Source: Candidatus Tepidiaquacellales bacterium OLB4/UTCHB1
Lineage (GTDB): Bacteria; Bacteroidota; Ignavibacteria; Tepidaquicellales; Tepidaquicellaceae
Reading direction: 5' to 3'
Assembly: GCA_002050165.1 (NCBI GenBank)
Contig: MWSW01000008.1
Coordinates: 1-64,000 of the forward strand
Length of the DNA: 64,000 bases
Made by a program: the position numbers and the translations under genes. The notes beneath the pieces are model-generated. The model ran no database searches, was not told the DNA's origin, and worked only from the letters and a program-made list of their open reading frames with translations. Positions 1 through 64,000 of the stretch are shown one piece after another (position 1 is the first letter of the stretch; the number at the start of each line of letters is the position of its first letter).

Positions 1-681
1 AAAACACCTTCTGAAAAAATTTTTATCGTTTTACTTTTCGCAGTAACAGTTCTTGGACTATGGGCAAGTTTTACGTTATTAAAAAGAACTTTTTACGACC
101 CCATACACCTTAAGTCAATTGCTCCAGATATTGTCATGGATATGACAAAGAGTAATTTACTTTCAGAAGGTGATATTGTTTTCCAATCTAAAAAGGTCAG
201 GACAAATGATTTAATGAGTTACCTTAACGATTCATCAATAGATCAGGTCGGTATAATATTATATTACAGAAAGGGTTACTACGTGCTGGAATCTGATGGT
301 GAAGTAGTGTTAACTCCTTTGGAAGAGTGGATACCAAAAGGAGAGAACGGAAATTTTACAGTGAAACGTTTGAGGAATGTAAAAATTAAGGGCGATCGGC
401 TACTTAATGAGGCATTAAAGTTCACGGGAAAAAACAAAGATATTTATTTTAACTGGTCAGATGATTTACTTTACAATGCTGAATTGGTTTATAAAGTCAT
501 TGAAGATGCAACCGGTGTAAAACTAGGCGCTCTAAAGCAATTAGACGAATTCAGCTTCGATAAGAAAGGAAAAGAATTGCTTCGCCAGACTTATGGCGAC
601 AATATTCCTTTCAAAGATAATTTTATAACAGTAAAACAATTATATGATTCAGACGAACTCGAAACCATATACAACTACTGA
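1..681 (+). CDS. YiiX-like permuted papain-fold protein, catalytic residues lost; 5' truncated by window edge
   Basis: The reading frame is open from base 1, so the start lies outside the window; the first internal ATG is at 136. The visible part begins with a hydrophobic segment (about residues 7-25), suggesting a membrane anchor. After it comes a domain that aligns well in memory with E. coli YiiX (DUF830, NlpC/P60 superfamily): a GDIVFQ start, a VGIIL strand, TPLEEWI, a WSDD motif, ELVYKV and a C-terminal LYDSDELET. In the family the catalytic histidine sits in SHxG and the cysteine in YCSE. Here those places read DQVG (Gln at 244-246) and YNAE (Asn at 475-477). The fold therefore looks kept while the peptidase/amidase chemistry looks lost. 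Family assignment is confident; the role is unknown. Confidence 0.75.
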   Translation, partial: KTPSEKIFIVLLFAVTVLGLWASFTLLKRTFYDPIHLKSIAPDIVMDMTKSNLLSEGDIVFQSKKVRTNDLMSYLNDSSIDQVGIILYYRKGYYVLESDGEVVLTPLEEWIPKGENGNFTVKRLRNVKIKGDRLLNEALKFTGKNKDIYFNWSDDLLYNAELVYKVIEDATGVKLGALKQLDEFSFDKKGKELLRQTYGDNIPFKDNFITVKQLYDSDELETIYNY

Positions 682-1008
682 TAATGTTGTAACATCGTTT
701 AATTATTTTTACGAAAGATTTAATTACAGGAAATTTTTAAAGGCACATACAGAAATATCTATTGCTTCAATTATAATTCAAACAACTTTTGTCCAACTTG
801 TTTGATTGTTTTTCAACCGGACTGAAGATAAAATACATATGTCTGCTTTGAAACAACGGATTTTTCTTCTTACAATTCCACTATGTTCCCCGTTCTCAAC
901 TTTATCTGCATTGAAGTTTAAATTACCATCTGTAACTTTACTCATACCTGTTTGTATCTGGTTGAAGTTTGAGTTTCCCTGCATTAAACTATTTTTAAAC
1001 TATAGCAT
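682..1008. other. Intergenic stretch without a convincing gene
   Basis: This 327-base gap between the YiiX-like gene and the DUF1648 gene holds no RNA gene or clear terminator that I can see. A 68-codon minus-strand frame (984 to 778) and an overlapping plus-strand frame (806-1024) are open. Neither resembles a known family nor has a ribosome binding site. The minus frame has a fairly natural polar composition in its first half and could be a gene remnant. Confidence 0.5.
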
Positions 1009-1518
1009 TTGGAAAATAAATTAACCACAAAATCAAACCTGACTCAAAATTTCCTTAATGCGTCAAAATTAAGCGTTCCTGCCGGATATATGCTTTTATT
1101 TCTCGTGATTTTTATTCCTGTTTACTTTTACGGAAAGTTGCCGGATGATATTCCATATCATTTCAATTTTTCCGGACAGCCAACATCATTCGGGAACAAA
1201 GTTACTATTTTGATTTTACCACTGATTGCAACCATACAGTTTGTACTACTTTCAATTTTACCAAAATTAAAGCTCCACTATCGATATCCCGTTACAATCA
1301 CGGTTGACAACGAACAGATACAAAAAGAGCTTGCAGGTGCATTTGGAAAACTGATGAAATCTTCAGTACTGCTCGTGTTCATTTTGATAGAAATTCAGAT
1401 TATCCAATCCGTGTATGAAGCTAAGTTGTTCCTCAATCATTACGGTATCATTGTTTACTCCGCAATAATTTTTATACCCATTATAACCTATTTCATCGTT
1501 GCCAACAAAGAGAAATAA
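1009..1518 (+). CDS. DUF1648 domain integral membrane protein
   Basis: This 169-aa protein has an assumed TTG start. A first transmembrane segment is followed by the DUF1648 signature LPDDIPYHFNFSGQPTSFG (about residues 44-62), then further hydrophobic segments at about 64-82, 118-133 and 145-165. DUF1648 proteins include the N-terminal part of Bacillus SdpI-like immunity/signal proteins, but this one lacks a full SdpI C-terminus, so no specific function should be assigned. Its end runs into the start region of the next gene, so the two are probably co-transcribed. No ribosome binding site supports the TTG; the real start could differ by a few codons. Confidence 0.65.
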   Translation: MENKLTTKSNLTQNFLNASKLSVPAGYMLLFLVIFIPVYFYGKLPDDIPYHFNFSGQPTSFGNKVTILILPLIATIQFVLLSILPKLKLHYRYPVTITVDNEQIQKELAGAFGKLMKSSVLLVFILIEIQIIQSVYEAKLFLNHYGIIVYSAIIFIPIITYFIVANKEK

Positions 1519-1531
1519 AACCAGCAAGGAA

Positions 1532-2215
1532 ATGCATGATAGTTTTTCCCGACAGATATTGCACTTCTTAAAATCTGTAAGTGAACCTGAAAAAATCGGT
1601 AACGATGTTAGCTTTATGAACCCATACAGAGATCCGAATGTAATGGAACTTTGCGAATTATTCTTCACAAAATATTTCAATGATAAATCTAAGCGGGTAA
1701 TAATATTCGGAATAAATCCGGGTAGATTCGGGGGCGGAATAACCGGCATCTCCTTCACTGACCCCGTCGCCCTTGAATCAAACTGTGGTATTACAAATCA
1801 CCTGAACAAGAGAAAGGAAATATCGAGTGAATTCATTTATGAAATGATAGATAAATTTGGTGGGGCTCGAAAGTTTTACTCTAAGGTTTTTCTTACTGCC
1901 GTCTATCCGCTTGCATTAATCAGAAACGGAAAAAATTTTAATTATTACGACGATAAAAAAGTTACTGATAAAATGTTCCCGTACTTGCGTGATTCATTTG
2001 AAAAACAATTTTACCTAAACAGCTTTTATAAAACTGCAATTTCCCTTGGTAAAAAAAATTACGGTTACCTTAAACGTTTAAATGATGAGTTTAAATTTTT
2101 TAACGATTTAAAAATTCTAGAGCACCCGAGATTTATTATGCAATACCGGAGGAAACACAAGGATGAATACATTGCAAAATATTTAACTACAATTCAGGGG
2201 ATATTAAATCAATAA
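1532..2215 (+). CDS. Uracil-DNA glycosylase superfamily protein (SMUG1-like, DUF4918)
   Basis: This 227-aa protein matches the SMUG1-like/DUF4918 branch of the uracil-DNA glycosylase superfamily. The first active-site motif is GINPGRFGGGITGISFTDP (about residues 61-79; SMUG1 has GINPGPFGMAQTG). A C-terminal HPR (near residue 201) corresponds to the His-Pro motif that contacts the DNA base. The likely job is removal of uracil or a damaged pyrimidine from DNA in the cytoplasm. I chose the ATG at 1532 because an upstream in-frame TTG at 1499 would overlap the preceding gene and has nothing to recommend it. Substrate range cannot be read from sequence. Confidence 0.75.
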   Translation: MHDSFSRQILHFLKSVSEPEKIGNDVSFMNPYRDPNVMELCELFFTKYFNDKSKRVIIFGINPGRFGGGITGISFTDPVALESNCGITNHLNKRKEISSEFIYEMIDKFGGARKFYSKVFLTAVYPLALIRNGKNFNYYDDKKVTDKMFPYLRDSFEKQFYLNSFYKTAISLGKKNYGYLKRLNDEFKFFNDLKILEHPRFIMQYRRKHKDEYIAKYLTTIQGILNQ

Positions 2216-2248
2216 ATGTTATGGTATAATTCCCTCTCTTTGCCGGTG

Positions 2249-2285
2249 ATCAAAGTTTCTTGGTTTGAATTAAACTTGATTTTGA
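2249..2285 (+). terminator. Possible weak terminator after the UDG-like gene
   Basis: ATCAAAGTTT and AAACTTGAT can pair with one bulged base around a 13-base loop, followed by TTTTG. It lies between convergent genes. The bulge and long loop make this a weak call. Confidence 0.3.
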
Positions 2286-2372
2286 CCGCTGACTGAACTT
2301 CCTTTTTGCAAGGGGAAAACTTGGGACTTCTGATACAACTTGCTCTTTCCTCCGGTTTGATTAATTTTAAAA

Positions 2373-3881
2373 TCAATAATTATCTATCTGCGCTCTTTGT
2401 AGTTTTCCCGAGTAATCAACGTAAACTGCTTTCCATTCCGAATAGAAATCGTAAACCGTCCACCCTCCTTCACGATGTCCGTTTCCTGTAGCTTTTACAC
2501 CACCGAACGGCATGTGAGCTTCTGCTCCTATTGTAGCGCCGTTTATGTAAGTTATCCCGGCTTTAATATCGCGCACCGCTCTGAATGCATCGTTGACGTC
2601 ATTGGTAAAAATGCTCGACGATAATCCATATTTTGTGTCGTTTAAAATACTAATTGCTTCATCAAGCGATTTACATTTGATAACGGACAACACCGGTCCG
2701 AAAATTTCCTCTCGTGCTATTCTCATATCTCTGGTAACATTTACAAAAATTGTCGGTTCAAAAAAGAATCCTTTTGAAAGATCGCCACCAGGATGTTTTC
2801 CGCCTATGATGAGCTCAGCCTTATCTTCCTCCTGCCCGATTGAAACATATTTTTGAATTTTATCAAGTGACTCCTGTGAAATTACCGGACCTACATCAAC
2901 GTTATCGTCGTTGCCGTAACCCAACCGTAGCGCCTGCGCTCTCTCCTTTAGTTTCAAAACAAATGAATCGTGTATGCTCTCATGCAGAATCAACCTTGAT
3001 GTTGCAGTACACCTTTGACCCGTTGTTCCGAAAGCTCCCCAAAGCACCGCGTCGAGTGCAAGTTCCATATTGGCGTCTGGCATTACGATTTGGGCGTTTT
3101 TACCACCCATCTCCAGTGAAACCCTTTTAAGCATTTTACCTGCAACTGAATTAATATGGCTGCCGACTTCAGAGGATCCGGTAAAAGAAATCAGGTCAAT
3201 CCCATCGTGCGATATCATAGCTTCACCAACAATTTCTCCGGTTCCCTGAACAAGGTTAACTACTCCCGGGATGTAATCTTTACCGAGAACTTCCTTCATT
3301 GCTTCGTCAACTATTTCCACGAGTGTAGTTGCCGTTTTGGGCACTAATTCTGCCGGTTTGATTATTACTGTATTACCACACACGAGCGCAGGAAACATTT
3401 TCCACGTTGGAATTGCCATTGGGAAATTGAAAGGAGTGATTAGCCCTGCAACACCAATCGGAACCCTAAAACTAAGGTTCATTTTGTTTGGAAGTTCACT
3501 TGGAGCATTGTACCCGAACAATCTCCTGCCTTCGGAAGCTGCGTAATATGCAGTATCAATACCTTCCTGCGTATCGCCTTTTGTTTCAGCGAAAACTTTT
3601 CCCATTTCACGGGTCATCTCAAATGATATTTCATCTTTCCGTTCAAGCATTTTATCGCCCACAACTTTAAGTACATCACCGCGTTTCGGTGCAGGTATTA
3701 ATCGCCATTTTTCAAATGCAACTCGGGCTGATTTTACCGCGTCATCTACATCTTGTTTGTTTGATGACGGGAATATTCCTATAAGATCGGAGTTATCCGC
3801 AGGATTTCTGTTTTCAAACGTTTCTCCTCCTGATGAATCCAGCCATTCACCATTTATAAAGTTTCTGAATTTTTCTGACAT
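2373..3881 (-). CDS. NAD(P)-dependent aldehyde dehydrogenase
   Basis: This 502-aa protein is a full-length aldehyde dehydrogenase superfamily member that oxidises an aldehyde to the acid with NAD(P). Visible signatures are Asn152 in TPFNFP (oxyanion site), Lys175 in IIKPAE (cofactor binding), FTGSSEVG near 233-240, the general-base Glu257 in LEMGGKN and the nucleophile Cys291 in GQRCTATS. The late EEIFGPV and MPFGG motifs are also present. The LEMGGKN/GQRCTATS combination is like that of alpha-ketoglutaric semialdehyde dehydrogenases and related enzymes, but substrate cannot be assigned. It is a single-gene unit, divergent from the secreted subtilase across a 224-base spacer and convergent with the UDG-like gene. 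Confidence 0.9.
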   Translation of the reverse strand: MSEKFRNFINGEWLDSSGGETFENRNPADNSDLIGIFPSSNKQDVDDAVKSARVAFEKWRLIPAPKRGDVLKVVGDKMLERKDEISFEMTREMGKVFAETKGDTQEGIDTAYYAASEGRRLFGYNAPSELPNKMNLSFRVPIGVAGLITPFNFPMAIPTWKMFPALVCGNTVIIKPAELVPKTATTLVEIVDEAMKEVLGKDYIPGVVNLVQGTGEIVGEAMISHDGIDLISFTGSSEVGSHINSVAGKMLKRVSLEMGGKNAQIVMPDANMELALDAVLWGAFGTTGQRCTATSRLILHESIHDSFVLKLKERAQALRLGYGNDDNVDVGPVISQESLDKIQKYVSIGQEEDKAELIIGGKHPGGDLSKGFFFEPTIFVNVTRDMRIAREEIFGPVLSVIKCKSLDEAISILNDTKYGLSSSIFTNDVNDAFRAVRDIKAGITYINGATIGAEAHMPFGGVKATGNGHREGGWTVYDFYSEWKAVYVDYSGKLQRAQIDNY

Positions 3882-4105
3882 GGGTTGTAAATTATTTGTT
3901 AAAAAAAATCAGTCTAATATTGCTATTATGATTTAGATTTTAAATTCATTTGAGAAGGCAAAAATTATATCAACCTTGTAATGTGGCTCCTTGTTAACTG
4001 CCAAATTTTCAACTCGCATTGTTATATATAATTATAATTGACACTCTTTTTTATTTGTTTTAAATTATCTCTTAGCAAAATATTTTTTAATTAAAATCGA
4101 ATAAA

Positions 4106-7100
4106 ATGGAAAAAAAATTTACTTTTGTTTTTTTCTTATCGGTAGTTTCACTCCTGTTCTTGTTCTCATCAACCGTTTATTCTGTTAATCATTATTATTA
4201 TTGGAACAAAAAAATCGACCTTGTCCCACGGAACGACAGGATTATGGTATTTTTCAAGGAGGGGGAAATTACAGAACGCGAACAACGAAACGAATTGGAT
4301 GTTTCGGTCGCCGGATTAGAAACTACAGTCAGCCAAGTATTTCCAAACACCTGGCTGATAAAATCATCTGACAAGATGGGCTTCTTAAACACGGACGCAG
4401 TCTTACAATTAATTGCAGGCAGAAGCAATAAAATCAAAACAGTCTCAAAAGTTTATTATGGTGATGATCCGAAGGTAATTTTATGTCCACTTGACGAAAT
4501 CATTGTCCGCCTGAGGAATGAGAGCGATAAAAACTTATTAGATTATTTAAATGAACAGAACGGAACTTATATCGTCGGAGAAGTTAGCAACTCAAGGACT
4601 TTTCTGATAAAAACAAAAAACGATAACAATCTAAACGGGCTTGACCTTGCTCAGTTATACAGAAACACTACACTGTTTGAGTTTGTAGAACCAAATTTTG
4701 GATTTACCGAATGGTCTCTCCTTAACCATATACCCAACGATCTGTATTTCCCGAGTCAGTGGGCGCTGAAAAACACCGGGCAGGCTATAACAACAGGTGG
4801 GATTGCTTCATCGGGAGATGCTACTACTACAACAGGATTACCAGGCGCTGATATGCAGGTGTCAGACGCCTGGAACCATACCACCGGCAGTCCATCAATT
4901 AAGATTGCAATAGTTGATACCGGTATCGATTCTGCTCATGCTGACCTGGTCTCAAATGTATTAATGGGTTATGATGCTATAACGAACGTAAATTCAGTCC
5001 CGGATGATCCTTACGGTCACGGAACACAATGCGCCGGACTAATAGGGGCTACAATGGATAACTCTATAGGAGTTTCAGGAATTGCCCCGGGTTGTAAGAT
5101 AATGTCAATTCGTATTTTCGATGCCGGGGGTTCTACATCAAATACAATAATTATCCGGGCTTTGGATACCGCCTTTAAAAATGATATTGATGTTATGAGC
5201 AATAGTTGGGGTGGGGGTCCACCATCTGCATCTATTGAAAGCGCTATGGATACGAATGCAATCAAGGGTAGAGGCGGATTGGGGACAGTAATACTTGCTT
5301 CCTCCGGAAATGACGGGATAAATCCTCCAAATTATCCTTCTGCATATAAAAATGTTTTTTCTGTCGGTGCTTCAACATTTCATGATAATAAGAAATCCCC
5401 CGGTAGCGGCAGCCAGTATTGGTGGGGTGGAAATTATGGAAGTCGGTCTTCTGAAGAGTATCTCGGGGTTGTCGCTCCAACTATTTGTTATACAACTGCC
5501 CCTGGTGGAGGCTACGATGCAACGTTTAATGGTACGTCAGCCTCGTGCCCTAATGCTGCAGGAGTAGCTGCTTTGATTCTTTCGGTTGACCCTACGTTGA
5601 CCCGAACCGAAGTATTAGAGTACCTCTCGCAAGGTTGCGAGAAGATTGATAATGTGGAATACGATGAAGATAAACCCTACGGCAAGTGGAACAGCTATTA
5701 CGGTTATGGCAGGGTTAACGCTTACAACTCCGTTAGGCTTGCGGCAGGTGTTGACGTAGTTCCGCCGTCAATTTCACACAAGAATATCAAATCGCACTCA
5801 AGTACCTACCCAACGAAAATTACCGCTGAAATTACTGACCATGACGGGACAGCTGTTCCTACATCGGGTGATAATCAGCCAAAACTGTTTTACAGAAAAA
5901 GGACAATAGGTGGTTCATGGGGCAGTTTTGATTCCGTAACTGCTGATTCATATTCCGGAAGCGAATTTACATTTTACATCCCTGGTACCGGATATGGAAC
6001 CGAAGTGAACTACTACATCAGATCCCGAGACGCAGCAGGTAATGAATCAACTTTCCCGTTACATGCAACCTCTTTGGATTTTTCTAATCTTTGCTACTTT
6101 GCAATTGGAACGTTCATTGAATTTACCGATAAAATATCAGGTTGGAACTTCAATTACAGCCACAGCATTTCTCCTGTTATAACTGTTCCAACATCTTTTC
6201 CTGTTCTTGACGTAAGCGTAAAACTCCACGTCAGAAACGCAAGGATGATCGATCTTGGTCTGTTGTGTCTCTGGGCACCGGGTACTGATACTGCTAATTA
6301 CCGGAAATGTATGTACGCACAAAATTATCTAAATGCCTCAAGCACACCATCCGGGGGATTAAACGGATGTATAGTAAATGATACTGCTCATAAATTCTGG
6401 TTTGATGATTTTTCGAATACCGGTTTGTGGACAGGCGGAGAATATAAACCTGATAACCCCTTCTTTGCAGGATTGGTAGGAACCGATGCATTAGGTAGTT
6501 GGAAATTTCTCGGAAGAGATCGTTATTCAAGTTATTTTACTTACTGTGACTCATTACAGCTTTATCTAAAAGGGCTTGAAAATACTCTTTCGCCCAGTGT
6601 CAGACATGACAGCGAAAATGATACCATAGTTTACTTTCCCTCGGTTGTAGAAGTTGATACGATTGATTTCTATTTAAAAAATACTGGTACCGCGGCTCTG
6701 ACGATTTCCACATATACAATTTCCGGGGACTACCCTGAAAAGTTCAACGTTATCAACTCCCCTGATTTGCTCGTCGCTCCCGGTGATAGTACACTTTTTA
6801 AAATTGAGTGTAACCCTTCGGGGCTTGATAGAAATTCAGCCTCTCCAACAGACAATTCCGAAAATGCGATACTAACGATTTCGAACGATGATCCATCTAA
6901 ATCTTCATTCAAAGTATCGCTTCAAAATGATGGTGCTTTACCGGTTGACTTCGTTGAGTTCAATACAAATGTTGATAAGAATAATGTAACGCTTAACTGG
7001 ACTACCGCATGGGAAGAGAACAACATGAGATTTGACATACAGAGAAGAAATATTGTCCCGAGCGGAGAACAGAACGAGTCATGGAAAACAATTGGTAGTG

Positions 7101-7522
7101 TTGCAGGAAGTGGAACAGTCAACGAGCCGCGATCGTACTCTTACCTTGACAAAAACCTTGTAACAGGTACGTATGAATACAAGCTTACTCCGATAGATGT
7201 GAATGGAAATTCAACAGCAGATATTTTACTCGGACATGAGGTCGAAATCGGGATACCAAATGAGTTCGCAATGTCTCAGAACTACCCGAACCCGTTCAAT
7301 CCGAGTACGAAAATTGACATACAGATTCCCGTAGAAGGAATGACCAGGCTCGTTATTTTTGATTTATCCGGTAGAGAAGTAGCAACACTTGTGAACGAAA
7401 TATTGACACCAGGTTATTATACATATAACTTCACTGCTTCGAACCTTGCCAGTGGAGTTTACTTTTATAGATTGTCAACAAAACAAAGTGTGATAACAAA
7501 GAGGATGGTTTTAGTGAAATGA
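4106..7522 (+). CDS. Secreted subtilisin-family (S8) protease with T9SS type A sorting domain
   Basis: This 1138-aa protein has an N-terminal signal peptide (hydrophobic core about residues 8-25), a propeptide-like region to about 215, and an S8 protease domain. The complete catalytic set is Asp271 (IVDTGID), His305 (GHGTQCAG), oxyanion Asn402 (SSGNDG) and Ser478 (NGTSASCPNAAG). Downstream are an Ig-like part (about 555-650), a region resembling the P domain of proprotein convertases (about 670-825), an Ig-like part of the kind found in choice-anchor repeats (about 830-945) and an FN3-like part. The last ~87 residues are a T9SS type A sorting domain (QNYPNPFNPSTK, ending KRMVLVK). It is predicted to cross the outer membrane through T9SS and remain surface-attached or be released. 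It stands alone and is followed by a hairpin terminator. Confidence 0.93.
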   Translation: MEKKFTFVFFLSVVSLLFLFSSTVYSVNHYYYWNKKIDLVPRNDRIMVFFKEGEITEREQRNELDVSVAGLETTVSQVFPNTWLIKSSDKMGFLNTDAVLQLIAGRSNKIKTVSKVYYGDDPKVILCPLDEIIVRLRNESDKNLLDYLNEQNGTYIVGEVSNSRTFLIKTKNDNNLNGLDLAQLYRNTTLFEFVEPNFGFTEWSLLNHIPNDLYFPSQWALKNTGQAITTGGIASSGDATTTTGLPGADMQVSDAWNHTTGSPSIKIAIVDTGIDSAHADLVSNVLMGYDAITNVNSVPDDPYGHGTQCAGLIGATMDNSIGVSGIAPGCKIMSIRIFDAGGSTSNTIIIRALDTAFKNDIDVMSNSWGGGPPSASIESAMDTNAIKGRGGLGTVILASSGNDGINPPNYPSAYKNVFSVGASTFHDNKKSPGSGSQYWWGGNYGSRSSEEYLGVVAPTICYTTAPGGGYDATFNGTSASCPNAAGVAALILSVDPTLTRTEVLEYLSQGCEKIDNVEYDEDKPYGKWNSYYGYGRVNAYNSVRLAAGVDVVPPSISHKNIKSHSSTYPTKITAEITDHDGTAVPTSGDNQPKLFYRKRTIGGSWGSFDSVTADSYSGSEFTFYIPGTGYGTEVNYYIRSRDAAGNESTFPLHATSLDFSNLCYFAIGTFIEFTDKISGWNFNYSHSISPVITVPTSFPVLDVSVKLHVRNARMIDLGLLCLWAPGTDTANYRKCMYAQNYLNASSTPSGGLNGCIVNDTAHKFWFDDFSNTGLWTGGEYKPDNPFFAGLVGTDALGSWKFLGRDRYSSYFTYCDSLQLYLKGLENTLSPSVRHDSENDTIVYFPSVVEVDTIDFYLKNTGTAALTISTYTISGDYPEKFNVINSPDLLVAPGDSTLFKIECNPSGLDRNSASPTDNSENAILTISNDDPSKSSFKVSLQNDGALPVDFVEFNTNVDKNNVTLNWTTAWEENNMRFDIQRRNIVPSGEQNESWKTIGSVAGSGTVNEPRSYSYLDKNLVTGTYEYKLTPIDVNGNSTADILLGHEVEIGIPNEFAMSQNYPNPFNPSTKIDIQIPVEGMTRLVIFDLSGREVATLVNEILTPGYYTYNFTASNLASGVYFYRLSTKQSVITKRMVLVK

Positions 7523-7549
7523 TGGGATAATATGGTTGTGGTAAAAATG

Positions 7550-7590
7550 AACGGACATCATATATGAAAATGGTGTCCGTTTTATTTAAT
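7550..7590 (+). terminator. Rho-independent terminator of the subtilase gene
   Basis: AACGGACATCA pairs with TGGTGTCCGTT (11 positions, one G-T) around a 10-base loop and is followed by TTATTTAATTTT. It starts 28 bases after the subtilase stop codon. Confidence 0.75.
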
Positions 7591-7784
7591 TTTAACCGAC
7601 AGGTACAACCCTTGAGAGTCGTAAATCAGGTTCTAATATGAATACTGAGAACAGTGATTGTTGTCCCCACAAACAACGATTAAACTATTGCTAAACTTTT
7701 ACGGGTTATAGAGTCAGGTTTTCTTTTACATTTTATCTTCGGTAAATTTTGTTTTATTTACTCTCCTTGAATTAAACTTTCAAT

Positions 7785-9125
7785 TTGAAACGCATACGGT
7801 TAGAAGTTCTAACCTCGGCACAAACCTTATTAATAGGTTATTTACTTTTTATCATTCTTGGCGCATCTCTGCTTACACTCCCGGTTTCGGTTTCAGGAAA
7901 CGAAAGGCTCTCTTTTATAGATTCACTATTTACTGCCGCATCATCTATATCTGGATCCGGGTTAATTGTGGTTGATACCGGTTCTTATTTTTCTTTGTTC
8001 GGACAATTGGTCATTCTCTTCCTGATACAGACAGGTAACATTGGTTATATGATGATTTTTGCGCTTGCTGTTCTTGTTTTCGGGGGTAAACTTTCGCTCG
8101 TTAATAAAATGCTTATTAAAAACTCTATAAGCATTTCAAATCTTGACATACGGATTTTCGTATTTAAAGTTTTCAAATACACTTTAATAATTGAGGGGAT
8201 TTCTGCACTGCTTTTATTTTTACATTTCATCGGCGAGTTCCATCTTTCCGAAGCTATTTACCAATCCGTCTTTCATTCAATTTCTTCATTTTGCACTGCC
8301 GGATTTTCATTGTTCCCAGATAACCTATCGGCATATTCGGACAACCATTACATCGTCTTCGTAGTGATTCTGACGTCGTACCTCGGCAGTTGCGGTTTTT
8401 TTGTTTTGCATGATCTATCGGGTTACGTTAAATCTTTCACAAAAAAGAAAAGGTTGTACAAACTTTCCACTCACACGAAAATTGCTGTTTCGGTTTCTTT
8501 GATAATTATAGTTTCCGGAACTGTTTTCATCTGGTTAGCTGAGTCAATCCTTAATCCAAATCATGTTGACAATACATTTCTGACTGCGTTTTTCCAATCA
8601 GCATCGGCATCAACTACTGTTGGATACAATACCATTAATATTGGAGATATGAATAATTCATCTCAATTAATTTTGATAATTGAAATGTTCATTGGCGCAT
8701 CTCCGAGCGGAACAGGTGGCGGAATAAAAACAACGGTATTCACAATAATGGTGCTTGCGCTATTCTCGTTCATCCGGGATCGAAAAAATGTTAACACATT
8801 ACATCGTTCAGTTCATCCGACTACAATAGCAAAAGCTTTTTCAATTAGTTTTCTTGCATTAATGCTGGTTATTTTTTCGGTACTGGTTTTATCGCTTACT
8901 GAATCAGCTGATTTTCTAAGTATCTTATTTGAGGTAGTATCGGCCTTTGGCGGAGTTGGGCTTTCAGCAGGAATTACTCAGGAATTATCATCACCCGGAA
9001 AATTTCTTTTGTCAATTGTGATGTTGGTCGCAAGAACCGGGCCGCTGTTGGTTGGTTACAGCCTGATTGGTAAAACAAAAGCTATAAATTATCAATACCC
9101 TGAAGCAAATATTTTAATCGTTTAA
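7785..9125 (+). CDS. ktrB: KtrB/TrkH-family potassium uptake membrane subunit
   Basis: This 446-aa integral membrane protein (assumed TTG start) carries four pore-loop repeats of the Trk/Ktr/HKT superfamily. The filter-like segments are SGSGL in loop 1 (about residue 58), TAGF in loop 2 (about 170), TVGYN in loop 3 (about 283) and GGVGLS in loop 4 (about 391). The conserved GASPSGTGGGIKTTVF after loop 3 is intact. Length fits KtrB better than the longer TrkH. It forms the ion path of a potassium, possibly sodium-coupled, uptake system in the inner membrane. The regulatory subunit gene follows after 9 bases. Loop 1 reads SGSG rather than the usual V-T-G-L context but keeps the essential glycine. 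Confidence 0.9.
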   Translation: MKRIRLEVLTSAQTLLIGYLLFIILGASLLTLPVSVSGNERLSFIDSLFTAASSISGSGLIVVDTGSYFSLFGQLVILFLIQTGNIGYMMIFALAVLVFGGKLSLVNKMLIKNSISISNLDIRIFVFKVFKYTLIIEGISALLLFLHFIGEFHLSEAIYQSVFHSISSFCTAGFSLFPDNLSAYSDNHYIVFVVILTSYLGSCGFFVLHDLSGYVKSFTKKKRLYKLSTHTKIAVSVSLIIIVSGTVFIWLAESILNPNHVDNTFLTAFFQSASASTTVGYNTINIGDMNNSSQLILIIEMFIGASPSGTGGGIKTTVFTIMVLALFSFIRDRKNVNTLHRSVHPTTIAKAFSISFLALMLVIFSVLVLSLTESADFLSILFEVVSAFGGVGLSAGITQELSSPGKFLLSIVMLVARTGPLLVGYSLIGKTKAINYQYPEANILIV

Positions 9126-9134
9126 ACATTTATT

Positions 9135-9791
9135 ATGAAACAATTCGTCGTAATCGGTCTTGGAAGGTTCGGCTATCATATCGCCACATCATTATACAAG
9201 CTCGGTAATCAGGTTCTTGCAATTGATATCAACAAGAACGTGATAGAGAAAATTAAAGACAGTGTAACCGACGCAGTAATTGCTGATGCTCGCGATATAA
9301 ATACTCTTTCTGAGTTCCTTGACAAAGATATTGATACGGTTATTGTAGCATCGGCATTAGATATTGAAATGAGCGTGCTGACAGTTTTGTATCTGAAAGA
9401 TATCGGGGTTAAGCACATTGTTGCTAAAGCTAAAAACGAGGATCACGGGAAAATTTTAAAATCGCTCGGTGTTCAGGAAATAATATTCCCCGAAAAAGAC
9501 AGTGCGGCGAGACTTGCGGAGAACCTGAGTATGTCAAGCCTGATAGCGCATATTCCTCTTGCTCCGGAATATAGCATGATTGAAATTGCATCACCTGAAA
9601 AATTCTTTGGGAAAACACTTAATGAGCTTGACCTGAGAAAAAAATATGGTGTTAATGTAATTGGTATAAAAGATGTATTGTTGGATCAAATCAACATCAA
9701 CCCGCTTCCGTCTGATGCAATACCGGCAGATTCAGTGTTACTTTTGGTTTGTAAAACGGATGAAATTGAAACTTTAACTTTTGAAGATTAA
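9135..9791 (+). CDS. ktrA: KtrA/TrkA-type RCK regulatory subunit of potassium uptake
   Basis: This 218-aa cytoplasmic protein has an N-terminal RCK/Rossmann domain with the dinucleotide motif GLGRFG (about residues 8-13) and the acidic end of strand 2 (AIDINK). A C-terminal TrkA-C (RCK-C) domain spans about residues 140-215. Its length equals that of KtrA, which forms an octameric ring gating KtrB in response to ATP/ADP or NAD(H). It sits 9 bases after the ktrB-like gene, and its TAA shares a base with the ATG of the following hydrolase gene, so all three are likely one transcript. Confidence 0.9.
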   Translation: MKQFVVIGLGRFGYHIATSLYKLGNQVLAIDINKNVIEKIKDSVTDAVIADARDINTLSEFLDKDIDTVIVASALDIEMSVLTVLYLKDIGVKHIVAKAKNEDHGKILKSLGVQEIIFPEKDSAARLAENLSMSSLIAHIPLAPEYSMIEIASPEKFFGKTLNELDLRKKYGVNVIGIKDVLLDQININPLPSDAIPADSVLLLVCKTDEIETLTFED

Positions 9792-10807
9792 TGAAACGGG
9801 GAGTAATTCTCATGTCGGTTTTTTTATCGTTGACGTATGGCGAATTATATTCACAAAAACTGTTAGCCCCTGAAAGTGGTATATATCATGCGGCTTTTCC
9901 GGGTATGGGAGCAACGGAAGATGTTGTTACTGAAGAGTTGATTAATGATTTCGTATCTCTGGCAGGTAAAGAAATAACCTGGGTGTATTTTTCAAACAAC
10001 TGGTTTAACGGTATAAAATTTCCTGTGAATAATGCTAATGAAATCCGGAATTCGGGGAGGGTACCCTTCATTAGAATAATGCCCCGAAGTGATTGGCGAA
10101 CAGGTGAACTTGACCCGCGATATTCTCTTGAACGGATATTATCCGGTGAATACGATGACAGCATTAGGTTATGGTTCAAAGAAGCAAAAACCTTTGGAAG
10201 CCCATTGCTTGTGGAATTCGGTACGGAGGTAAACGGAAATTGGTTTCCCTGGAGCGCTGTACTTAACAGCGGACCGGAGGTTTTTGTTAAAACTTACAGA
10301 CACATTATTGATTTATCCCGCGATTCCGGAGCCGATAATATTACCTGGTTTCTGCACTTGAATGGTGTCGTCTGGCCGGTGGAAGAATGGAACAAGTTTT
10401 CAAATTACTATCCCGGTGATGAATACATTGACTGGATTGGAGTGAGTATTTACGGTTCTCAGATACCGGGAGAAGATGCGAAATTATTAACAAACTCCCT
10501 CAGCGAAATATATGACGAACTGTCATCAATAACCGAAAGTAAACCGATTGCAATCCTTGAATTTGCAACGGTTGAGAACAGCGGAGACATTACAAAATCC
10601 GCCTGGATTACCGATGCGCTCAATGGATTGGCAAACGGCAATTTCCCGCGAATAAAAGCCGTAAGCTGGTGGCACTCAAACTTTGTTCATTCAAATGGCG
10701 ACCTCGCCGATATGAGAATTGATTCATCTGAAGAATCCCTAACAGCATACAGAAATGCTGTCAGTTCCGAAATTTTTATATCGGTTCCCCTCTTTAATGA
10801 TCAATAA
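9791..10807 (+). CDS. Secreted glycoside hydrolase, GH26-like (beta-mannanase fold)
   Basis: This 338-aa protein starts with a signal peptide (cleavage likely after about residue 21) followed by a single (beta/alpha)8-type domain. Clan A/GH26 features are visible: FGTEVNGNWFPW around the proposed acid/base Glu146, WIGVSIYG on a late strand, and the proposed nucleophile Glu257 in AILEFAT followed by WWHS. GH26 enzymes cut beta-1,4-mannan or related beta-glycans. Export across the inner membrane is expected; there is no T9SS tail and no lipobox. Its start overlaps the ktrA stop by one base, an odd pairing of a polysaccharide hydrolase with ion uptake. Family is fairly secure, substrate is not. 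Confidence 0.72.
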   Translation: MKRGVILMSVFLSLTYGELYSQKLLAPESGIYHAAFPGMGATEDVVTEELINDFVSLAGKEITWVYFSNNWFNGIKFPVNNANEIRNSGRVPFIRIMPRSDWRTGELDPRYSLERILSGEYDDSIRLWFKEAKTFGSPLLVEFGTEVNGNWFPWSAVLNSGPEVFVKTYRHIIDLSRDSGADNITWFLHLNGVVWPVEEWNKFSNYYPGDEYIDWIGVSIYGSQIPGEDAKLLTNSLSEIYDELSSITESKPIAILEFATVENSGDITKSAWITDALNGLANGNFPRIKAVSWWHSNFVHSNGDLADMRIDSSEESLTAYRNAVSSEIFISVPLFNDQ

Positions 10808-10883
10808 AAAGACTACTAATTTATAGTTGATTTTTTAATCTGGATTCGGTGTCTGGGTTATTTTTTTTCTGTCCGGATTTATT

Positions 10884-10891
10884 TATTTTTG
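10884..10891 (+). promoter_or_regulatory. Candidate TAnnTTTG box upstream of the cytochrome gene
   Basis: TATTTTTG matches the Bacteroidota -7 consensus TAnnTTTG. It lies about 107 bases before the start codon, and no good TTTG -33 element is at the right distance, so this is tentative. Confidence 0.3.
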
Positions 10892-10998
10892 CTCGTAAAA
10901 AAGTGAGTTTCCGGTTGGGTAACTTACCGTTTTAATTTTCGTAAATTTCTGTGTCGTCGTTAAGAAAATTTTACAAATGAAAATTAAACAAAACAAAA

Positions 10999-11967
10999 AT
11001 GAAGAAGATCTTACGTTATATTGCTATTTTATTTTCAGTATTGCTGGTTTTATTACTTGGTTTAGTGGGTTACCTTGTTTTTTTCCTTCCCGATACACCA
11101 CCTCTTGAAGATATAAAGGTTGAAGTTACTCCTGAGAGAGTTGAGCGCGGGAAATATCTCGCCAATCATGTAATGTTGTGCGTTGACTGCCACTCTAAAA
11201 GAGATTGGGGTAAGTTCAGCGCGCCGCTTGTAGGCGGTACAGAAGGTGAAGGTGGTGAGGTGTTTAATCAAAAAATGGGTTTTCCCGGAACATTTTATGC
11301 AACAAATATTACCCCGTCGGGAATAGGAAATTGGTCTGACGCTGAAATCTTCAGAGCTATTACTTCCGGAATTTCTAAAGATGGCAGAGCGCTCTTTCCG
11401 CTTATGCCTTATAAGAATTTCGGTCAACTGGAGCGGGAAGACATTTACGATATAATTGCATATCTCAGAACGCTTGAATCAAAAGATGGAAGTTATCCAG
11501 AACCAGATTTCGATTTTCCGATGAATTTAATTATAAACACACTTCCTACGAAACCTGATTTCCGGTTAAAGAAAAATGAAAACCGAAATGAATATTTCAC
11601 CGTTGCAGCCGGATGTTTCGATTGCCATACGAAACAAGAGAGCGGTGAGTTTACGGGGGCACCATTCGCAGGTGGAATGGAATTCAAACAGGAAGACGGA
11701 TCAATTATTAGATCTGTAAATATTACTTTCGATAAAGAAACCGGTATCGGGAACTGGACAAAAAAAGATTTCATTGACAGGTTCAAACACTTCGAACCTG
11801 ATGCTTCAAAGAATATAAAAGTTAATCATGGTGAGCTGCAGACTATAATGCCATGGACAATGTATGCGGGAATGACTGATGAAGATCTGGGAGCAATTTA
11901 CGATTATTTGAAAACGATTCCGGCAGTTAGAAATAAAGTTGAACCGTTTACGTCCGCACCGGACTAA
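10999..11967 (+). CDS. Membrane-anchored diheme cytochrome c
   Basis: This 322-aa protein has an N-terminal transmembrane anchor (about residues 6-30) and two c-type heme sites, CVDCH at 61-65 and CFDCH at 206-210. Candidate distal methionine ligands are Met136 (FPLMPY) and Met284 (TIMPW). The two-domain layout with NIT(P/F) and GIGNW repeats resembles cytochrome subunits of periplasmic dehydrogenases (alcohol or nicotinate dehydrogenase type). It would pass electrons in the periplasm toward the respiratory chain. No dehydrogenase gene is adjacent, so its donor is unknown. Its stop codon is one base from the stop of the convergent TPR gene. Confidence 0.88.
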   Translation: MKKILRYIAILFSVLLVLLLGLVGYLVFFLPDTPPLEDIKVEVTPERVERGKYLANHVMLCVDCHSKRDWGKFSAPLVGGTEGEGGEVFNQKMGFPGTFYATNITPSGIGNWSDAEIFRAITSGISKDGRALFPLMPYKNFGQLEREDIYDIIAYLRTLESKDGSYPEPDFDFPMNLIINTLPTKPDFRLKKNENRNEYFTVAAGCFDCHTKQESGEFTGAPFAGGMEFKQEDGSIIRSVNITFDKETGIGNWTKKDFIDRFKHFEPDASKNIKVNHGELQTIMPWTMYAGMTDEDLGAIYDYLKTIPAVRNKVEPFTSAPD

Positions 11968-11968
11968 A

Positions 11969-13825
11969 TCATGAAATGTTATTATTGAATTCGAGCACAA
12001 AACTTGTTCCGCTTCCCGGGTCTGAATCACACCAGAATTCATAGTTTAAAAGTTTTGAAAGTTTGTTGACCATTACAAGGTTCAGCTCGTTGATTGATGT
12101 AGTTTCTGATATTACATTTTTATTGAGAATAGAATTTATTTCGCTTTTGGTATATCCTGAACCATTATCTTTTATTTCGCATCTAACACTTTCGCCTTTA
12201 TCAAGTAGCTTAATAAAAATCTCCTTATTTGGCGGTGAATTATTTAATGAATTAGAGATAAGGTTATCGAACACTTGTAACAATATCGCCCGGTCAGAAT
12301 TTATAAATATTGTTTCCGGATCGGATTTTAGTAAGATAACAATGTTTTTTTCATTAGCCGTAGATTTGTGGGAGTTTATTACCGATGAAATTAACGAAGA
12401 AATGTTAACCGGTCCGATTTGCGCTTTCTTCTTTCCGGTTTCTATTTGTTTGTAGTCAATTATATTTGAAACATATTCCGATGTTTGTTTCGCCTGTTGT
12501 TCTGTTTCTGAAAAGAGATTTTTAATTTCCGGTTTCGTAAACTGGCTTTCTTCTGATCTGAGAATTTGTGAAAATCCTAAAATATCTATAAGTGGTTTTT
12601 TTACTTTTTTTTCCAGTATGCCTATGAGCCCCTGTATCTCGGTTTGTAATGATTCGTTCTTTGATTCTAACGATTTTATGTTATCATTCAGTTTCGATAT
12701 TCTTTCAGCAAACTGATTTTCAAGAGCGGATTTTACGTCTTCTTTGTGTACGTTCATATTCTCTCTTAAATCCTTTATCTCGTTTGAATATTTTTGTGTA
12801 ATAAACTTTTTCCATGCCTCTTGATATTGAACCCAGTTTTTCAGAGCATTTTTGTAATCACCTTTGAGCTCATAAGAAACCGATAGATTTTGTTTTGTAT
12901 TTATAAATTCTTCCGGATTGTCTGTTTCTTTTATAAGCTCTAGTGCCTTTTTGTAATAGTTCAGCGCACCATCGTAATTTTCTGCGAGCGCTTCAAGTTT
13001 TCCTAACGAATCATAGATTGAATATTTCTTTTGACTGTCCTCAATTTCACTTTCAAACTCGAGCGCTTTTTTGAAATTGACTTTTGCTTTTTCTGCATCG
13101 TTATTTTTTATCGCGGCATTTGCAATATTAAGATATGTATTAAGCAATGACTGACTGTCCGCTCCCGTTTTCAGTTTTTTTTCAAGCGCAGATTCAAAAT
13201 AACTTACAGCATTAAGGTTATTGTTTTGCAGGCTGTGAATGATTCCAATATTGGAAAGCGCAATTGCCTCACCCTGTTCATCGTTAATATTGGAGTATGC
13301 TTTTAACGACAAAACATAATTATCAAGCGCTTTACTGTATTCTTTTATATTCTGGTATGCGATACCGAGATTATTAAGTATTGCTGCATACGTTTCGTTT
13401 TTTTGATCTGCTTTTTTCGCTTCAGAAACGGACTGAGTATAAAAATCAATTGCGTTTTTATATTGTCCGCTTGCATTGTAAGTCATTCCAATAGCATTGA
13501 GAGTTGCGATATTATTTGGCGTATCGGAAATATTTTCAAACACATCAAGTGCATTGAAAAGGTCCATTAACGAATTTTCGAAATCCTGTAAGTTACATTT
13601 TGCAATTCCGGAATAAAGGTAAGCTAATCCGATTCCTTTTGAATAGTCAGTATCTTTTGAGTGAATAAATGCTTTGGTACTGAACTCAAGGGATTGTGAC
13701 GGGTTTTTTCGTTTTAACGATGATGCCCGCTCAAGGAGTTTGTCTATATATGAAATATTCAGATTGGGTGATTGTGATTGGGTTTTCATATATTGACCTG
13801 ATAACTCTCCTGAATGTTCTGTCAT
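11969..13825 (-). CDS. TPR protein with histidine-kinase-like core lacking the phospho-acceptor His
   Basis: This 618-aa protein has no signal peptide or membrane segment and should be cytoplasmic. About seven tetratricopeptide repeats fill residues 25-345, then a coiled coil (about 345-400), then a kinase-like part. The ATPase domain keeps an N box (FDNLISNSLNN), a G1 box (DNGSGYT) and a G2 box (DPGSGTSF). In the dimerisation helix, where HisKA proteins have SHELRTPL, this protein reads EKKVKKPLIDILGF, so Lys occupies the His place. Autophosphorylation at the usual site is therefore unlikely. Possible roles are an ATP-binding scaffold, a partner of another kinase, or phosphorylation elsewhere. 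It is the last gene after recN and the TerB-like gene, 26 bases downstream. Confidence 0.82.
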   Translation of the reverse strand: MTEHSGELSGQYMKTQSQSPNLNISYIDKLLERASSLKRKNPSQSLEFSTKAFIHSKDTDYSKGIGLAYLYSGIAKCNLQDFENSLMDLFNALDVFENISDTPNNIATLNAIGMTYNASGQYKNAIDFYTQSVSEAKKADQKNETYAAILNNLGIAYQNIKEYSKALDNYVLSLKAYSNINDEQGEAIALSNIGIIHSLQNNNLNAVSYFESALEKKLKTGADSQSLLNTYLNIANAAIKNNDAEKAKVNFKKALEFESEIEDSQKKYSIYDSLGKLEALAENYDGALNYYKKALELIKETDNPEEFINTKQNLSVSYELKGDYKNALKNWVQYQEAWKKFITQKYSNEIKDLRENMNVHKEDVKSALENQFAERISKLNDNIKSLESKNESLQTEIQGLIGILEKKVKKPLIDILGFSQILRSEESQFTKPEIKNLFSETEQQAKQTSEYVSNIIDYKQIETGKKKAQIGPVNISSLISSVINSHKSTANEKNIVILLKSDPETIFINSDRAILLQVFDNLISNSLNNSPPNKEIFIKLLDKGESVRCEIKDNGSGYTKSEINSILNKNVISETTSINELNLVMVNKLSKLLNYEFWCDSDPGSGTSFVLEFNNNIS

Positions 13826-13851
13826 TTTATAAAGTTTATCGGGAATTAAAA

Positions 13852-14316
13852 TTAATTCCCCGGTGGATTTATCATATCAAGTTTTATCATCTCTCTCTCT
13901 TCCGGGCTTATGGCTGAAATGCCAAGAATTCCACCCGATACCCTTGCAACCTGCTCTGCAAAAGATTTTAGACTTTTATATAATTCAATTGCAAAATCCT
14001 TGTTTAGTTTTGGCAATATTGAATTTAGTTTTTTTAATTCGTTTGATACTACCTTATTCCTTTCAACGTAGTCTTCGGGAAGTTCTGATAAAAGAACCTG
14101 AAGTTTGGAATCTATGATTTTCTCTACTGCTATATAATAATCACTTAATACTGATTGCTCTTTCTTGCTCCTGAATATGGGCAGCTTAGTTGCCCACTCA
14201 AGTTCTTTCTCCGCTATATTATGGTCAGCTCCTGCTACTAATATTGTAACATATGCTGGCGCGTTTATTAATATATTTTGCTCTTCTTGAGAGAGATTAA
14301 TAAAGTCTTTTATCAT
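13852..14316 (-). CDS. Conserved hypothetical, TerB-like helical protein
   Basis: This 154-aa soluble helical protein begins with a region like the TerB fold: APAYVTILVAGADHNIAEKELEWA (about residues 19-42), with an acidic AGADxxIxxKE motif that in TerB proteins binds metal. A C-terminal helical part with a glycine-rich turn (SGGILGI) follows. No catalytic residues are evident. It lies between recN and the TPR kinase-like gene with short spacers (51 and 26 bases), so it is likely co-transcribed and may work with the TPR protein. The TerB similarity is by motif only. Confidence 0.55.
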   Translation of the reverse strand: MIKDFINLSQEEQNILINAPAYVTILVAGADHNIAEKELEWATKLPIFRSKKEQSVLSDYYIAVEKIIDSKLQVLLSELPEDYVERNKVVSNELKKLNSILPKLNKDFAIELYKSLKSFAEQVARVSGGILGISAISPEEREMIKLDMINPPGN

Positions 14317-14367
14317 AAATATTAATTGGGTTCTAGCAATTTAACAAGTATTTCAGTAAGATTAAAT

Positions 14368-16071
14368 TTAGATATGACCACCTATTAGCTCACGTGCTGT
14401 ATCTTTTGAATTTTCGCTTAACTTTTCACCACTTAACATCTTCGCAATTTCTTCAACTTTTTGTTCACCTCTAATTATGGTTATTTCGGCTGTTGTTATT
14501 TCCTTTTCATCCTTTTTGGAAACACTGAAATGATTGTCGCTAATTGCCGCTATTTGTGGTAAGTGAGTTATGGCGATAATTTGCCGCTTTTTCGATAATT
14601 CACTCATAAGTTTTCCGACTTTGCTTGCAGTACTTCCGCTGATGCCGGTGTCAATTTCATCGAATATCAATACAGGTATTTCATCTTTACCGGCAAGAGC
14701 AGCTTTTATAGCTAACATTACTCTCGATATTTCACCACCTGATGCCGTCTTTTTAAGCGAAGTAAAATCACCTCCCTTTGTTGTGTTAATTAAAAATTCT
14801 ATATCATCAATCCCTTTTGATGAAAGCATTATGTTGCCATCAATTGTATATTCATTTTCTGTTTCAGCTGTGTTGTTTTTAATCATTGTTTTGAATGTTG
14901 CACCAGCTAACCCAATTTCTTTCAAATACCCGTTCGTCTTCCTATCAAATTCCTTTGCAATTGTTAATCTCTTTTGAGAGAGTTCCTTCGCAAGTTTAAA
15001 TAACGTACCTTTTTTTTCAGAAATTAATTTTTCTGTTTTTTCAATTTCTTCATCGTAGTTTTCGGCGTATTCAATTTCAGCTTTAAGTATATTTGCAAAT
15101 TCTATTATTTCATCTATAGAGCGGTTGTATCTCTTTTTCAAAAACGATAAAGTTCCAAGCCTATCCCTGATTTTTTCAATTTCATTTGAATCAAAATCCA
15201 TATCCGCGGAAAATGAGATCAGCCTTTCGTAAGCATCTTTTAAAATTATGTATGCTTCGTTTACCTCTTTCAATATCTCGGAAATTTCCGAGTCAATTTT
15301 ACCAACTCTCTCAAGATTTTTTAAGGATTTTGAAATCTGTGAAAGAATATTTTTTTCGTTTTCATTGAGCAAATTTATTGTTTCAGATATTGCAATACTT
15401 ATTTCTTCTCTGTTTTCAGATTTCTCCAATATTTTCTCCAACTTTTCATATTCACCGGCTAAAGGATTAATTTCATTGATTTCTTTTAGCTGAAAATTAT
15501 AATACTTTTTCTTTTCTACCATTTCACTCCTACCGGATATCATCTCATTGAGTTTTTTTATAGATTCACTGAGTTCAACAAAATTATTTCCATAATTCAA
15601 TACTTCTTTTTCTAATCCGGCGTAAGAATCTAAAATAGATAAATGAGTCTCTTTTTTGAGTAAAGCCTGATGTTCGTTTTGTGAATGTATATCAACCATA
15701 ATATCACCCACTAACTTCAACTGATTAATAGACGCGGGTGAATCGTTAATAAAGTTTCTGCTTACACCTTTTCTCATAATTTCCCGCCTCATTATTAAAA
15801 CTTCTTCATTAATTTGAAAATCATTTTCTCTCAAAAATGTTTTCACAGATTTCATGCCACTTATATCAAACATACCTTCTATCACCATTCTGTCTTCTCC
15901 TTTTCGGATTAGAGAAAAATTAGCTCTCTCACCAAGTATCATTGAAAGTGCATCCAATATAATACTTTTTCCTGCACCGGTTTCACCAGTAAGGATATTC
16001 AATCCATCTGTAAAATTTAATTCAACCTCTTTTATAATGAGATAATTTTTTATTGATAACTTTTCAATCAT
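14368..16071 (-). CDS. recN: DNA repair protein RecN
   Basis: This 567-aa SMC-like ATPase has the RecN layout. Walker A is GETGAGKS at residues 29-36, then a long paired coiled coil (about 150-370). The C-terminal ATPase half carries the signature ASGGEISRVMLAIKA, Walker B VLIFDEIDTGISG and the switch ITHLPQIAA. RecN acts early in double-strand break repair with RecA, holding DNA ends together. Length is normal. It follows dnaA on the same strand across a 297-base spacer that contains the dnaA terminator, so it probably has its own promoter and leads the recN - TerB-like - TPR unit. Confidence 0.97.
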   Translation of the reverse strand: MIEKLSIKNYLIIKEVELNFTDGLNILTGETGAGKSIILDALSMILGERANFSLIRKGEDRMVIEGMFDISGMKSVKTFLRENDFQINEEVLIMRREIMRKGVSRNFINDSPASINQLKLVGDIMVDIHSQNEHQALLKKETHLSILDSYAGLEKEVLNYGNNFVELSESIKKLNEMISGRSEMVEKKKYYNFQLKEINEINPLAGEYEKLEKILEKSENREEISIAISETINLLNENEKNILSQISKSLKNLERVGKIDSEISEILKEVNEAYIILKDAYERLISFSADMDFDSNEIEKIRDRLGTLSFLKKRYNRSIDEIIEFANILKAEIEYAENYDEEIEKTEKLISEKKGTLFKLAKELSQKRLTIAKEFDRKTNGYLKEIGLAGATFKTMIKNNTAETENEYTIDGNIMLSSKGIDDIEFLINTTKGGDFTSLKKTASGGEISRVMLAIKAALAGKDEIPVLIFDEIDTGISGSTASKVGKLMSELSKKRQIIAITHLPQIAAISDNHFSVSKKDEKEITTAEITIIRGEQKVEEIAKMLSGEKLSENSKDTARELIGGHI

Positions 16072-16311
16072 TAATTACTTCATTATATAAAAAATTTAGT
16101 AATAGTATTAGTTATGTTAATTATGTTAAAAATATCGAAACGTTATAAAACATTTAAGTAAGTAAATACGTTATGAGGTATATTTAATGTGAATTAGTAA
16201 GATTACATTCTTTAAGAAAAGAAACTTTATAACAAGCGTAAATTAAAAATAAAAAATTTTGTTTATAAGTTGAGATTTTTAACTACTCTTCCACAGGTTT
16301 TAAACAAACCT

Positions 16312-16342
16312 ATTAACAAAAAAAGCTGATCAAGTCAGCTTT
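16312..16342 (-). terminator. Rho-independent terminator of dnaA
   Basis: AAAGCTGA and TCAGCTTT form a perfect 8-bp stem with a 5-base loop. Read on the minus strand the stem is followed by a TTTTTTGTTAATAGG run. It lies 27 bases after the dnaA stop codon. Confidence 0.75.
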
Positions 16343-16368
16343 CTTAAAATTTAAAAGGTAAAATTATA

Positions 16369-17862
16369 TTAATTGTTTTTAATTTTTTCTTTGATTGAAT
16401 TAATTGTTTTCATGAACTCCTTATCCTTTGCTATACGTTTAGAAACATTGTTATAAGCGTACAGTACAGTAGCATGATCCTTACCCCCGAAATTTAATCC
16501 GATTAGTTCAAGCGTCAAATCAGTCATTTCTTTAGACAGATACATTGCAATTTGCCTTGCGTTAACAACATTTTTAGTTCTTTTCTTTGAAAGTATTAGA
16601 CTTTCTGAAATACGATAAAAATCGGAAACACTTTGAATAATCAAATCAACCGAGATATTTCTAACTCTGCCGGGATTTCCAACAACCCTTGTTATAACTT
16701 TCTCTGCTATATCAAGAGTTATTTCACCCTCATAAACTAAAGCGCTCTCTGCAATCATTCCAATAACGCATCCCTCAATTGTCCTGATGCTTTCCTTTAT
16801 GTTTGTTGCGGTGAAATGAGCTATTTCATCGCTAATTTCTATATCTGCATCTTTAAACTTTTTCTTTACAATGGCAACCCGCATTTCCCAGTTCGGCGGT
16901 TGAATGTCAGCAGTCATGCCCCACTGAAATCTTGAAATTAATCGATCTTCAATTCCCTTAATTTGGTTAATTGGTTTATCGCTTGAAAAAATCACGTGTT
17001 TTTTCTCATTAAAAAGAGAGTTAAAAATCTGATACATGAAGTCCTGCGTTTTTTCCTTTCCGCTTAAGTTTTGAACATCATCTATAATCAACACATCAAG
17101 ATTTCTGTAAAACGTATCAAGTTTTTTTGTTCCGAATAGATTTGATGAATAATCTGATATTCTGCTGTTGGCGATACTGTCGGTGAATTGTTTTGTAAAA
17201 TCCGGAGCAGTTGTATAGTAAACCTTTTTTTCAGGATACTTTTTTCTAATCTCATTTCCTATTGCCTGTATCAGGTGAGTTTTACCCAGACCCACACCAC
17301 CATATATAAAAAGAGGATTATAAATCTTTCCAAGGTTATTTGTTATTGCCCATGCCGCCGCAACCGCTAATTCATTACTTTCAGACCGAACGAAATTATC
17401 AAATGTATTTTTAGAATATAAATTTGGAGATGAAAATATTTCGCTATCTGAATAAATTTTCTCCGGAGTAATTTCAATCGGTTTAATGTTTTTCTTTGAA
17501 GTTGCGTTTTCATTTTCTGTAGTCAGTGAATTGTCTGGTGGAGTTACAAAAAGTTCAAGTTGAGCAACTTTGTAAACTAACTTTCCGTTTTCCCCGAGTA
17601 AACCACTACCGATTACTGCACTGATTTGTTTATTGTATCTCTTCTCTATGATTCCATAATAATCTTTACTGGGCACGGAGATTGTCAGTATATTATTATC
17701 GAAACTAATCGGTTCGATAACAGAAAACCACGTTGTAATTTCAGATGGTTTTAAACTATCTTCAAGAAGTTTTAAAAACTTTTCCCAAACAACTTTCGCT
17801 TCCTGTGTATCTTTGGGCTGATTTAATTCTTCAGCTTTTGAAACAGCAGATACTTTGATCAC
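16369..17862 (-). CDS. dnaA: Chromosomal replication initiator DnaA
   Basis: This 497-aa protein has a GTG start. Domain I at the N-terminus (VVWEKFLKLLEDSLKPSEITTWF) is followed by a poorly conserved linker, the AAA+ domain with Walker A GGVGLGKTH (188-196) and Walker B LDVLIIDDVQ, and the C-terminal helix-turn-helix domain IV with the signature GGKDHATV. DnaA binds DnaA boxes and opens the origin. dnaN is not adjacent; the neighbours are recN downstream and the divergent alr. The 404-base upstream spacer carries repeated TTATTAACAA words (see findings), consistent with an autoregulated promoter and origin. Confidence 0.98.
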   Translation of the reverse strand: MIKVSAVSKAEELNQPKDTQEAKVVWEKFLKLLEDSLKPSEITTWFSVIEPISFDNNILTISVPSKDYYGIIEKRYNKQISAVIGSGLLGENGKLVYKVAQLELFVTPPDNSLTTENENATSKKNIKPIEITPEKIYSDSEIFSSPNLYSKNTFDNFVRSESNELAVAAAWAITNNLGKIYNPLFIYGGVGLGKTHLIQAIGNEIRKKYPEKKVYYTTAPDFTKQFTDSIANSRISDYSSNLFGTKKLDTFYRNLDVLIIDDVQNLSGKEKTQDFMYQIFNSLFNEKKHVIFSSDKPINQIKGIEDRLISRFQWGMTADIQPPNWEMRVAIVKKKFKDADIEISDEIAHFTATNIKESIRTIEGCVIGMIAESALVYEGEITLDIAEKVITRVVGNPGRVRNISVDLIIQSVSDFYRISESLILSKKRTKNVVNARQIAMYLSKEMTDLTLELIGLNFGGKDHATVLYAYNNVSKRIAKDKEFMKTINSIKEKIKNN

Positions 17863-18266
17863 ACTAAAGAGGTTGAAGGTTTATTAACAAAAGCAACAGA
17901 TTTAAAAAATAACTTTAACTGTCGGTAAATTTTATATACAAAAATGATAAATTTAAAGTGGATTTTTAAACAATTCAGAGCCGCGATAAACCATATAAAC
18001 TCAGTAAATTATAAACATAACCAGTCTTTTTTAACAACGGTTGTTAATAACTCTAAAATCACCACTGTGTCGGGTATTGTAAAAATCGCACAGGTAAAAA
18101 TTATTAACAAAATTTTAACAAAGTGTTTCGGTTTATTTGAGGACAGTTAATATTAAGTAAACTGATTTTCATTGTCAAGAATCTATTTCTCACGTTTATA
18201 TTTTCCGGTGAAAAATTAATAAATATTTTATACAACCAACGTTTTATAATTTTGAAAAATTCTATT
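17863..18266. other. dnaA-alr divergent region, candidate oriC with TTATTAACAA repeats
   Basis: This AT-rich spacer separates minus-strand dnaA from plus-strand alr. TTATTAACAA occurs exactly at 17881-17890 and 18101-18110 and in reverse at 18041-18050. Near copies with TTTTAACAA occur at about 18028-18037 and 18113-18121. The words at 18031-18047 form a palindrome, TTAACAA-CGG-TTGTTAA. The word shares TTAT--ACA with the classic DnaA box TTATCCACA. Genes to the left for about 6 kb are minus and to the right for about 7 kb are plus, as expected around an origin. A 68-codon frame at 17944-18150 is not convincing. Origin function is inference. Confidence 0.45.
18247..18254 (+). promoter_or_regulatory. 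Candidate TAnnTTTG promoter box of alr
   Basis: TAATTTTG fits the Bacteroidota -7 consensus TAnnTTTG exactly. It overlaps an in-frame TTG (18252) that could be read as a start codon. If it is a promoter, transcription would begin near 18261 and the start must be the ATG at 18267. No clear TTTG -33 element is present. Confidence 0.4.
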
Positions 18267-19403
18267 ATGCTACCCGATACTTACGCCGAGATAGATCTCT
18301 CACAACTCATTAAAAATTTTAAAGGAATAAGGTCAAATATAAAAAAGACCACGAAAAGTATAAAGCACGTTTGTTCTATTGTAAAAGCAAACGCATACGG
18401 CCACGGTATTTCTGAAATATCTAAAATTCTGGCTGAAAGCGGAACTGATTATTTCGGAACAGCAAATTACCGTGAAAGTATTTTTCTTAAAACCCATTTG
18501 AAAAAAATCAACCACGGATCAATTCCGATTTTATGTCTTGGTGTTCTCCCTCAAGAGAGAGAATCAATACAGGAGATAATCGGAAATGGAATTGAAGTCG
18601 GGATTTCTTCTTTCGGCCAGGCAGAAATGCTTAACAATGTTGCCACTTCGGTTAATACTTCAGTCAACGTACACATTAAAATTGATACAGGAATGAACAG
18701 GATAGGGTTAGACATAATTGAAGCTTATGATTCAATTTTAAAAATAAAAAATTTTTCGCATTTAAAAATTAAGGGTATATATTCGCACCTTGCAACATCA
18801 GAAATCCCTGACGATAATTTCACAGCCGGACAAATTAATAAGTTTATAGAAATCGTCCGCGAAGTTGAACAGCAAACCGGTGAAATAAAATTTAAACACA
18901 TTCAAAATACCGGTGGAATTATCAACAACCCCTCTTTGAAATTTTTCAATATGATCAGGCCAGGAATAATACTTTACGGTTATTCACCAACGGAGGATCT
19001 CCAATTACCTGACAGGATTCAACCTGTTATGACATTTAAAACAAAAGTTAAATTTATAAAAAAAGTTAAACAGGGAGATACGATTTCATACGGCAGATCT
19101 TACAAGGTTAAACATACTTCCACCATTGCTTCGCTTCCGGTCGGATACGGCGACGGATATCCGAGACTGCTCTCAAATAAAGGCCAGGTTTTCATAAGAA
19201 AAAAACTGTTTCCGGTTGTCGGCAATGTTTGTATGGATTGGATAATGATTGACGTTACCGGAAGCAAAGTCAGACTTGAGGATACTGTAGAAATTTTCGG
19301 TAAAAATTATCCCGTACATAAAATTTCAAAAAAGCTTGGAACAATACCCTATGAAATATTGTGCATGATTGCTCCGAGGGTTGAACGGGTTTATATTAAT
19401 TAA
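18267..19403 (+). CDS. alr: Alanine racemase
   Basis: This protein is 378 aa from the ATG at 18267 (383 from the TTG at 18252). It is a PLP fold-type III racemase interconverting L- and D-alanine for peptidoglycan. Counting from the TTG, the PLP-binding lysine is Lys45 in VKANAYGHG and the catalytic tyrosine is Tyr280 in ISYGRSY. The VGYGDGYPR, GNVCMDW and IAPRVERVY motifs are also intact. I prefer the ATG because about six residues before the AEIDL strand is usual and because the TTG overlaps a promoter-like box. It heads a plus-strand run with an unknown gene, a GDP-mannose gene, mce and uvrC. Confidence 0.95.
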   Translation: MLPDTYAEIDLSQLIKNFKGIRSNIKKTTKSIKHVCSIVKANAYGHGISEISKILAESGTDYFGTANYRESIFLKTHLKKINHGSIPILCLGVLPQERESIQEIIGNGIEVGISSFGQAEMLNNVATSVNTSVNVHIKIDTGMNRIGLDIIEAYDSILKIKNFSHLKIKGIYSHLATSEIPDDNFTAGQINKFIEIVREVEQQTGEIKFKHIQNTGGIINNPSLKFFNMIRPGIILYGYSPTEDLQLPDRIQPVMTFKTKVKFIKKVKQGDTISYGRSYKVKHTSTIASLPVGYGDGYPRLLSNKGQVFIRKKLFPVVGNVCMDWIMIDVTGSKVRLEDTVEIFGKNYPVHKISKKLGTIPYEILCMIAPRVERVYIN

Positions 19404-19428
19404 TCTTTTTTATTAATATATTTTCAGA

Positions 19429-20946
19429 ATGCAAGAGCACACCAAATATAAATATTATATGCAATACCTGTTAGAACAGGTTAAACGAAAAATTAACAAC
19501 GGTGAGATCACAAACGAAAACCTCGTAGTTATAAAAGGCATTATTGATCGGCTGATAAATTCGGATGATTTATTGAAAGAAGTTTTCCTTTTATCTCAGA
19601 TTCCCTCATTAAAAAATTTTTCACTCTATCTTGCATTCATCTTAAAAAAAATATCCGACCATAAAATATCTTATGACAATTTTCCGATAAACCTGGAAGA
19701 AGATTCATCTTTTATTTTATCTGAACTGAACAACATTGATATTAGCAAAGAAACCAATTTCATTATTTCCGATGATCAAAGTAAACTCGATGCAGACATA
19801 GATAGTGAGAGTTTTTCAGGAACAAAGTTCAAGGTTGAAGAAATTACAAATGAACTTGTGGACGAAGAATTTCATGAATCCGTCTCAATAGAGGAAATGT
19901 CTGAAACGATGAAATCCGACTATCGTGAACTTTCTACCAGTCGTGCAGAGATTCCTGAAGATTTGTACGGATTCGAGTCTGCGAAAATCCGTGAGGAAGC
20001 AACGCCTGAAAGCAAACAATCAAATCCTGAAACAAAAAAATCTAACGATGAAAATAAACCAATTCAAACAATACACCAAACCAAAGAAGAGATAAATTTA
20101 AGCCTGAACAAAAAACTGATAGAGTACGAAAACAAAATTTTCAACTTAAATCAAAATTTACGAAAAGACTTTAATACACTCATAGAAAAAGTCCTGCTCG
20201 AATCAATTAATGATAGCGATGCAAAGTCAATCATCAACAATATTATAACCAATTCCAAATCACTTTCAGAAGAAGCAAGTGAACTTTCGTTTACGTTAAT
20301 CTCCCAGGTGTATTCAGTAATTTGCGAATACTTTTATTTGAAATTAGAAAATCAAACAGAAATTTCACAGGATAAGATTAAATTAATGATGCAAGGTTTG
20401 GACGCCATTGAATCAATATTGAATGGCGACGATTATATGAAGCACAACAACCTGATAAAATCTCTAGAGTCACTTAACCAGCAAAAAGAAAACAAACAAT
20501 CGGAGGAAAAACCTGAAGAAACTACAGTACCTGAATCAACTTCAAAGGACAAACATGCAAAAAGACTACGATATTACATTTTAGAGCTTGAAAATATATT
20601 TAACCGACTTGAGGATATTAAAGGAGAATTCAAGCATTACGAAGGATTAAGATTTCTATCAGCTACTTTGCTAATTTATAAAGACATCATCAAGATTGCC
20701 AAAGAATCTCAAATTCCAAAACTGGCACAGATGGCAGACGGGAGTTACAATTTCATTAAATATCTTCAAAACTACAGAATGAACCCGTTCGACAATCTGA
20801 CAAAACAGATTTACGGATACATTGTGTATAATTTCAAACTAATCTATCTTAATAAACCGACAAAAGATCTGGATACATTCATTTCGTATCTAAATGATCC
20901 CGCAAAAATTTATATAGAAACCCAAAATAAGAAAAAAAATGAATAA
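19429..20946 (+). CDS. Hypothetical helical protein with acidic linkers (alr-manC operon)
   Basis: I do not recognise this 505-aa protein. It is predicted soluble and nearly all helical. An N-terminal helical block (about 1-80) is followed by a long acidic, Ser/Glu-rich low-complexity linker (about 85-225). Then come a coiled-coil-prone helical block (about 228-345), a second Glu/Lys/Gln linker (about 350-385) and a C-terminal helical domain rich in Tyr and Leu (about 388-500). There is no signal peptide, membrane segment or catalytic motif. It begins 25 bases after alr and its last 8 bases overlap the next start, so translation with the GDP-mannose gene looks coupled. The three-block shape suggests a scaffold or adaptor, but that is inference. 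Confidence 0.8.
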   Translation: MQEHTKYKYYMQYLLEQVKRKINNGEITNENLVVIKGIIDRLINSDDLLKEVFLLSQIPSLKNFSLYLAFILKKISDHKISYDNFPINLEEDSSFILSELNNIDISKETNFIISDDQSKLDADIDSESFSGTKFKVEEITNELVDEEFHESVSIEEMSETMKSDYRELSTSRAEIPEDLYGFESAKIREEATPESKQSNPETKKSNDENKPIQTIHQTKEEINLSLNKKLIEYENKIFNLNQNLRKDFNTLIEKVLLESINDSDAKSIINNIITNSKSLSEEASELSFTLISQVYSVICEYFYLKLENQTEISQDKIKLMMQGLDAIESILNGDDYMKHNNLIKSLESLNQQKENKQSEEKPEETTVPESTSKDKHAKRLRYYILELENIFNRLEDIKGEFKHYEGLRFLSATLLIYKDIIKIAKESQIPKLAQMADGSYNFIKYLQNYRMNPFDNLTKQIYGYIVYNFKLIYLNKPTKDLDTFISYLNDPAKIYIETQNKKKNE

Positions 20947-22042
20947 CTATGCTGTAATTATGGCGGGCGGAATAGGACAAAGATTCTGGCCAAAGGGTAC
21001 CTCTAAACATCCGAAACAATTTTTAAAAATAGTGAACGATCATGAAACCATGATACAGGCAACATACAAGCGCCTGACAAATATTTTTCATGACGAGAGA
21101 ATCTTTGTTGTAACTAATAAGAGCTATAAAGCTGAAGTACACAGACAGCTTCCAAGAATTCCGGAAGACAATATAATATGCGAACCTTTCGGTCGGAATA
21201 CTGCTCCCTGTATTGGACTTGCCTGTTTGTTCATCGGGCAGTTCAACAAGAAGGCAAACGTGCTTGTAATCCCATCCGACCACATTATACAGAACGTTTC
21301 TGAGTATCAAAGGGTCATAAAAAGCGGTTTGAATTTTGTAACAGGAAACGGTGGTATTGTTACTCTCGGAATTTCCCCAACCCATCCTGAAACAGGCTAT
21401 GGATACATCCAGTACAACCTCGATAAAATGATACCGGTTCAATTAAATGAAAACGGTGAAAGTTCAGAGAAAGTTTTTAAAGTTAAAACCTTTGCTGAAA
21501 AACCAAACCTTGAACTGGCAAAAGCATTTATTGAAAGTGGTGATTTTTTATGGAACAGCGGTATGTTTATTTTCAGGGTTGATACTATGCTTGCTGAAAT
21601 TCAAAACCTGCTTCCCGAACTTTATCAATCACTTGTCAATCTAGACGCACACATTTTATCGAACGATTTTCAGAAGTATCTGGAGTTTGAATATTCTCGG
21701 ATTAAGGGTATTTCAATAGACTACGGCGTAATGGAAAAATCTCAAAATGTTTTCACAATAAGAAGTAATTTCGGTTGGAGCGACCTCGGGTCATGGGATG
21801 AAATTTATAATCTCAAAGATAAAGATGCGAACGGTAACGTTAAATTTGGCAGAACGGTTACAATTAATACAAAAAATTGTCTCATCTTAAATGATAAAAT
21901 AATTGTGGCAACTGTTGGAGTTGAAGACCTGTTGATTGTAAACACGGAAGATGGATTACTGATTTGCAAACGGGGCGACTCTCAAAACGTGAAGGAAGTT
22001 ACTGACTATTTAAAACGAAAAGGACTTGATGAATTTATCTGA
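20939..22042 (+). CDS. manC: Mannose-1-phosphate guanylyltransferase
   Basis: This 367-aa nucleotidyltransferase makes GDP-mannose from mannose-1-phosphate and GTP. The N-terminal AGGIGQRFWP (residues 9-18) and HPKQF (Lys26) bind GTP, IPSDHII carries the metal-binding Asp, and ETGYGYIQ and FAEKP bind sugar. The motifs WNSGMF and GWSDLGSW are typical of the family. It corresponds to the GT-A domain of ManC without the C-terminal isomerase domain, so it is the short single-function form. It supplies activated mannose for surface polysaccharide or glycans. It overlaps the preceding unknown gene by 8 bases. Confidence 0.92.
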   Translation: MNNYAVIMAGGIGQRFWPKGTSKHPKQFLKIVNDHETMIQATYKRLTNIFHDERIFVVTNKSYKAEVHRQLPRIPEDNIICEPFGRNTAPCIGLACLFIGQFNKKANVLVIPSDHIIQNVSEYQRVIKSGLNFVTGNGGIVTLGISPTHPETGYGYIQYNLDKMIPVQLNENGESSEKVFKVKTFAEKPNLELAKAFIESGDFLWNSGMFIFRVDTMLAEIQNLLPELYQSLVNLDAHILSNDFQKYLEFEYSRIKGISIDYGVMEKSQNVFTIRSNFGWSDLGSWDEIYNLKDKDANGNVKFGRTVTINTKNCLILNDKIIVATVGVEDLLIVNTEDGLLICKRGDSQNVKEVTDYLKRKGLDEFI

Positions 22043-22101
22043 GTAATAAAATTAATATGTAAAAAGAAATAAACCTTATTGAACGGATAAACAACATTAC
22101 A

Positions 22102-22503
22102 ATGAAACTCGATCATATAGGTATAGCAGTTAAATCTCTCAAGGATTCAGTTCCGTTATTTGAAAAAATTTTTAACGCCAAAGCTTCATCGCCGGAACAC
22201 GTAGCAGAACAAAAGGTTATCGTTCAAAAAATCAGAATTGAGAATATGGACATTGAAATTTTAGAAGGTACATCTCCTGATTCCCCTATTACTAAGTTTA
22301 TTGAAAAAAAAGGTGAAGGTATTCACCATTGTTCATTTCGGGTCAACGATATATTTGAGAAACTAAACTATCTTTCTGCCGGCGGGATCCGTTTAATTAA
22401 CCAAACACCAAAGACCGGCGCAGACGATATGTTGATAGCATTTCTTCACCCAAAATCCACCGGGAATATTTTAATGGAATTAACCCAGGAAAAACAGGGT
22501 TAG
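22102..22503 (+). CDS. mce: Methylmalonyl-CoA epimerase
   Basis: This 133-aa VOC-fold protein matches methylmalonyl-CoA epimerase, which interconverts the R and S forms in the propionate/succinate route. Key features are LDHIGIAVKSL with metal-ligand His4, GIHHCSFRV in the middle with the second histidine ligand, and the C-terminal FLHPKSTGNILMEL with a glutamate ligand. Length is typical. No mutase gene is in the window. It sits 59 bases after manC and 14 bases before uvrC, so it is likely in the same transcript. Confidence 0.9.
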   Translation: MKLDHIGIAVKSLKDSVPLFEKIFNAKASSPEHVAEQKVIVQKIRIENMDIEILEGTSPDSPITKFIEKKGEGIHHCSFRVNDIFEKLNYLSAGGIRLINQTPKTGADDMLIAFLHPKSTGNILMELTQEKQG

Positions 22504-22517
22504 TTTTTTTTACAGAG

Positions 22518-24410
22518 ATGAAAAACAATAGTGACAAAGGGGCGAACGATTACCTTTCTGCGAAACTCAGGAATCTGCCAGCATTACCGGGTGTTTATCA
22601 ATTTAAAGATTCAAAGGGCAAACTTTTATACATCGGTAAAGCCAAATCTCTTCGGGACCGTGTCCGTTCTTACTTTCAGTCCCGCCAGCAATCTACTCGC
22701 CTGAGTGTGATGATAAAAAAAATTTCCGATGTAGAAATAATTACCACCGATAATGAAGTTGAAGCTCTTATACTTGAACTTAATCTTATTCAGGAGCATA
22801 AACCAAGATACAATGTCAATCTCAAGGACGACAAATCTTATCCGTACATTGTTATAACAAATGAACCATTTCCGAGGGTATTTCCAACAAGAAAGAAACG
22901 TAATGACGGTTCAAGATATTTTGGTCCATATACCGACGTAAAAAATATGCGTTATGCGCTTAAGTCTGTTAGGGATATTTTTGCAATCAGATCGTGTAAG
23001 CTGAACCTTACAGAGGAAAGTATAGCTGCGGGGAAATTCAAAGTATGTCTCGACTATCATATTAACAAGTGTGACGGTCCGTGCGAGGGATTCCAGAGCA
23101 GAGAGGATTATAATAATATGATTGATCAGGTGGCGAAGTTACTCAATGGGAAAACAAACCAACTCCTGAGGGAAATGAAAAATTTAATGAATGAACATGC
23201 AGAAAGAATGGAGTTTGAAAAAGCTGCTAAACTCAGGGATAAAATTGAAGCAATCGAAGTATATTCATCAAGACAAAAAATGGTTGATGAAGAAATAAAC
23301 GACCGTGATATCTTTGCAATTGAAAGGGAAGATAACGATGCCTGTGGAATGGTGCTTAAAATAAGAGACGGCAAAGTTATCGGTAAAAGTCATTATATGC
23401 TTACAAATATTCTCGAAGAATCAAACGACAATATTACTGAAAAATTTTTATCAAGCTATTACACCAAGTCCGATTATATTCCCGACCAGATTTATCTTGA
23501 AGAACAATTAGAAAATCAGAATACGCTCCTTGAATGGTTATCGAAAAAGAAAAATTCAAAAGTTGAGTTTGTAATTCCCAGAATCGGAGAGAAAGCAAAA
23601 CTTGTATTCATGGTAAAAAAGAATGCAAGGTTAATGCTTGATGAATTACAACTAACCAAATTAAAACGAGAATTTATACCGCACTCGGTAGAGGCTTTGA
23701 AAAGGGATTTGAGATTGGATAAACTTCCCAAGAGAATTGAATGTTACGACATTTCGCATACGCAGGGGACTGATTCGGTAGCATCAATGGTAGTTTTCAT
23801 TGACGGTAAGCCAAAGAAATCCGATTACAGAAAATTCAAACTATACAATGTTATGAATCAGACCGGGATGCCCGACGATTTTCTTTCCATGCGTGAAGTG
23901 ATATACAGACGGTTCAGAAAAATTGCGGAGAGATCTTATACAACTGATGCTGAAATTAAAAGCGACGAGAGTTTCGGTTCACCACCCGATCTGATAGTCG
24001 TTGATGGCGGGAAAGGACAACTTAGTTCTGCGGTTAAGGTAATGTCTGACATCGGACTCAGTAATATCCCGGTAATCGGATTAGCTAAAAGGCTTGAAGA
24101 GGTTTATTTGCCCGGTAATTCTGAACCACAATCAATACCGCATATGTCGAGCGGATTAAAGTTGTTACAAAGATTGAGAGATGAAGCCCACCGATTTGCG
24201 GTTACATTTCACCGAGCACTTCGGGAGAAAAGAACTTTAACAACTGAACTTAAAGAGATTCCGGGAATTGGCGAAGCGACTGCAAAGAAACTTCTTATAG
24301 AATTTGGTTCGGTTGATAAAATAAAGCAGATAATAAAATCGAACTTCGATATAATTGAAAGGTCGGCCGGAAAGAAAACTGCCGCGAACTTAAAGGAATA
24401 TTTTCAGTAA
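22518..24410 (+). CDS. uvrC: Excinuclease ABC subunit C (UvrC)
   Basis: This 630-aa protein makes the two incisions in nucleotide excision repair with UvrA and UvrB. The N-terminal GIY-YIG nuclease shows GVYQFKD, LLYIGKAKSLRDRVRSYF (about 36-53) and the catalytic Glu region DNEVEALILE. A Cys-rich stretch (about 155-195) and a UVR motif (about 217-250) bind UvrB. The C-terminal RNase H-like nuclease has DVVDGGKGQ-type residues (IVVDGGKGQL), and tandem helix-hairpin-helix motifs (IPGIGEATAKKLL) close the protein. It is full length, and no other uvr gene is nearby. Confidence 0.97.
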   Translation: MKNNSDKGANDYLSAKLRNLPALPGVYQFKDSKGKLLYIGKAKSLRDRVRSYFQSRQQSTRLSVMIKKISDVEIITTDNEVEALILELNLIQEHKPRYNVNLKDDKSYPYIVITNEPFPRVFPTRKKRNDGSRYFGPYTDVKNMRYALKSVRDIFAIRSCKLNLTEESIAAGKFKVCLDYHINKCDGPCEGFQSREDYNNMIDQVAKLLNGKTNQLLREMKNLMNEHAERMEFEKAAKLRDKIEAIEVYSSRQKMVDEEINDRDIFAIEREDNDACGMVLKIRDGKVIGKSHYMLTNILEESNDNITEKFLSSYYTKSDYIPDQIYLEEQLENQNTLLEWLSKKKNSKVEFVIPRIGEKAKLVFMVKKNARLMLDELQLTKLKREFIPHSVEALKRDLRLDKLPKRIECYDISHTQGTDSVASMVVFIDGKPKKSDYRKFKLYNVMNQTGMPDDFLSMREVIYRRFRKIAERSYTTDAEIKSDESFGSPPDLIVVDGGKGQLSSAVKVMSDIGLSNIPVIGLAKRLEEVYLPGNSEPQSIPHMSSGLKLLQRLRDEAHRFAVTFHRALREKRTLTTELKEIPGIGEATAKKLLIEFGSVDKIKQIIKSNFDIIERSAGKKTAANLKEYFQ

Positions 24411-24538
24411 ATTTTTGTTATATAATGCAAAGCTTGATAAAACTGGATTCGAGATTGTATTCTTATTAAGTGAGTGTATTGATTAATCGGATAGTATTGG
24501 CATTTTAATTGTTTAGGTTTAATTTAAAAAAATATTAA

Positions 24539-24862
24539 ATGAAATTTGAATTCAGTCCGCACATTGCAATCAAAGTCAGAAAATATGACGATGCAATTAA
24601 ATTTTACAAGGAAGTTCTCGGTATGGAGATTGTTAACCGAAAAGATTTCGAGACACATTTTAAAAAAGATGGGATTAATTTTTATATCGAGAATGACGAG
24701 AAGATGCCGGGTGTAACCTTTTTTGAATTCAAAGTTGACGACGTAAAAGAGACATTGAAACTAATGGAAGAAAACGGCTGTGTCCTGACACAGGTTTATT
24801 CAAACAAAAGCATAATGATGGCAGATCCGTTTGGAATTAAATATCATTTATGGGAGAAATAG
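24539..24862 (+). CDS. VOC-family (glyoxalase/bleomycin-resistance fold) protein
   Basis: This 107-aa protein is a single VOC module of two beta-alpha-beta-beta-beta units. It starts with FSPHIAIKVRKYDDAIKFYKEVLGM and ends with MMADPFGIKYHLWEK, where a metal-ligand residue is usual. The family includes glyoxalase I, dioxygenases and antibiotic-binding proteins, and this small stand-alone form cannot be assigned a substrate. The following gene starts 2 bases after its stop codon, suggesting coupled translation. Confidence 0.75.
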   Translation: MKFEFSPHIAIKVRKYDDAIKFYKEVLGMEIVNRKDFETHFKKDGINFYIENDEKMPGVTFFEFKVDDVKETLKLMEENGCVLTQVYSNKSIMMADPFGIKYHLWEK

Positions 24863-24864
24863 TA

Positions 24865-25179
24865 ATGAGAAAAGATTTTTCTTCAATGGTAGAATTGCTC
24901 CGATATCTGAAATCTGAAGGTTATACGGAGAACTTCAATCTGAGAGAGAATTGTATTGTTTGTAGTGGCAGGGAAGAATATTTACCTCTCGATCAGTTTA
25001 AAATAGTTGACTTTTTTAGGTTTGAGGGTGAATCAAATCCTGATGACAGTTCAATTGTATATGCAATTGAATCCAAAGACGGACTCAAAGGAGTATTGGT
25101 CAACGCTTATGGGACGTATTCAGATCCGCTATCAGACTTGATGGTGGAAAAACTGTCAATAAAAAGAAATATTTCTTAA
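24865..25179 (+). CDS. Small conserved protein, Bacteroidota PRPP-synthetase-like (name only) family
   Basis: This 104-aa protein belongs to a small family common in Bacteroidota and often labelled phosphoribosylpyrophosphate synthetase, though it is far too short and lacks the PRPP motif. Family landmarks are LRYLKSEGYTENFNL near the start, FRFEGESNPDDSSIVYAIES and GVLVNAYGTYSDPLS. I chose ATG 24865 because family members start just before the first helix; an in-frame ATG at 24850 overlaps the upstream gene. Function is unknown and the PRPP label should not be trusted. Confidence 0.7.
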   Translation: MRKDFSSMVELLRYLKSEGYTENFNLRENCIVCSGREEYLPLDQFKIVDFFRFEGESNPDDSSIVYAIESKDGLKGVLVNAYGTYSDPLSDLMVEKLSIKRNIS

Positions 25180-25186
25180 TAACCGG

Positions 25187-25663
25187 TTACATTTCCATCA
25201 CAAATTTGCCGACGAGCTCAAACCTGAGGCAAACGATTTCGTCATCTTCGGAAAACTCCCGATCCATTAATTTACACTCCCGGTTGAAAAATTTCAAATG
25301 TGCCTCGCGCCAATACTGAAAAGAGCCGTCACCTTCTCCTTCGTCCTTTGCAAAATCTTCACTAATCTGGTTAAACGGTTTAATTTCAACTTCGGTATAT
25401 TGAATCGCAGCAGCAGGTTCGTCGTTCCAATCGAGCACAATTTCAATATCGCCGACAGTAGGAACCGGTTCTTCAAATTTTTTCCATGATTCAAGCAATC
25501 CGCATGTAGCTGTTTTTTTCCCCTCCAGAATAAGGGCTATCAGATAATCTGACATTGCTTTTGAATCACCGAACTTTCCTGTGGATGGTTTCTCTGTATT
25601 GATATCAAACCCCGATTCTTTTAATCGGTCCGCGAAAAGTAAAGTATTTTCTGTTATAATCAT
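25187..25663 (-). CDS. ASCH domain protein
   Basis: This 158-aa soluble protein has an ASCH (PUA-related) domain. The EGKKTATCGLL motif (about residues 47-57) is the hallmark lysine/threonine-rich loop, followed by VGDIEIVLDWNDEPAAAIQYTEV and a late FAKDEGEGDGSFQYWREAHLKFF. ASCH proteins are thought to bind RNA, and some act as amidohydrolases on modified nucleosides. It is convergent with the upstream plus-strand gene, with 7 bases between stops. Specific function is unassigned. Confidence 0.78.
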   Translation of the reverse strand: MIITENTLLFADRLKESGFDINTEKPSTGKFGDSKAMSDYLIALILEGKKTATCGLLESWKKFEEPVPTVGDIEIVLDWNDEPAAAIQYTEVEIKPFNQISEDFAKDEGEGDGSFQYWREAHLKFFNRECKLMDREFSEDDEIVCLRFELVGKFVMEM

Positions 25664-25841
25664 AAAAATAGAATTTCGATAAAAATAAAAAAATATGGTT
25701 TGAATTAATATTATTTAAGGAACGATATTAATTTTTAAATTAATCAGAAAGTTCAATATAGCGCAGCCGGAAAATTAGCTTTTATAAAAACTCAGTTCTG
25801 CAGGTTCTGGATTTTAACTTAATCTTCTTGAATAGCATTTG

Positions 25842-25849
25842 TAATTTTG
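25842..25849 (+). promoter_or_regulatory. Candidate TAnnTTTG promoter box
   Basis: TAATTTTG fits TAnnTTTG exactly and lies 16 bases before the TTG start of the propeller lipoprotein gene, which would give a very short leader. The -33 element is not clear. Confidence 0.4.
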
Positions 25850-25865
25850 CAATCAGATTCTGTAA

Positions 25866-27338
25866 TTGATTAGGGTAATATATTTAATAGCAGCACTTTT
25901 TATTTTTTCCTGCAATAACCGGCAGGCAAAAATTTCCAATCGTACAAATTCTGATACTTTGCCGAATAAACAATCTGGTGAAAATTTTCAGATATTGATA
26001 GGTACGTTCAGAGGTTCAGCGCAACGAAATTATTACGGCAAAAACCCGCCGGATTCACTCAATGTTAAATGGAAAATTCATCTCGGTATTGGCAAATCCT
26101 CTTCATACCGAAAAAACGGAAATCAATATTGGCAAGGTGCGGGATGGACAGGGCAACCGTTGCTTACTTTGGAAAACGATTCGCTTTATTTGTATCAGGG
26201 TTCACTTGACCACAATCTTAAAAAATTCAGAGTTTCTGATGGAAAGCTTATCTGGGAATATAAATTTGATGACGTCATTAAAGGTACCGGAACGATTTTT
26301 GCGCTGACTTCAGAATCAGATTTGACAAGAAAGTATGTTATTGCTCAGGGAAGTCGTCGCGGTTACGGAACGACACTTAGTTCAAAATATGCATTTAGTT
26401 TCAGAGCAATATCTGCTATTACCGGGGAATCAATCTGGAAGTTCAACGTCAGGCAAACTCAAAGTTTCAGCCGGGACGCAGACGGATCTCCATTATTGAT
26501 TAACGATACTTTGTATGCAGGTTTTGAAAACGGGGTTTTCTCTGTGATGGATCCGTTAAGGTTTAATGATAAATTAAACTACACGACACCGCTTATTATA
26601 AAAGAAATTAATTTATTTCCAAAAGCGCCAAACCGGTCAAATATTGTAATTGAGTCTTCCCCTGTTTTATTGGGACAAAGAATATATATAGCAGCGGGAA
26701 GTGGATCAGTGTACGGATATAACCTTAATACAAAAACAATTGACTGGGTATATCCAATCGGTTCAGATCTTGACGGTACCCCTGCTGTTTCTAACGATAG
26801 TTGTTTACTCGTGCCGGTCGAAAAACAGTACATTCCCGGCAATGGCGGATTGCTTAAACTTAATCCTAATGTGGAACCCGAAAATTCAGTTGAGTGGTTT
26901 TTGCCTACAGGAAATAAAAATTTTCTTGATTGGGCAGGTGGAATTGTCAGCTCTCCAGCAGTGAATACTTTGTATGAAAAAATTAATAATCGTAACCTTG
27001 CTGTCGTTTCCGGAATTGACGGTTATCTTTATCTGATAGATACTGATTCTATCAATGCTTCCGGAAAAGTAAAAGGTTTCGATAACAGCAGATTTTTTAA
27101 TTCACCTGTGATTTACGATAAATATAAAATCGGTCAGTCTATTTCGTCGCCGTTAATAATAGACGATATTGTTATTGCTGCAAGCTATAACGGATTGTAC
27201 TTATTCAGAGTGAACGATGAATTAAAACTGATGCTAACTGATGACTTCAGAACAACTTTTGAAGCAACACCGATAGTTTACGACGGTAAGATTTACATAG
27301 GATCAAAAGATGGATTTTTATACTGCTTTGGAAATTAA
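25866..27338 (+). CDS. PQQ-type beta-propeller lipoprotein
   Basis: This 490-aa protein (TTG start) has a lipoprotein signal: a hydrophobic stretch, then FIFSC with the lipidated cysteine at residue 16. After a short polar linker the chain is a PQQ/WD-like beta-propeller with repeated blade motifs such as GKLIWEYKF, GESIWKFNV, LNTKTIDWVYPIG and a closing GKIYIGSKDGFLYCFG. It lacks an N-terminal dehydrogenase helix region, so a binding or scaffold role at the outer membrane is more likely than a quinoprotein enzyme. The next gene begins 30 bases later, so the two may be one transcript. Confidence 0.82.
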   Translation: MIRVIYLIAALFIFSCNNRQAKISNRTNSDTLPNKQSGENFQILIGTFRGSAQRNYYGKNPPDSLNVKWKIHLGIGKSSSYRKNGNQYWQGAGWTGQPLLTLENDSLYLYQGSLDHNLKKFRVSDGKLIWEYKFDDVIKGTGTIFALTSESDLTRKYVIAQGSRRGYGTTLSSKYAFSFRAISAITGESIWKFNVRQTQSFSRDADGSPLLINDTLYAGFENGVFSVMDPLRFNDKLNYTTPLIIKEINLFPKAPNRSNIVIESSPVLLGQRIYIAAGSGSVYGYNLNTKTIDWVYPIGSDLDGTPAVSNDSCLLVPVEKQYIPGNGGLLKLNPNVEPENSVEWFLPTGNKNFLDWAGGIVSSPAVNTLYEKINNRNLAVVSGIDGYLYLIDTDSINASGKVKGFDNSRFFNSPVIYDKYKIGQSISSPLIIDDIVIAASYNGLYLFRVNDELKLMLTDDFRTTFEATPIVYDGKIYIGSKDGFLYCFGN

Positions 27339-27368
27339 ACTTAAAACCTTTTTCTTTGTATTAAAAAA

Positions 27369-28064
27369 ATGAAGATGAATTTTCTGGTTTTAATACTGCT
27401 CGTGTTTTTTGTTTGCAATGAAGACAGCAATGAAAACATCCGTATATCAAAAGAAATCGAGACAATAGAAAAATTGACCACTCCCGACAGTTTACTTACG
27501 CCCGGTCAAAGGAAAGTTTTAAACGGTGCTAAGTTAACGTTGCGACACGGTTATGAATACGATATGACAATGGGTTATTATATTACGGAATATAACGATA
27601 AAGGTCAGTACATCGGAGAGCGGGTTTTCCCGGGTGGTGATATTAATCCGGACATTGGGGTCTGTACGGATGTGATCATACGGGCGTTACGATTGGGTGA
27701 AGTTATAGACCTTCAGAAAGCGCTGAATGAAGATATTAAAAAAGCCGTTAAAGATTATCCAATGCACCGATGGGGTTCTAAAAAGCCAGACCCAAATATT
27801 GACCAGCGGAGAGTCATGAACCTCGAAGTGTGGTTTGGAAAGTACTGGACCCAGTTGAATACAGAAGGTGACTGGCAACCCGGAGATATAGTGGTTTGGG
27901 ATATGGCAAAAAGCGGAAACAGTGACCACATTGGAATTGTATCCGATAAAATTGTAAACGGAAGGTATTGGGTTATTCACAATCACCCCGACCCGGGATT
28001 TGTAGCAGAAGAGGATAAACTTTTTTACTGGAAAATCAGTGGGCATTACAGGATAAAAGAATAA
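27369..28064 (+). CDS. DUF1287 (NlpC/P60-like) exported protein
   Basis: This 231-aa protein has an N-terminal hydrophobic export signal; Cys16 might be lipidated, but the residue before it is Val, which is unusual. The DUF1287 domain covers about residues 45-230. It has the motif GVCTDVIIRALR with Cys99, a nearby NIDQRRVMNL (most members have His in place of that Gln), SDHIGIVSD with His187, and HNHPDPG. The Cys/His arrangement suggests a peptidoglycan amidase or peptidase in the envelope. It follows the propeller lipoprotein by 30 bases. Confidence 0.8.
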   Translation: MKMNFLVLILLVFFVCNEDSNENIRISKEIETIEKLTTPDSLLTPGQRKVLNGAKLTLRHGYEYDMTMGYYITEYNDKGQYIGERVFPGGDINPDIGVCTDVIIRALRLGEVIDLQKALNEDIKKAVKDYPMHRWGSKKPDPNIDQRRVMNLEVWFGKYWTQLNTEGDWQPGDIVVWDMAKSGNSDHIGIVSDKIVNGRYWVIHNHPDPGFVAEEDKLFYWKISGHYRIKE

Positions 28065-28069
28065 AAATT

Positions 28070-28094
28070 TTCTGATAAAAAATCAGAATCATTC
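28070..28094 (+). terminator. Possible weak hairpin after the DUF1287 gene
   Basis: TTCTGAT and ATCAGAA form a 7-bp stem around AAAAA, followed by TCATTCTATT. It starts 6 bases after the stop codon. The stem is AT-rich and the tail is poor, so confidence is low. Confidence 0.3.
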
Positions 28095-28282
28095 TATTAA
28101 ATTGAATCATAAAATAATGAAATGATTATTTCAATCGTCAATCTTCAAAGGTTATGGGCAGATTCCCGATTAATAATTCTAAAACTTAAAGGACGTATAA
28201 ATTTCAACAACAAAAAATAAAAAGTCATTTATATCTAACTCAAAATTACGATTTCAGATTTTTATATTTACAGAAAAGTTTA

Positions 28283-28699
28283 ATGAAACTCGAAGTAGAA
28301 AAGTTTATCAACAGCTCACCGAGAAATTTTTATAATAACTTTACAGTTCCTGAGCAAGCAACAATCTGGCAACAGATGGAAGTCAAAGCGTCTGTAACAA
28401 TTGGAGGAAGTTTTGAGAATGAAAACGGCGATAAGTGGACCTATACTGAATTACGACCGTTTGAGCGGGTTGCGTTTAAATGGAACAGAAACGACCTTTC
28501 CCCCGGAAGTGATGTAACAATCAATATTATTCTAATTGACTACGAAACTATAAAAATTCTCGTTGAACACACAGGTATTCACGATGAAAATTCATTGAAA
28601 CAATTAAAGGAATATTGGGAATGGACATTAGACAACATCAAGGCATTTTTAGAAACAGGATATCCGCTCAATAAAAACGATTGGGAAGGTAACCGATAA
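28283..28699 (+). CDS. SRPBCC/AHSA1-like START-fold protein
   Basis: This 138-aa single-domain protein has the SRPBCC helix-grip fold as in the Activator-of-Hsp90 homolog-like (AHSA1/DUF1801-type) family. The N-terminal strand KLEVEKFINSSPRNFYNNFT is followed by SVTIGGSFEN, TELRPFERVAFKWNRND and the long C-terminal helix LKQLKEYWEWTLDNIKAFLETG. Such proteins bind hydrophobic ligands; no catalytic residue is implied. It stands alone between gaps and is convergent with the next gene. Confidence 0.72.
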   Translation: MKLEVEKFINSSPRNFYNNFTVPEQATIWQQMEVKASVTIGGSFENENGDKWTYTELRPFERVAFKWNRNDLSPGSDVTINIILIDYETIKILVEHTGIHDENSLKQLKEYWEWTLDNIKAFLETGYPLNKNDWEGNR

Positions 28700-28720
28700 T
28701 ATTTAAAGTTTACCGCGTAT

Positions 28721-30217
28721 TTATTTGCTAATTCCCTCCTGCAAAAACTTCATTTGTTTTTCAATCCATTCATCGAACGGAAAATAATCGAAAACATTTT
28801 TTTCGTACTTGTCATTTCTCAGGATTTCCAGTTCACGTTTTATATCAATCATTTTATCAAGTTTTTCGATTTCGTTTTTAAACGAAGGGAGTTTTTTTAT
28901 AAATCCGAGGAGAATTGTTTCCATCTTGAAAGGACGTTTTGCCTTTTCCAGATAGCGGAACTTAGAGTTGATTAAATGCTTAACCAAAGTATGATTTCCA
29001 AGTTCGTAGTGAATGAGAATATTAACAAGCTCAGCGTAGTATTTAATATCTTGTCTTATTTTTATAATTTCATCGTTGAGTAATTCATTATTGAAATTTA
29101 AGGCTTGTTCGGTTTCGTCAGATAAAACAAGAACATTTACCATTGTAAAAAAAAGCAATATCCTGAAGTTATTATCGAAATTATTTTTTCTACTTCTCAA
29201 TGAACCTAGAATTTCAGGAATTAACTCAGCAGCTTTTTTATATTTCCGCTGTTTGAAAAATATTTGAAGTAATCCATAGTTCTTAATTATAAAGAAATCA
29301 TTTTCATCAATAGTCCCTTTCGAATAAAACTTTTCCGCAACCCGGATGAACTTGTTAGCCTCTCTAAAATTTTTCAACCGGATGTTTAATAATATCAGAT
29401 AAATTAAAATATCTCCGTTGTAATTAAAAAGCCGGTCTTCAAACTGCAGAGGGTTATTCTGGATTATCTCAAACCTCTTCAGACAATACTGTTTCATTTT
29501 TTCAAAATCGCCCAACAAATCTGAAAGGTGCATCAACTCCCGGTAATAAGCCTCTTTTGCCATTACAGATAAAGCATTCTGTGGTGTTCTCATCAACTCG
29601 TGATTGAGCTTTGTGTTTACAAAATCGGTTAGCGAATCGTCCCTGATTCTTCCATGCAACCTGAAAAAGTTTACAGTTTCAACGATAAGGTTTGAATACG
29701 CATTGTAATTTTCTGTGATTCTTTTAACTTCTTCCTCTTGTCTGAGAATTTCTGATTCGTCTTTATATTTAATCACCTTTTTAAAAAATACCACTTTCTC
29801 CATTTCAATAAATTGAAGCTGGAAATTAAATCTCTCCGTTTTCTCCGCTAAACGTTTTCCTGTTCTGATATTTGAGAAAAACTCTTTATACATACCGCGC
29901 GCGTAAAAAATTTTGCAGTTTTGAATTATGTCGCACAGTTTCAAGTCGAGGGATTTTTCGGAATGAAACGACAGGAGGCTTTTCATTATCAGCCGGTAGA
30001 GGTAGTTCTTTGTAAAAGGGAGTTGTTTTATGAACTTTTCATTCTTAAACTTTTCTCTTATCGCACTCTCGTTGTACTCATCGAGAGTTTCAAGTTCATC
30101 GAAAAGTTTTATGTAATTTTTCTCTCCGCCCTGAAGGGATGCGAAAAGTTTAAAATATCTCTTTTCGCTTTTTGTAAGCGATTTTATGAGACCAAACAGT
30201 TCTGTACTTAATTTCAT
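28721..30217 (-). CDS. Conserved hypothetical helical-repeat protein (Bacteroidota type)
   Basis: This 498-aa soluble protein is almost wholly helical, with helix-turn-helix spacing like degenerate TPR repeats from about residue 100 to 440. Its start, MKLSTELFGLIKSLTKSEKRYF, is a hallmark of a family of unknown function that recurs in Bacteroidota genomes. There is no signal peptide, transmembrane segment or enzyme motif. The 135-base spacer between it and the divergent SDR gene would hold both promoters. I cannot assign a role beyond a likely protein-interaction platform. Confidence 0.75.
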   Translation of the reverse strand: MKLSTELFGLIKSLTKSEKRYFKLFASLQGGEKNYIKLFDELETLDEYNESAIREKFKNEKFIKQLPFTKNYLYRLIMKSLLSFHSEKSLDLKLCDIIQNCKIFYARGMYKEFFSNIRTGKRLAEKTERFNFQLQFIEMEKVVFFKKVIKYKDESEILRQEEEVKRITENYNAYSNLIVETVNFFRLHGRIRDDSLTDFVNTKLNHELMRTPQNALSVMAKEAYYRELMHLSDLLGDFEKMKQYCLKRFEIIQNNPLQFEDRLFNYNGDILIYLILLNIRLKNFREANKFIRVAEKFYSKGTIDENDFFIIKNYGLLQIFFKQRKYKKAAELIPEILGSLRSRKNNFDNNFRILLFFTMVNVLVLSDETEQALNFNNELLNDEIIKIRQDIKYYAELVNILIHYELGNHTLVKHLINSKFRYLEKAKRPFKMETILLGFIKKLPSFKNEIEKLDKMIDIKRELEILRNDKYEKNVFDYFPFDEWIEKQMKFLQEGISK

Positions 30218-30352
30218 ACATTATGTGTTTAAATTGATACAGAACCCTCCCCCAAAGTACCGGTAAATTGATGTAGAACTAAACATGAAACATATAAAAA
30301 TACTATACGAAATAAAAGCAAAAATTAATGAAAGTAAAAAAAATCTAAATCA

Positions 30353-31354
30353 ATGAACATTCTGGTTATAGGTGGAACGAAGTTTATCGGGTATTTTGTA
30401 ACGAGGCAACTGGTTGAACGGGGGCATTCAGTTTTTCTGTTTAATAGGGGGAATAATCATACAGATTTTCCTGAAAATATTATCCACATTAAGGGAGATA
30501 GAAAGGATTTACTTTCCTTCAAACGCAAATTTGATTCTATTCAAGCGGATGTAATTGTAGATATGATTCCAATTGGCGATGAGGATTCCAATAATTTAAT
30601 GAAAACCGCATCAGGAATTGTTGGGAGAGTAGTTGCAATCAGTAGTTGCGACGTTTACCGTGCGTATGGCAGATTGACAGGTCTCGAACCGGGACCACCG
30701 GATGTTACACCACTCACGGAATTATCCCCGTTGCGGGATAAACTTTTCCCGTTCAGATATCACGCAAAATCTAATGGTATGAAAAGGTATGAAAAAATTC
30801 TGGTGGAAAGAAATGTGTTAAATCACGATTCCATAAAGGGGACAATTTTAAGGCTGCCTATGGTTTACGGTCCTAAGGATTATCAATTCAGGTTTCACCA
30901 ATATCTTCAGCGAATGGACGATAATAGAAAGTTCATAATTATAGATGGACGAACAGCCGGATGGAAAACAACCAGGATTTACGTTGAAGACGCTGCCCAT
31001 GCAATTGTATTGGCAATTGAGAACAAGAACGCAGAAGGTGAAATTTTTAATGTTGCGGAAACGTCTATCTTTACCGAAAAAGAATTTATCCAAAGGATTG
31101 CACATATTGTTGGCTGGACAGGTGAAGTAATAATTTATCCCGCGAAAAGTGATGATGAGTTTCCTCAACAAGATCTTGTTATTGATTCAACAAAAATAAG
31201 GAACCTTTTAAAATATGAAAGTTTAACAACAGAAGAAGAAGCGTATAACAGGACGATAAACTGGGAACGTGCAAACAGGGTGAAAGAGATGAAGTTGAAT
31301 TATAATTTTGACGATGACCTTTTTAAAGAATATATCCACTCTCACAGAAACTAA
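30353..31354 (+). CDS. NAD-dependent epimerase/dehydratase family (extended SDR) protein
   Basis: This 333-aa protein has an N-terminal Rossmann motif GGTKFIG (residues 7-13) and FNRGN after strand 2, typical of extended short-chain dehydrogenases in the CSP41-like group. The region that normally holds YxxxK reads MKRYEKILVER, a Tyr-Glu-Lys arrangement that I recall in this subgroup. An RLPMVYGPKDYQFRFHQYL stretch and a substrate part with TTRIYVEDAAHAI follow. Members act on nucleotide sugars or bind RNA; substrate is unassigned. No obvious operon partner. Confidence 0.8.
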   Translation: MNILVIGGTKFIGYFVTRQLVERGHSVFLFNRGNNHTDFPENIIHIKGDRKDLLSFKRKFDSIQADVIVDMIPIGDEDSNNLMKTASGIVGRVVAISSCDVYRAYGRLTGLEPGPPDVTPLTELSPLRDKLFPFRYHAKSNGMKRYEKILVERNVLNHDSIKGTILRLPMVYGPKDYQFRFHQYLQRMDDNRKFIIIDGRTAGWKTTRIYVEDAAHAIVLAIENKNAEGEIFNVAETSIFTEKEFIQRIAHIVGWTGEVIIYPAKSDDEFPQQDLVIDSTKIRNLLKYESLTTEEEAYNRTINWERANRVKEMKLNYNFDDDLFKEYIHSHRN

Positions 31355-31376
31355 GACCGTTATAAACGGTTTCTGT
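31344..31376 (+). terminator. Likely terminator of the SDR gene
   Basis: CAGAAA pairs with TTTCTG and, inside it, CCGTT pairs with AACGG around ATA, with a six-base bulge on the left arm. A TTTCG and TATTA tail follows. The hairpin overlaps the stop codon. Confidence 0.45.
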
Positions 31377-31436
31377 TTCGTATTATAACTTTCAAAAACA
31401 TTAACACATATACGGAATAATTTAAAAAAATCAAAA

Positions 31437-33212
31437 ATGAAAAAAATAATTTTATTAATTCTACTTTTTCCAGTGCTGATTTATGCGCAAAGTCCGTTTG
31501 GTGAAATTGTTGTTACAACCAGATTATCCGAAACATACTACGATAAAAACGGAAATATTCTCACCGGTAAAGGTGTAGTTGTTGGTGATGTGGATTCGGG
31601 AGTTGATGTTTTTCATCCTATGTTCTTTTTTGCTGACGGTGGGAAATACGAATGGATAGACGTAGAATCAGATGGAAAGTTTACGCAGGGAATAGATGGT
31701 ATCGACTTTAACGGTAATAATGTTATTGATGCAAATGAACAATTAAGGATATTAAAAATGCGGGATGAGACCTGGGGGATGCTTGGACCATCGTCTGCTT
31801 CTTTCACAATTGATAAGGATTTTCTTTATTTAGATGCAAACGGCAATGGTTACCGTGATTACGGGCCTAAATCTGGTTTCAAAGAAAGCGATCCAACTTA
31901 TGGTGAATTATTGTTTATTGCTATTGATGAAAATGATAATAAACGTTTAGATGTACAGGAAACCCTGATTGCTCTCAAAACATCAAAAATCAGAGCGGTA
32001 AGAGAAAAGGATGGTAATATCAGGCGCCGGGGAATTGACCTTATTGAAACCGAACCGGATTCTGTTTCTCACGGTACCGGTGTTGCAGGAATCGTAATGG
32101 GTGGACACTACGGAGTACAAAGAATTCACGGAATTGCTCCTGATGCAGAAATGGTTTTTGCAAATATTAAATATGAATATACGCCCAGATTTGTCAGAAA
32201 TTTTCCTGACCTGATTAATTTTTTAATTGATGAAGAAGTTAACGTAATCTTAATTGAAGACGGCGAATGGGGTTGGGAGTTTATGGATGGTTCAACAATG
32301 GAAGAGCAAATGCTGAACGAATATGTCCGGAACGGTAAGGTTGTAATTGGTGGCGCTGGAAACCTTGCTGGTGCAAATATGCACCTGAAGGATACTTTGA
32401 AATCAGGAGAAAAGAAATCTTACAGTATTACTTGTCCGGAAATGTCGGAAGGAAAAATTAACGATGGTGTGTTTACTTCATTCATTTGGACTGACAAAGA
32501 CAATTTCATTTCATTTCAGATTGAAACCCCTGATGGAAATAAAACTCCGTTATTGACCAAAGGCAGTGAAATAATAGAAACGGGTAAGTATAATATCATT
32601 TATTCCCGTGATGTATCACAAAAGGGTACAGTAATGTTTAGATTCGGCTTTTCGAGGAGCGATTCAGGGAGCGTTGAAGGAAACTGGACGTTCGATGTTA
32701 CTTCAGAGAAAGTTCAAACGATTAACGGATATGTTGTGGATGTTTCTCAATCGTGGGCTGGAAACTCTCATTGGAACGAATACACGACAGATGAGACGAC
32801 GGTAACTTTTCCGTGCACTGGAGATAGTGTAATAGCTGTTGGTGCATATACTGTAAACTTTCCATTTAGTTTTGATGAAGAAATTAACGACCTCTCGTAT
32901 TACAGCGGAAGGGGATATAACATTACAGGGAAAATAGGTCCGGAGATTACAGCGCCCGGACATTCTACATTTTCACTATCTCCAAACAACGGCATAACAA
33001 TTTTCAGTGGTACGAGTTCTGCTGCGCCACACGTTGTCGGTGCAGTTTGTTTATTGCTGCAATATGAACCGACGTTAAATCAGTCAGAGATAAAAGAAAT
33101 ACTCTTTAGTTCAGCAACACAAGATAAATTTACAGGTGAAGTACCGAACAGTTCATGGGGCTGGGGAAAACTGAACATAGAAGCAGCATTAAAAATGTTA
33201 AAAAATAAATAA
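31437..33212 (+). CDS. Exported subtilisin-family (S8) protease with calcium-type loops
   Basis: This 591-aa protein has a signal peptide (about residues 1-17, cleavage near YAQ). The S8 catalytic set is Asp53 (DVDSGVD), His212 (SHGTGVAG), an oxyanion Asn in GGAGNLAG and Ser527 (GTSSAAPHVVGA). The Asp-to-His spacing of about 160 residues is far longer than in subtilisin. That insert holds three acidic loops of the DxNxNxxxD type near residues 90, 132 and 164, resembling EF-hand or dockerin calcium loops. A domain of about 190 residues sits between the Asn and the Ser. It has no T9SS tail, so a periplasmic or differently exported location is likely. Confidence 0.9.
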   Translation: MKKIILLILLFPVLIYAQSPFGEIVVTTRLSETYYDKNGNILTGKGVVVGDVDSGVDVFHPMFFFADGGKYEWIDVESDGKFTQGIDGIDFNGNNVIDANEQLRILKMRDETWGMLGPSSASFTIDKDFLYLDANGNGYRDYGPKSGFKESDPTYGELLFIAIDENDNKRLDVQETLIALKTSKIRAVREKDGNIRRRGIDLIETEPDSVSHGTGVAGIVMGGHYGVQRIHGIAPDAEMVFANIKYEYTPRFVRNFPDLINFLIDEEVNVILIEDGEWGWEFMDGSTMEEQMLNEYVRNGKVVIGGAGNLAGANMHLKDTLKSGEKKSYSITCPEMSEGKINDGVFTSFIWTDKDNFISFQIETPDGNKTPLLTKGSEIIETGKYNIIYSRDVSQKGTVMFRFGFSRSDSGSVEGNWTFDVTSEKVQTINGYVVDVSQSWAGNSHWNEYTTDETTVTFPCTGDSVIAVGAYTVNFPFSFDEEINDLSYYSGRGYNITGKIGPEITAPGHSTFSLSPNNGITIFSGTSSAAPHVVGAVCLLLQYEPTLNQSEIKEILFSSATQDKFTGEVPNSSWGWGKLNIEAALKMLKNK

Positions 33213-33371
33213 GACTAATTGAAAAACTTTATTTTGCAAAAATAATTTTTTGGGAATAGTTTTACTGATATAATCACGACCTCTGAAAACCCGTACCAGT
33301 AAAGGGATTCCAGAAGTTTTGTTTTTTTAAAAAAGAAACCGTTACATACTGAAAGAAAAAATTAAAATCAA

Positions 33372-33407
33372 TTTGATTTATTTAAAAAATAATTATTGTT
33401 ATTTTTG
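33372..33407 (+). promoter_or_regulatory. Candidate Bacteroidota promoter of the Lys-rich protein gene
   Basis: TTTG at 33372-33375 and TATTTTTG at 33400-33407 match the -33 and -7 elements, with a 24-base spacer that is slightly long. The predicted start of transcription lies about 28 bases before the ATG, leaving room for the strong ribosome binding site. Confidence 0.5.
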
Positions 33408-33427
33408 TATTGCTTTTACCATTAAAT

Positions 33428-33434
33428 AAAGGAG
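33428..33434 (+). promoter_or_regulatory. Strong Shine-Dalgarno sequence of the Lys-rich protein gene
   Basis: AAAGGAG lies 5 bases, all A, before the ATG at 33440. Most genes in this window have no such site. It decides the start: an earlier in-frame TTG at 33410 would place this motif inside the coding region. Confidence 0.8.
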
Positions 33435-33439
33435 AAAAA

Positions 33440-33607
33440 ATGGCTAAAAAAGCAGCGCCTAAAAAAAAGGTAGCGCCTAAAAAAAAGGCAGCACCTAAAA
33501 AGAAAGCAGCTCCTAAGAAGAAAGCAGCTCCTAAGAAGAAAGCTGCACCTAAGAAGAAAGCTGCACCTAAGAAGAAAACCACCGCTAAAAAAACGGCAAA
33601 GAAATAA
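33440..33607 (+). CDS. Small basic histone-H1-like protein with APKKKA repeats
   Basis: This 55-aa protein is made almost only of Lys, Ala and Pro. After MAKK it carries about seven tandem hexapeptides of the form AAPKKK (one with Val) and a Thr/Lys tail (TTAKKTAKK). The DNA repeats in 18-base units. Such tails occur in histone H1-like nucleoid proteins and at the ends of HU or AlgP-type proteins, and they bind DNA by charge; here the tail stands alone. Strong promoter and Shine-Dalgarno signals suggest high expression. A DNA- or RNA-compacting role is inferred. A terminator follows about 80 bases downstream. Confidence 0.78.
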   Translation: MAKKAAPKKKVAPKKKAAPKKKAAPKKKAAPKKKAAPKKKAAPKKKTTAKKTAKK

Positions 33608-33689
33608 TATGCCCCGGAACTTTTTAACTTCATCTGAAATATGTGAACAAGGTTTTTGATTCGGCAAGCGGTTGTAGGTTGAAGAAGTG

Positions 33690-33720
33690 AACCGGCAGTC
33701 ATTGGCTGCCGGTTTTTTTA
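33690..33720 (+). terminator. Rho-independent terminator after the Lys-rich protein gene
   Basis: AACCGGCAG and CTGCCGGTT form a perfect 9-bp stem with a 7-base loop, directly followed by seven T. Confidence 0.9.
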
Positions 33721-33877
33721 TAACATGTTCAAACTGAATATTAACTACTACAATGATAATGTTAACTGAAAAGATAAAATCATCCGGAGAATTAATGTTC
33801 ACCTAAAAAGGATTTAATCTTTTTTTAAAAAATATGAAACCTTCCGAAAATTTTATCGAAATATTACCTGGTTCTTG

Positions 33878-33908
33878 TTGATAGTAAAACTAATAATTTT
33901 TAATTTTG
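33878..33908 (+). promoter_or_regulatory. Candidate promoter of an orphan transcript
   Basis: TTG at 33878-33880 and TAATTTTG at 33901-33908 are 20 bases apart, matching the Bacteroidota layout of a -33 TTTG-like and a -7 TAnnTTTG element. The unit it would drive ends at the 34096 terminator. Confidence 0.4.
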
Positions 33909-33914
33909 TAAACG

Positions 33915-34130
33915 CAAGTTATCCACGAACCCAAATATGCAGATGCTATAAAAATGAAAATAATTTTAACCGAAAATATAGTCTTCACACCGATAGTGGT
34001 AATAGAAGTATATGAAGATAATTTTATCCGGTCAGTTCCGTGGGTTAAACGGAGGAATGTAAAGATGTAATACCCCTTAGTTTTAGAATTTTAATAACCG
34101 CGGATCAAATTTAGATTCGCGGTTTTTTTT
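33915..34130 (+). other. Candidate orphan transcription unit (small RNA or 38-codon ORF)
   Basis: The 33608-34175 gap contains no ORF of ordinary size. After the first terminator it holds a promoter-like element and a second strong terminator about 220 bases apart. Between them, an open frame at 33954-34070 encodes 38 residues (starting MKIILTEN, ending KRRNVKM). It has no ribosome binding site, and GGAGG occurs only near its end. The sequence does not show the landmarks of tmRNA, SRP RNA, RNase P RNA or a known riboswitch that I can recognise. A small RNA or a small protein is possible. Confidence 0.3.
34096..34130 (+). terminator. Rho-independent terminator
   Basis: AACCGCGGATC pairs with GATTCGCGGTT (11 positions, one G-T) around AAATTTA, followed by a run of eight to nine T. 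It lies 46 bases before the ABC exporter gene and ends the unit upstream. Confidence 0.85.
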
Positions 34131-34175
34131 TCAGGAATTATTATTTGTTATCAATTTTATTCAAGTTTACTTTCG

Positions 34176-36026
34176 ATGGAAAATGTAAAGAAACTTTTTC
34201 AGCTACTCGATAAATGGAAGCATAACTACGTTTTTGCATCAGTGCTGCTTATAATCGCAACGGCAATAAGAATGCTTGAACCGAAAGTATTGCAAGTTAC
34301 AGTTGACAAAATTGTAGCATATTTTACAGTAAGTTCTGATTCGTATAAAGGTGGTACGGGGATGATTACGACATTATTTAATTCTATGCTTCCCGAGCTA
34401 CGCACGGACAATCTGCATATTATTTTAATTTGGTTAGGTTTGATTTTTCTTTTTATTTCATTGCTACGGGGAGTCTTTACATTTTCGTCAAGCGCCATAT
34501 CAGCATCGTCAACCGAAAAGGCGATAAAGAAACTTCGTGACAGGTTGTTCTCTCACTTACAGGCATTACCGTTAGCTTATCATTCAAAAACACCTACCGG
34601 TGAGCTTATACAACGTTGTACAGGTGATGTTGAAACGGTAAGGAAATTTGCTTCGATTCAGGTTGTTGACGTTCTTCGGCTACTTACGATTTTTATCGCT
34701 GCATTTATTATGATGTATGGCATAAATATTATCTATTCATTAATTGCAGTTGCACTTGTCCCGGTTATTGCAGTTGGGTCGGTTATATTTTTTAAAAAGG
34801 AAAGTGAAATATGGACTAAGCACGAAAAAGAGCAGGATAAATTGTCAATAATAGTACAAGAAAATCTTTCGGGAATTAGAGTGGTGAAAGCATTTGCAAA
34901 AGAGAAATATGAAATTGAAAAATTCACAAATCAAAATGAAACCAAACGCCAATGGGGAATAAAATTATTGAAACTTCATGCATTCTTTTGGCCATTCTCG
35001 GATTTCTTAGTGTACACGCAAATGTCAATCTCGGTTTTCGCGGGTGCATATTTCGCACTGAACGGAGTAATAACAGTCGGCGAGCTTACTGCATTTTATT
35101 CCTATGCAATGCTTGTAACCTGGCCCTTGAGAAGAGTCGGACAAGTCGTTGCAGAAATGGGAATGACAACGGTTGCAATAAAGAGAATCTTTTCAATACT
35201 GGATTTTCAGGCGGAAGACCGTACAGGTATTAATGAGAATGGTTACGGTAAACTGAAAGGTGAGATTGAATTCCGGAATATTTCATTCAGATATCCTGAT
35301 GGTAACGAAAAACATGTACTGAACGATATTAGTTTTAAAATAAAACCGGGTGAAAAAATCGCACTGCTTGGACCTTCAGGTTCAGGGAAATCAACGATTA
35401 TATCCTTATTGATGAGATTTTTTGAACCGGATGAAGGTGAAATTTTACTCGATGGAAAATCTTTGAAATTGTATTCAAAAGAGTTGCTAAGAAATAGAAT
35501 TGGTGTGGTGTTGCAAAAGCCGTTCCTCTTTTCAAGGACATTGAAAGAAAATATTGCTTACGGCAATCCGTCATCACACATAGATGAAGTAATTGATGCA
35601 GCAAAAGCTGCAAAGATACACGATGTAATAACCGAAATCTTTCCGCAGTCGTATGAAACAGTTGTCGGTGAAAAAGGAGTTACTTTATCGGGTGGACAGA
35701 AACAACGCGTTTCTATTGCAAGAACTTTGCTCACTGATCCGGATATATTTGTTCTGGATGACTCTACATCTGCAGTCGATACAGAGACAGAGTTCGAAAT
35801 TCAAAAAGCTCTTGCTGAGATTATGAAAAATAAAACCTCGTTTGTTATTGCACACAGAATTACATCCATTCAGAATTGCGACCGGATTATTGTACTCGAC
35901 AAAGGAAAAGTAATTGAACAAGGAACACAAAAGGATTTACTATCAATAGACGGATTTTTTAAAAAGATTTACAACCTACAGGTGTTAATTGAGGAAGAAA
36001 TTGAAAACGAGATAAAACAAGGATAA
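34176..36026 (+). CDS. ABC exporter half-transporter, degenerate-site subunit
   Basis: This 616-aa protein has an N-terminal six-helix exporter domain (about 1-320) and a C-terminal ATPase domain. Walker A is GPSGSGKST (399-407), the signature is LSGGQKQR, and Walker B reads FVLDDSTSAVD with Asp529 where catalytic Glu is usual. That change marks the non-canonical site subunit in heterodimeric exporters of the TM287/288 and BmrCD type. Its partner starts two bases after its stop codon. Together they should form an inner-membrane exporter of drugs, lipids or peptides; the substrate is unknown. Confidence 0.92.
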   Translation: MENVKKLFQLLDKWKHNYVFASVLLIIATAIRMLEPKVLQVTVDKIVAYFTVSSDSYKGGTGMITTLFNSMLPELRTDNLHIILIWLGLIFLFISLLRGVFTFSSSAISASSTEKAIKKLRDRLFSHLQALPLAYHSKTPTGELIQRCTGDVETVRKFASIQVVDVLRLLTIFIAAFIMMYGINIIYSLIAVALVPVIAVGSVIFFKKESEIWTKHEKEQDKLSIIVQENLSGIRVVKAFAKEKYEIEKFTNQNETKRQWGIKLLKLHAFFWPFSDFLVYTQMSISVFAGAYFALNGVITVGELTAFYSYAMLVTWPLRRVGQVVAEMGMTTVAIKRIFSILDFQAEDRTGINENGYGKLKGEIEFRNISFRYPDGNEKHVLNDISFKIKPGEKIALLGPSGSGKSTIISLLMRFFEPDEGEILLDGKSLKLYSKELLRNRIGVVLQKPFLFSRTLKENIAYGNPSSHIDEVIDAAKAAKIHDVITEIFPQSYETVVGEKGVTLSGGQKQRVSIARTLLTDPDIFVLDDSTSAVDTETEFEIQKALAEIMKNKTSFVIAHRITSIQNCDRIIVLDKGKVIEQGTQKDLLSIDGFFKKIYNLQVLIEEEIENEIKQG

Positions 36027-36028
36027 AT

Positions 36029-37891
36029 ATGAGGCGATTTCAGGAAAAAAACTTTACAAATAAAGGCGCGCTCATCCCTTTTTTCAGGCGATTATTTGGT
36101 TATAGTCTCCGGTATAAAAAATGGTTGTTTGGGTTTATTGTATTCGTTTTAATTGTTGCTGCCGTTGAAGCCATTCTGCCGGTTATCTGGATGAAATTGA
36201 TTGATAACGCGGTTATCCCTGCTGTTACCAGTTATTTTGAAACGTCCAAATCCGGAATTTCACCAGATACTGACCTGACTATGGTATGGTACTATTCCGG
36301 GATTTACTTTATAATGGGTTTAGTGATTGCAATTAGTGTTTACTTTTTTATTAACTTTGCCGGAAGGGTACAGGAATTCGTAATGTACGATATAAGGCAG
36401 GATTTATTTAACAAATTGCAGAGTTTATCATTTTCATTTTACGATAAATCTGCAGTTGGTTGGTTAATGTCTAGGATAACTTCAGATTCAAATAAAGTAA
36501 CGGAATTAATTTCATGGGGGATGATAGAAGCGATCTGGGGATTTGGTATGATAGTGTTCTGTGTATCTGCAATGTTTATTTTTAACTGGAAACTCGCTCT
36601 GGTAGTACTGTTAACAATTCCCGTGTTAGTATTGATTTCTCTGCGCATAAGAATGCTAATTTTGAAATATTCACGTGAGTCAAGAAAATTCAACAGTGAA
36701 ATCACAGCAAGTTTTAATGAAAATATTACCGGAGTAGAAGTTAACAAAAGCATGGTGCAGGAGCAAAGGGCTTCGGTTGAGTTCAATTCATTGAGCGAGA
36801 AGATGAGAATATCGTCTTACAAATCCGAGTTCTTTTCAGCACTTTATACTCCGCTTGTAATATTTGGTGGTTCGGTAGCTGCTGCTATTGTGATTTATTG
36901 GGGCGGTAGTATGGCATTGGATTTCCCACCGGAAATTTCAATTGGTGCCCTTGCTGCTTTCTTTGGTTACGCTACGTTGATTTATGAACCGATACTTGAT
37001 ATCTCAAGGTTTTATGCGCAGGCGCAAGGTTGCATTTCAGCAGGTGAACGAATATTCTCTTTGATTGATACAAGTGTTTCTGTACTCGATAAACCGGGAG
37101 CAACAGATTTCAAAGATATTAGAGGAAAGATAGAATTTAAAAATGTTTCTTTTCATTACGAGAAAGGAAAACCGGTATTAAAGAATATCAACTTTATAAT
37201 TGAAGCAGGTCAATCAATTGCTCTTGTTGGAGAAACCGGTGGCGGCAAATCTACCATTATAAACTTGATTTGCAGATTTTATGAACCAATTTCCGGAGTT
37301 ATTAAAGTTGATGGTGAAGATTACATGGATAAAACAATTGAAAGCCTGCGCAGACGGATTGGTGTTGTACTTCAAACGCCTCATCTTTTTAGCGGAACGA
37401 TAATGGAAAACATAAAATATTCGAACTCCAATGCATCAGGCGATGATGTAATACGGGCTTTAAAGTTCATAAGCGCAGATGACTTTATTCCCAGACTTAA
37501 TGAACAGGTTGGTGAGGGCGGTGAAAATCTTTCTATGGGCGAAAAACAAATCGTTTCGTTTGCGAGAGCTGTACTTGCAAATCCGGCGATTTTTATCATG
37601 GACGAGGCTACATCTTCAATTGATACATTAACCGAAGCGAGAATTCAAAACAGCATTCACGAAATAATAAAGGGGAGGACTTCAATTATTATTGCGCACA
37701 GATTATCTACAATCAAAAACTGCAACAGAATTCTCATTGTTCAAAACGGAGAAATAGTTGAAGACGGTAGCCATAGGCAACTTATGATAAAGAAAGGCAA
37801 ATATTATAATTTATACACGAAACAGCTAAGGGAGCAACGCGAAAAAGAATTATTTGAAAGCGATAATACAAACACTGCGTTGGTTCAATGA
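36029..37891 (+). CDS. ABC exporter half-transporter, canonical-Glu subunit
   Basis: This 620-aa protein has the same layout as its upstream partner: a membrane domain (about 1-330), Walker A GETGGGKST (401-409), Walker B FIMDEATSSID with catalytic Glu526, and the switch histidine in IIAHRLS. Its signature is LSMGEKQI, not LSGGQ. In heterodimers the altered signature faces the altered Walker B of the other subunit, giving one degenerate and one active ATP site. The pattern here fits that exactly. It is translated right behind the partner. Confidence 0.92.
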   Translation: MRRFQEKNFTNKGALIPFFRRLFGYSLRYKKWLFGFIVFVLIVAAVEAILPVIWMKLIDNAVIPAVTSYFETSKSGISPDTDLTMVWYYSGIYFIMGLVIAISVYFFINFAGRVQEFVMYDIRQDLFNKLQSLSFSFYDKSAVGWLMSRITSDSNKVTELISWGMIEAIWGFGMIVFCVSAMFIFNWKLALVVLLTIPVLVLISLRIRMLILKYSRESRKFNSEITASFNENITGVEVNKSMVQEQRASVEFNSLSEKMRISSYKSEFFSALYTPLVIFGGSVAAAIVIYWGGSMALDFPPEISIGALAAFFGYATLIYEPILDISRFYAQAQGCISAGERIFSLIDTSVSVLDKPGATDFKDIRGKIEFKNVSFHYEKGKPVLKNINFIIEAGQSIALVGETGGGKSTIINLICRFYEPISGVIKVDGEDYMDKTIESLRRRIGVVLQTPHLFSGTIMENIKYSNSNASGDDVIRALKFISADDFIPRLNEQVGEGGENLSMGEKQIVSFARAVLANPAIFIMDEATSSIDTLTEARIQNSIHEIIKGRTSIIIAHRLSTIKNCNRILIVQNGEIVEDGSHRQLMIKKGKYYNLYTKQLREQREKELFESDNTNTALVQ

Positions 37892-37981
37892 TTTTTTTAA
37901 CATAGCTTAAAACGTGTTGTTGAAAAAAAGTAAAATATTACAGTAAACTCAAAAAACATAAAAACTACAAACTGATAAATT

Positions 37982-40900
37982 ATGAATCAAAAAGGTTACT
38001 ATCGTTATCCTTGTGTCAATGGATCGACTGTTGTATTTGTATCAGAAGACGACCTTTGGCAGGTGCCGATATCAGGCGGTCGGGCAATAAGGTTAACAAA
38101 TGTATTAAGCGATGTTTTAAATCCGTTGATTTCTGAAGATGGGAAATGGATTGCTTACACGGGTAGGGACGAAGGGAACAGTGAAATATATTTAATGCCA
38201 TTTGGCGGCGGCGTAAGCGAGAGAATAACTTTTTTTGGAATGAGTTCCTTTCCGGTTACATGGAAGAAAAACAAGCTGATATTCAGGAGCAACTATGGAC
38301 AGGCGTTTCCCTCTGTTTACGAACTTTACGAAATGGACATAGAATCGAAGGAATTTAAAAAACTCAAATTTGGAGAAGCGACGCAAATAGCTTTTAACGG
38401 AAATGTTACTTTAATAGGAAGGAATATTGGTGATCCAGCAAAGTGGAAAAGGTACAGGGGCGGAACCGCAGGTCACCTTTGGATTGATAGGAACGGTAAC
38501 GGAGTGTTTAAAAGATTTCTTCAACATATTAACGGTAATATTGCCGGGACAATGTTAATCGGTACGAATGCATATTTTGTTTCTGACCATGAAGGAATTG
38601 CAAATCTTTACAGTTCAGATCTGAGCGGGAAGAGAATTCAAAAACTAACCGAACACAAAAAGTATTACGTAAGGAACGCACACACCGACGGTAAATTTAT
38701 TGTCTATCATGCCGGCGGAGACCTCTTCAGATACGATGTGAATAATAATAAAAGTGAAATTATTGAAATTGATTATCGCGGAGGCAGGAAACAACTTAGC
38801 AGAAAATTCCATAACGCGATAAATTACCTGACAGACTTTTCAGTTTCAAACGATGGAAGTTCGCTGACGATAAATTCGCGTGGAAAAAGTTTCTCATTTG
38901 GAAACTGGAATGGTGCGGTAGTTCAGCATGGATCAAGGGCAGCTGTTCGATATAAATGTACAAACTTTCTTAATGACGGAAAGAGGATTGTTACCGTATC
39001 AGACGAAAGTGGCGAATACAAACTCGAGGTTTACAACCTTAAAAATCCTCAAAATGCTAAGAGGTTTGAAAAAATTGATATTGGAATTCCGGGTAAGATG
39101 AAAATTAATCCCCAAAGGGATGAACTTATCTTATCGAACCACCGGAGTGAATTAATCTGGGTTGATTTGAAAACCGGAGCTTCAAAACTTGTTACAAAAA
39201 ATATTTATAAACCTATAGATGATTTCGATTGGTCACCGGACGGAAACTGGATAGCTTATGCATCATCAACTTCTATAAGAGATTCTGTGATTTTCCTTTA
39301 CGACTTACAGAATGAAAAGTCACATCAGGTAACCAACAAAGTTTTATCAGATTATAATCCAGTCTTTGATCCGGAAGGGAATTACCTTTATTTTATATCA
39401 ACGCGCGTGTTCGACCCTGTTTACGATACGACACATTTTGATCTAGGTTTCCCTATGTCGTTTAGGTTGTATGCGCTTGTACTTTCAAAAGATGTAAACC
39501 CCCCTTTTCTAAGTAAACCAAAGCCAATATTAGATGAAGATAAATCCGTTAATCCTGATCATGACAAAGGTTCATCGGGATTTAAAGTTGATTTAGAAGG
39601 TATTACCGATCGGATAGTTGCATTTCCGTTAGGTGACGCGCTTTATTCAAATCTTGTCGCCGCAAAGGGAAAACTTTTTTATCTTGTTGATACTATCAAA
39701 GGCTCGCTTAATACTTCGTGGGCTTCTCAAAATGGAGGTGACGTAACAACTTCGCTGTATAGTTTTGATTTCGAGGAAGGGAAACAAAAGCAGGTATTCG
39801 AACGGGTTGAAGATTTAACCATCTCCGGTAACAAAAATGCACTATTGGTTAAAATGGATAAAGAACTAAGGTTATTGAAATGTACAAAGAATGCTCCGGA
39901 ATATACGAAAGAGCGCGACGGATATTCTGAAACTAATGGATGGATTGACCTCTCCAGAGTTAACCTTGAGATTAATTATCCGGACGAATGGCGACAAATG
40001 TTCAAGGAAGCATGGCGATTGCAACGGGAGTATTTCTGGAATCAGGATATGCAAAACATTGATTGGATCAACGTTTTCGACAACTATTACCCTCTGGTTG
40101 ACCGGCTTGGTTCAAGAGGTGAATTTTCCGATTTGATCTGGGAAATGCAGGGTGAATTGGGCACTTCACATGCATATGAAATAGGTGGAGAGTACAGAAT
40201 GTCGCCGGTTTATAAACACGGATTCCTTGGTGTTGATATTAATTACGACAATAAAACAGATTCATACACAATTGAAAATATTGTAAAAGGTGATGCGTGG
40301 AGCGAAAAAGATACAGCGCCGTTTATGAGGCCCGGCACTAATATTTCTACGGGAATGAAGATTGTAGAGGTTGACGGAGTGCGTACCGACAGGAAAACTC
40401 ATCCATTCAGCCGGCTAACAAACCTTGCCGGTAAGGAAATTGATCTTAAAATTTCTGATTCAGGCGGTAAAAATTTTAAAACCGTGAACATAAAAATTTG
40501 TTCAAATGAAACAGGTATCAGGTATCGTGATTGGGTTGAGAGAAATAAAAATTATGTTCACAGGAAAAGCAAGAATAAGGTTGGATATATACACATTCCG
40601 GATATGGGAGCGAGGGGATACTCCGAATTTCATCGTTACTTTTTATCGGAGTTAAAATACGATGGACTTGTTATTGATGTAAGGTTCAACGGAGGCGGAC
40701 ACGTTTCACAGTTACTTCTGGAAAAACTTGCAAGGAAAAGAATTGGTTACGGAATACCGCGCTGGATGGAGGCAGAAGCGTATCCGGTTGATTCACCCGC
40801 CGGACCAATGGTTGCAATTACAAATGAAAAAGCCGGTTCAGACGGCGATATTTTTTCTCATGTCTTTAAATTAATGAAACTCGGAAAACTAATCGGTAAA

Positions 40901-41170
40901 AGAACATGGGGAGGTGTAGTCGGTATCTGGCCCCGCAATTGGTTGGTTGATGGTACTATCACCACCCAACCCGAGTTTTCTACCTGGTTCGTTGATGTTG
41001 GCTTTAAAATTGAAAATTACGGAGTCGAACCAGATATTGAGATTGACATTAAACCGCAAGATTACGCTGATGGTAAAGACCCGCAACTGGAAAAGGCTAT
41101 TGAAATAGTTCTTAAAGAAATTATTACCAAACCGGGTTTGAAGCCAGTTAAAATAAGTAATAAAAAATAA
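37982..41170 (+). CDS. Tricorn protease homolog
   Basis: This 1062-aa protein has the order of archaeal tricorn: a six- then seven-bladed beta-propeller region (about 1-640), a linker helical part, a PDZ domain (about 745-840) and a C-terminal S41-type protease. Candidate catalytic residues match Thermoplasma tricorn in order: Ser729-His730 (GTSHAY), the nucleophile Ser953 with Asp954 (KAGSDGDIF) and Glu1016 (YGVEPD). Conserved RFNGGGHV and WGGVVGI also fit. No signal peptide is visible, so it is probably cytosolic, cutting peptides of 6-12 residues left by other proteases. Confidence 0.92.
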   Translation: MNQKGYYRYPCVNGSTVVFVSEDDLWQVPISGGRAIRLTNVLSDVLNPLISEDGKWIAYTGRDEGNSEIYLMPFGGGVSERITFFGMSSFPVTWKKNKLIFRSNYGQAFPSVYELYEMDIESKEFKKLKFGEATQIAFNGNVTLIGRNIGDPAKWKRYRGGTAGHLWIDRNGNGVFKRFLQHINGNIAGTMLIGTNAYFVSDHEGIANLYSSDLSGKRIQKLTEHKKYYVRNAHTDGKFIVYHAGGDLFRYDVNNNKSEIIEIDYRGGRKQLSRKFHNAINYLTDFSVSNDGSSLTINSRGKSFSFGNWNGAVVQHGSRAAVRYKCTNFLNDGKRIVTVSDESGEYKLEVYNLKNPQNAKRFEKIDIGIPGKMKINPQRDELILSNHRSELIWVDLKTGASKLVTKNIYKPIDDFDWSPDGNWIAYASSTSIRDSVIFLYDLQNEKSHQVTNKVLSDYNPVFDPEGNYLYFISTRVFDPVYDTTHFDLGFPMSFRLYALVLSKDVNPPFLSKPKPILDEDKSVNPDHDKGSSGFKVDLEGITDRIVAFPLGDALYSNLVAAKGKLFYLVDTIKGSLNTSWASQNGGDVTTSLYSFDFEEGKQKQVFERVEDLTISGNKNALLVKMDKELRLLKCTKNAPEYTKERDGYSETNGWIDLSRVNLEINYPDEWRQMFKEAWRLQREYFWNQDMQNIDWINVFDNYYPLVDRLGSRGEFSDLIWEMQGELGTSHAYEIGGEYRMSPVYKHGFLGVDINYDNKTDSYTIENIVKGDAWSEKDTAPFMRPGTNISTGMKIVEVDGVRTDRKTHPFSRLTNLAGKEIDLKISDSGGKNFKTVNIKICSNETGIRYRDWVERNKNYVHRKSKNKVGYIHIPDMGARGYSEFHRYFLSELKYDGLVIDVRFNGGGHVSQLLLEKLARKRIGYGIPRWMEAEAYPVDSPAGPMVAITNEKAGSDGDIFSHVFKLMKLGKLIGKRTWGGVVGIWPRNWLVDGTITTQPEFSTWFVDVGFKIENYGVEPDIEIDIKPQDYADGKDPQLEKAIEIVLKEIITKPGLKPVKISNKK

Positions 41171-41284
41171 ATTGCGATATTGAGATAACCTTTTAAGTTG
41201 GTTATATGAATGTTTTACGGCAACGAAAAAAATAAAATCAAAAGATTTAAATGTATCAACAAATAAATTAATCACGCTCAAAGC

Positions 41285-42046
41285 ATGAGGTACAAGGCAA
41301 AATACTTTGCAACAACTTCAAAGTTTTATGACACAGTATATGAAAAGCTCAGATCGCCTGTAGATAAAAAATTTTATCTCGAAGAGATTTTAAATTGTGA
41401 TGGTAAAATTCTTGAAATTGGATGCGGAACGGGAAGAATTTTTGTTGATGCCCTGAGATCCGGTGCTGATATCTACGGTATAGACGCAAGTAGAAACATG
41501 ATAAAAATTTTAAAACAAAAGATAGAAAAGAAAGATCACTACAGAGTTTCAGTTGCCGATGCACGGAGAGTTAATTTTGATATGACATTTGACCTTATCA
41601 TTGCTCCTTTTCGTGTATTTTCTCACATGTTCACAATAGCCGACCAACAATCATTTTTGAAGTGTGCAAAATCGGCAATGAATGAAAACGCTAAATTAAT
41701 AATAGACCTTTTTTATCCGAAGCCAGATTTAATCCATCACCCAACTAAAACGTTAATGGATTTTGAAGGTGAGTATAAACCCGGGAAAAAACTCAGGCGA
41801 TATGTAACCATCGAACCTGATCCAGTTGAACAAATCAATAACCTTATAACAGTCTTTGAATGGGATGAAGATAGCGGGATTAAAAAATTCAGGGAAGATT
41901 TTTCAATGCGATATTTTTATAAATTTGAAATGATTCACTTGTTGAAGTCAAGTGGTTTAAAAGTAAACGAAATTTATGGAGATTTTGAAAGAAATAAATT
42001 AGTAAGCGGAAAATGGGAACAGCTATTCATTTGTTCTCCGGCTTAG
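41285..42046 (+). CDS. Class I SAM-dependent methyltransferase
   Basis: This 253-aa soluble protein has a Rossmann-type methyltransferase fold. Motif I is ILEIGCGTGRIF (about residues 38-49), the acidic ribose-binding residue is in IYGIDAS, and the post-motif region reads FDLIIAPFRVFSHM. A C-terminal beta part with YVTIEPDPVEQINNLITVFEWDED is as in small-molecule or ubiquinone-type methyltransferases. The substrate is not readable from sequence. It overlaps the convergent metallo-beta-lactamase gene tail to tail by 20 bases. Confidence 0.82.
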   Translation: MRYKAKYFATTSKFYDTVYEKLRSPVDKKFYLEEILNCDGKILEIGCGTGRIFVDALRSGADIYGIDASRNMIKILKQKIEKKDHYRVSVADARRVNFDMTFDLIIAPFRVFSHMFTIADQQSFLKCAKSAMNENAKLIIDLFYPKPDLIHHPTKTLMDFEGEYKPGKKLRRYVTIEPDPVEQINNLITVFEWDEDSGIKKFREDFSMRYFYKFEMIHLLKSSGLKVNEIYGDFERNKLVSGKWEQLFICSPA

Positions 42047-43064
42047 GTTTATCATCCATAAATTTGAAAATAAATTGCTCACCTTCATCGAGTATTATAG
42101 TTCTTTCCGAGTAAGACTGTTTATTTGTTGATCCGGATTGGAGTGACGCGTCGTTTATCAATTGCTTCAATGCATAGAGTGGGATATCCGGATCGCGCCT
42201 GTAACTAATCGAACCGTAATGTACCGGAATCATGTAATCAGCCTTCAGGTCATCCAATAGCAATAGAGCACCAAACGGGGTAACGTGTGTAAAGTTTGTA
42301 AGCAATTCGCAATCCCTGCATGGCCCGATAGGCATTAAGACGAGATCTATATCGAACATATTTCCAAGACTTTTATACGCGACACTATCGTATGCGGTAT
42401 CACCAGGATAAAAAACGGTGAGGTCATTATACTCAATAATGAAACCGGTACAACCCGGCAAATTCCACAAATAACTATCGAAGCCATATCTTCCTCCGAA
42501 ATGCAACGCGTAAACAGTTGTAACTTTTAAACCGTCAAAAATTTTTGATTCGCCAACAAACCCCGCTGAATACGAATTACCTGTTTTCATTCTTATCATA
42601 TCGAGGTTTGGGTAATCTGGCAGGAATTCTTCAGCTCCCTGAGGAAAGATTAACGTTGCACCCGGAAAAAGTTCATTCAAATCGCCAATAGATTTCAAAC
42701 TCATGTGATCCATATGTGCATGTGAAACGAGAATATGATCCAGCCTGGAAATATTTTTCATATCAAGGCCGGCTTCGGTTTTTCTCATCATGACTACACC
42801 GATTGCATCCTCAAATACAGGATCCAAAAGTAAAACTTTATCTTCCATCTGAAGCAAAACAGTGGAGTGTCCAACCCAAAGGGCGGATAATTTCACATCA
42901 TCCCTAACCGGATTAGTGATTTTATTTTTTACAACCTTTGGATTTGAAAATATTGCATCGTTCATATTTTCAATACCGATTGAAAGCAGACCGCAACCGG
43001 ATAGAATAGTCAATAACATTAGATAAAGCACTAAGATTTTTTTCTTAAGAAAGTTCATTCCCAA
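42027..43064 (-). CDS. Metallo-beta-lactamase-fold lipoprotein (NAPE-PLD/UlaG-like)
   Basis: This 345-aa protein begins with a lipoprotein signal with LSGC (Cys24). The MBL domain has SHAHMDH (His115, His117, Asp119, His120), a later FYPGDTAYD with the bridging Asp and IPVHYGS with the last histidine. WVGHSTVLLQ before the first strand is typical of the UlaG/NAPE-PLD-like group, which hydrolyses phosphodiester or lactone bonds. It is an outer-facing or periplasmic lipid-anchored hydrolase of unknown substrate. Its start is two bases after the barrel gene, so these two are one operon. Confidence 0.85.
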   Translation of the reverse strand: MGMNFLKKKILVLYLMLLTILSGCGLLSIGIENMNDAIFSNPKVVKNKITNPVRDDVKLSALWVGHSTVLLQMEDKVLLLDPVFEDAIGVVMMRKTEAGLDMKNISRLDHILVSHAHMDHMSLKSIGDLNELFPGATLIFPQGAEEFLPDYPNLDMIRMKTGNSYSAGFVGESKIFDGLKVTTVYALHFGGRYGFDSYLWNLPGCTGFIIEYNDLTVFYPGDTAYDSVAYKSLGNMFDIDLVLMPIGPCRDCELLTNFTHVTPFGALLLLDDLKADYMIPVHYGSISYRRDPDIPLYALKQLINDASLQSGSTNKQSYSERTIILDEGEQFIFKFMDDKPKPENK

Positions 43065-43066
43065 AA

Positions 43067-43687
43067 TTAGAAGAATTTAAAATAAAGACCGACATTATAT
43101 CTCGAACGTTCGTCGAGATTATAATTCAACTGCAGGCCGAATATACCGTATAGCGCATAAATACCTCCCTCGAATCCAAAGTATCCGTTTTTCTCAGACA
43201 TTTCCGAATCCCTGAAAGTATATTTTGCTCCGATAGAAGCAGCGAAAGTTTCACCGTAATTTTTTACAGGAACGAAAATTCTTGAACCGATTCCTAAGCC
43301 AAACCTGTTAAGATCTGCGTTTTTAAAACCCGCAGTTGCCCATTCAGGCTGTACAAATAATTCTATTGATCCCGTAAACCTCCTGACCGGGTTAACCATA
43401 AAAAACTGTACGTCGGATACGTATTTATTCGCGTTGAATGAAATATTAACTGGAGTAACATTCCACCTCAGGCCAAATTGTAATCTGCTATCCGATTCAC
43501 CGGCATCTTCGGTATAAACCGGAACAGGCAAAGCCTGAAATATTGCCCAACTTATCCACTTTGCTTTCGTATTTTCAGTATTAGTTGTTGCGTCCGGTTT
43601 TGGAATACTTATCTGTGAAACAACCGCTGACACCGGTATTAACAGAACAAATAATACTATAATATTTTTTCTAAAGTGTTGTTGCAT
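43067..43687 (-). CDS. Small outer-membrane beta-barrel-like protein
   Basis: This 206-aa protein has a signal peptide (about residues 1-25, cleavage near VVSQ). Alternating hydrophobic strands with many aromatic and Gly residues follow (RLQFGLRWNVTP, NRFGLGIGSRIFVP, FAASIGAKYTF, FGFEGGIYALYG, RYNVGLYFKFF), ending in an aromatic Phe. That is the pattern of a small outer-membrane barrel. I cannot assign a family. It sits two bases upstream of the MBL lipoprotein gene and is probably co-expressed with it. Confidence 0.6.
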   Translation of the reverse strand: MQQHFRKNIIVLFVLLIPVSAVVSQISIPKPDATTNTENTKAKWISWAIFQALPVPVYTEDAGESDSRLQFGLRWNVTPVNISFNANKYVSDVQFFMVNPVRRFTGSIELFVQPEWATAGFKNADLNRFGLGIGSRIFVPVKNYGETFAASIGAKYTFRDSEMSEKNGYFGFEGGIYALYGIFGLQLNYNLDERSRYNVGLYFKFF

Positions 43688-43808
43688 ATTTAAATGAAAA
43701 TGAACCCAAACACAAAAAAGTTTCTTTGAAAAATGAAAGTGAATTTCTATCGTAAAAAGATATACGTAAGTTTATAACCCCATTATTAAAATTAAACATA
43801 TACCAAAA

Positions 43809-45503
43809 TTGAAATTTTCTCAATTCGATTATAAGCGTCCATCAATTGAAGTTATCAGATTGCAATTTGAAGAACTGATTGATGATTTCAATAAAGCCGA
43901 TACAGTTCGGAGACAGGAAGAAATTATCTTAAAGATAAACTCAATTAGAATAGAATTTGAATCAATGATGAATATAGCCTTTATTAGATATTCAATTAAT
44001 ACGGCAGACGTTAACAATGAAAAAGAGCAGGATTATTTCGATGAAATTTCTCCGGAATATCGAGAGCTTGTATCAAAGTTTTACCAATCGCTTGATGCTT
44101 CACCTCATAAATCAGGATTGATAAAAAGGTTCGGGAGTCAGTTATTTGATGTTGCACGTTCAGTTGTAAAAACCATAAGTCCGAATATCGTCAACGACCT
44201 TAAAAAGGAAAACCATTTATCGAATCGCTACATGAAACTTAAAGCAAGCGCAAAGATAAATTTCAATAACAGCGATTTGAGCTTACCGGAACTTGAACCA
44301 TTCATGGAATCTCAGGATAGGGAAATCCGGCATGGAGCGTTCAACGCTTATTGGGGATTTTTCGCTTCGAAAGCCGATGAACTTGATAACATATTTGATA
44401 ATTTGGTGAAACTTAGAACGAATATGGCGAAGGTGCTCGGTTATGAAAATTTTATCGGACTTGGTTATGCACGGATGCGCAGGATTGATTACGATGCTGA
44501 AATGGTGGATAAATTCAGACAAAAGATTAAAAAATACGTTGTACCTGTTATAACTAAATTGAGACAGCGTCAGGCAAAACGTATCGGACTTGATAATCTG
44601 AAAGTCTATGACCTTTTCCTGATGTTTAAATCGGGGAACGCAAATCCAAAAGGTAATCCTGAATGGATCGTGGCGCAGGGTGAGAAAATGTATAAGGAAT
44701 TATCACCACAAACCGGAGAGTTTTTTGACTTCATGACAAATAACGAACTCATGGATTTATACTCACGAAAAGGTAAGGCTGATATGGGATACTGTGAATA
44801 TATTCCTAAATACCAATCACCTTTTATTTTTGCAAACATGAACAAAACGGATGATGACATTACAGTATTGACGCACGAAGCCGGCCATGCATTCCAATCA
44901 TACATGAGCAGACATTTTGAGTTGAAAGAATACACAGAACCGACGATGGAGTCTGCCGAAATACATTCAATGAGCATGGAGTTTATTACATGGAAATGGA
45001 TGGATTATTTTTTTGGTAAAGATTCCGAAAAGTTCAGATTCTCTCACCTTAGCAATGCGTTGTCATTTTTACCTTATGGTGTACTGGTTGACGATTTCCA
45101 ACACTGGGTTTATGCAAATCCGGACGCATCGCCGTCAGAAAGGAAATCTAAATGGCGGGAAATGGAAAAAGAGTACATGCCACACCTCGATTATGATGGA
45201 AACGAGTTTCTTGAATCCGGCGGCAGATGGCAGAAACAAGGGCATATTTACGAGATGCCGTTCTATTATATTGATTACGCTTTGGCACAAATATGTGCAT
45301 TACAGTTCCGCAGCAAAATAGAAACCAACTTCGACCAAACATTAAACGATTATATTAAACTCTGTAAAGCAGGAGGAAGTAAGCCGTTCCTTCAGTTAGT
45401 CGAATTGGCAGGTTTAAAATCTCCGTTTGATGATAACGTTATTGAGTCGTGTGTGGAAGCTTCAGAGAAATGGTTGGACGAAATTGATGACTCAAAGTTT
45501 TAA
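43809..45503 (+). CDS. M3 family oligoendopeptidase
   Basis: This 564-aa zinc peptidase (TTG start, no signal peptide) belongs to the M3 thimet/PepF family. The zinc site is HEAGH at residues 356-360 within THEAGHAFQSY, with the third ligand Glu384 in SAEIHSMSMEF. The long helical N-terminal cap and the C-terminal FYYIDYALAQICALQF are typical of PepF-like enzymes. It hydrolyses short peptides in the cytosol, downstream of proteins such as the tricorn homolog. It is divergent from the barrel/MBL pair and convergent with the secreted M1 peptidase. Confidence 0.92.
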   Translation: MKFSQFDYKRPSIEVIRLQFEELIDDFNKADTVRRQEEIILKINSIRIEFESMMNIAFIRYSINTADVNNEKEQDYFDEISPEYRELVSKFYQSLDASPHKSGLIKRFGSQLFDVARSVVKTISPNIVNDLKKENHLSNRYMKLKASAKINFNNSDLSLPELEPFMESQDREIRHGAFNAYWGFFASKADELDNIFDNLVKLRTNMAKVLGYENFIGLGYARMRRIDYDAEMVDKFRQKIKKYVVPVITKLRQRQAKRIGLDNLKVYDLFLMFKSGNANPKGNPEWIVAQGEKMYKELSPQTGEFFDFMTNNELMDLYSRKGKADMGYCEYIPKYQSPFIFANMNKTDDDITVLTHEAGHAFQSYMSRHFELKEYTEPTMESAEIHSMSMEFITWKWMDYFFGKDSEKFRFSHLSNALSFLPYGVLVDDFQHWVYANPDASPSERKSKWREMEKEYMPHLDYDGNEFLESGGRWQKQGHIYEMPFYYIDYALAQICALQFRSKIETNFDQTLNDYIKLCKAGGSKPFLQLVELAGLKSPFDDNVIESCVEASEKWLDEIDDSKF

Positions 45504-45566
45504 TTCATTCTGATTGATTATGACTTATCATTGAGGTTATGTCCGAAAAACAAATCTTCGGGAATT

Positions 45567-47564
45567 TTATTTTATATACAACATTGGCTTTGAATCAGAA
45601 AACGCTTCGAAACCGGTATCCTCCGGTACAGCGTTGATATTGCAAATGTACAAACCTGAAGCCAGACCTGTTGCATCAAATGTTGTTTCATGTCTCCCCT
45701 CCCGTAGTTTTTCGTTAACAAGTGTACGAATATGTTTACCGAGCGCATCGTAAACCGTAATAGTAACATTTGAAACTCTTCCAAGTTCAAATATTATTGT
45801 AGTCGCCGGGTTGAATGGATTAGGGTAATTCTGTTCCAGACGGAAGCTTACCGGTAAGTCGAAAATATTACCGTGTACTTCTTTTAGTATTTTATTGTCA
45901 GGGTCAACAATTATTGATTGTGGTTTTCCGGGAAGCGTAAAATTGAAAATCTGCAACTGGCTGTTATTGAAAAATTTCATGAGCGTATCTACTAAATCAG
46001 TTTTTATTTGGATCTCAATCGGCATTGTGAAAAACTGTGGATTTGAATTCACCGGTTGTGTAATTGTTAGGTCAATTTCATAATTAACCCCCTGAGTATT
46101 TTTGAAAGACCAATCAACATTGTATTTCGGGTAGTTCTCTCCGTAAATCCATTGACTGAAAAAATAATCTAGATTCATTCCGGAAACACTATCACATATT
46201 TGTTGAAAATCGGATGTAACAACAGTTTTATATGCAAATCGTGGATCGTTTGCATAAGCATGAAGTATGTCAAAGAAAACCTGATTGCCGACGATACCTC
46301 GCAACATGTGAAGAACAACCCCACCTTTTGCATAAGTTCTGAACGGATTGAAGATATTCTCAACGGAGGATACATCGTGAACGTATATAGTCCCGGTTGC
46401 TCGTTTTGCATCCACCATAATTCTGTCAATAAAGTTGCGATAGTAAATATCACCATAGCTAAATTCCTGCCATAGAGCTTCACCGTAAGTTGCAAATCCT
46501 TCGTTCAACCAGATATTGTTCCAGTCAGCACACGTAAGCTTATCGCCGAACCATTGGTGTACAAGTTCGTGAGCGATAATTCCGTCATACCATGCGCCCA
46601 TTGAAGAAATTGTCTGATGTTCCATTCCTGCCAGGATACCGAACTCCACGTGTCCGTATTTCTCCTTATAGAACGGATAGATTCCAAATAATCCGGAGTA
46701 AAAGTCCAGCATTGGAATAGTTTTATCCAATTGCGGTATTAATTCCTGCAAGTGTTGCGGATAGATATAATTTTTAACCGGCATCAAATTGTTTGATGAA
46801 TAATTCCAGAATTGGTCATAAAGTGCATAATCAGAAACAGCAATTGAGATAAGGTAAGGAGCAATCGGATAAGAATTTCTCCACATAAAAGTTCGGGTTC
46901 CATTATTGTTATACCTGATATAGTAAAGATCTCCGTTTGAGACACCGGATAAGTTATAGTTATGGGCTTCTGTTGTCAGCCACACTTCTGATGAATCAGC
47001 TTTATCGCCGGGAGTATCTTTGCATGGCCACCAGTCTTTTGCGCCGAAAGGCTGACTTAGCGTATAAATCGAAGGCTCACCTTCATTAGTTCCAAAAGTA
47101 AAACTTCCGTAACCGGTCGGATCGGGAACGCCATTATAGTAAACTGTTAAACTTGCTATATCTCCTTTTGAGAATGGTGAGTTAAAAAAAATTTTTAATT
47201 TGTCATTGGAATGAAGAAAATTCAACGGCAGACTTTCAAATATTACTGAATCAACTGACATATTTGAAGAGAAATCAAGATAGAAACTGTTAATTCCCGA
47301 TTGAACAATCCGATAAGTTCCTGTTACTGCGCCGATCAACAGGTTCGGGGAAATTTTAATCTCCAGATCTAGAAAATAATAAACTGCGTCAATTGAGATA
47401 TCGCCCGGATAATCTGAAACAGAATTCAGATTTAAACTTAGTTGATTTTTGCGGGAACATAACTCGTATCCCACTTGAACCTGAGCATCAACAGATGAGA
47501 TAAAAAGGAAAATTATAACCAGAGTTAAAATGAAATTATTCCTGAATTGTAAACTTATTTTCAT
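45567..47564 (-). CDS. Secreted M1 family aminopeptidase with T9SS type A sorting domain
   Basis: This 665-aa protein has a signal peptide (about residues 1-27). The gluzincin metallopeptidase domain has HELVH at 332-336 and the third zinc ligand Glu355 in NEGFATYGE. The M1 exopeptidase motif appears as GMEHQ before the zinc site, as in aminopeptidase N-like enzymes. The final ~90 residues are a T9SS sorting domain (QNYPNPFNPATT). It removes N-terminal residues from peptides outside the outer membrane. Compared with full M1 enzymes it lacks the large C-terminal helical domain, which is replaced by the sorting domain. Confidence 0.9.
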   Translation of the reverse strand: MKISLQFRNNFILTLVIIFLFISSVDAQVQVGYELCSRKNQLSLNLNSVSDYPGDISIDAVYYFLDLEIKISPNLLIGAVTGTYRIVQSGINSFYLDFSSNMSVDSVIFESLPLNFLHSNDKLKIFFNSPFSKGDIASLTVYYNGVPDPTGYGSFTFGTNEGEPSIYTLSQPFGAKDWWPCKDTPGDKADSSEVWLTTEAHNYNLSGVSNGDLYYIRYNNNGTRTFMWRNSYPIAPYLISIAVSDYALYDQFWNYSSNNLMPVKNYIYPQHLQELIPQLDKTIPMLDFYSGLFGIYPFYKEKYGHVEFGILAGMEHQTISSMGAWYDGIIAHELVHQWFGDKLTCADWNNIWLNEGFATYGEALWQEFSYGDIYYRNFIDRIMVDAKRATGTIYVHDVSSVENIFNPFRTYAKGGVVLHMLRGIVGNQVFFDILHAYANDPRFAYKTVVTSDFQQICDSVSGMNLDYFFSQWIYGENYPKYNVDWSFKNTQGVNYEIDLTITQPVNSNPQFFTMPIEIQIKTDLVDTLMKFFNNSQLQIFNFTLPGKPQSIIVDPDNKILKEVHGNIFDLPVSFRLEQNYPNPFNPATTIIFELGRVSNVTITVYDALGKHIRTLVNEKLREGRHETTFDATGLASGLYICNINAVPEDTGFEAFSDSKPMLYIK

Positions 47565-47674
47565 TTATCTCAGTTTAAAATTGTTGTCCACAATTACGGT
47601 ATATCTTGAAATCATATTTGTTCTTCGGTAAGTTAATAATTGAAACAATTAAAGTAATCAACGGTTAATTTAAT

Positions 47675-50600
47675 ATGTCGTCAATAATCACCGGTTCTGA
47701 AATCATATATAATCGTTTCGTTTCGAAACTGGGTAATGTATATAAACGGGAAGCCGTATATTATCTGACGAAAAACCTTTTATGGTTTTTTATTTCCATT
47801 GTTGCGCTCTTTATAGTTCTTCTCATTCTTGAAGCTGTTTATAACTTCAGCAGTTCATTGCGAACATCAATATTTTATTTTTCTCTTTCCGCTTTTATCA
47901 CAACCGGGCTGATGATAGTTGGTGAATTCTTATTTAAAATACTTCGAATATTAAAATCTTTCAATCCGATTGAATATTCGGCAAAGGTAGGGAATAAAAT
48001 TCCGGATGTAAAAGATGTCCTCTGCAACACACTCTCAATTTATGAAAAGAGCAGATCGGAGAAAATATTTTCCGAAGATCTTATAAAGGCGGATCTTGAA
48101 CTTGCCGATAAAAAATTCGCACAACGGAATTTGGGAAGTTTTATAAAATTTTCCTCGTTGAGAAAACAGATATACATTCTTGCCGGTGTATTAGTTACAA
48201 TTGTTACTTTATTTATAATATTTCCGTCTCAACTCAGCGGTGCTCTTAACAGATATATCAATCATGGTTTCGAATTTCTTCCGGAAAATCTCGGAGTAAG
48301 GTTTAATCTTTCACCGGGAAATATTGAGATACCAAAAGGCGATAACGTAACGGTAAATATTTTCGTTACATCAAACGATCCGGAATTTGAATTTGATAAT
48401 ATTGATCTCTATGTTTTCGATTTAACGAAGGATGGAATGGAACTCCTCAGAGAAAAAGTAGAATGCGAACGTGTTTCAGGAAACAACTTCAGGTTTGAAA
48501 TTAAAAATATTACCGGGACTTTAAGTTATTATGCGGACTTCAAGGGAGTTAAATCGGATAAATATACAATAACCGTTTCAGAAAATCCCATAGTTAAAAA
48601 GTTTAATATTGCGCTATACCCGCCTGCAATTACCGGAATACCATCAAGAGAATTAGCTGAAAATATCGGTGACGTTACCGTTCCGGAGGGCAGCAAGGTT
48701 TACTTTAAACTTGAATCGAATAAAGAACTTAAAGAAGCGGGTATAAAAATCAACGATGAAATATTTTATTTCGAAGTCAATTCCCGTTTTGCCGAAGGTA
48801 GTGTTGATGTATCCGCCTCGACCGAATATACATTTTATCTTAAAGATATTGACGGGAACGGGATAAAAAATCCTCGCAAATATAAATTAACAATTATTGA
48901 AGATGAACCGCCGACAGTTACAATTATAGAGCCTGATGAAACATACCATATAATAAACTCCGCAAGAGAGATACTCATCAGAGGTCGAATTACGGACGAT
49001 TACGGGTTTTCACGTCTGACGTTGAATTACCGCAAGACTTTATTAAATACTTCCGCCGGCGGGAAATTTACAGTTGCAAGTATTCCGGTTAAAAATCTGA
49101 ATGCGACGATTCTCGAAGTGCCTTACATGTGGAATTTTTCAAATACACTACCCGGAAAAAATGAACAGATTGAATATTATCTTGAAGTAACCGATAACAC
49201 CGGGAAATCATCGAGGTCGGGCTCGAAATTTCTGCAATATAAAAGTATCAGTGAGCTATTGCAAACTACAGAATGGAAAACGCGGGAAATCCAGGCAGAT
49301 TTATTATCTATTTCACAGGACGCATCAGAGCTTCAGAAGTTAATGACAGAATCCAAACGCCTCAATAAAACCAACGAAGAACTCGGATTAAACGATCCTC
49401 AAAGGCGTCGCCAGATTCAGGAAAGCATAGAAAATCTTCAGAACACTTTAAACAATACACAACAAAAGATAAATGAAGCGCTTGACAACCTTGAGAAGAG
49501 AAGTCTGTTAAATGAAAAGACATTAAAAGATTATATGAAGATGCAGGAATTATTTAACAAAATAAATACACCTGAACTACAGGAATTATTGGAAAAACTC
49601 AGAGAGGCATTGAAGAATAATGATCCTGATAAAGCAAGGGACCTCATGCAACAATTTAATTTTGACGAGGAACAATTCAGGAAAAATCTTGAAAAGGTAA
49701 TGGAGATAATGAAAAAAATTGAGAACCTGCAAAAATTCGGTGAGCTTACACAAAAGTTAGATGAAATAACATCGAAGCAGGAAGAGCTTCTCGATGAAAC
49801 ACGTTTAACGAATGAAAAGGATAAGCAAAATCATGAGGAACTTTCCAATCGGCAGGATATGCTTAAGGACGACTTGTCAGATTTCAAAGAAGGGCTTAAA
49901 GAGTTAATAGATGAAATGAGGAAAATGGAAAATGAAATGAACCCGGATGATTTAGAAAAGTTACTGAAACAACTCCAGCAAATGAAAACAGATCAAAAGA
50001 TGATGCAATCCAGCGAACAGCTACAACAAAATCAAAAGGAGAGTTCCGAGCAAACACAACAGGAGATCATGGATGATTTGGATAAACTCAATCAAGATAT
50101 GCAGGATGCACTTGAAAGCGCTATGCAAATGCAGAATTCCGGCGGTAAGATGATGCAAAAGCTTAATGAGATTAAGCAAAACATAGAGAAGTTAAGCAAA
50201 GACCAACAACACTTAAAAGAGAAGACCGGTGAAACTCAAGAGAACAACAAAGCTGATATGCAAAGCCGTAGCACTGAACAACAACAATTGCAGCAGAGGC
50301 TATCGGAAAATATAAATGAATTATTAAATAACGCAGGGGATATGGTATCGCCGGAACTTGGAAAAGAGCTTGGTGATGCATACAATGAAATGGGGGAAGC
50401 AGGTGATAACATTAAGAGAGGTGATAAATCCGGAGCAACGGAACAGCAGGGAGAAGCGAAGGAATCTCTTGATAATGCAGCGAAAATGTTGGGAGACATG
50501 ATTAGCCAGTTGCAACAACAAGGTAAGAACGGAAAAAATGGAAAAGGCAGTAAAGGCAGAATGGGGCAGCTAATGCAACAGCTCGCAGAGATTATTGCGC

Positions 50601-51151
50601 AACAACAAGGTCTCGCAGGGCAAATGAATCAGTTAAGCCAGAACGGAAAGTCAGGTCAAAACGGACAACAGGGGCAACTTACCCAGCAACAAATGCAACA
50701 GTTAGATAGGTTGAAACTTGAACAACAAAAGTTAAGCGAGCAATTGGGTAACTTAAACAAAGAGTTTGAAGAAGAGCGAAAAATGTCCGGTGAAAAACTG
50801 CTTGGTAATCTAAATGAAATTCAAAAGCAAATGCAGGAGGTTGTATCTGAACTTGAAGATTACGATATATCAAAAGAAACAATTGAGCGACAAAATAAAA
50901 TCATATCGCGAATGTTAGATGCACAACTCTCCCAGAGAGAAAAAGATTTTGAGCAACGGCGGGAATCAAATCCCGGCAAAAATTTTGTGAGAATATCTCC
51001 ACCCGAAATTGTTATTCAAGGACCGAATTCCTTTAATGCTTTCAAAGAAGATTTTTTAAAAATAAAAAGTGAAGGTTACAATCGGGATTACGAAGAGCTG
51101 ATTATCCGTTACCTAAACGAATTGCGTAAGCAGGGATATTTCTCCGAATAA
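47675..51151 (+). CDS. Large DUF4175-like membrane protein with Gln/Lys/Glu-rich coiled coils
   Basis: This 1158-aa protein has three predicted membrane helices near the N-terminus (about 33-57, 65-88 and 170-190). An extracytoplasmic beta-rich part with Ig-like modules (about 215-520) follows, with motifs such as EDEPPTVTIIEPD and ITDDYGFSRLTL. Last is a very long coiled-coil and Gln-rich, Met-rich stretch (about 540-1100) with Gly/Asn-Gly-Lys segments. This layout matches DUF4175/TIGR02302-type proteins, and function is unknown for the family. A structural or envelope-spanning role is a guess. It is followed by a strong terminator and is not in an obvious operon. Confidence 0.75.
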   Translation: MSSIITGSEIIYNRFVSKLGNVYKREAVYYLTKNLLWFFISIVALFIVLLILEAVYNFSSSLRTSIFYFSLSAFITTGLMIVGEFLFKILRILKSFNPIEYSAKVGNKIPDVKDVLCNTLSIYEKSRSEKIFSEDLIKADLELADKKFAQRNLGSFIKFSSLRKQIYILAGVLVTIVTLFIIFPSQLSGALNRYINHGFEFLPENLGVRFNLSPGNIEIPKGDNVTVNIFVTSNDPEFEFDNIDLYVFDLTKDGMELLREKVECERVSGNNFRFEIKNITGTLSYYADFKGVKSDKYTITVSENPIVKKFNIALYPPAITGIPSRELAENIGDVTVPEGSKVYFKLESNKELKEAGIKINDEIFYFEVNSRFAEGSVDVSASTEYTFYLKDIDGNGIKNPRKYKLTIIEDEPPTVTIIEPDETYHIINSAREILIRGRITDDYGFSRLTLNYRKTLLNTSAGGKFTVASIPVKNLNATILEVPYMWNFSNTLPGKNEQIEYYLEVTDNTGKSSRSGSKFLQYKSISELLQTTEWKTREIQADLLSISQDASELQKLMTESKRLNKTNEELGLNDPQRRRQIQESIENLQNTLNNTQQKINEALDNLEKRSLLNEKTLKDYMKMQELFNKINTPELQELLEKLREALKNNDPDKARDLMQQFNFDEEQFRKNLEKVMEIMKKIENLQKFGELTQKLDEITSKQEELLDETRLTNEKDKQNHEELSNRQDMLKDDLSDFKEGLKELIDEMRKMENEMNPDDLEKLLKQLQQMKTDQKMMQSSEQLQQNQKESSEQTQQEIMDDLDKLNQDMQDALESAMQMQNSGGKMMQKLNEIKQNIEKLSKDQQHLKEKTGETQENNKADMQSRSTEQQQLQQRLSENINELLNNAGDMVSPELGKELGDAYNEMGEAGDNIKRGDKSGATEQQGEAKESLDNAAKMLGDMISQLQQQGKNGKNGKGSKGRMGQLMQQLAEIIAQQQGLAGQMNQLSQNGKSGQNGQQGQLTQQQMQQLDRLKLEQQKLSEQLGNLNKEFEEERKMSGEKLLGNLNEIQKQMQEVVSELEDYDISKETIERQNKIISRMLDAQLSQREKDFEQRRESNPGKNFVRISPPEIVIQGPNSFNAFKEDFLKIKSEGYNRDYEELIIRYLNELRKQGYFSE

Positions 51152-51182
51152 AAAAATTATTTGATAGTATTTCAGTTTAACC

Positions 51183-51208
51183 AAACCCGCATAGCCGGGT
51201 TTTTTTTA
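51183..51208 (+). terminator. Rho-independent terminator of the DUF4175-like gene
   Basis: AAACCCG and CGGGTTT form a 7-bp stem around CATAGC, followed by a run of T. It lies about 30 bases after the stop codon. Confidence 0.8.
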
Positions 51209-51333
51209 TTCTTAATTGTGAAACGTTTTATTGTATTGCGGAAATTTTACAATCAAGGAAATTTCTCTTTGGAAATATATTCCATGTTAGACAATTTACT
51301 ATAAATCATTTTGGTAAACCTAAAAAATCCATA

Positions 51334-51340
51334 AAAGGAG
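51334..51340 (+). promoter_or_regulatory. Strong Shine-Dalgarno sequence of the PUR-like gene
   Basis: AAAGGAG lies 6 bases (all A) before ATG 51347. The leader GGAG-A-run-ATGG closely resembles the one before the Lys-rich gene at 33440, unlike most genes in this window. Confidence 0.8.
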
Positions 51341-51346
51341 AAAAAA

Positions 51347-51601
51347 ATGGAAAACAAGAAAAAAGAAGCAATTCACAAGGAAACGGTAAAAGCCGGAAGC
51401 AAAACCTATTTCCTGAACGTTAAAGAAACACAGAAAGGAGATCCATACGTTCAAATCGTTGAGTCCACGAAAAAGGACGATTCTTATGTTTACAACTCAA
51501 TAATGATCTTCGATAATGCAATTCCGGAGTTCACTAAAGCTGTTAACAAAATTGCAGGTTTTATAGAAAATCACGCTAATTCGGATACAAAAGCAGCATA
51601 A
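51347..51601 (+). CDS. PUR-alpha-like (DUF3276) nucleic-acid-binding protein
   Basis: This 84-aa protein matches the PUR/DUF3276 family of Bacteroidota and spirochetes: KETVKAGSKTYFLNVKETQKGDPYVQIVES (about residues 11-40), then a beta strand and a C-terminal helix (PEFTKAVNKIAGFIEN). PUR repeats bind single-stranded purine-rich DNA or RNA. A strong Shine-Dalgarno and a strong terminator suggest a single, well-expressed gene. The C-terminal tail is polar and probably flexible. The match is from motif recognition, moderately sure. Confidence 0.75.
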   Translation: MENKKKEAIHKETVKAGSKTYFLNVKETQKGDPYVQIVESTKKDDSYVYNSIMIFDNAIPEFTKAVNKIAGFIENHANSDTKAA

Positions 51602-51628
51602 CCACAACTTCCACGCAATATCCCCAAA

Positions 51629-51667
51629 AAGAACCGGAGTTCGAAAGAACTCCGGTTCTTTCCTTTT
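51629..51667 (+). terminator. Very strong rho-independent terminator of the PUR-like gene
   Basis: AAGAACCGGAGTTC and GAACTCCGGTTCTT form a perfect 14-bp stem with a GAAA tetraloop, followed by TCCTTTT. It starts 28 bases after the stop codon and is the longest perfect stem seen in the window. Confidence 0.93.
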
Positions 51668-51787
51668 AGAATTGTATGTCAATTTTTATTTACAGAAACC
51701 TTTTAAAATTGGCGGGATTCAATTTTGGATATATAAATTTTTGATAGTTGTAATCTAATGTGTTGTCATCGACAGAAAAAATCTGTT

Positions 51788-52465
51788 TCAACAGTCAGGA
51801 TCTTTTTCAAGAAACTTTATAAACTTCCGCCGTGCGATTGGAGATATTGTTTCGTTATACGGGAAACTTAACTCAGTATCGAGGAGGTAGATAATTTGAT
51901 TCAGGATATCATTAGCAAGCAGGTAATTGCGCAAGAATTCCCTTGGAACAATAATAACATTCCATGAGTAATTATCAACTTCGCGGGTCTTTAGAATTTT
52001 ATAGAGAGTGCAATTGTAACGTAAAATCCGGAATACTTTTTGACGATTATCCGGGATTATAAGATATCCATCTTTTTTGTAATCGCTCTTTATACCAATT
52101 GATTCAATATTAATATTGTTTTCAACAAACTCATAAATATATCTGCCCTGTTCCAGCAATTCTTTCAGGTAAGGTAATATCCACTCCATCAACCTGAATT
52201 GTGATTCAATATCTTTATTATTCTGAGATTTCATTTCGTTTCCCTGAATGAAATCAGATTTACCCGCATACTCTTTAATATAGATCCCGCTACGGTTTGA
52301 GAGAATGTTTATAATAGTTTCATGTATTGTGATAAGGTTTTGAAACTCCGGGAAAATCTTAGTTTCATTAAAATTCTGTTGACTTAATTTGATTTTGTTC
52401 AATAACAGTAAACGCGACTGTTCCGAATCTCTTGCTGTGATAAAGTCCTTTAATGTAATTGACAT
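51788..52465 (-). CDS. Hypothetical protein
   Basis: This protein is 225 aa from the ATG at 52465; the open frame extends upstream to an ATG at 52558, which would add 31 residues (MIYIIRLMNF...) with a less natural composition. It is soluble, mixed alpha/beta, with no signal peptide or membrane segment. No family is recognised. A YLIIPDNRQKVFRILRYN stretch and a late IVPREFLRNYLLANDILNQIIYLLDTEL helix are visible. It is convergent with the PUR-like gene, and no terminator follows its stop. Confidence 0.6.
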   Translation of the reverse strand: MSITLKDFITARDSEQSRLLLLNKIKLSQQNFNETKIFPEFQNLITIHETIINILSNRSGIYIKEYAGKSDFIQGNEMKSQNNKDIESQFRLMEWILPYLKELLEQGRYIYEFVENNINIESIGIKSDYKKDGYLIIPDNRQKVFRILRYNCTLYKILKTREVDNYSWNVIIVPREFLRNYLLANDILNQIIYLLDTELSFPYNETISPIARRKFIKFLEKDPDC

Positions 52466-52986
52466 AATAAAATATTTTATTGCATAAATATTTCTTTCCG
52501 GTTTGTTCGGTTGTTGTAAGAATTGAGTAAAGTTCATGAGCCTGATTATATAAATCAACCAACTTTTAAAGAGTTTAAGATTTTATTAACACACTTTGCC
52601 ATCGGTTGCTAATTTACGGATTAAGAACCTGAATAACATTCCGGATTAAAAATATTCACACAAGTTTTTTGATGTGTAGTTAATTGTTTCAGAACGAACT
52701 GAATTAACTTTATCCGGTCACTTGTTCTTTTCCGCATATTTAAGAAAATAAATACATTTCTTTATAAATTACTCGATCATAAAATCATTCAAATACAAAC
52801 GCAGTTTTCAAAGTATCAATAAAAAATTAATTTTGTTCAATTCGGAAGCAATATTGGGAAGAGAATATCAAGAAGAAGAAATTGCGGTCAGGAATCATTT
52901 CGGTTTAATTAATACTTTCGATCTAAAAACAAAAACCCCCGTGCAAACAATCACACGGGGGTTCGAACAGATTTAAGAAATGCCGT
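52466..52986. other. Intergenic region without recognised gene, ending in a terminator
   Basis: About 520 bases between two minus-strand genes. Besides the terminator of the downstream T9SS gene near 52921-52963, and the possible longer start of the hypothetical gene up to 52558, I see only AT-rich sequence without an ORF or RNA of recognisable kind. It presumably contains the promoter of the hypothetical gene. Confidence 0.5.
52921..52963 (-). terminator. Rho-independent terminator of the T9SS cargo gene
   Basis: AACCCCCGTG and CACGGGGGTT form a perfect 10-bp stem with a 10-base loop. Read on the minus strand it is followed by TTTGTTTTTAG. It lies about 23 bases after the stop codon. Confidence 0.9.
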
Positions 52987-54648
52987 TTATTTCAGCAATG
53001 TCATTTTCTTTGTAGCAATGAAATCACCAGCATGCAATACATAGAAATAAATACCACTTGACAGACCGGCAGCGTTGAAGTTGTATTCATATTTTCCTGG
53101 CAGGAGCTCACCGTTAACAAGCGTTGCTACCTCTTTTCCGAGAACATCATATACTTTAAGCGTTACCAATCCAGAATTCGGAATCGTAAAGTTTATAGTG
53201 GTATTTGGGTTGAATGGATTCGGATAGTTCTGACCTAGTTTGTAATCAGATGGTATTTCTGATTCGATAGGTGTTACACCTGTAGGGGTCCAGTTACTAT
53301 TCGGATCGAAACAATAATCATCCACGTACAACTCATCAACAGCAGTTGCACCAAAGAAATCGTTTGCAGCAAGTCGCTTTGGAACCGCGTTACCATTCGC
53401 ACCTGCTGACCATTTCCAGACGTGAATTACATTATCGTTTATTATGAATTTTGCCGAGTCAATATCAAGGTTAACTATTACTGCTGCAGATTGCCATGTA
53501 TCGTGCGCATATGAGAACGGTACTGCTACTGATGAACCGCCGAATAATCTTCCGTTATTTCCGGATGCGCCAACATCGAAGTAGCATTCCATACCCCAGT
53601 GGAAAGTAGGGTCATCGAATGTTGCAAGAGTATTGAAGTAACCTGCTTTACCTGTTGGTACATAGAACTTAAAGGAGATTTTTTGAATACCTGTGGTATC
53701 ATTGTTGAGCGGTTTAACCAGGTCATTGTTTTGTGTAATTACCACAGATTTTGTTGGACTAAACGATTGTGTATTGGAGATAAGCGGATCTTCTGTTGTG
53801 TTACACGGATCCCCGCTCCAGGTTGTCCAGTTAACAGAATCCTGACATGCAAGCCGTCCGCCGACCGTAAAACTTTCAAAGTCTTCACAATAAACACCCG
53901 ATGGACCAGCATTTACAAAATAACGGATTGATCCACAAAATTCCCGTGAAGAGAAAAAGCTTCCTGATGGTGTAAATGGCACACTTCGCGCATCACCGGT
54001 AGTTAGTGATACGTTAGCGTCAGAGTAAGTACTATAGGGTGGAGTACCTGTTCCGTAATAGCGTGGACCGGCTCCGGTAAATTTTACAGCTACACCGACA
54101 GTATCGCCTGCAGGCACAGTAATCGCAGGAATATTAAAAATTTCAGACATTCCGGCATTAACCGGACCTTGTAAAACCGAAACTGTACCAAGCGAAGTCC
54201 AACCTGCACTTGAGCTTCCCGGCCCTGAACCTACAGGTCCACCCAGCGCAGTCCCTGAACGGGTAAATATCTCAACAGAGAAAGTTGCTCCCGCAGTTGC
54301 AGTGCTTGCAGTATTCATTTGCACTACAGAAAGTTCCTGTGCACCTCCAACAAGATCGAAGAAGATCGCCCAGTTTGCCGCACCACCGTTGTTAGGTGAA
54401 TTGGGATTTGCAGTGAGTGTTAATGTGTCTAACAGATTGTAACCGGAACCCAAAGTAGTATTTCCAACCATTAAAGTCTGTATGACTGGTGGGGTATATA
54501 CTTTGAAATCTGTTACCTGTGAGTGTTTCTGTGCTTCTTTTAAATCAGCGTCTCTGATATCGTCGTCAGATATCATACTGAAAGATAAAAGCGAAAAGGC
54601 AAGAATAAAAGAAACGTAAAGTTTGACATTTAATAAATTTTTTGACAT
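52987..54648 (-). CDS. Secreted protein with T9SS type A sorting domain, function unknown
   Basis: This 553-aa protein has a signal peptide (about residues 1-25). A beta-rich N-terminal half (about 50-245) is Gly/Ser/Thr-rich. The second part (about 255-450) begins YCEDFESF and has a jelly-roll character like LamG/concanavalin-type domains (LYVDDYCFDPN near its end). The T9SS sorting domain covers about 468-553 (QNYPNPFNPNTT). There is no catalytic motif. It likely binds surfaces or polysaccharides outside the cell. A promoter-like TAAGTTTG and a 15-bp direct repeat lie upstream. Confidence 0.82.
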   Translation of the reverse strand: MSKNLLNVKLYVSFILAFSLLSFSMISDDDIRDADLKEAQKHSQVTDFKVYTPPVIQTLMVGNTTLGSGYNLLDTLTLTANPNSPNNGGAANWAIFFDLVGGAQELSVVQMNTASTATAGATFSVEIFTRSGTALGGPVGSGPGSSSAGWTSLGTVSVLQGPVNAGMSEIFNIPAITVPAGDTVGVAVKFTGAGPRYYGTGTPPYSTYSDANVSLTTGDARSVPFTPSGSFFSSREFCGSIRYFVNAGPSGVYCEDFESFTVGGRLACQDSVNWTTWSGDPCNTTEDPLISNTQSFSPTKSVVITQNNDLVKPLNNDTTGIQKISFKFYVPTGKAGYFNTLATFDDPTFHWGMECYFDVGASGNNGRLFGGSSVAVPFSYAHDTWQSAAVIVNLDIDSAKFIINDNVIHVWKWSAGANGNAVPKRLAANDFFGATAVDELYVDDYCFDPNSNWTPTGVTPIESEIPSDYKLGQNYPNPFNPNTTINFTIPNSGLVTLKVYDVLGKEVATLVNGELLPGKYEYNFNAAGLSSGIYFYVLHAGDFIATKKMTLLK

Positions 54649-54698
54649 AAGTCCCCCATTTATTTTTTGATTTACAAGCTAACTTAACAAAACCCGAA

Positions 54699-54726
54699 CA
54701 AACTTACAATAAAAAATAAATAACAA
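54699..54726 (-). promoter_or_regulatory. Candidate promoter of the T9SS cargo gene
   Basis: On the minus strand, ATTG is followed 17 bases later by TAAGTTTG, which fits TAnnTTTG exactly. The predicted transcript begins about 40 bases upstream of the ATG at 54648. Confidence 0.45.
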
Positions 54727-54761
54727 TGAAAATTCTTTGTAGCCGGATAACAATGAAAATT
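54720..54761. repeat. Perfect 15-bp direct repeat upstream of the T9SS cargo gene
   Basis: ATAACAATGAAAATT occurs at 54720-54734 and 54747-54761, 27 bases apart, just upstream of the candidate promoter of the minus-strand gene. A pair of regulator-binding sites is a possibility. Confidence 0.65.
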
Positions 54762-54773
54762 TTATTTTATCAC

Positions 54774-55850
54774 TCAAACCGGTTTATTATTTTCGTTTGT
54801 AATTTTACCCTCCATAAGTACTGCCAGCGGCTTCAATTGAGGGATATTTTCAAAAATAATTTTAACTGTTGCCGTTAACGGAACAGAGAGTATCATACCC
54901 GGAATTCCCCACAACCATCCCCAGAAAATCAGACTTATTAGAATCAATAAGGCGCTCAGGTTTAAGCTTTCTGACATCATTTTCGGTTCAAGCACGTTGC
55001 CGAAGATGTTTTGAATAATAACTAATACGATTAGAAGTATTATCGTCGTAACCAAGCTGTCAAACTGGAGCAATGCCAGTAAAACCGGAAAGACGGTAGC
55101 AATCAGTGATCCGATATTCGGTATAAAGTTCAGTATAAATGCAAGGAATCCCCAGAATACCGGAAACTCAACACCAAACAGCCACAATATTAATCCGTAA
55201 CATATTCCGGTTATCAGGCTTATCAGAGTTTTAGTTATAAGGTATTGCCTGACCCGTTTGCTGATGTTATGAACTACAGAAACGATTCGTTCACTTTCGC
55301 TCTCAGTAAAACCGTTTCGGATTTTAGCTTCAAGGTCGCCGCTTCCCGCAAGGATAAACATCATAAACAACAGAACCATTACAGTATTGCTAATGATATT
55401 TATAAACGAATTTGCGATTGTTCCTGCATATTCTGAAACTTTGGAGAATGAAATGAGATCTGTGAACTTCAGTTCCTTAAAGTTTACTCCAAATGAAGTG
55501 CTTATGGATTCTGCGATACTTTCAATTTTTAAAATGAGACTGTTGAACTTCGGCTCATACAATGGCAAGGCATCAGACACATTTAACGCGCTTGAATATA
55601 CTATAAGTCCAATGAGAAAAATAACAATCGTGCAAATAAAGAAAACAATCAAAAGGCAGAAGAAAATCGGGACTTTTTTAGATTTTAAATATGCGACTAA
55701 AGGATCGAATATAATAGAAATCAAAACTGCGATTACAAACGGGAGCAATACGCTGCCAAGCGATAAAAGAGTTACTCCCAATACAAAGACAGCAACTATT
55801 GCAAATAAAAAAATCAGAACGTTCAATTGCGCTTTTGATATGTTGTTCAT
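54774..55850 (-). CDS. AI-2E family (PerM-like) membrane transporter
   Basis: This 358-aa membrane protein has the layout of the AI-2E/TqsA/PerM family. Two N-terminal helices flank a conserved LLPFVIAVLISIIFDPLV, a soluble helical segment covers about 100-145, and a C-terminal bundle has the hallmark FIPNIGSLIATVFPVLLAL, with GNVLEPKMMSESLNLSALLILISL and a final GIPGMILSVPLTATVK. Members export autoinducers, act as Na+/H+ antiporters or have unknown substrates, so the quorum-sensing label is not warranted. It is upstream of the T9SS gene but probably separate. Confidence 0.9.
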   Translation of the reverse strand: MNNISKAQLNVLIFLFAIVAVFVLGVTLLSLGSVLLPFVIAVLISIIFDPLVAYLKSKKVPIFFCLLIVFFICTIVIFLIGLIVYSSALNVSDALPLYEPKFNSLILKIESIAESISTSFGVNFKELKFTDLISFSKVSEYAGTIANSFINIISNTVMVLLFMMFILAGSGDLEAKIRNGFTESESERIVSVVHNISKRVRQYLITKTLISLITGICYGLILWLFGVEFPVFWGFLAFILNFIPNIGSLIATVFPVLLALLQFDSLVTTIILLIVLVIIQNIFGNVLEPKMMSESLNLSALLILISLIFWGWLWGIPGMILSVPLTATVKIIFENIPQLKPLAVLMEGKITNENNKPV

Positions 55851-56342
55851 ATTAATTTTCGATTTGAATAAAAATGTGCAGGTTTAAATTATTCTTCGAA
55901 TACTTTTAATAAATCTTAAATGCACCCCAATTGTTTACTGTCAAACGGAGGTTAATTCCGGCGGCTTAATCTGATACCCGAAATAACTGCATAAGCTACT
56001 CTTCCGGTGCTGCTCCGGGTAGAATATTTTAGTTTAAGTTGAAAACAACATTAACAAGTCTTCCGAATTTTTGCGGTTTTATTTTTCGGTAACTGACCGA
56101 ACCGATATCTGATTGCACATCAGATATTGATTAAATGCGATAACTACTGTTCTAACTACAGGTTCACCGGTGTTGTTTAAAGAATATGAGCCGGAAAATA
56201 TTCACCAAAATTTTTAACCTCCGTATGAGCATTGAAAGTACGGTAATATCCGCAAAGACACATGGATGATATTAGACTATCATTGCAGAATTTAATGATC
56301 AGTTAAAATAAGACTAATTATTCCTTTTTATAAGACATAAAC
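55851..56342. other. Intergenic region with two adjacent hairpins, no gene recognised
   Basis: About 490 bases with no ORF. Two perfect inverted repeats lie side by side: TTCGGT/ACCGAA at 56085-56101 and ATATCTGAT/ATCAGATAT at 56105-56127. Neither has a T-tract. A small RNA or regulatory site is possible. Confidence 0.4.
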
Positions 56343-56385
56343 GAAATTGCAAAAAAAAGGCGGTACGAAAATTTAGTGTACCGCC
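56343..56385 (-). terminator. Rho-independent terminator of the choice-anchor V gene
   Basis: GGCGGTAC and GTACCGCC form an 8-bp stem with an 11-base loop. Read on the minus strand it is followed by eight T and TGCAATTTCG. It lies about 33 bases after the stop codon. Confidence 0.85.
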
Positions 56386-56417
56386 AAACAACAAATTTGC
56401 AACAGAAAAATTTACAT

Positions 56418-57227
56418 TTACTTAGTAAGAACCATTTTCTTTGTAATGTTAACATCGCCGGAAGAGAGGGTATAAAAATAAATTCCGGAAGACAGATTTG
56501 ATCCATCTAAAATGTAATCATATAAGCCGGCGGATAGTTCTTCATTAACTAAGGTCGCAATTATTCTCCCAGCAGAATCCCGAACGATGAGTTTGGTAAC
56601 GCCTGATTCCGGAATTGAAAATGAAATCTTTGTTACGGGATTAAACGGATTTGGAAAATTTTGCATAAGCGAGTAGCTTTCGACCGTTGTTCCGTTATTG
56701 ATAATGCCGGTGCTTGAGTAAACGTTGATTACTTTATTTTCAGCAAAATTCCATTGGTCGCCAGTTGTGCTGCCCGTATTATCCGAGCTTAAGGAAGTAG
56801 CGTAAATTGTATCGCTGCCCGGATTTGCAGGCGCAGTGTATTTAAAGTTAAAAGTGACAGTTCCGCTTACCGGTGACAGCGGTGCAACGTGAGTCAATTC
56901 ACCGTTTTGTTTTCTGAGCGTAGCATCGGCAATATTCAGATCGCCTGACCAGGATGCGATATTGGTGCCCCCGACTACCAGCGGTCCGCCTGAAATTGTA
57001 AGGCTGAAATTAGCTGTATCACCAGTCGCGATTGAATCAGGTCCGGAAATTGTAACGCTAACGCCGGCAGATAGTTGTGAGCCGTGACACATGCAACCCG
57101 GATTAGAACCTTTTTTTGTCCGCCCGGTAATTCCTGTGGATAAAGAATAAGCAACAACCGATACGCTTACCATTATTACAAGGTAATACAAAAAGAATGC
57201 TTGTTTGGATAGTAATTTCTTTTTCAT
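56418..57227 (-). CDS. Secreted choice-anchor-V-like protein with T9SS type A sorting domain
   Basis: This 269-aa protein has an N-terminal signal peptide or anchor (about residues 10-30). Then TGRTKKGSNPGCMCHG (GCxCHG) is followed by a beta domain (VSVTISGPDSIATGDTANFSLTISGGP) as in choice-anchor V or Reeler-like modules. The T9SS sorting domain covers about 185-269 (QNFPNPFNPVTK). The Cys-Met-Cys-His motif is shorter than a CxxCH heme site, so heme binding is uncertain. Function outside the cell is unknown; it may be a surface redox or adhesion protein. Confidence 0.8.
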   Translation of the reverse strand: MKKKLLSKQAFFLYYLVIMVSVSVVAYSLSTGITGRTKKGSNPGCMCHGSQLSAGVSVTISGPDSIATGDTANFSLTISGGPLVVGGTNIASWSGDLNIADATLRKQNGELTHVAPLSPVSGTVTFNFKYTAPANPGSDTIYATSLSSDNTGSTTGDQWNFAENKVINVYSSTGIINNGTTVESYSLMQNFPNPFNPVTKISFSIPESGVTKLIVRDSAGRIIATLVNEELSAGLYDYILDGSNLSSGIYFYTLSSGDVNITKKMVLTK

Positions 57228-57359
57228 TTTGTTTTTAAATTAAAAACGACAATTGGAAATTTGGTTAATTAAAAAATCGTTCTTTGGAGTTTTGCTTATT
57301 CAATGGTGGCAATTATAGAACAGATGTTGTTATTTTCAAATGACTTTTATCACGTGAAT

Positions 57360-57434
<75 letters not shown>

Positions 57435-57487
57435 GTGTGTGTAAAATACCGGTATAAGATTTTTTCTCAAGTGAATTTTTCTTCCGA

Positions 57488-59182
57488 TTAAATTCCCACC
57501 CCGATTTTCATATACGCGAACGAGTCAGATGTATTTATATTTAACTCAGGTTCGGAGTATTTTGTAAAAATACAATTGAGTTCTAACCTGATATTGAGCA
57601 ATGGTTCATATTTCACTGATAGCGACAGCTCATCCCGATTAGCCCTGATTCCATCGAGAAATGGAGCAACTTTGGGATCCAAAGCTTCATTGAGCGGTAC
57701 GTAAACATCACCGCCAACATTTTTTATCATGTTGCCGTTTTCATCAACAATATTCTTTCCTTTTCTTGTTCTGCTATATTGTGCTTTTATAATGAAGTTA
57801 TCAAAGAGATAATATTCAGAATTAAATAATATCTGATCGGCGTTCGGACCGATTTCATTACCTATAATATGCCCGCGCGCAGTAAAAGTTGACTTATTGC
57901 TCCGGTGTGAATATACATAAGGTCTGATTAAAGTATATTCGGTGAAGAACGACAAATCGGGAATTCCGAATGGTTCATAAGAAAACATTCCAACCTGCAA
58001 CGCAACCTTATTTGTGGATCGTGAAAAATCGAACGGATTATCAAAGATAATATTTTCGTCCATGAGATAAGTCGCCTGAAACTGTAAACCCTTTATGAAG
58101 TGAGTTTGCAAATCAAAGAACATAAACCCGTTGTCTCTGTCCTGTAGAGAAAACTCGGCGAATTTATAAAACATCAGAGGATTGAGGTATGCCAACTCAA
58201 ATGGTCTGGAATATACAATCACTTCACCAATGCCGATATCGAAAAGATCATTTAAGGAAAATTTCGCACGGTTCATCGCAATATATTTTGTAAATGGCTC
58301 ATTATCCTTGATGAAGTTTTCATTCGTAGATGCGGTAAGGGAGGAGAAATTAAACAAACCGTATTTAAAATTGAACTTAATGAAATCCATATCAGCATGA
58401 TTTCCCGAAAATATTAACCCCTGCGAATATCCCAATCCATACTTTATTTTCTCTCTGCCGAGTTGTACTGATAACTTCATATTCTCTGAAGGTAATATTT
58501 CATATTTCAGATATCCGTTTATGAAAGTAAATTTATTTTTGTATTTGCCGCCGGAAATATCCTGTTTTTCGGTACCAAGAAAAACTCTTCTGAACGTTTT
58601 GTATGCTAACGATGTATTCCCGGCAATACCGCCGCTTTCAAATCCGAATTTGTATCCAAGGTTGTTAAAAAGCGTACCTTTTAAATTCAAGGAAACATTA
58701 TAAACACGGGAGCTGTATTTATTCTGTCCGGAGAGTTCACCTGTTACTAACCCTTGCGCAGAAAGTCTTGAGAAAAATGAAACATTATCTGTTCGGTATG
58801 TAAAAAGATATCCTTCTTTGTTGCGAAGAAAATCGTATGTACTTCGTTTAAATCCGTTTTCACTTCCGATGAGTTGGTAGGAATTCTCGCTATTCATGTA
58901 TTCGTAGTCGTACTTTACTCTGAATTTTGAAATGAGCTTTCGTTCAACTTCGCTGAGCTGTTTGGATTTCTTTAAGGCTGTTTTGAGAAGTTGAGAAACT
59001 TCAAATGTCGATAGATTCGGGTTATCATCGTCAATACTTCCGATAATTTTCTTTACGCTCAGCTTTTTCAGAAAGCCATAAACTTCATCCTCCAAAGGAA
59101 CATTTTCAACCTGTGCATTTAATCTTGTACATAAAAACAAAACTGAACAAAGGAAAAGAACTTTTAACATTGTTGCATTCAT
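57488..59182 (-). CDS. Wzi-like outer-membrane beta-barrel (capsule assembly family)
   Basis: This 564-aa protein has a signal peptide (about residues 1-24) followed by a short helical plug-like part (PLEDEVYGFLKKLSVKKIIG, then a helical segment to about residue 90). A long series of amphipathic strands rich in Tyr and Phe then continues to the end (IKAQYSRTRKGKN, SLSVKYEPLLNIRLELN), ending AYMKIGVGI. This matches the Wzi/capsule-assembly barrel family. Wzi binds capsular polysaccharide at the cell surface; the exact glycan here is unknown. It stands just upstream of the tRNA on the minus strand. Confidence 0.72.
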   Translation of the reverse strand: MNATMLKVLFLCSVLFLCTRLNAQVENVPLEDEVYGFLKKLSVKKIIGSIDDDNPNLSTFEVSQLLKTALKKSKQLSEVERKLISKFRVKYDYEYMNSENSYQLIGSENGFKRSTYDFLRNKEGYLFTYRTDNVSFFSRLSAQGLVTGELSGQNKYSSRVYNVSLNLKGTLFNNLGYKFGFESGGIAGNTSLAYKTFRRVFLGTEKQDISGGKYKNKFTFINGYLKYEILPSENMKLSVQLGREKIKYGLGYSQGLIFSGNHADMDFIKFNFKYGLFNFSSLTASTNENFIKDNEPFTKYIAMNRAKFSLNDLFDIGIGEVIVYSRPFELAYLNPLMFYKFAEFSLQDRDNGFMFFDLQTHFIKGLQFQATYLMDENIIFDNPFDFSRSTNKVALQVGMFSYEPFGIPDLSFFTEYTLIRPYVYSHRSNKSTFTARGHIIGNEIGPNADQILFNSEYYLFDNFIIKAQYSRTRKGKNIVDENGNMIKNVGGDVYVPLNEALDPKVAPFLDGIRANRDELSLSVKYEPLLNIRLELNCIFTKYSEPELNINTSDSFAYMKIGVGI

Positions 59183-59310
59183 CTTAATTTTAGATTGATA
59201 TCATTTTCAATATAACAGAAACGGATTAAAAAATTTATGACAGACCACTGTACGATAACGATATTCGTTTATACCAGTTTCAGAAAGCTCAATTTATAAA
59301 TTTTACATCT

Positions 59311-59871
59311 ATGAGACTTTTCGTTTCAATTAATCCAGACGGGGATACAAAACGGGAGCTTGCAAATAAAGCGGATGAGTTCCTATCGGGATTAAATCAT
59401 ACACAAACCACATTCATCAGACAAGAGAGAACTGAAAAACTGCACCTGACCCTGTTTTTTATCGGCGAAGTTAGTGAGCAACGAATTGACGATATTGAAA
59501 ATGCTTTAGCTATTGCACTTCACAAAGATAATACGGGTATACAACTTTTTACAGATCAGATTGGATTTCTCCCCAATCCGGTTCATCCGCGGGTGATATT
59601 TTTTAATCTCGGTGGCGACCTGAAGAAATTGTTTGGCCTTCATGAAAAGATAACAAGGGAGTTTAATGGAATCGGTATTAAACAAGAAAAGAAATTTTTA
59701 CCGCATATAACTTTTGCACGATGTAAAAATAAAGAACTAAAATTTACAAAGACTGCTAATCATAATTTAAAATTCAGAATAGAATTTTTCGCAGAAAAAA
59801 TTAGTTTGATGAAAAGTATCCTGAACCGAAGCGGTGCAGTACACACTGAAATAGCCGCTTGGAAAATTTAA
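59311..59871 (+). CDS. thpR: RNA 2',3'-cyclic phosphodiesterase ThpR
   Basis: This 186-aa 2H phosphoesterase has the two HxTx motifs, HLT at 45-47 (KLHLTLFFIGE) and HIT at 132-134 (PHITFARC). Length and the start MRLFVSINPD match ThpR (LigT), which opens 2',3'-cyclic phosphates on RNA ends. It is cytosolic. It is convergent with alanine dehydrogenase through a shared hairpin. Confidence 0.93.
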   Translation: MRLFVSINPDGDTKRELANKADEFLSGLNHTQTTFIRQERTEKLHLTLFFIGEVSEQRIDDIENALAIALHKDNTGIQLFTDQIGFLPNPVHPRVIFFNLGGDLKKLFGLHEKITREFNGIGIKQEKKFLPHITFARCKNKELKFTKTANHNLKFRIEFFAEKISLMKSILNRSGAVHTEIAAWKI

Positions 59872-59897
59872 TAAATTTATCTCAGACAAATAAATTA

Positions 59898-59932
59898 AAA
59901 ATGGCAATCTGAAAAGATTACCATTTTATTTG
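59898..59932. terminator. Likely bidirectional terminator between thpR and ald
   Basis: AAAATGGCAATC and GATTACCATTTT pair over 12 positions (one mismatch) around TGAAAA. A T-rich tail exists in both directions (ATTTTATTTG on plus, a complementary run on minus). It lies between two convergent genes. Confidence 0.65.
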
Positions 59933-59974
59933 TAGTTTAGGTAAAATTACTTTGAGCTAACAAGGTTCTTATTT

Positions 59975-61102
59975 TCATTCAGAATATTCTTTCAAAACTT
60001 CTTCGACGGGTGAATATTTAAAATTGAAAGCATTCGCAACGGCTTTATAAACGATTTTTCCCTCTATAGTATTGAGTCCGAATTTTAGCTCTTCGTTTGA
60101 GGTACAGGCTTTGAACCAACCGAGATTTGCAATTTGCAGAGCATAGGGGAGGGTTGCGTTTGTAAGGGCAATGGTTGAGGTAAACGGAACTCCACCCGGC
60201 ATATTTGCAACGCAATAGTGAACTATGTCGTCAACGACGAAAGTTGGGTTTTCATGCGTTGTTGGTTTACATGTTTCAATGCAACCGCCCTGATCAACTG
60301 ATACATCAACAACAACGGCACCTTTCTTCATAAGTTTAAGCATATCTCGTGTAACGAGTTTAGGGGCTTTAGCTCCGGCAATCAGAACAGCGCCAATTAC
60401 GAGGTCAGCCGTTTTGATTTTTTGTCTGATATTTACCGGACTGCTCATCATGGTTGTAACATTTTTCGGCATTATGTCATCCAGATATCTCAACCGGTAA
60501 AGATTATTATCCATGATAGTTACACGTGCCCCGAATCCTGCAGCTATTTTAGCAGCATTCGTCCCTACGATTCCGCCACCGAGGACGATAACTTCAGCCG
60601 GTTCAGTCCCCGGAACGCCGCCGAGCAAAACGCCTCGTCCGCCCATTACTTTTTCAAGATACTTTGCACCTTCCTGCGCAGCCATCCTACCGGCAACCTC
60701 ACTCATCGGAATCAATAATGGCAACGATCCGTCGCTCTTCTGTACAGTTTCGTATGCAATTGAAATACATTTATTGTCAACCATTGCTTTTGTCAGCTCT
60801 TTGGACGAAGCAAAATGAAAATAGGTGAAAACAATCTGACCTTTTTTGATTTTCTTATACTCAGGTTTAATAGGTTCTTTTACCTTCATAATCATCTCTG
60901 CAATATCAAACACCTGCTTCGATGTTTTAAGTATTAAAGCACCTGCTTTTTTATAGTCGGCGTCAGTATAACCGCTGCCAATTCCGGCGTTCGTTTCAAC
61001 GTAAACCTTATGACCGTTTTGTTTAAGAACTTCAGCGCCTCCGGGAGTTAGTGCAACCCGGTTTTCATTTGTTTTTATTTCTTTCGGTACACCAATTATC
61101 AT
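59975..61102 (-). CDS. ald: Alanine dehydrogenase
   Basis: This 375-aa NAD-dependent enzyme interconverts L-alanine and pyruvate plus ammonia. Catalytic residues match the known set: Arg15 (ENRVALTP), Lys75 (MKVKEP), His96 (YFHFAS) and Asp270 (VSVDQGG). The NAD motif GGGIVGTNAAKIA (about 175-187) is intact. Length equals the family norm. It links the alanine pool used by alr to central carbon and ammonia. No regulator is adjacent. Confidence 0.96.
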   Translation of the reverse strand: MIIGVPKEIKTNENRVALTPGGAEVLKQNGHKVYVETNAGIGSGYTDADYKKAGALILKTSKQVFDIAEMIMKVKEPIKPEYKKIKKGQIVFTYFHFASSKELTKAMVDNKCISIAYETVQKSDGSLPLLIPMSEVAGRMAAQEGAKYLEKVMGGRGVLLGGVPGTEPAEVIVLGGGIVGTNAAKIAAGFGARVTIMDNNLYRLRYLDDIMPKNVTTMMSSPVNIRQKIKTADLVIGAVLIAGAKAPKLVTRDMLKLMKKGAVVVDVSVDQGGCIETCKPTTHENPTFVVDDIVHYCVANMPGGVPFTSTIALTNATLPYALQIANLGWFKACTSNEELKFGLNTIEGKIVYKAVANAFNFKYSPVEEVLKEYSE

Positions 61103-61314
61103 GTCGTTAAGATTTATTTTTGAAATGAAAATATCTCATTTGTTTATGTGATTCAATTCAGATTAAGTTCTGTATTTGATAACCGGCTGCTCAAACTTAA
61201 TTGATAATGAAATCGCAAGGGAAATTTTGTGTTTGATACAGACCATAAAAACCCTGTACTTTTTCTACGCTTTAAGGTGTAATCAGGAAAATTTATATTC
61301 ACTAAAAAACTCAA

Positions 61315-61713
61315 ATGATAATTCAAAAAGATCAACTTATCAAAAGAATTGAATCCTTATCGCTTGCATTGAAGAAATATATCAACGAAAAAGAGACAGA
61401 ACCGTTTTGTCATATCCGGGATGAAGCGGTTTCGGAGTTCAACAAATCTTCAATTCTCGATTTTGAAACTATTTGTTCAATGGACAATAATTCATTCGGT
61501 CATTTCGCAGCGATTGAATCTACTGAGCTTGACCCGAAAAAACTTTATATTGCTCATCTGTTACTATCGGATATTCTTGCCCTAAAGTCAAGCGGTGAAA
61601 TAGTTCCTGAGTACAAACTGGAAAAACTGAGCCTTTTAAAAAATACAATTTCAGGTTTCGAATCGGACGATGTTCAGGAAATAATTAAAATTATGGATGC
61701 TTTTGAGCTATGA
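61315..61713 (+). CDS. Hypothetical small helical protein
   Basis: This 132-aa soluble protein is mostly helical, with no signal peptide, membrane segment or enzyme motif I can recognise. It contains a short acidic middle (CSMDNNSFGHFAAIE) and a C-terminal SDDVQEIIKIMDAFEL. It is divergent from ald and precedes mazG by 110 bases, with no other context. Function unknown; possibly a lineage-specific protein. Confidence 0.6.
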   Translation: MIIQKDQLIKRIESLSLALKKYINEKETEPFCHIRDEAVSEFNKSSILDFETICSMDNNSFGHFAAIESTELDPKKLYIAHLLLSDILALKSSGEIVPEYKLEKLSLLKNTISGFESDDVQEIIKIMDAFEL

Positions 61714-61823
61714 CAGTCCTGTTTTTATCTAATGAAATTTAAACGAAACCGAAGCACATATAGCAGTATAAGATGAATAATTATTGATTAGAAATCTTTT
61801 GTACATTATGCTAAATTTAAAGC

Positions 61824-62606
61824 ATGTACAAAAAAGAAGCGCTTTCCGAAGAATTCATCAGATTTTATAGACTTGTTAAGAAACTAAGGGTTGAGTGTCC
61901 TTGGGACAGGGAGCAAACGCACGAGTCACTGCGCCGTTGCCTGTTGGAAGAAACATACGAAGTACTTGAAGCAATTGATACGAGAGACGAAGTTGAATTG
62001 AAAAAAGAACTTGGTGATTTAATGTTACAGGTTATTTTCCATTCAGTGCTTGCTGAAGAAGCAAATAATTTTAATCTTTTCGAGGTAATGTCAACCGTAA
62101 GGGAAAAGTTAATTGACCGCCATCCACACGTCTTTGGCGATGTTAAGGTAAATGGCGCCGAACAGGTTAAAGCAAACTGGGAGAAGTTAAAAAAGCGTGA
62201 AGGAAGGACTTCCGCACTTGACGGTGTACCGGCTGAATTACCTGCGCTGTTAAAAGCGTACAGAATTCAGGAGAAAGCCTCGAAAGTTGGATTTGACTGG
62301 AATGCTCCGGAGCCGGCTTTTGAAAAAATAAGGGAGGAGCTTGAAGAACTTCGCTTTAATGTCAACAACGGAAAATCCGTCAGAGAAATTGAAGATGAAT
62401 TGGGGGATCTGCTGTTTTCAATTGTGAATTATTCACGTTTCCTGAAAGTAAATCCGGAAGACGCATTAAGAGGAACAATTAAAAAATTCTCCGGACGATT
62501 CAGAAAAATTGAAAGCAAAGCTAAATCAGTTGGAAAAGAACTTGATTCAATGTCGCTCTCTGAGATGGATGCGCTTTGGCAGGAAGTAAAATCTGAAGAG
62601 GTTTAA
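61824..62606 (+). CDS. mazG: Nucleoside triphosphate pyrophosphohydrolase MazG
   Basis: This 260-aa protein has two MazG domains. The first shows ECPWDREQTHESLRRCLLEETYEVLEAID (about 20-48) with the EExxE metal-binding motif and an ELGDLMLQVIFHS helix. The second has EELEELRF and EDELGDLLFSIVNYSRF. It hydrolyses (d)NTPs to monophosphates, helping to clear aberrant nucleotides and possibly to tune alarmone levels. Its TAA is directly followed by the Nudix gene ATG, so the two are co-translated. Confidence 0.95.
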   Translation: MYKKEALSEEFIRFYRLVKKLRVECPWDREQTHESLRRCLLEETYEVLEAIDTRDEVELKKELGDLMLQVIFHSVLAEEANNFNLFEVMSTVREKLIDRHPHVFGDVKVNGAEQVKANWEKLKKREGRTSALDGVPAELPALLKAYRIQEKASKVGFDWNAPEPAFEKIREELEELRFNVNNGKSVREIEDELGDLLFSIVNYSRFLKVNPEDALRGTIKKFSGRFRKIESKAKSVGKELDSMSLSEMDALWQEVKSEEV

Positions 62607-63041
62607 ATGGTACTAGAAGATCGTTCATACGGTTTTGTGATTTTCAGGATTAATGAAGGTGAAATTGAATTTCTGCTTATAAAACATAAAAAAGGTCATT
62701 GGTCGTTTCCAAAGGGACACAAAAATTATGGTGAATCTGAGATAGAGGCAGCAACGCGGGAGCTTGAAGAAGAAACAGGATTGAAGAATATTGATATTAA
62801 AGATGAATCGATTTCATTTGAAGAGAAATATAATTATCATTTCAAGCAAAAGCCGATAAAAAAAACTGTGAAATATTACCTTGGACAGGCTAATACACGT
62901 GAAATTGTCAGGCCCGATAATTACGAGGTTATGGAATATACCTGGTGTGACTTTGATAAGGCTAAGGAATTAATTACATTCGACAATACAATCGAAGTTT
63001 TAGAAGATTCAAATAAAATTATAAAGAGTTTAATTCAATAA
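62607..63041 (+). CDS. Nudix hydrolase (Ap4A hydrolase-like)
   Basis: This 144-aa protein has a perfect Nudix box, G37x5E43x7RELxEExGL (residues 37-59). The box follows the HWSFPKG strand typical of asymmetric bis(5'-nucleosyl)-tetraphosphatases, and the later KKTVKYYLGQ strand fits them as well. It probably cuts dinucleoside polyphosphates or other nucleoside diphosphate derivatives. It starts one base after the mazG stop, which links the two nucleotide-cleaning enzymes functionally. Confidence 0.9.
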   Translation: MVLEDRSYGFVIFRINEGEIEFLLIKHKKGHWSFPKGHKNYGESEIEAATRELEEETGLKNIDIKDESISFEEKYNYHFKQKPIKKTVKYYLGQANTREIVRPDNYEVMEYTWCDFDKAKELITFDNTIEVLEDSNKIIKSLIQ

Positions 63042-63052
63042 TAAAATTATAT

Positions 63053-64000
63053 TTGAGGATTATTAAAAAATTTAAAATTACCCTGCTGATATTTTTTATT
63101 TTCAGCAACGCAAAAGCCGGTAACATATATGAGGAAAAAATTGACTCAATCTTTTCAACGATTGGCGGAAATGTGTCTTGTATTGTGATGAGCACTGAAC
63201 ACGGAGATGTAATTTATTCTCTCAATCCTGGTATGGAAATGATTCCGGCGTCAGTTACAAAACTTGTTACCTCAATTGTTGCAATGGATGTGCTTGGACC
63301 GGATTATAAGTTTAAGACAGTAGTATATTCCGATGCAAATGTTACCGGTGGAGTAGTAAACGGTAATCTTTACCTGAAAGGATTTGGAGATCCCGATTTG
63401 TATTCCGGCGATATTTCAACGCTTGCAAAAGAGGTAGCAAAAACAGTACGACAGGTGAACGGAAATATAATTTACGATAATTCATTTCTGGATGATAATT
63501 ATTACGCTTTAGCAGACTATTATTCCGGAGATACAAAAAAACAGTATTGGCCTTATGTTGCAGGGATTAATATTGACAAGAATAACATGGGTGGCGATCC
63601 GGGATTTTATGCGGCGGATCTTTTAACCTCCGAATTGACAGTTAACGGCGTTACAATTTCGGGCGAAGTCGTTTCCGGAGTTACACCACCGCGTGCTGTT
63701 CAGATTGCCGAGTTTTCTCATTCGCTCAAAGATGTCCTTATCCAAATGAACAAAGCAAGCGATAACCTGTCAGCAATTTCCGTGTTTAAAGTAATTGGTG
63801 CGGTAAACGAATCCCCGCCGGGCACATTGCAAAAAGGAACGAACGCAGTTATTGATTATATGACAAGAAAGGGGGTTGACCGGAACGAATACGAAATCCT
63901 CGAAGGATCGGGTTTGACAAGATACAATATAGTAACAGGAAATCTTTTTATGAGGCTATTGAAAATTATGTACGATGATTTAAAAAATTTCGATATGTTC
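63053..64000 (+). CDS. dacB: D-Ala-D-Ala carboxypeptidase/endopeptidase, PBP4 type (S13), 3' truncated by window edge
   Basis: The frame is open from a TTG at 63053 to the window end, so 316 residues are visible. A signal peptide (about 1-22) precedes the S13 domain: the nucleophile Ser67 in PASVTK (SxxK, Lys70) and the SxN motif at 236-238 (KASDNLSA). GFGDPDL and a C-terminal EGSGLTR are also typical. The KTG motif lies outside the window. The protein trims or cuts peptidoglycan cross-links in the periplasm. No ATG start is available nearby. Confidence 0.9.
   Translation, partial: MRIIKKFKITLLIFFIFSNAKAGNIYEEKIDSIFSTIGGNVSCIVMSTEHGDVIYSLNPGMEMIPASVTKLVTSIVAMDVLGPDYKFKTVVYSDANVTGGVVNGNLYLKGFGDPDLYSGDISTLAKEVAKTVRQVNGNIIYDNSFLDDNYYALADYYSGDTKKQYWPYVAGINIDKNNMGGDPGFYAADLLTSELTVNGVTISGEVVSGVTPPRAVQIAEFSHSLKDVLIQMNKASDNLSAISVFKVIGAVNESPPGTLQKGTNAVIDYMTRKGVDRNEYEILEGSGLTRYNIVTGNLFMRLLKIMYDDLKNFDMF

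Follow-up and report, generated by a model that had tools for sequence, protein, structure and literature searches.

What bacterial YaeF/YiiX proteins do is described as largely unknown (PMC7387801, PMC3142127). In Escherichia coli YiiX the catalytic residues are Cys128, His49, Glu64 and Tyr115, and the crystal holds a fatty acid whose head group is bonded to Tyr115 and which lies in a hydrophobic tunnel (PMC3142127). Where a role has been established for a bacterial relative, it concerns lipids or lipoproteins, as for LnsA (PMC7387801) and Tox-Act1 (PMC12994826); LnsA, a bacterial PPNE with a demonstrated genetic role on lipoproteins, shares 18% identity with YiiX in the HHpred comparison of its authors (PMC7387801). 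The His/Cys pair is called conserved or invariant in the passages of PMC7387801 and PMC12994826 that deal with it, and catalytically inactive papain-like proteins are known from other families (PMC10318531). In a search of open-access papers, no description of an inactive YaeF/YiiX protein was encountered.

Here we analyze a protein of this family that is encoded right at the beginning of a contig and is likely to be a pseudoenzyme. The window, by which we mean the whole stretch of 64,000 nt that was analyzed (1-64000), begins with the first base of this contig, and the source genome amounts to 2.42 Mb in 19 contigs (99.27% complete). The features discussed below are collected in Table 1.

Table 1. 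Features of the YiiX-like gene at the start of the window
Feature	Position	Strand	Residues and basis
C92/YiiX-like gene, likely pseudoenzyme	1..681	+	226 aa; 5' end cut by contig start
N-terminal hydrophobic helix, predicted membrane anchor	7..96	+	residues 3-32; AlphaFold helix, hydrophobic sequence
Juxtamembrane FYDPIH, with the only His of the protein	91..108	+	residues 31-36
Helix of the alpha-B region, Ala71 and Ala75 replaced by Leu	211..228	+	residues 71-76
Gln82 in place of catalytic His (YiiX His49)	244..246	+	alignment to SHTG of E. coli YiiX
Glu97, third triad residue (YiiX Glu64), kept	289..291	+	alignment
Lys146 in place of conserved active-site Tyr (YiiX Tyr115)	436..438	+	alignment with relatives
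Asn159 in place of catalytic Cys (YiiX Cys128)	475..477	+	alignment to YCSE of E. coli YiiX

The gene, its fold and its active-site positions

The reading frame is open at the contig edge, and the alignment with relatives indicates that only a few N-terminal residues are missing. The encoded protein belongs to PF05708 with a profile score above the curated cut-off (58.5 bits against 27, E 1.1e-15; residues 55-224 on profile positions 3-166 of 166), and phmmer matches it to E. coli YiiX (2if6_A) with E 3.4e-26 and 30% identity; the score for the NCBIfam YiiX equivalog NF007458 (PRK10030.1) is 140.3 bits, below its cut-off of 216.

An AlphaFold model built with 58 relatives has a mean pLDDT of 93.6 and a pTM of 0.85. 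Its best solved match is again 2if6 (Foldseek E 2.4e-18; for 2if6_B, VIA Z 26.1 and rmsd 2.1 A over 175 residues), followed by 3kw0 (Z 15.3) and then by PLAAT3 at a Z of about 8, so that the model and its Z-scores to 2if6 and 3kw0 assign to the protein the permuted papain-like NlpC/P60 fold of PF05708. In the VIA range, residue 52 of the model corresponds to chain residue 19 of 2if6; counting on from there without a gap puts residues 82 and 97 on His49 and Glu64, and allowing for the two chain insertions of the phmmer alignment brings residue 146 to Tyr115 and residue 159 to Cys128. Fold modelling and family alignment, two of the checks proposed with the original prediction, thus returned a confident YiiX fold and upheld the placement of Gln82 and Asn159. 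The same model also matches chain E7 of the Euglena gracilis super-complex I+III2+IV (8iuf; Z 8.5 and 8% identity over 135 residues). This subunit of a respiratory complex may have a YiiX/LRAT-like fold; no paper on it was found.

Three of the four catalytic residues are lost, and Glu97 is the only one that remains. The Cys/His dyad of PF05708 is replaced by Asn159 and Gln82, the third polar residue of the triad is present as Glu97, and the signature Tyr, which holds the P1 carbonyl or the lipid head, has become Lys146. These assignments leave little doubt, because the surroundings of the substituted residues match those of YiiX (GKNKD for GKNYD, WSDDLLYNAE for WSDDKIYCSE) and the flanks align without gaps. 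It had been proposed from the sequence that Gln and Asn occupy the places of the catalytic His and Cys, and this is what the alignment to SHTG and YCSE gives, in a family sample where all 120 relatives have His and Cys; the loss of the Tyr is an addition to that reading, which named two residues only. Moreover, another Cys/His pair at the active site, set beforehand as a finding that would overturn the proposal, is excluded from sequence alone because the protein has no Cys at all and a single His, residue 36, which is juxtamembrane and lies outside the domain.

A sequencing or assembly error, or a misalignment, in an otherwise active enzyme is extremely improbable. The position of the gene at the contig edge speaks for it, but three separated codons are changed, the Cys-to-Asn and Tyr-to-Lys replacements require two or more base changes apiece under the genetic code, the flanks GKN[Y/K]D and WSDD..Y[C/N] are free of gaps, the frame is uninterrupted, and the whole protein lacks a Cys that could have been misaligned.

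The hydrophobic N-terminal stretch is also present in relatives, and in the model it forms a helix that would insert into the membrane. Of the 120 collected relatives, 9 carry the juxtamembrane motif as FYDPKH and 17 have a looser version resembling YDP.

Neither a partner nor an operon was identified for the gene, whose upstream sequence is removed by the contig edge, and no neighbor gene is common to the window and the four loci of the same family, nor to those loci among themselves. Immediately downstream, the gene is followed on its own strand (1009-2215, +) by one for a DUF1648 membrane protein, which overlaps one for a protein of the uracil-DNA-glycosylase superfamily (PF03167). Further on, the window carries a subtilase (PF00082) that ends in a Por-type secretion sorting domain (PF18962) at 4106-7522 (+), and DnaA (Bac_DnaA E 2.5e-54) at 16369-17862 (-), because of which the window may be close to a replication origin.

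Relatives and divergence of the domain

We collected 120 relatives (115 distinct domain sequences), 33 of which came from similarity searches of whole genomes without a motif filter (6, then 7 and 20 more), and 87 from motif-seeded scans that contributed the best 80 of 580 genome-contig matches and seven loci on viral contigs. The seeds of these scans contain YCSEL or (Y)DxxFxWSD, so they are biased to active members and could not catch a copy without both motifs. Within this sample, including the best 80 of 580, each of the His, Glu, Tyr and Cys columns is kept in 120 of 120 sequences, all seven viral loci among them.

The profile search of the class (391 genomes) lists 51 PF05708 matches, two in the source genome and 49 elsewhere. 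Both His and Cys are present in 48 of these 49, some of them read by eye and three of them (L159, L160, L162) being weakly scoring NlpC/P60 proteins of canonical order; for the remaining match (L161) the contig stops before the His, so that only the Cys is readable. No loss of His or Cys was therefore seen among the 48 fully readable matches outside the source genome. The second C92 protein of the source genome (L010, 3542-5026) has 494 aa, a C92 domain at residues 196-372 and an intact His and Cys; proteins of about 500 aa similar to it occur in many genomes of the class. In a Candidatus Endomicrobium neocapritermitis MAG (L081, 2986-5055), a YiiX-type domain (PF05708, E 1.5e-29) is joined to HEAT-/TPR-like repeats in a single 690-aa frame, an architecture absent from the other rows listed.

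In the order, five of the 44 genomes besides the source carry a YiiX-type copy, always of the active type. No close ortholog was found by the order search (44 genomes) or the relatives search (99 genomes), which included no second genome of the same genus, and searches of the class (391 genomes) and phylum (395), with an even draw from the larger groups, returned active-type relatives only. A genome-contig search with the window protein alone gave 58 pattern stretches and no relative, plasmid records gave nine distant matches and phage records none. The nearest relatives share 30-40% identity with the window protein and are without exception active-type; none of them is a close ortholog, so the Cys and His that they have kept are no refutation of a pseudoenzyme. 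The form that has lost three catalytic residues is a singleton, seen in one genome only, and is offered as a lead with no claim on the clade.

A quick tree placed the window protein weakly (support 69) beside a Providencia sequence. This we take as long-branch attraction, because a tree in which the protein was constrained to group with 21 mainly Bacteroidota rows of active enzymes scored better, by 21.55 log units over the free quick search (p-AU 0.80), in a test where the 21-row group was named after the tree had been seen and long branches were in play. Members of this group share the FYDPxH motif with the window protein. The best reading of these sequences is descent from active Bacteroidota YiiX-type enzymes.

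The changes in the domain are not confined to the active site. Over 42 near-invariant columns, each at least 93% conserved in the collected relatives, the window protein keeps 25 and has changed 17. It shares with YiiX the motifs GDIxFQ, TPLxxWI, WSDD and YGxNIP; the changed stretches include SxSxQ..A...AT on the N-terminal side of the His and YCSE..W..Y on the C-terminal side of the Cys. The most changed of the other rows is L037, only distantly related, which differs at 19 of the 42 columns yet has all four catalytic residues; the rows after it have at most five changes. The original prediction had described the surrounding motifs as well kept and the loss as one of just two residues in an otherwise conserved domain; the former overstates the conservation and the latter is not supported as it stands, with three of the four catalytic and 17 of the 42 near-invariant columns changed. 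By chance alone, three or more of the four catalytic positions would be among the 17 changed columns with P 0.17, which is not significant; the active site is therefore not hit preferentially over the other conserved columns. In the alpha-B helix, Ala occupies position 71 in 110 and position 75 in 115 of the 120 collected relatives, and the window protein has Leu at both.

Among 56 rows, the window protein has the longest end branch (3.16; second longest 1.77, median 0.39), and four members of the same family are 50-62% identical to one another and 30-34% identical to the window protein. These two results, with the scatter of the 17 lost columns across the domain, favor a copy of the enzyme under relaxed selection that is being lost, its frame still open since the loss is recent or selection weak. 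Such a gene would also be dispensable, because most genomes of the order are without a copy. We regard this explanation as rather unlikely, for the reasons given below.

Maintenance, loss or a new function

Random mutation was simulated from five active relatives, with a transition bias of 2 and 5% of indel events, both values being assumed. Losing an equal share of conserved columns took about 160-180 substitutions and brought 5-6 stops on average; only eight of 2000 runs were free of stops, and none of 2000 was free of both stops and indels. Under these assumed rates, neutral decay of this extent would nearly always leave stops or frameshifts in the frame. The frame also scores 0.228 bits per codon, within the range of 24 other ORFs of the window (0.186-0.325), and the other five frames of the same stretch score from -0.13 to 0.07. 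The open frame, the native codon usage and the simulation together argue against long neutral decay; the confident predicted fold and the preserved juxtamembrane motif also stand against a copy that is being lost, and both the simulation and the codon data are compatible with weak selection or recent relaxation.

The proposal that the gene is not decaying at random is thus supported, decay without selection being unlikely from simulation and codon usage. That of a maintained pseudoenzyme stands in part: the dyad is gone, no Cys replaces it and the fold is predicted to be kept, and more than the two residues named have changed. A protein maintained by selection and binding lipid is plausible, and the lipid or peptide binding suggested in the original prediction is still an inference. 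Counting against it are the long end branch, which also fits relaxed selection, the occurrence in one genome with no close ortholog, and the absence of enrichment among the catalytic columns (P 0.17).

On balance, the protein is probably a non-catalytic YiiX (C92) member, membrane-anchored and folded, derived from active Bacteroidota enzymes and plausibly kept for binding. Having lost its nucleophile (Cys), its base (His) and the Tyr that binds the carbonyl, it would no longer carry out thiol acyl chemistry, and the N-terminal helix would anchor a still-folded permuted papain-like domain; with Asn and Gln in place of Cys and His, covalent acyl chemistry would not be possible by the known route. 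Lys146, at the place of Tyr115 and next to Glu97, with the amides of Gln and Asn around it, could hold an anionic lipid head, and the protein would then hold such a head, or an acylated protein, stoichiometrically rather than cleave it. A more specific version, in which a YiiX-type acyl enzyme has turned into a membrane-anchored receptor for lipids or acyl-proteins, with a Lys salt-bridge clamp beside the Glu, and binds what its relatives cleave, is unlikely. Binding is the weakest step of the explanation and only a guess, because the Leu residues that replace Ala71 and Ala75 may make the lipid pocket (the S1 tunnel) narrower or fill it rather than keep it.

The same residues allow a reading in which the chemistry has changed and is not dead, Lys146, Glu97, Asn159 and Gln82 forming a rebuilt active site with a new activity. 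The three replacements are polar and able to join in binding or proton transfer, Glu97 is kept, and reviews of pseudoenzymes note that in some supposed cases the catalytic residues have moved elsewhere in the protein (PMC10211241). We consider it very unlikely, since there is no evident equivalent of the nucleophile, no collected relative shows an intermediate state, and the portions of the literature consulted hold no use of such a residue set in the family.

If the receptor version is true, the bacterial YaeF/YiiX family would have its first pseudoenzyme, as judged from open-access papers. A natural form with the fold and without the catalytic residues separates binding from catalysis and, should it bind a lipid, would offer a direct way to the ligand of the YaeF/YiiX family.

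Comparison with known systems

Permuted NlpC/P60 proteins that act on lipids resemble the window protein in their core. This is the case of the Tox-Act1/TseH-type phospholipases, whose substrates are lipids; they need the His and Cys that the window protein lacks, Ala substitutions of these residues ending their toxicity (PMC12994826). The human PLAAT3/HRASLS3 structures (7ZOM, 4DOT) match its structural core with Z 8.1-8.3 over 95-96 residues and 12-13% identity, but PLAAT3/HRASLS3 is an active His/Cys phospholipase-acyltransferase (PMC8316810). LnsA of Staphylococcus aureus, which works in lipoprotein N-acylation with LnsB, belongs to the same superfamily group and is likened here by its published description; in contrast to the window protein, its authors infer for it an intact permuted active site (PMC7387801).

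The closest likenesses are found in the YaeF/YiiX family itself. E. coli YiiX (PDB 2IF6; C92, YaeF-YiiX family of permuted NlpC/P60, PPNE) has the fold, the motifs and the triad Glu of the window protein, which differs from it by Gln82, Lys146 and Asn159 in place of His49, Tyr115 and Cys128 and by retaining a predicted N-terminal membrane helix. The YiiX-like membrane proteins of Bacteroidota (for example L038, L018, L041 and L004) share the N-terminal helix, the FYDPxH or YDP motif and the layout of the domain, at 30-36% identity, but keep all four catalytic residues.
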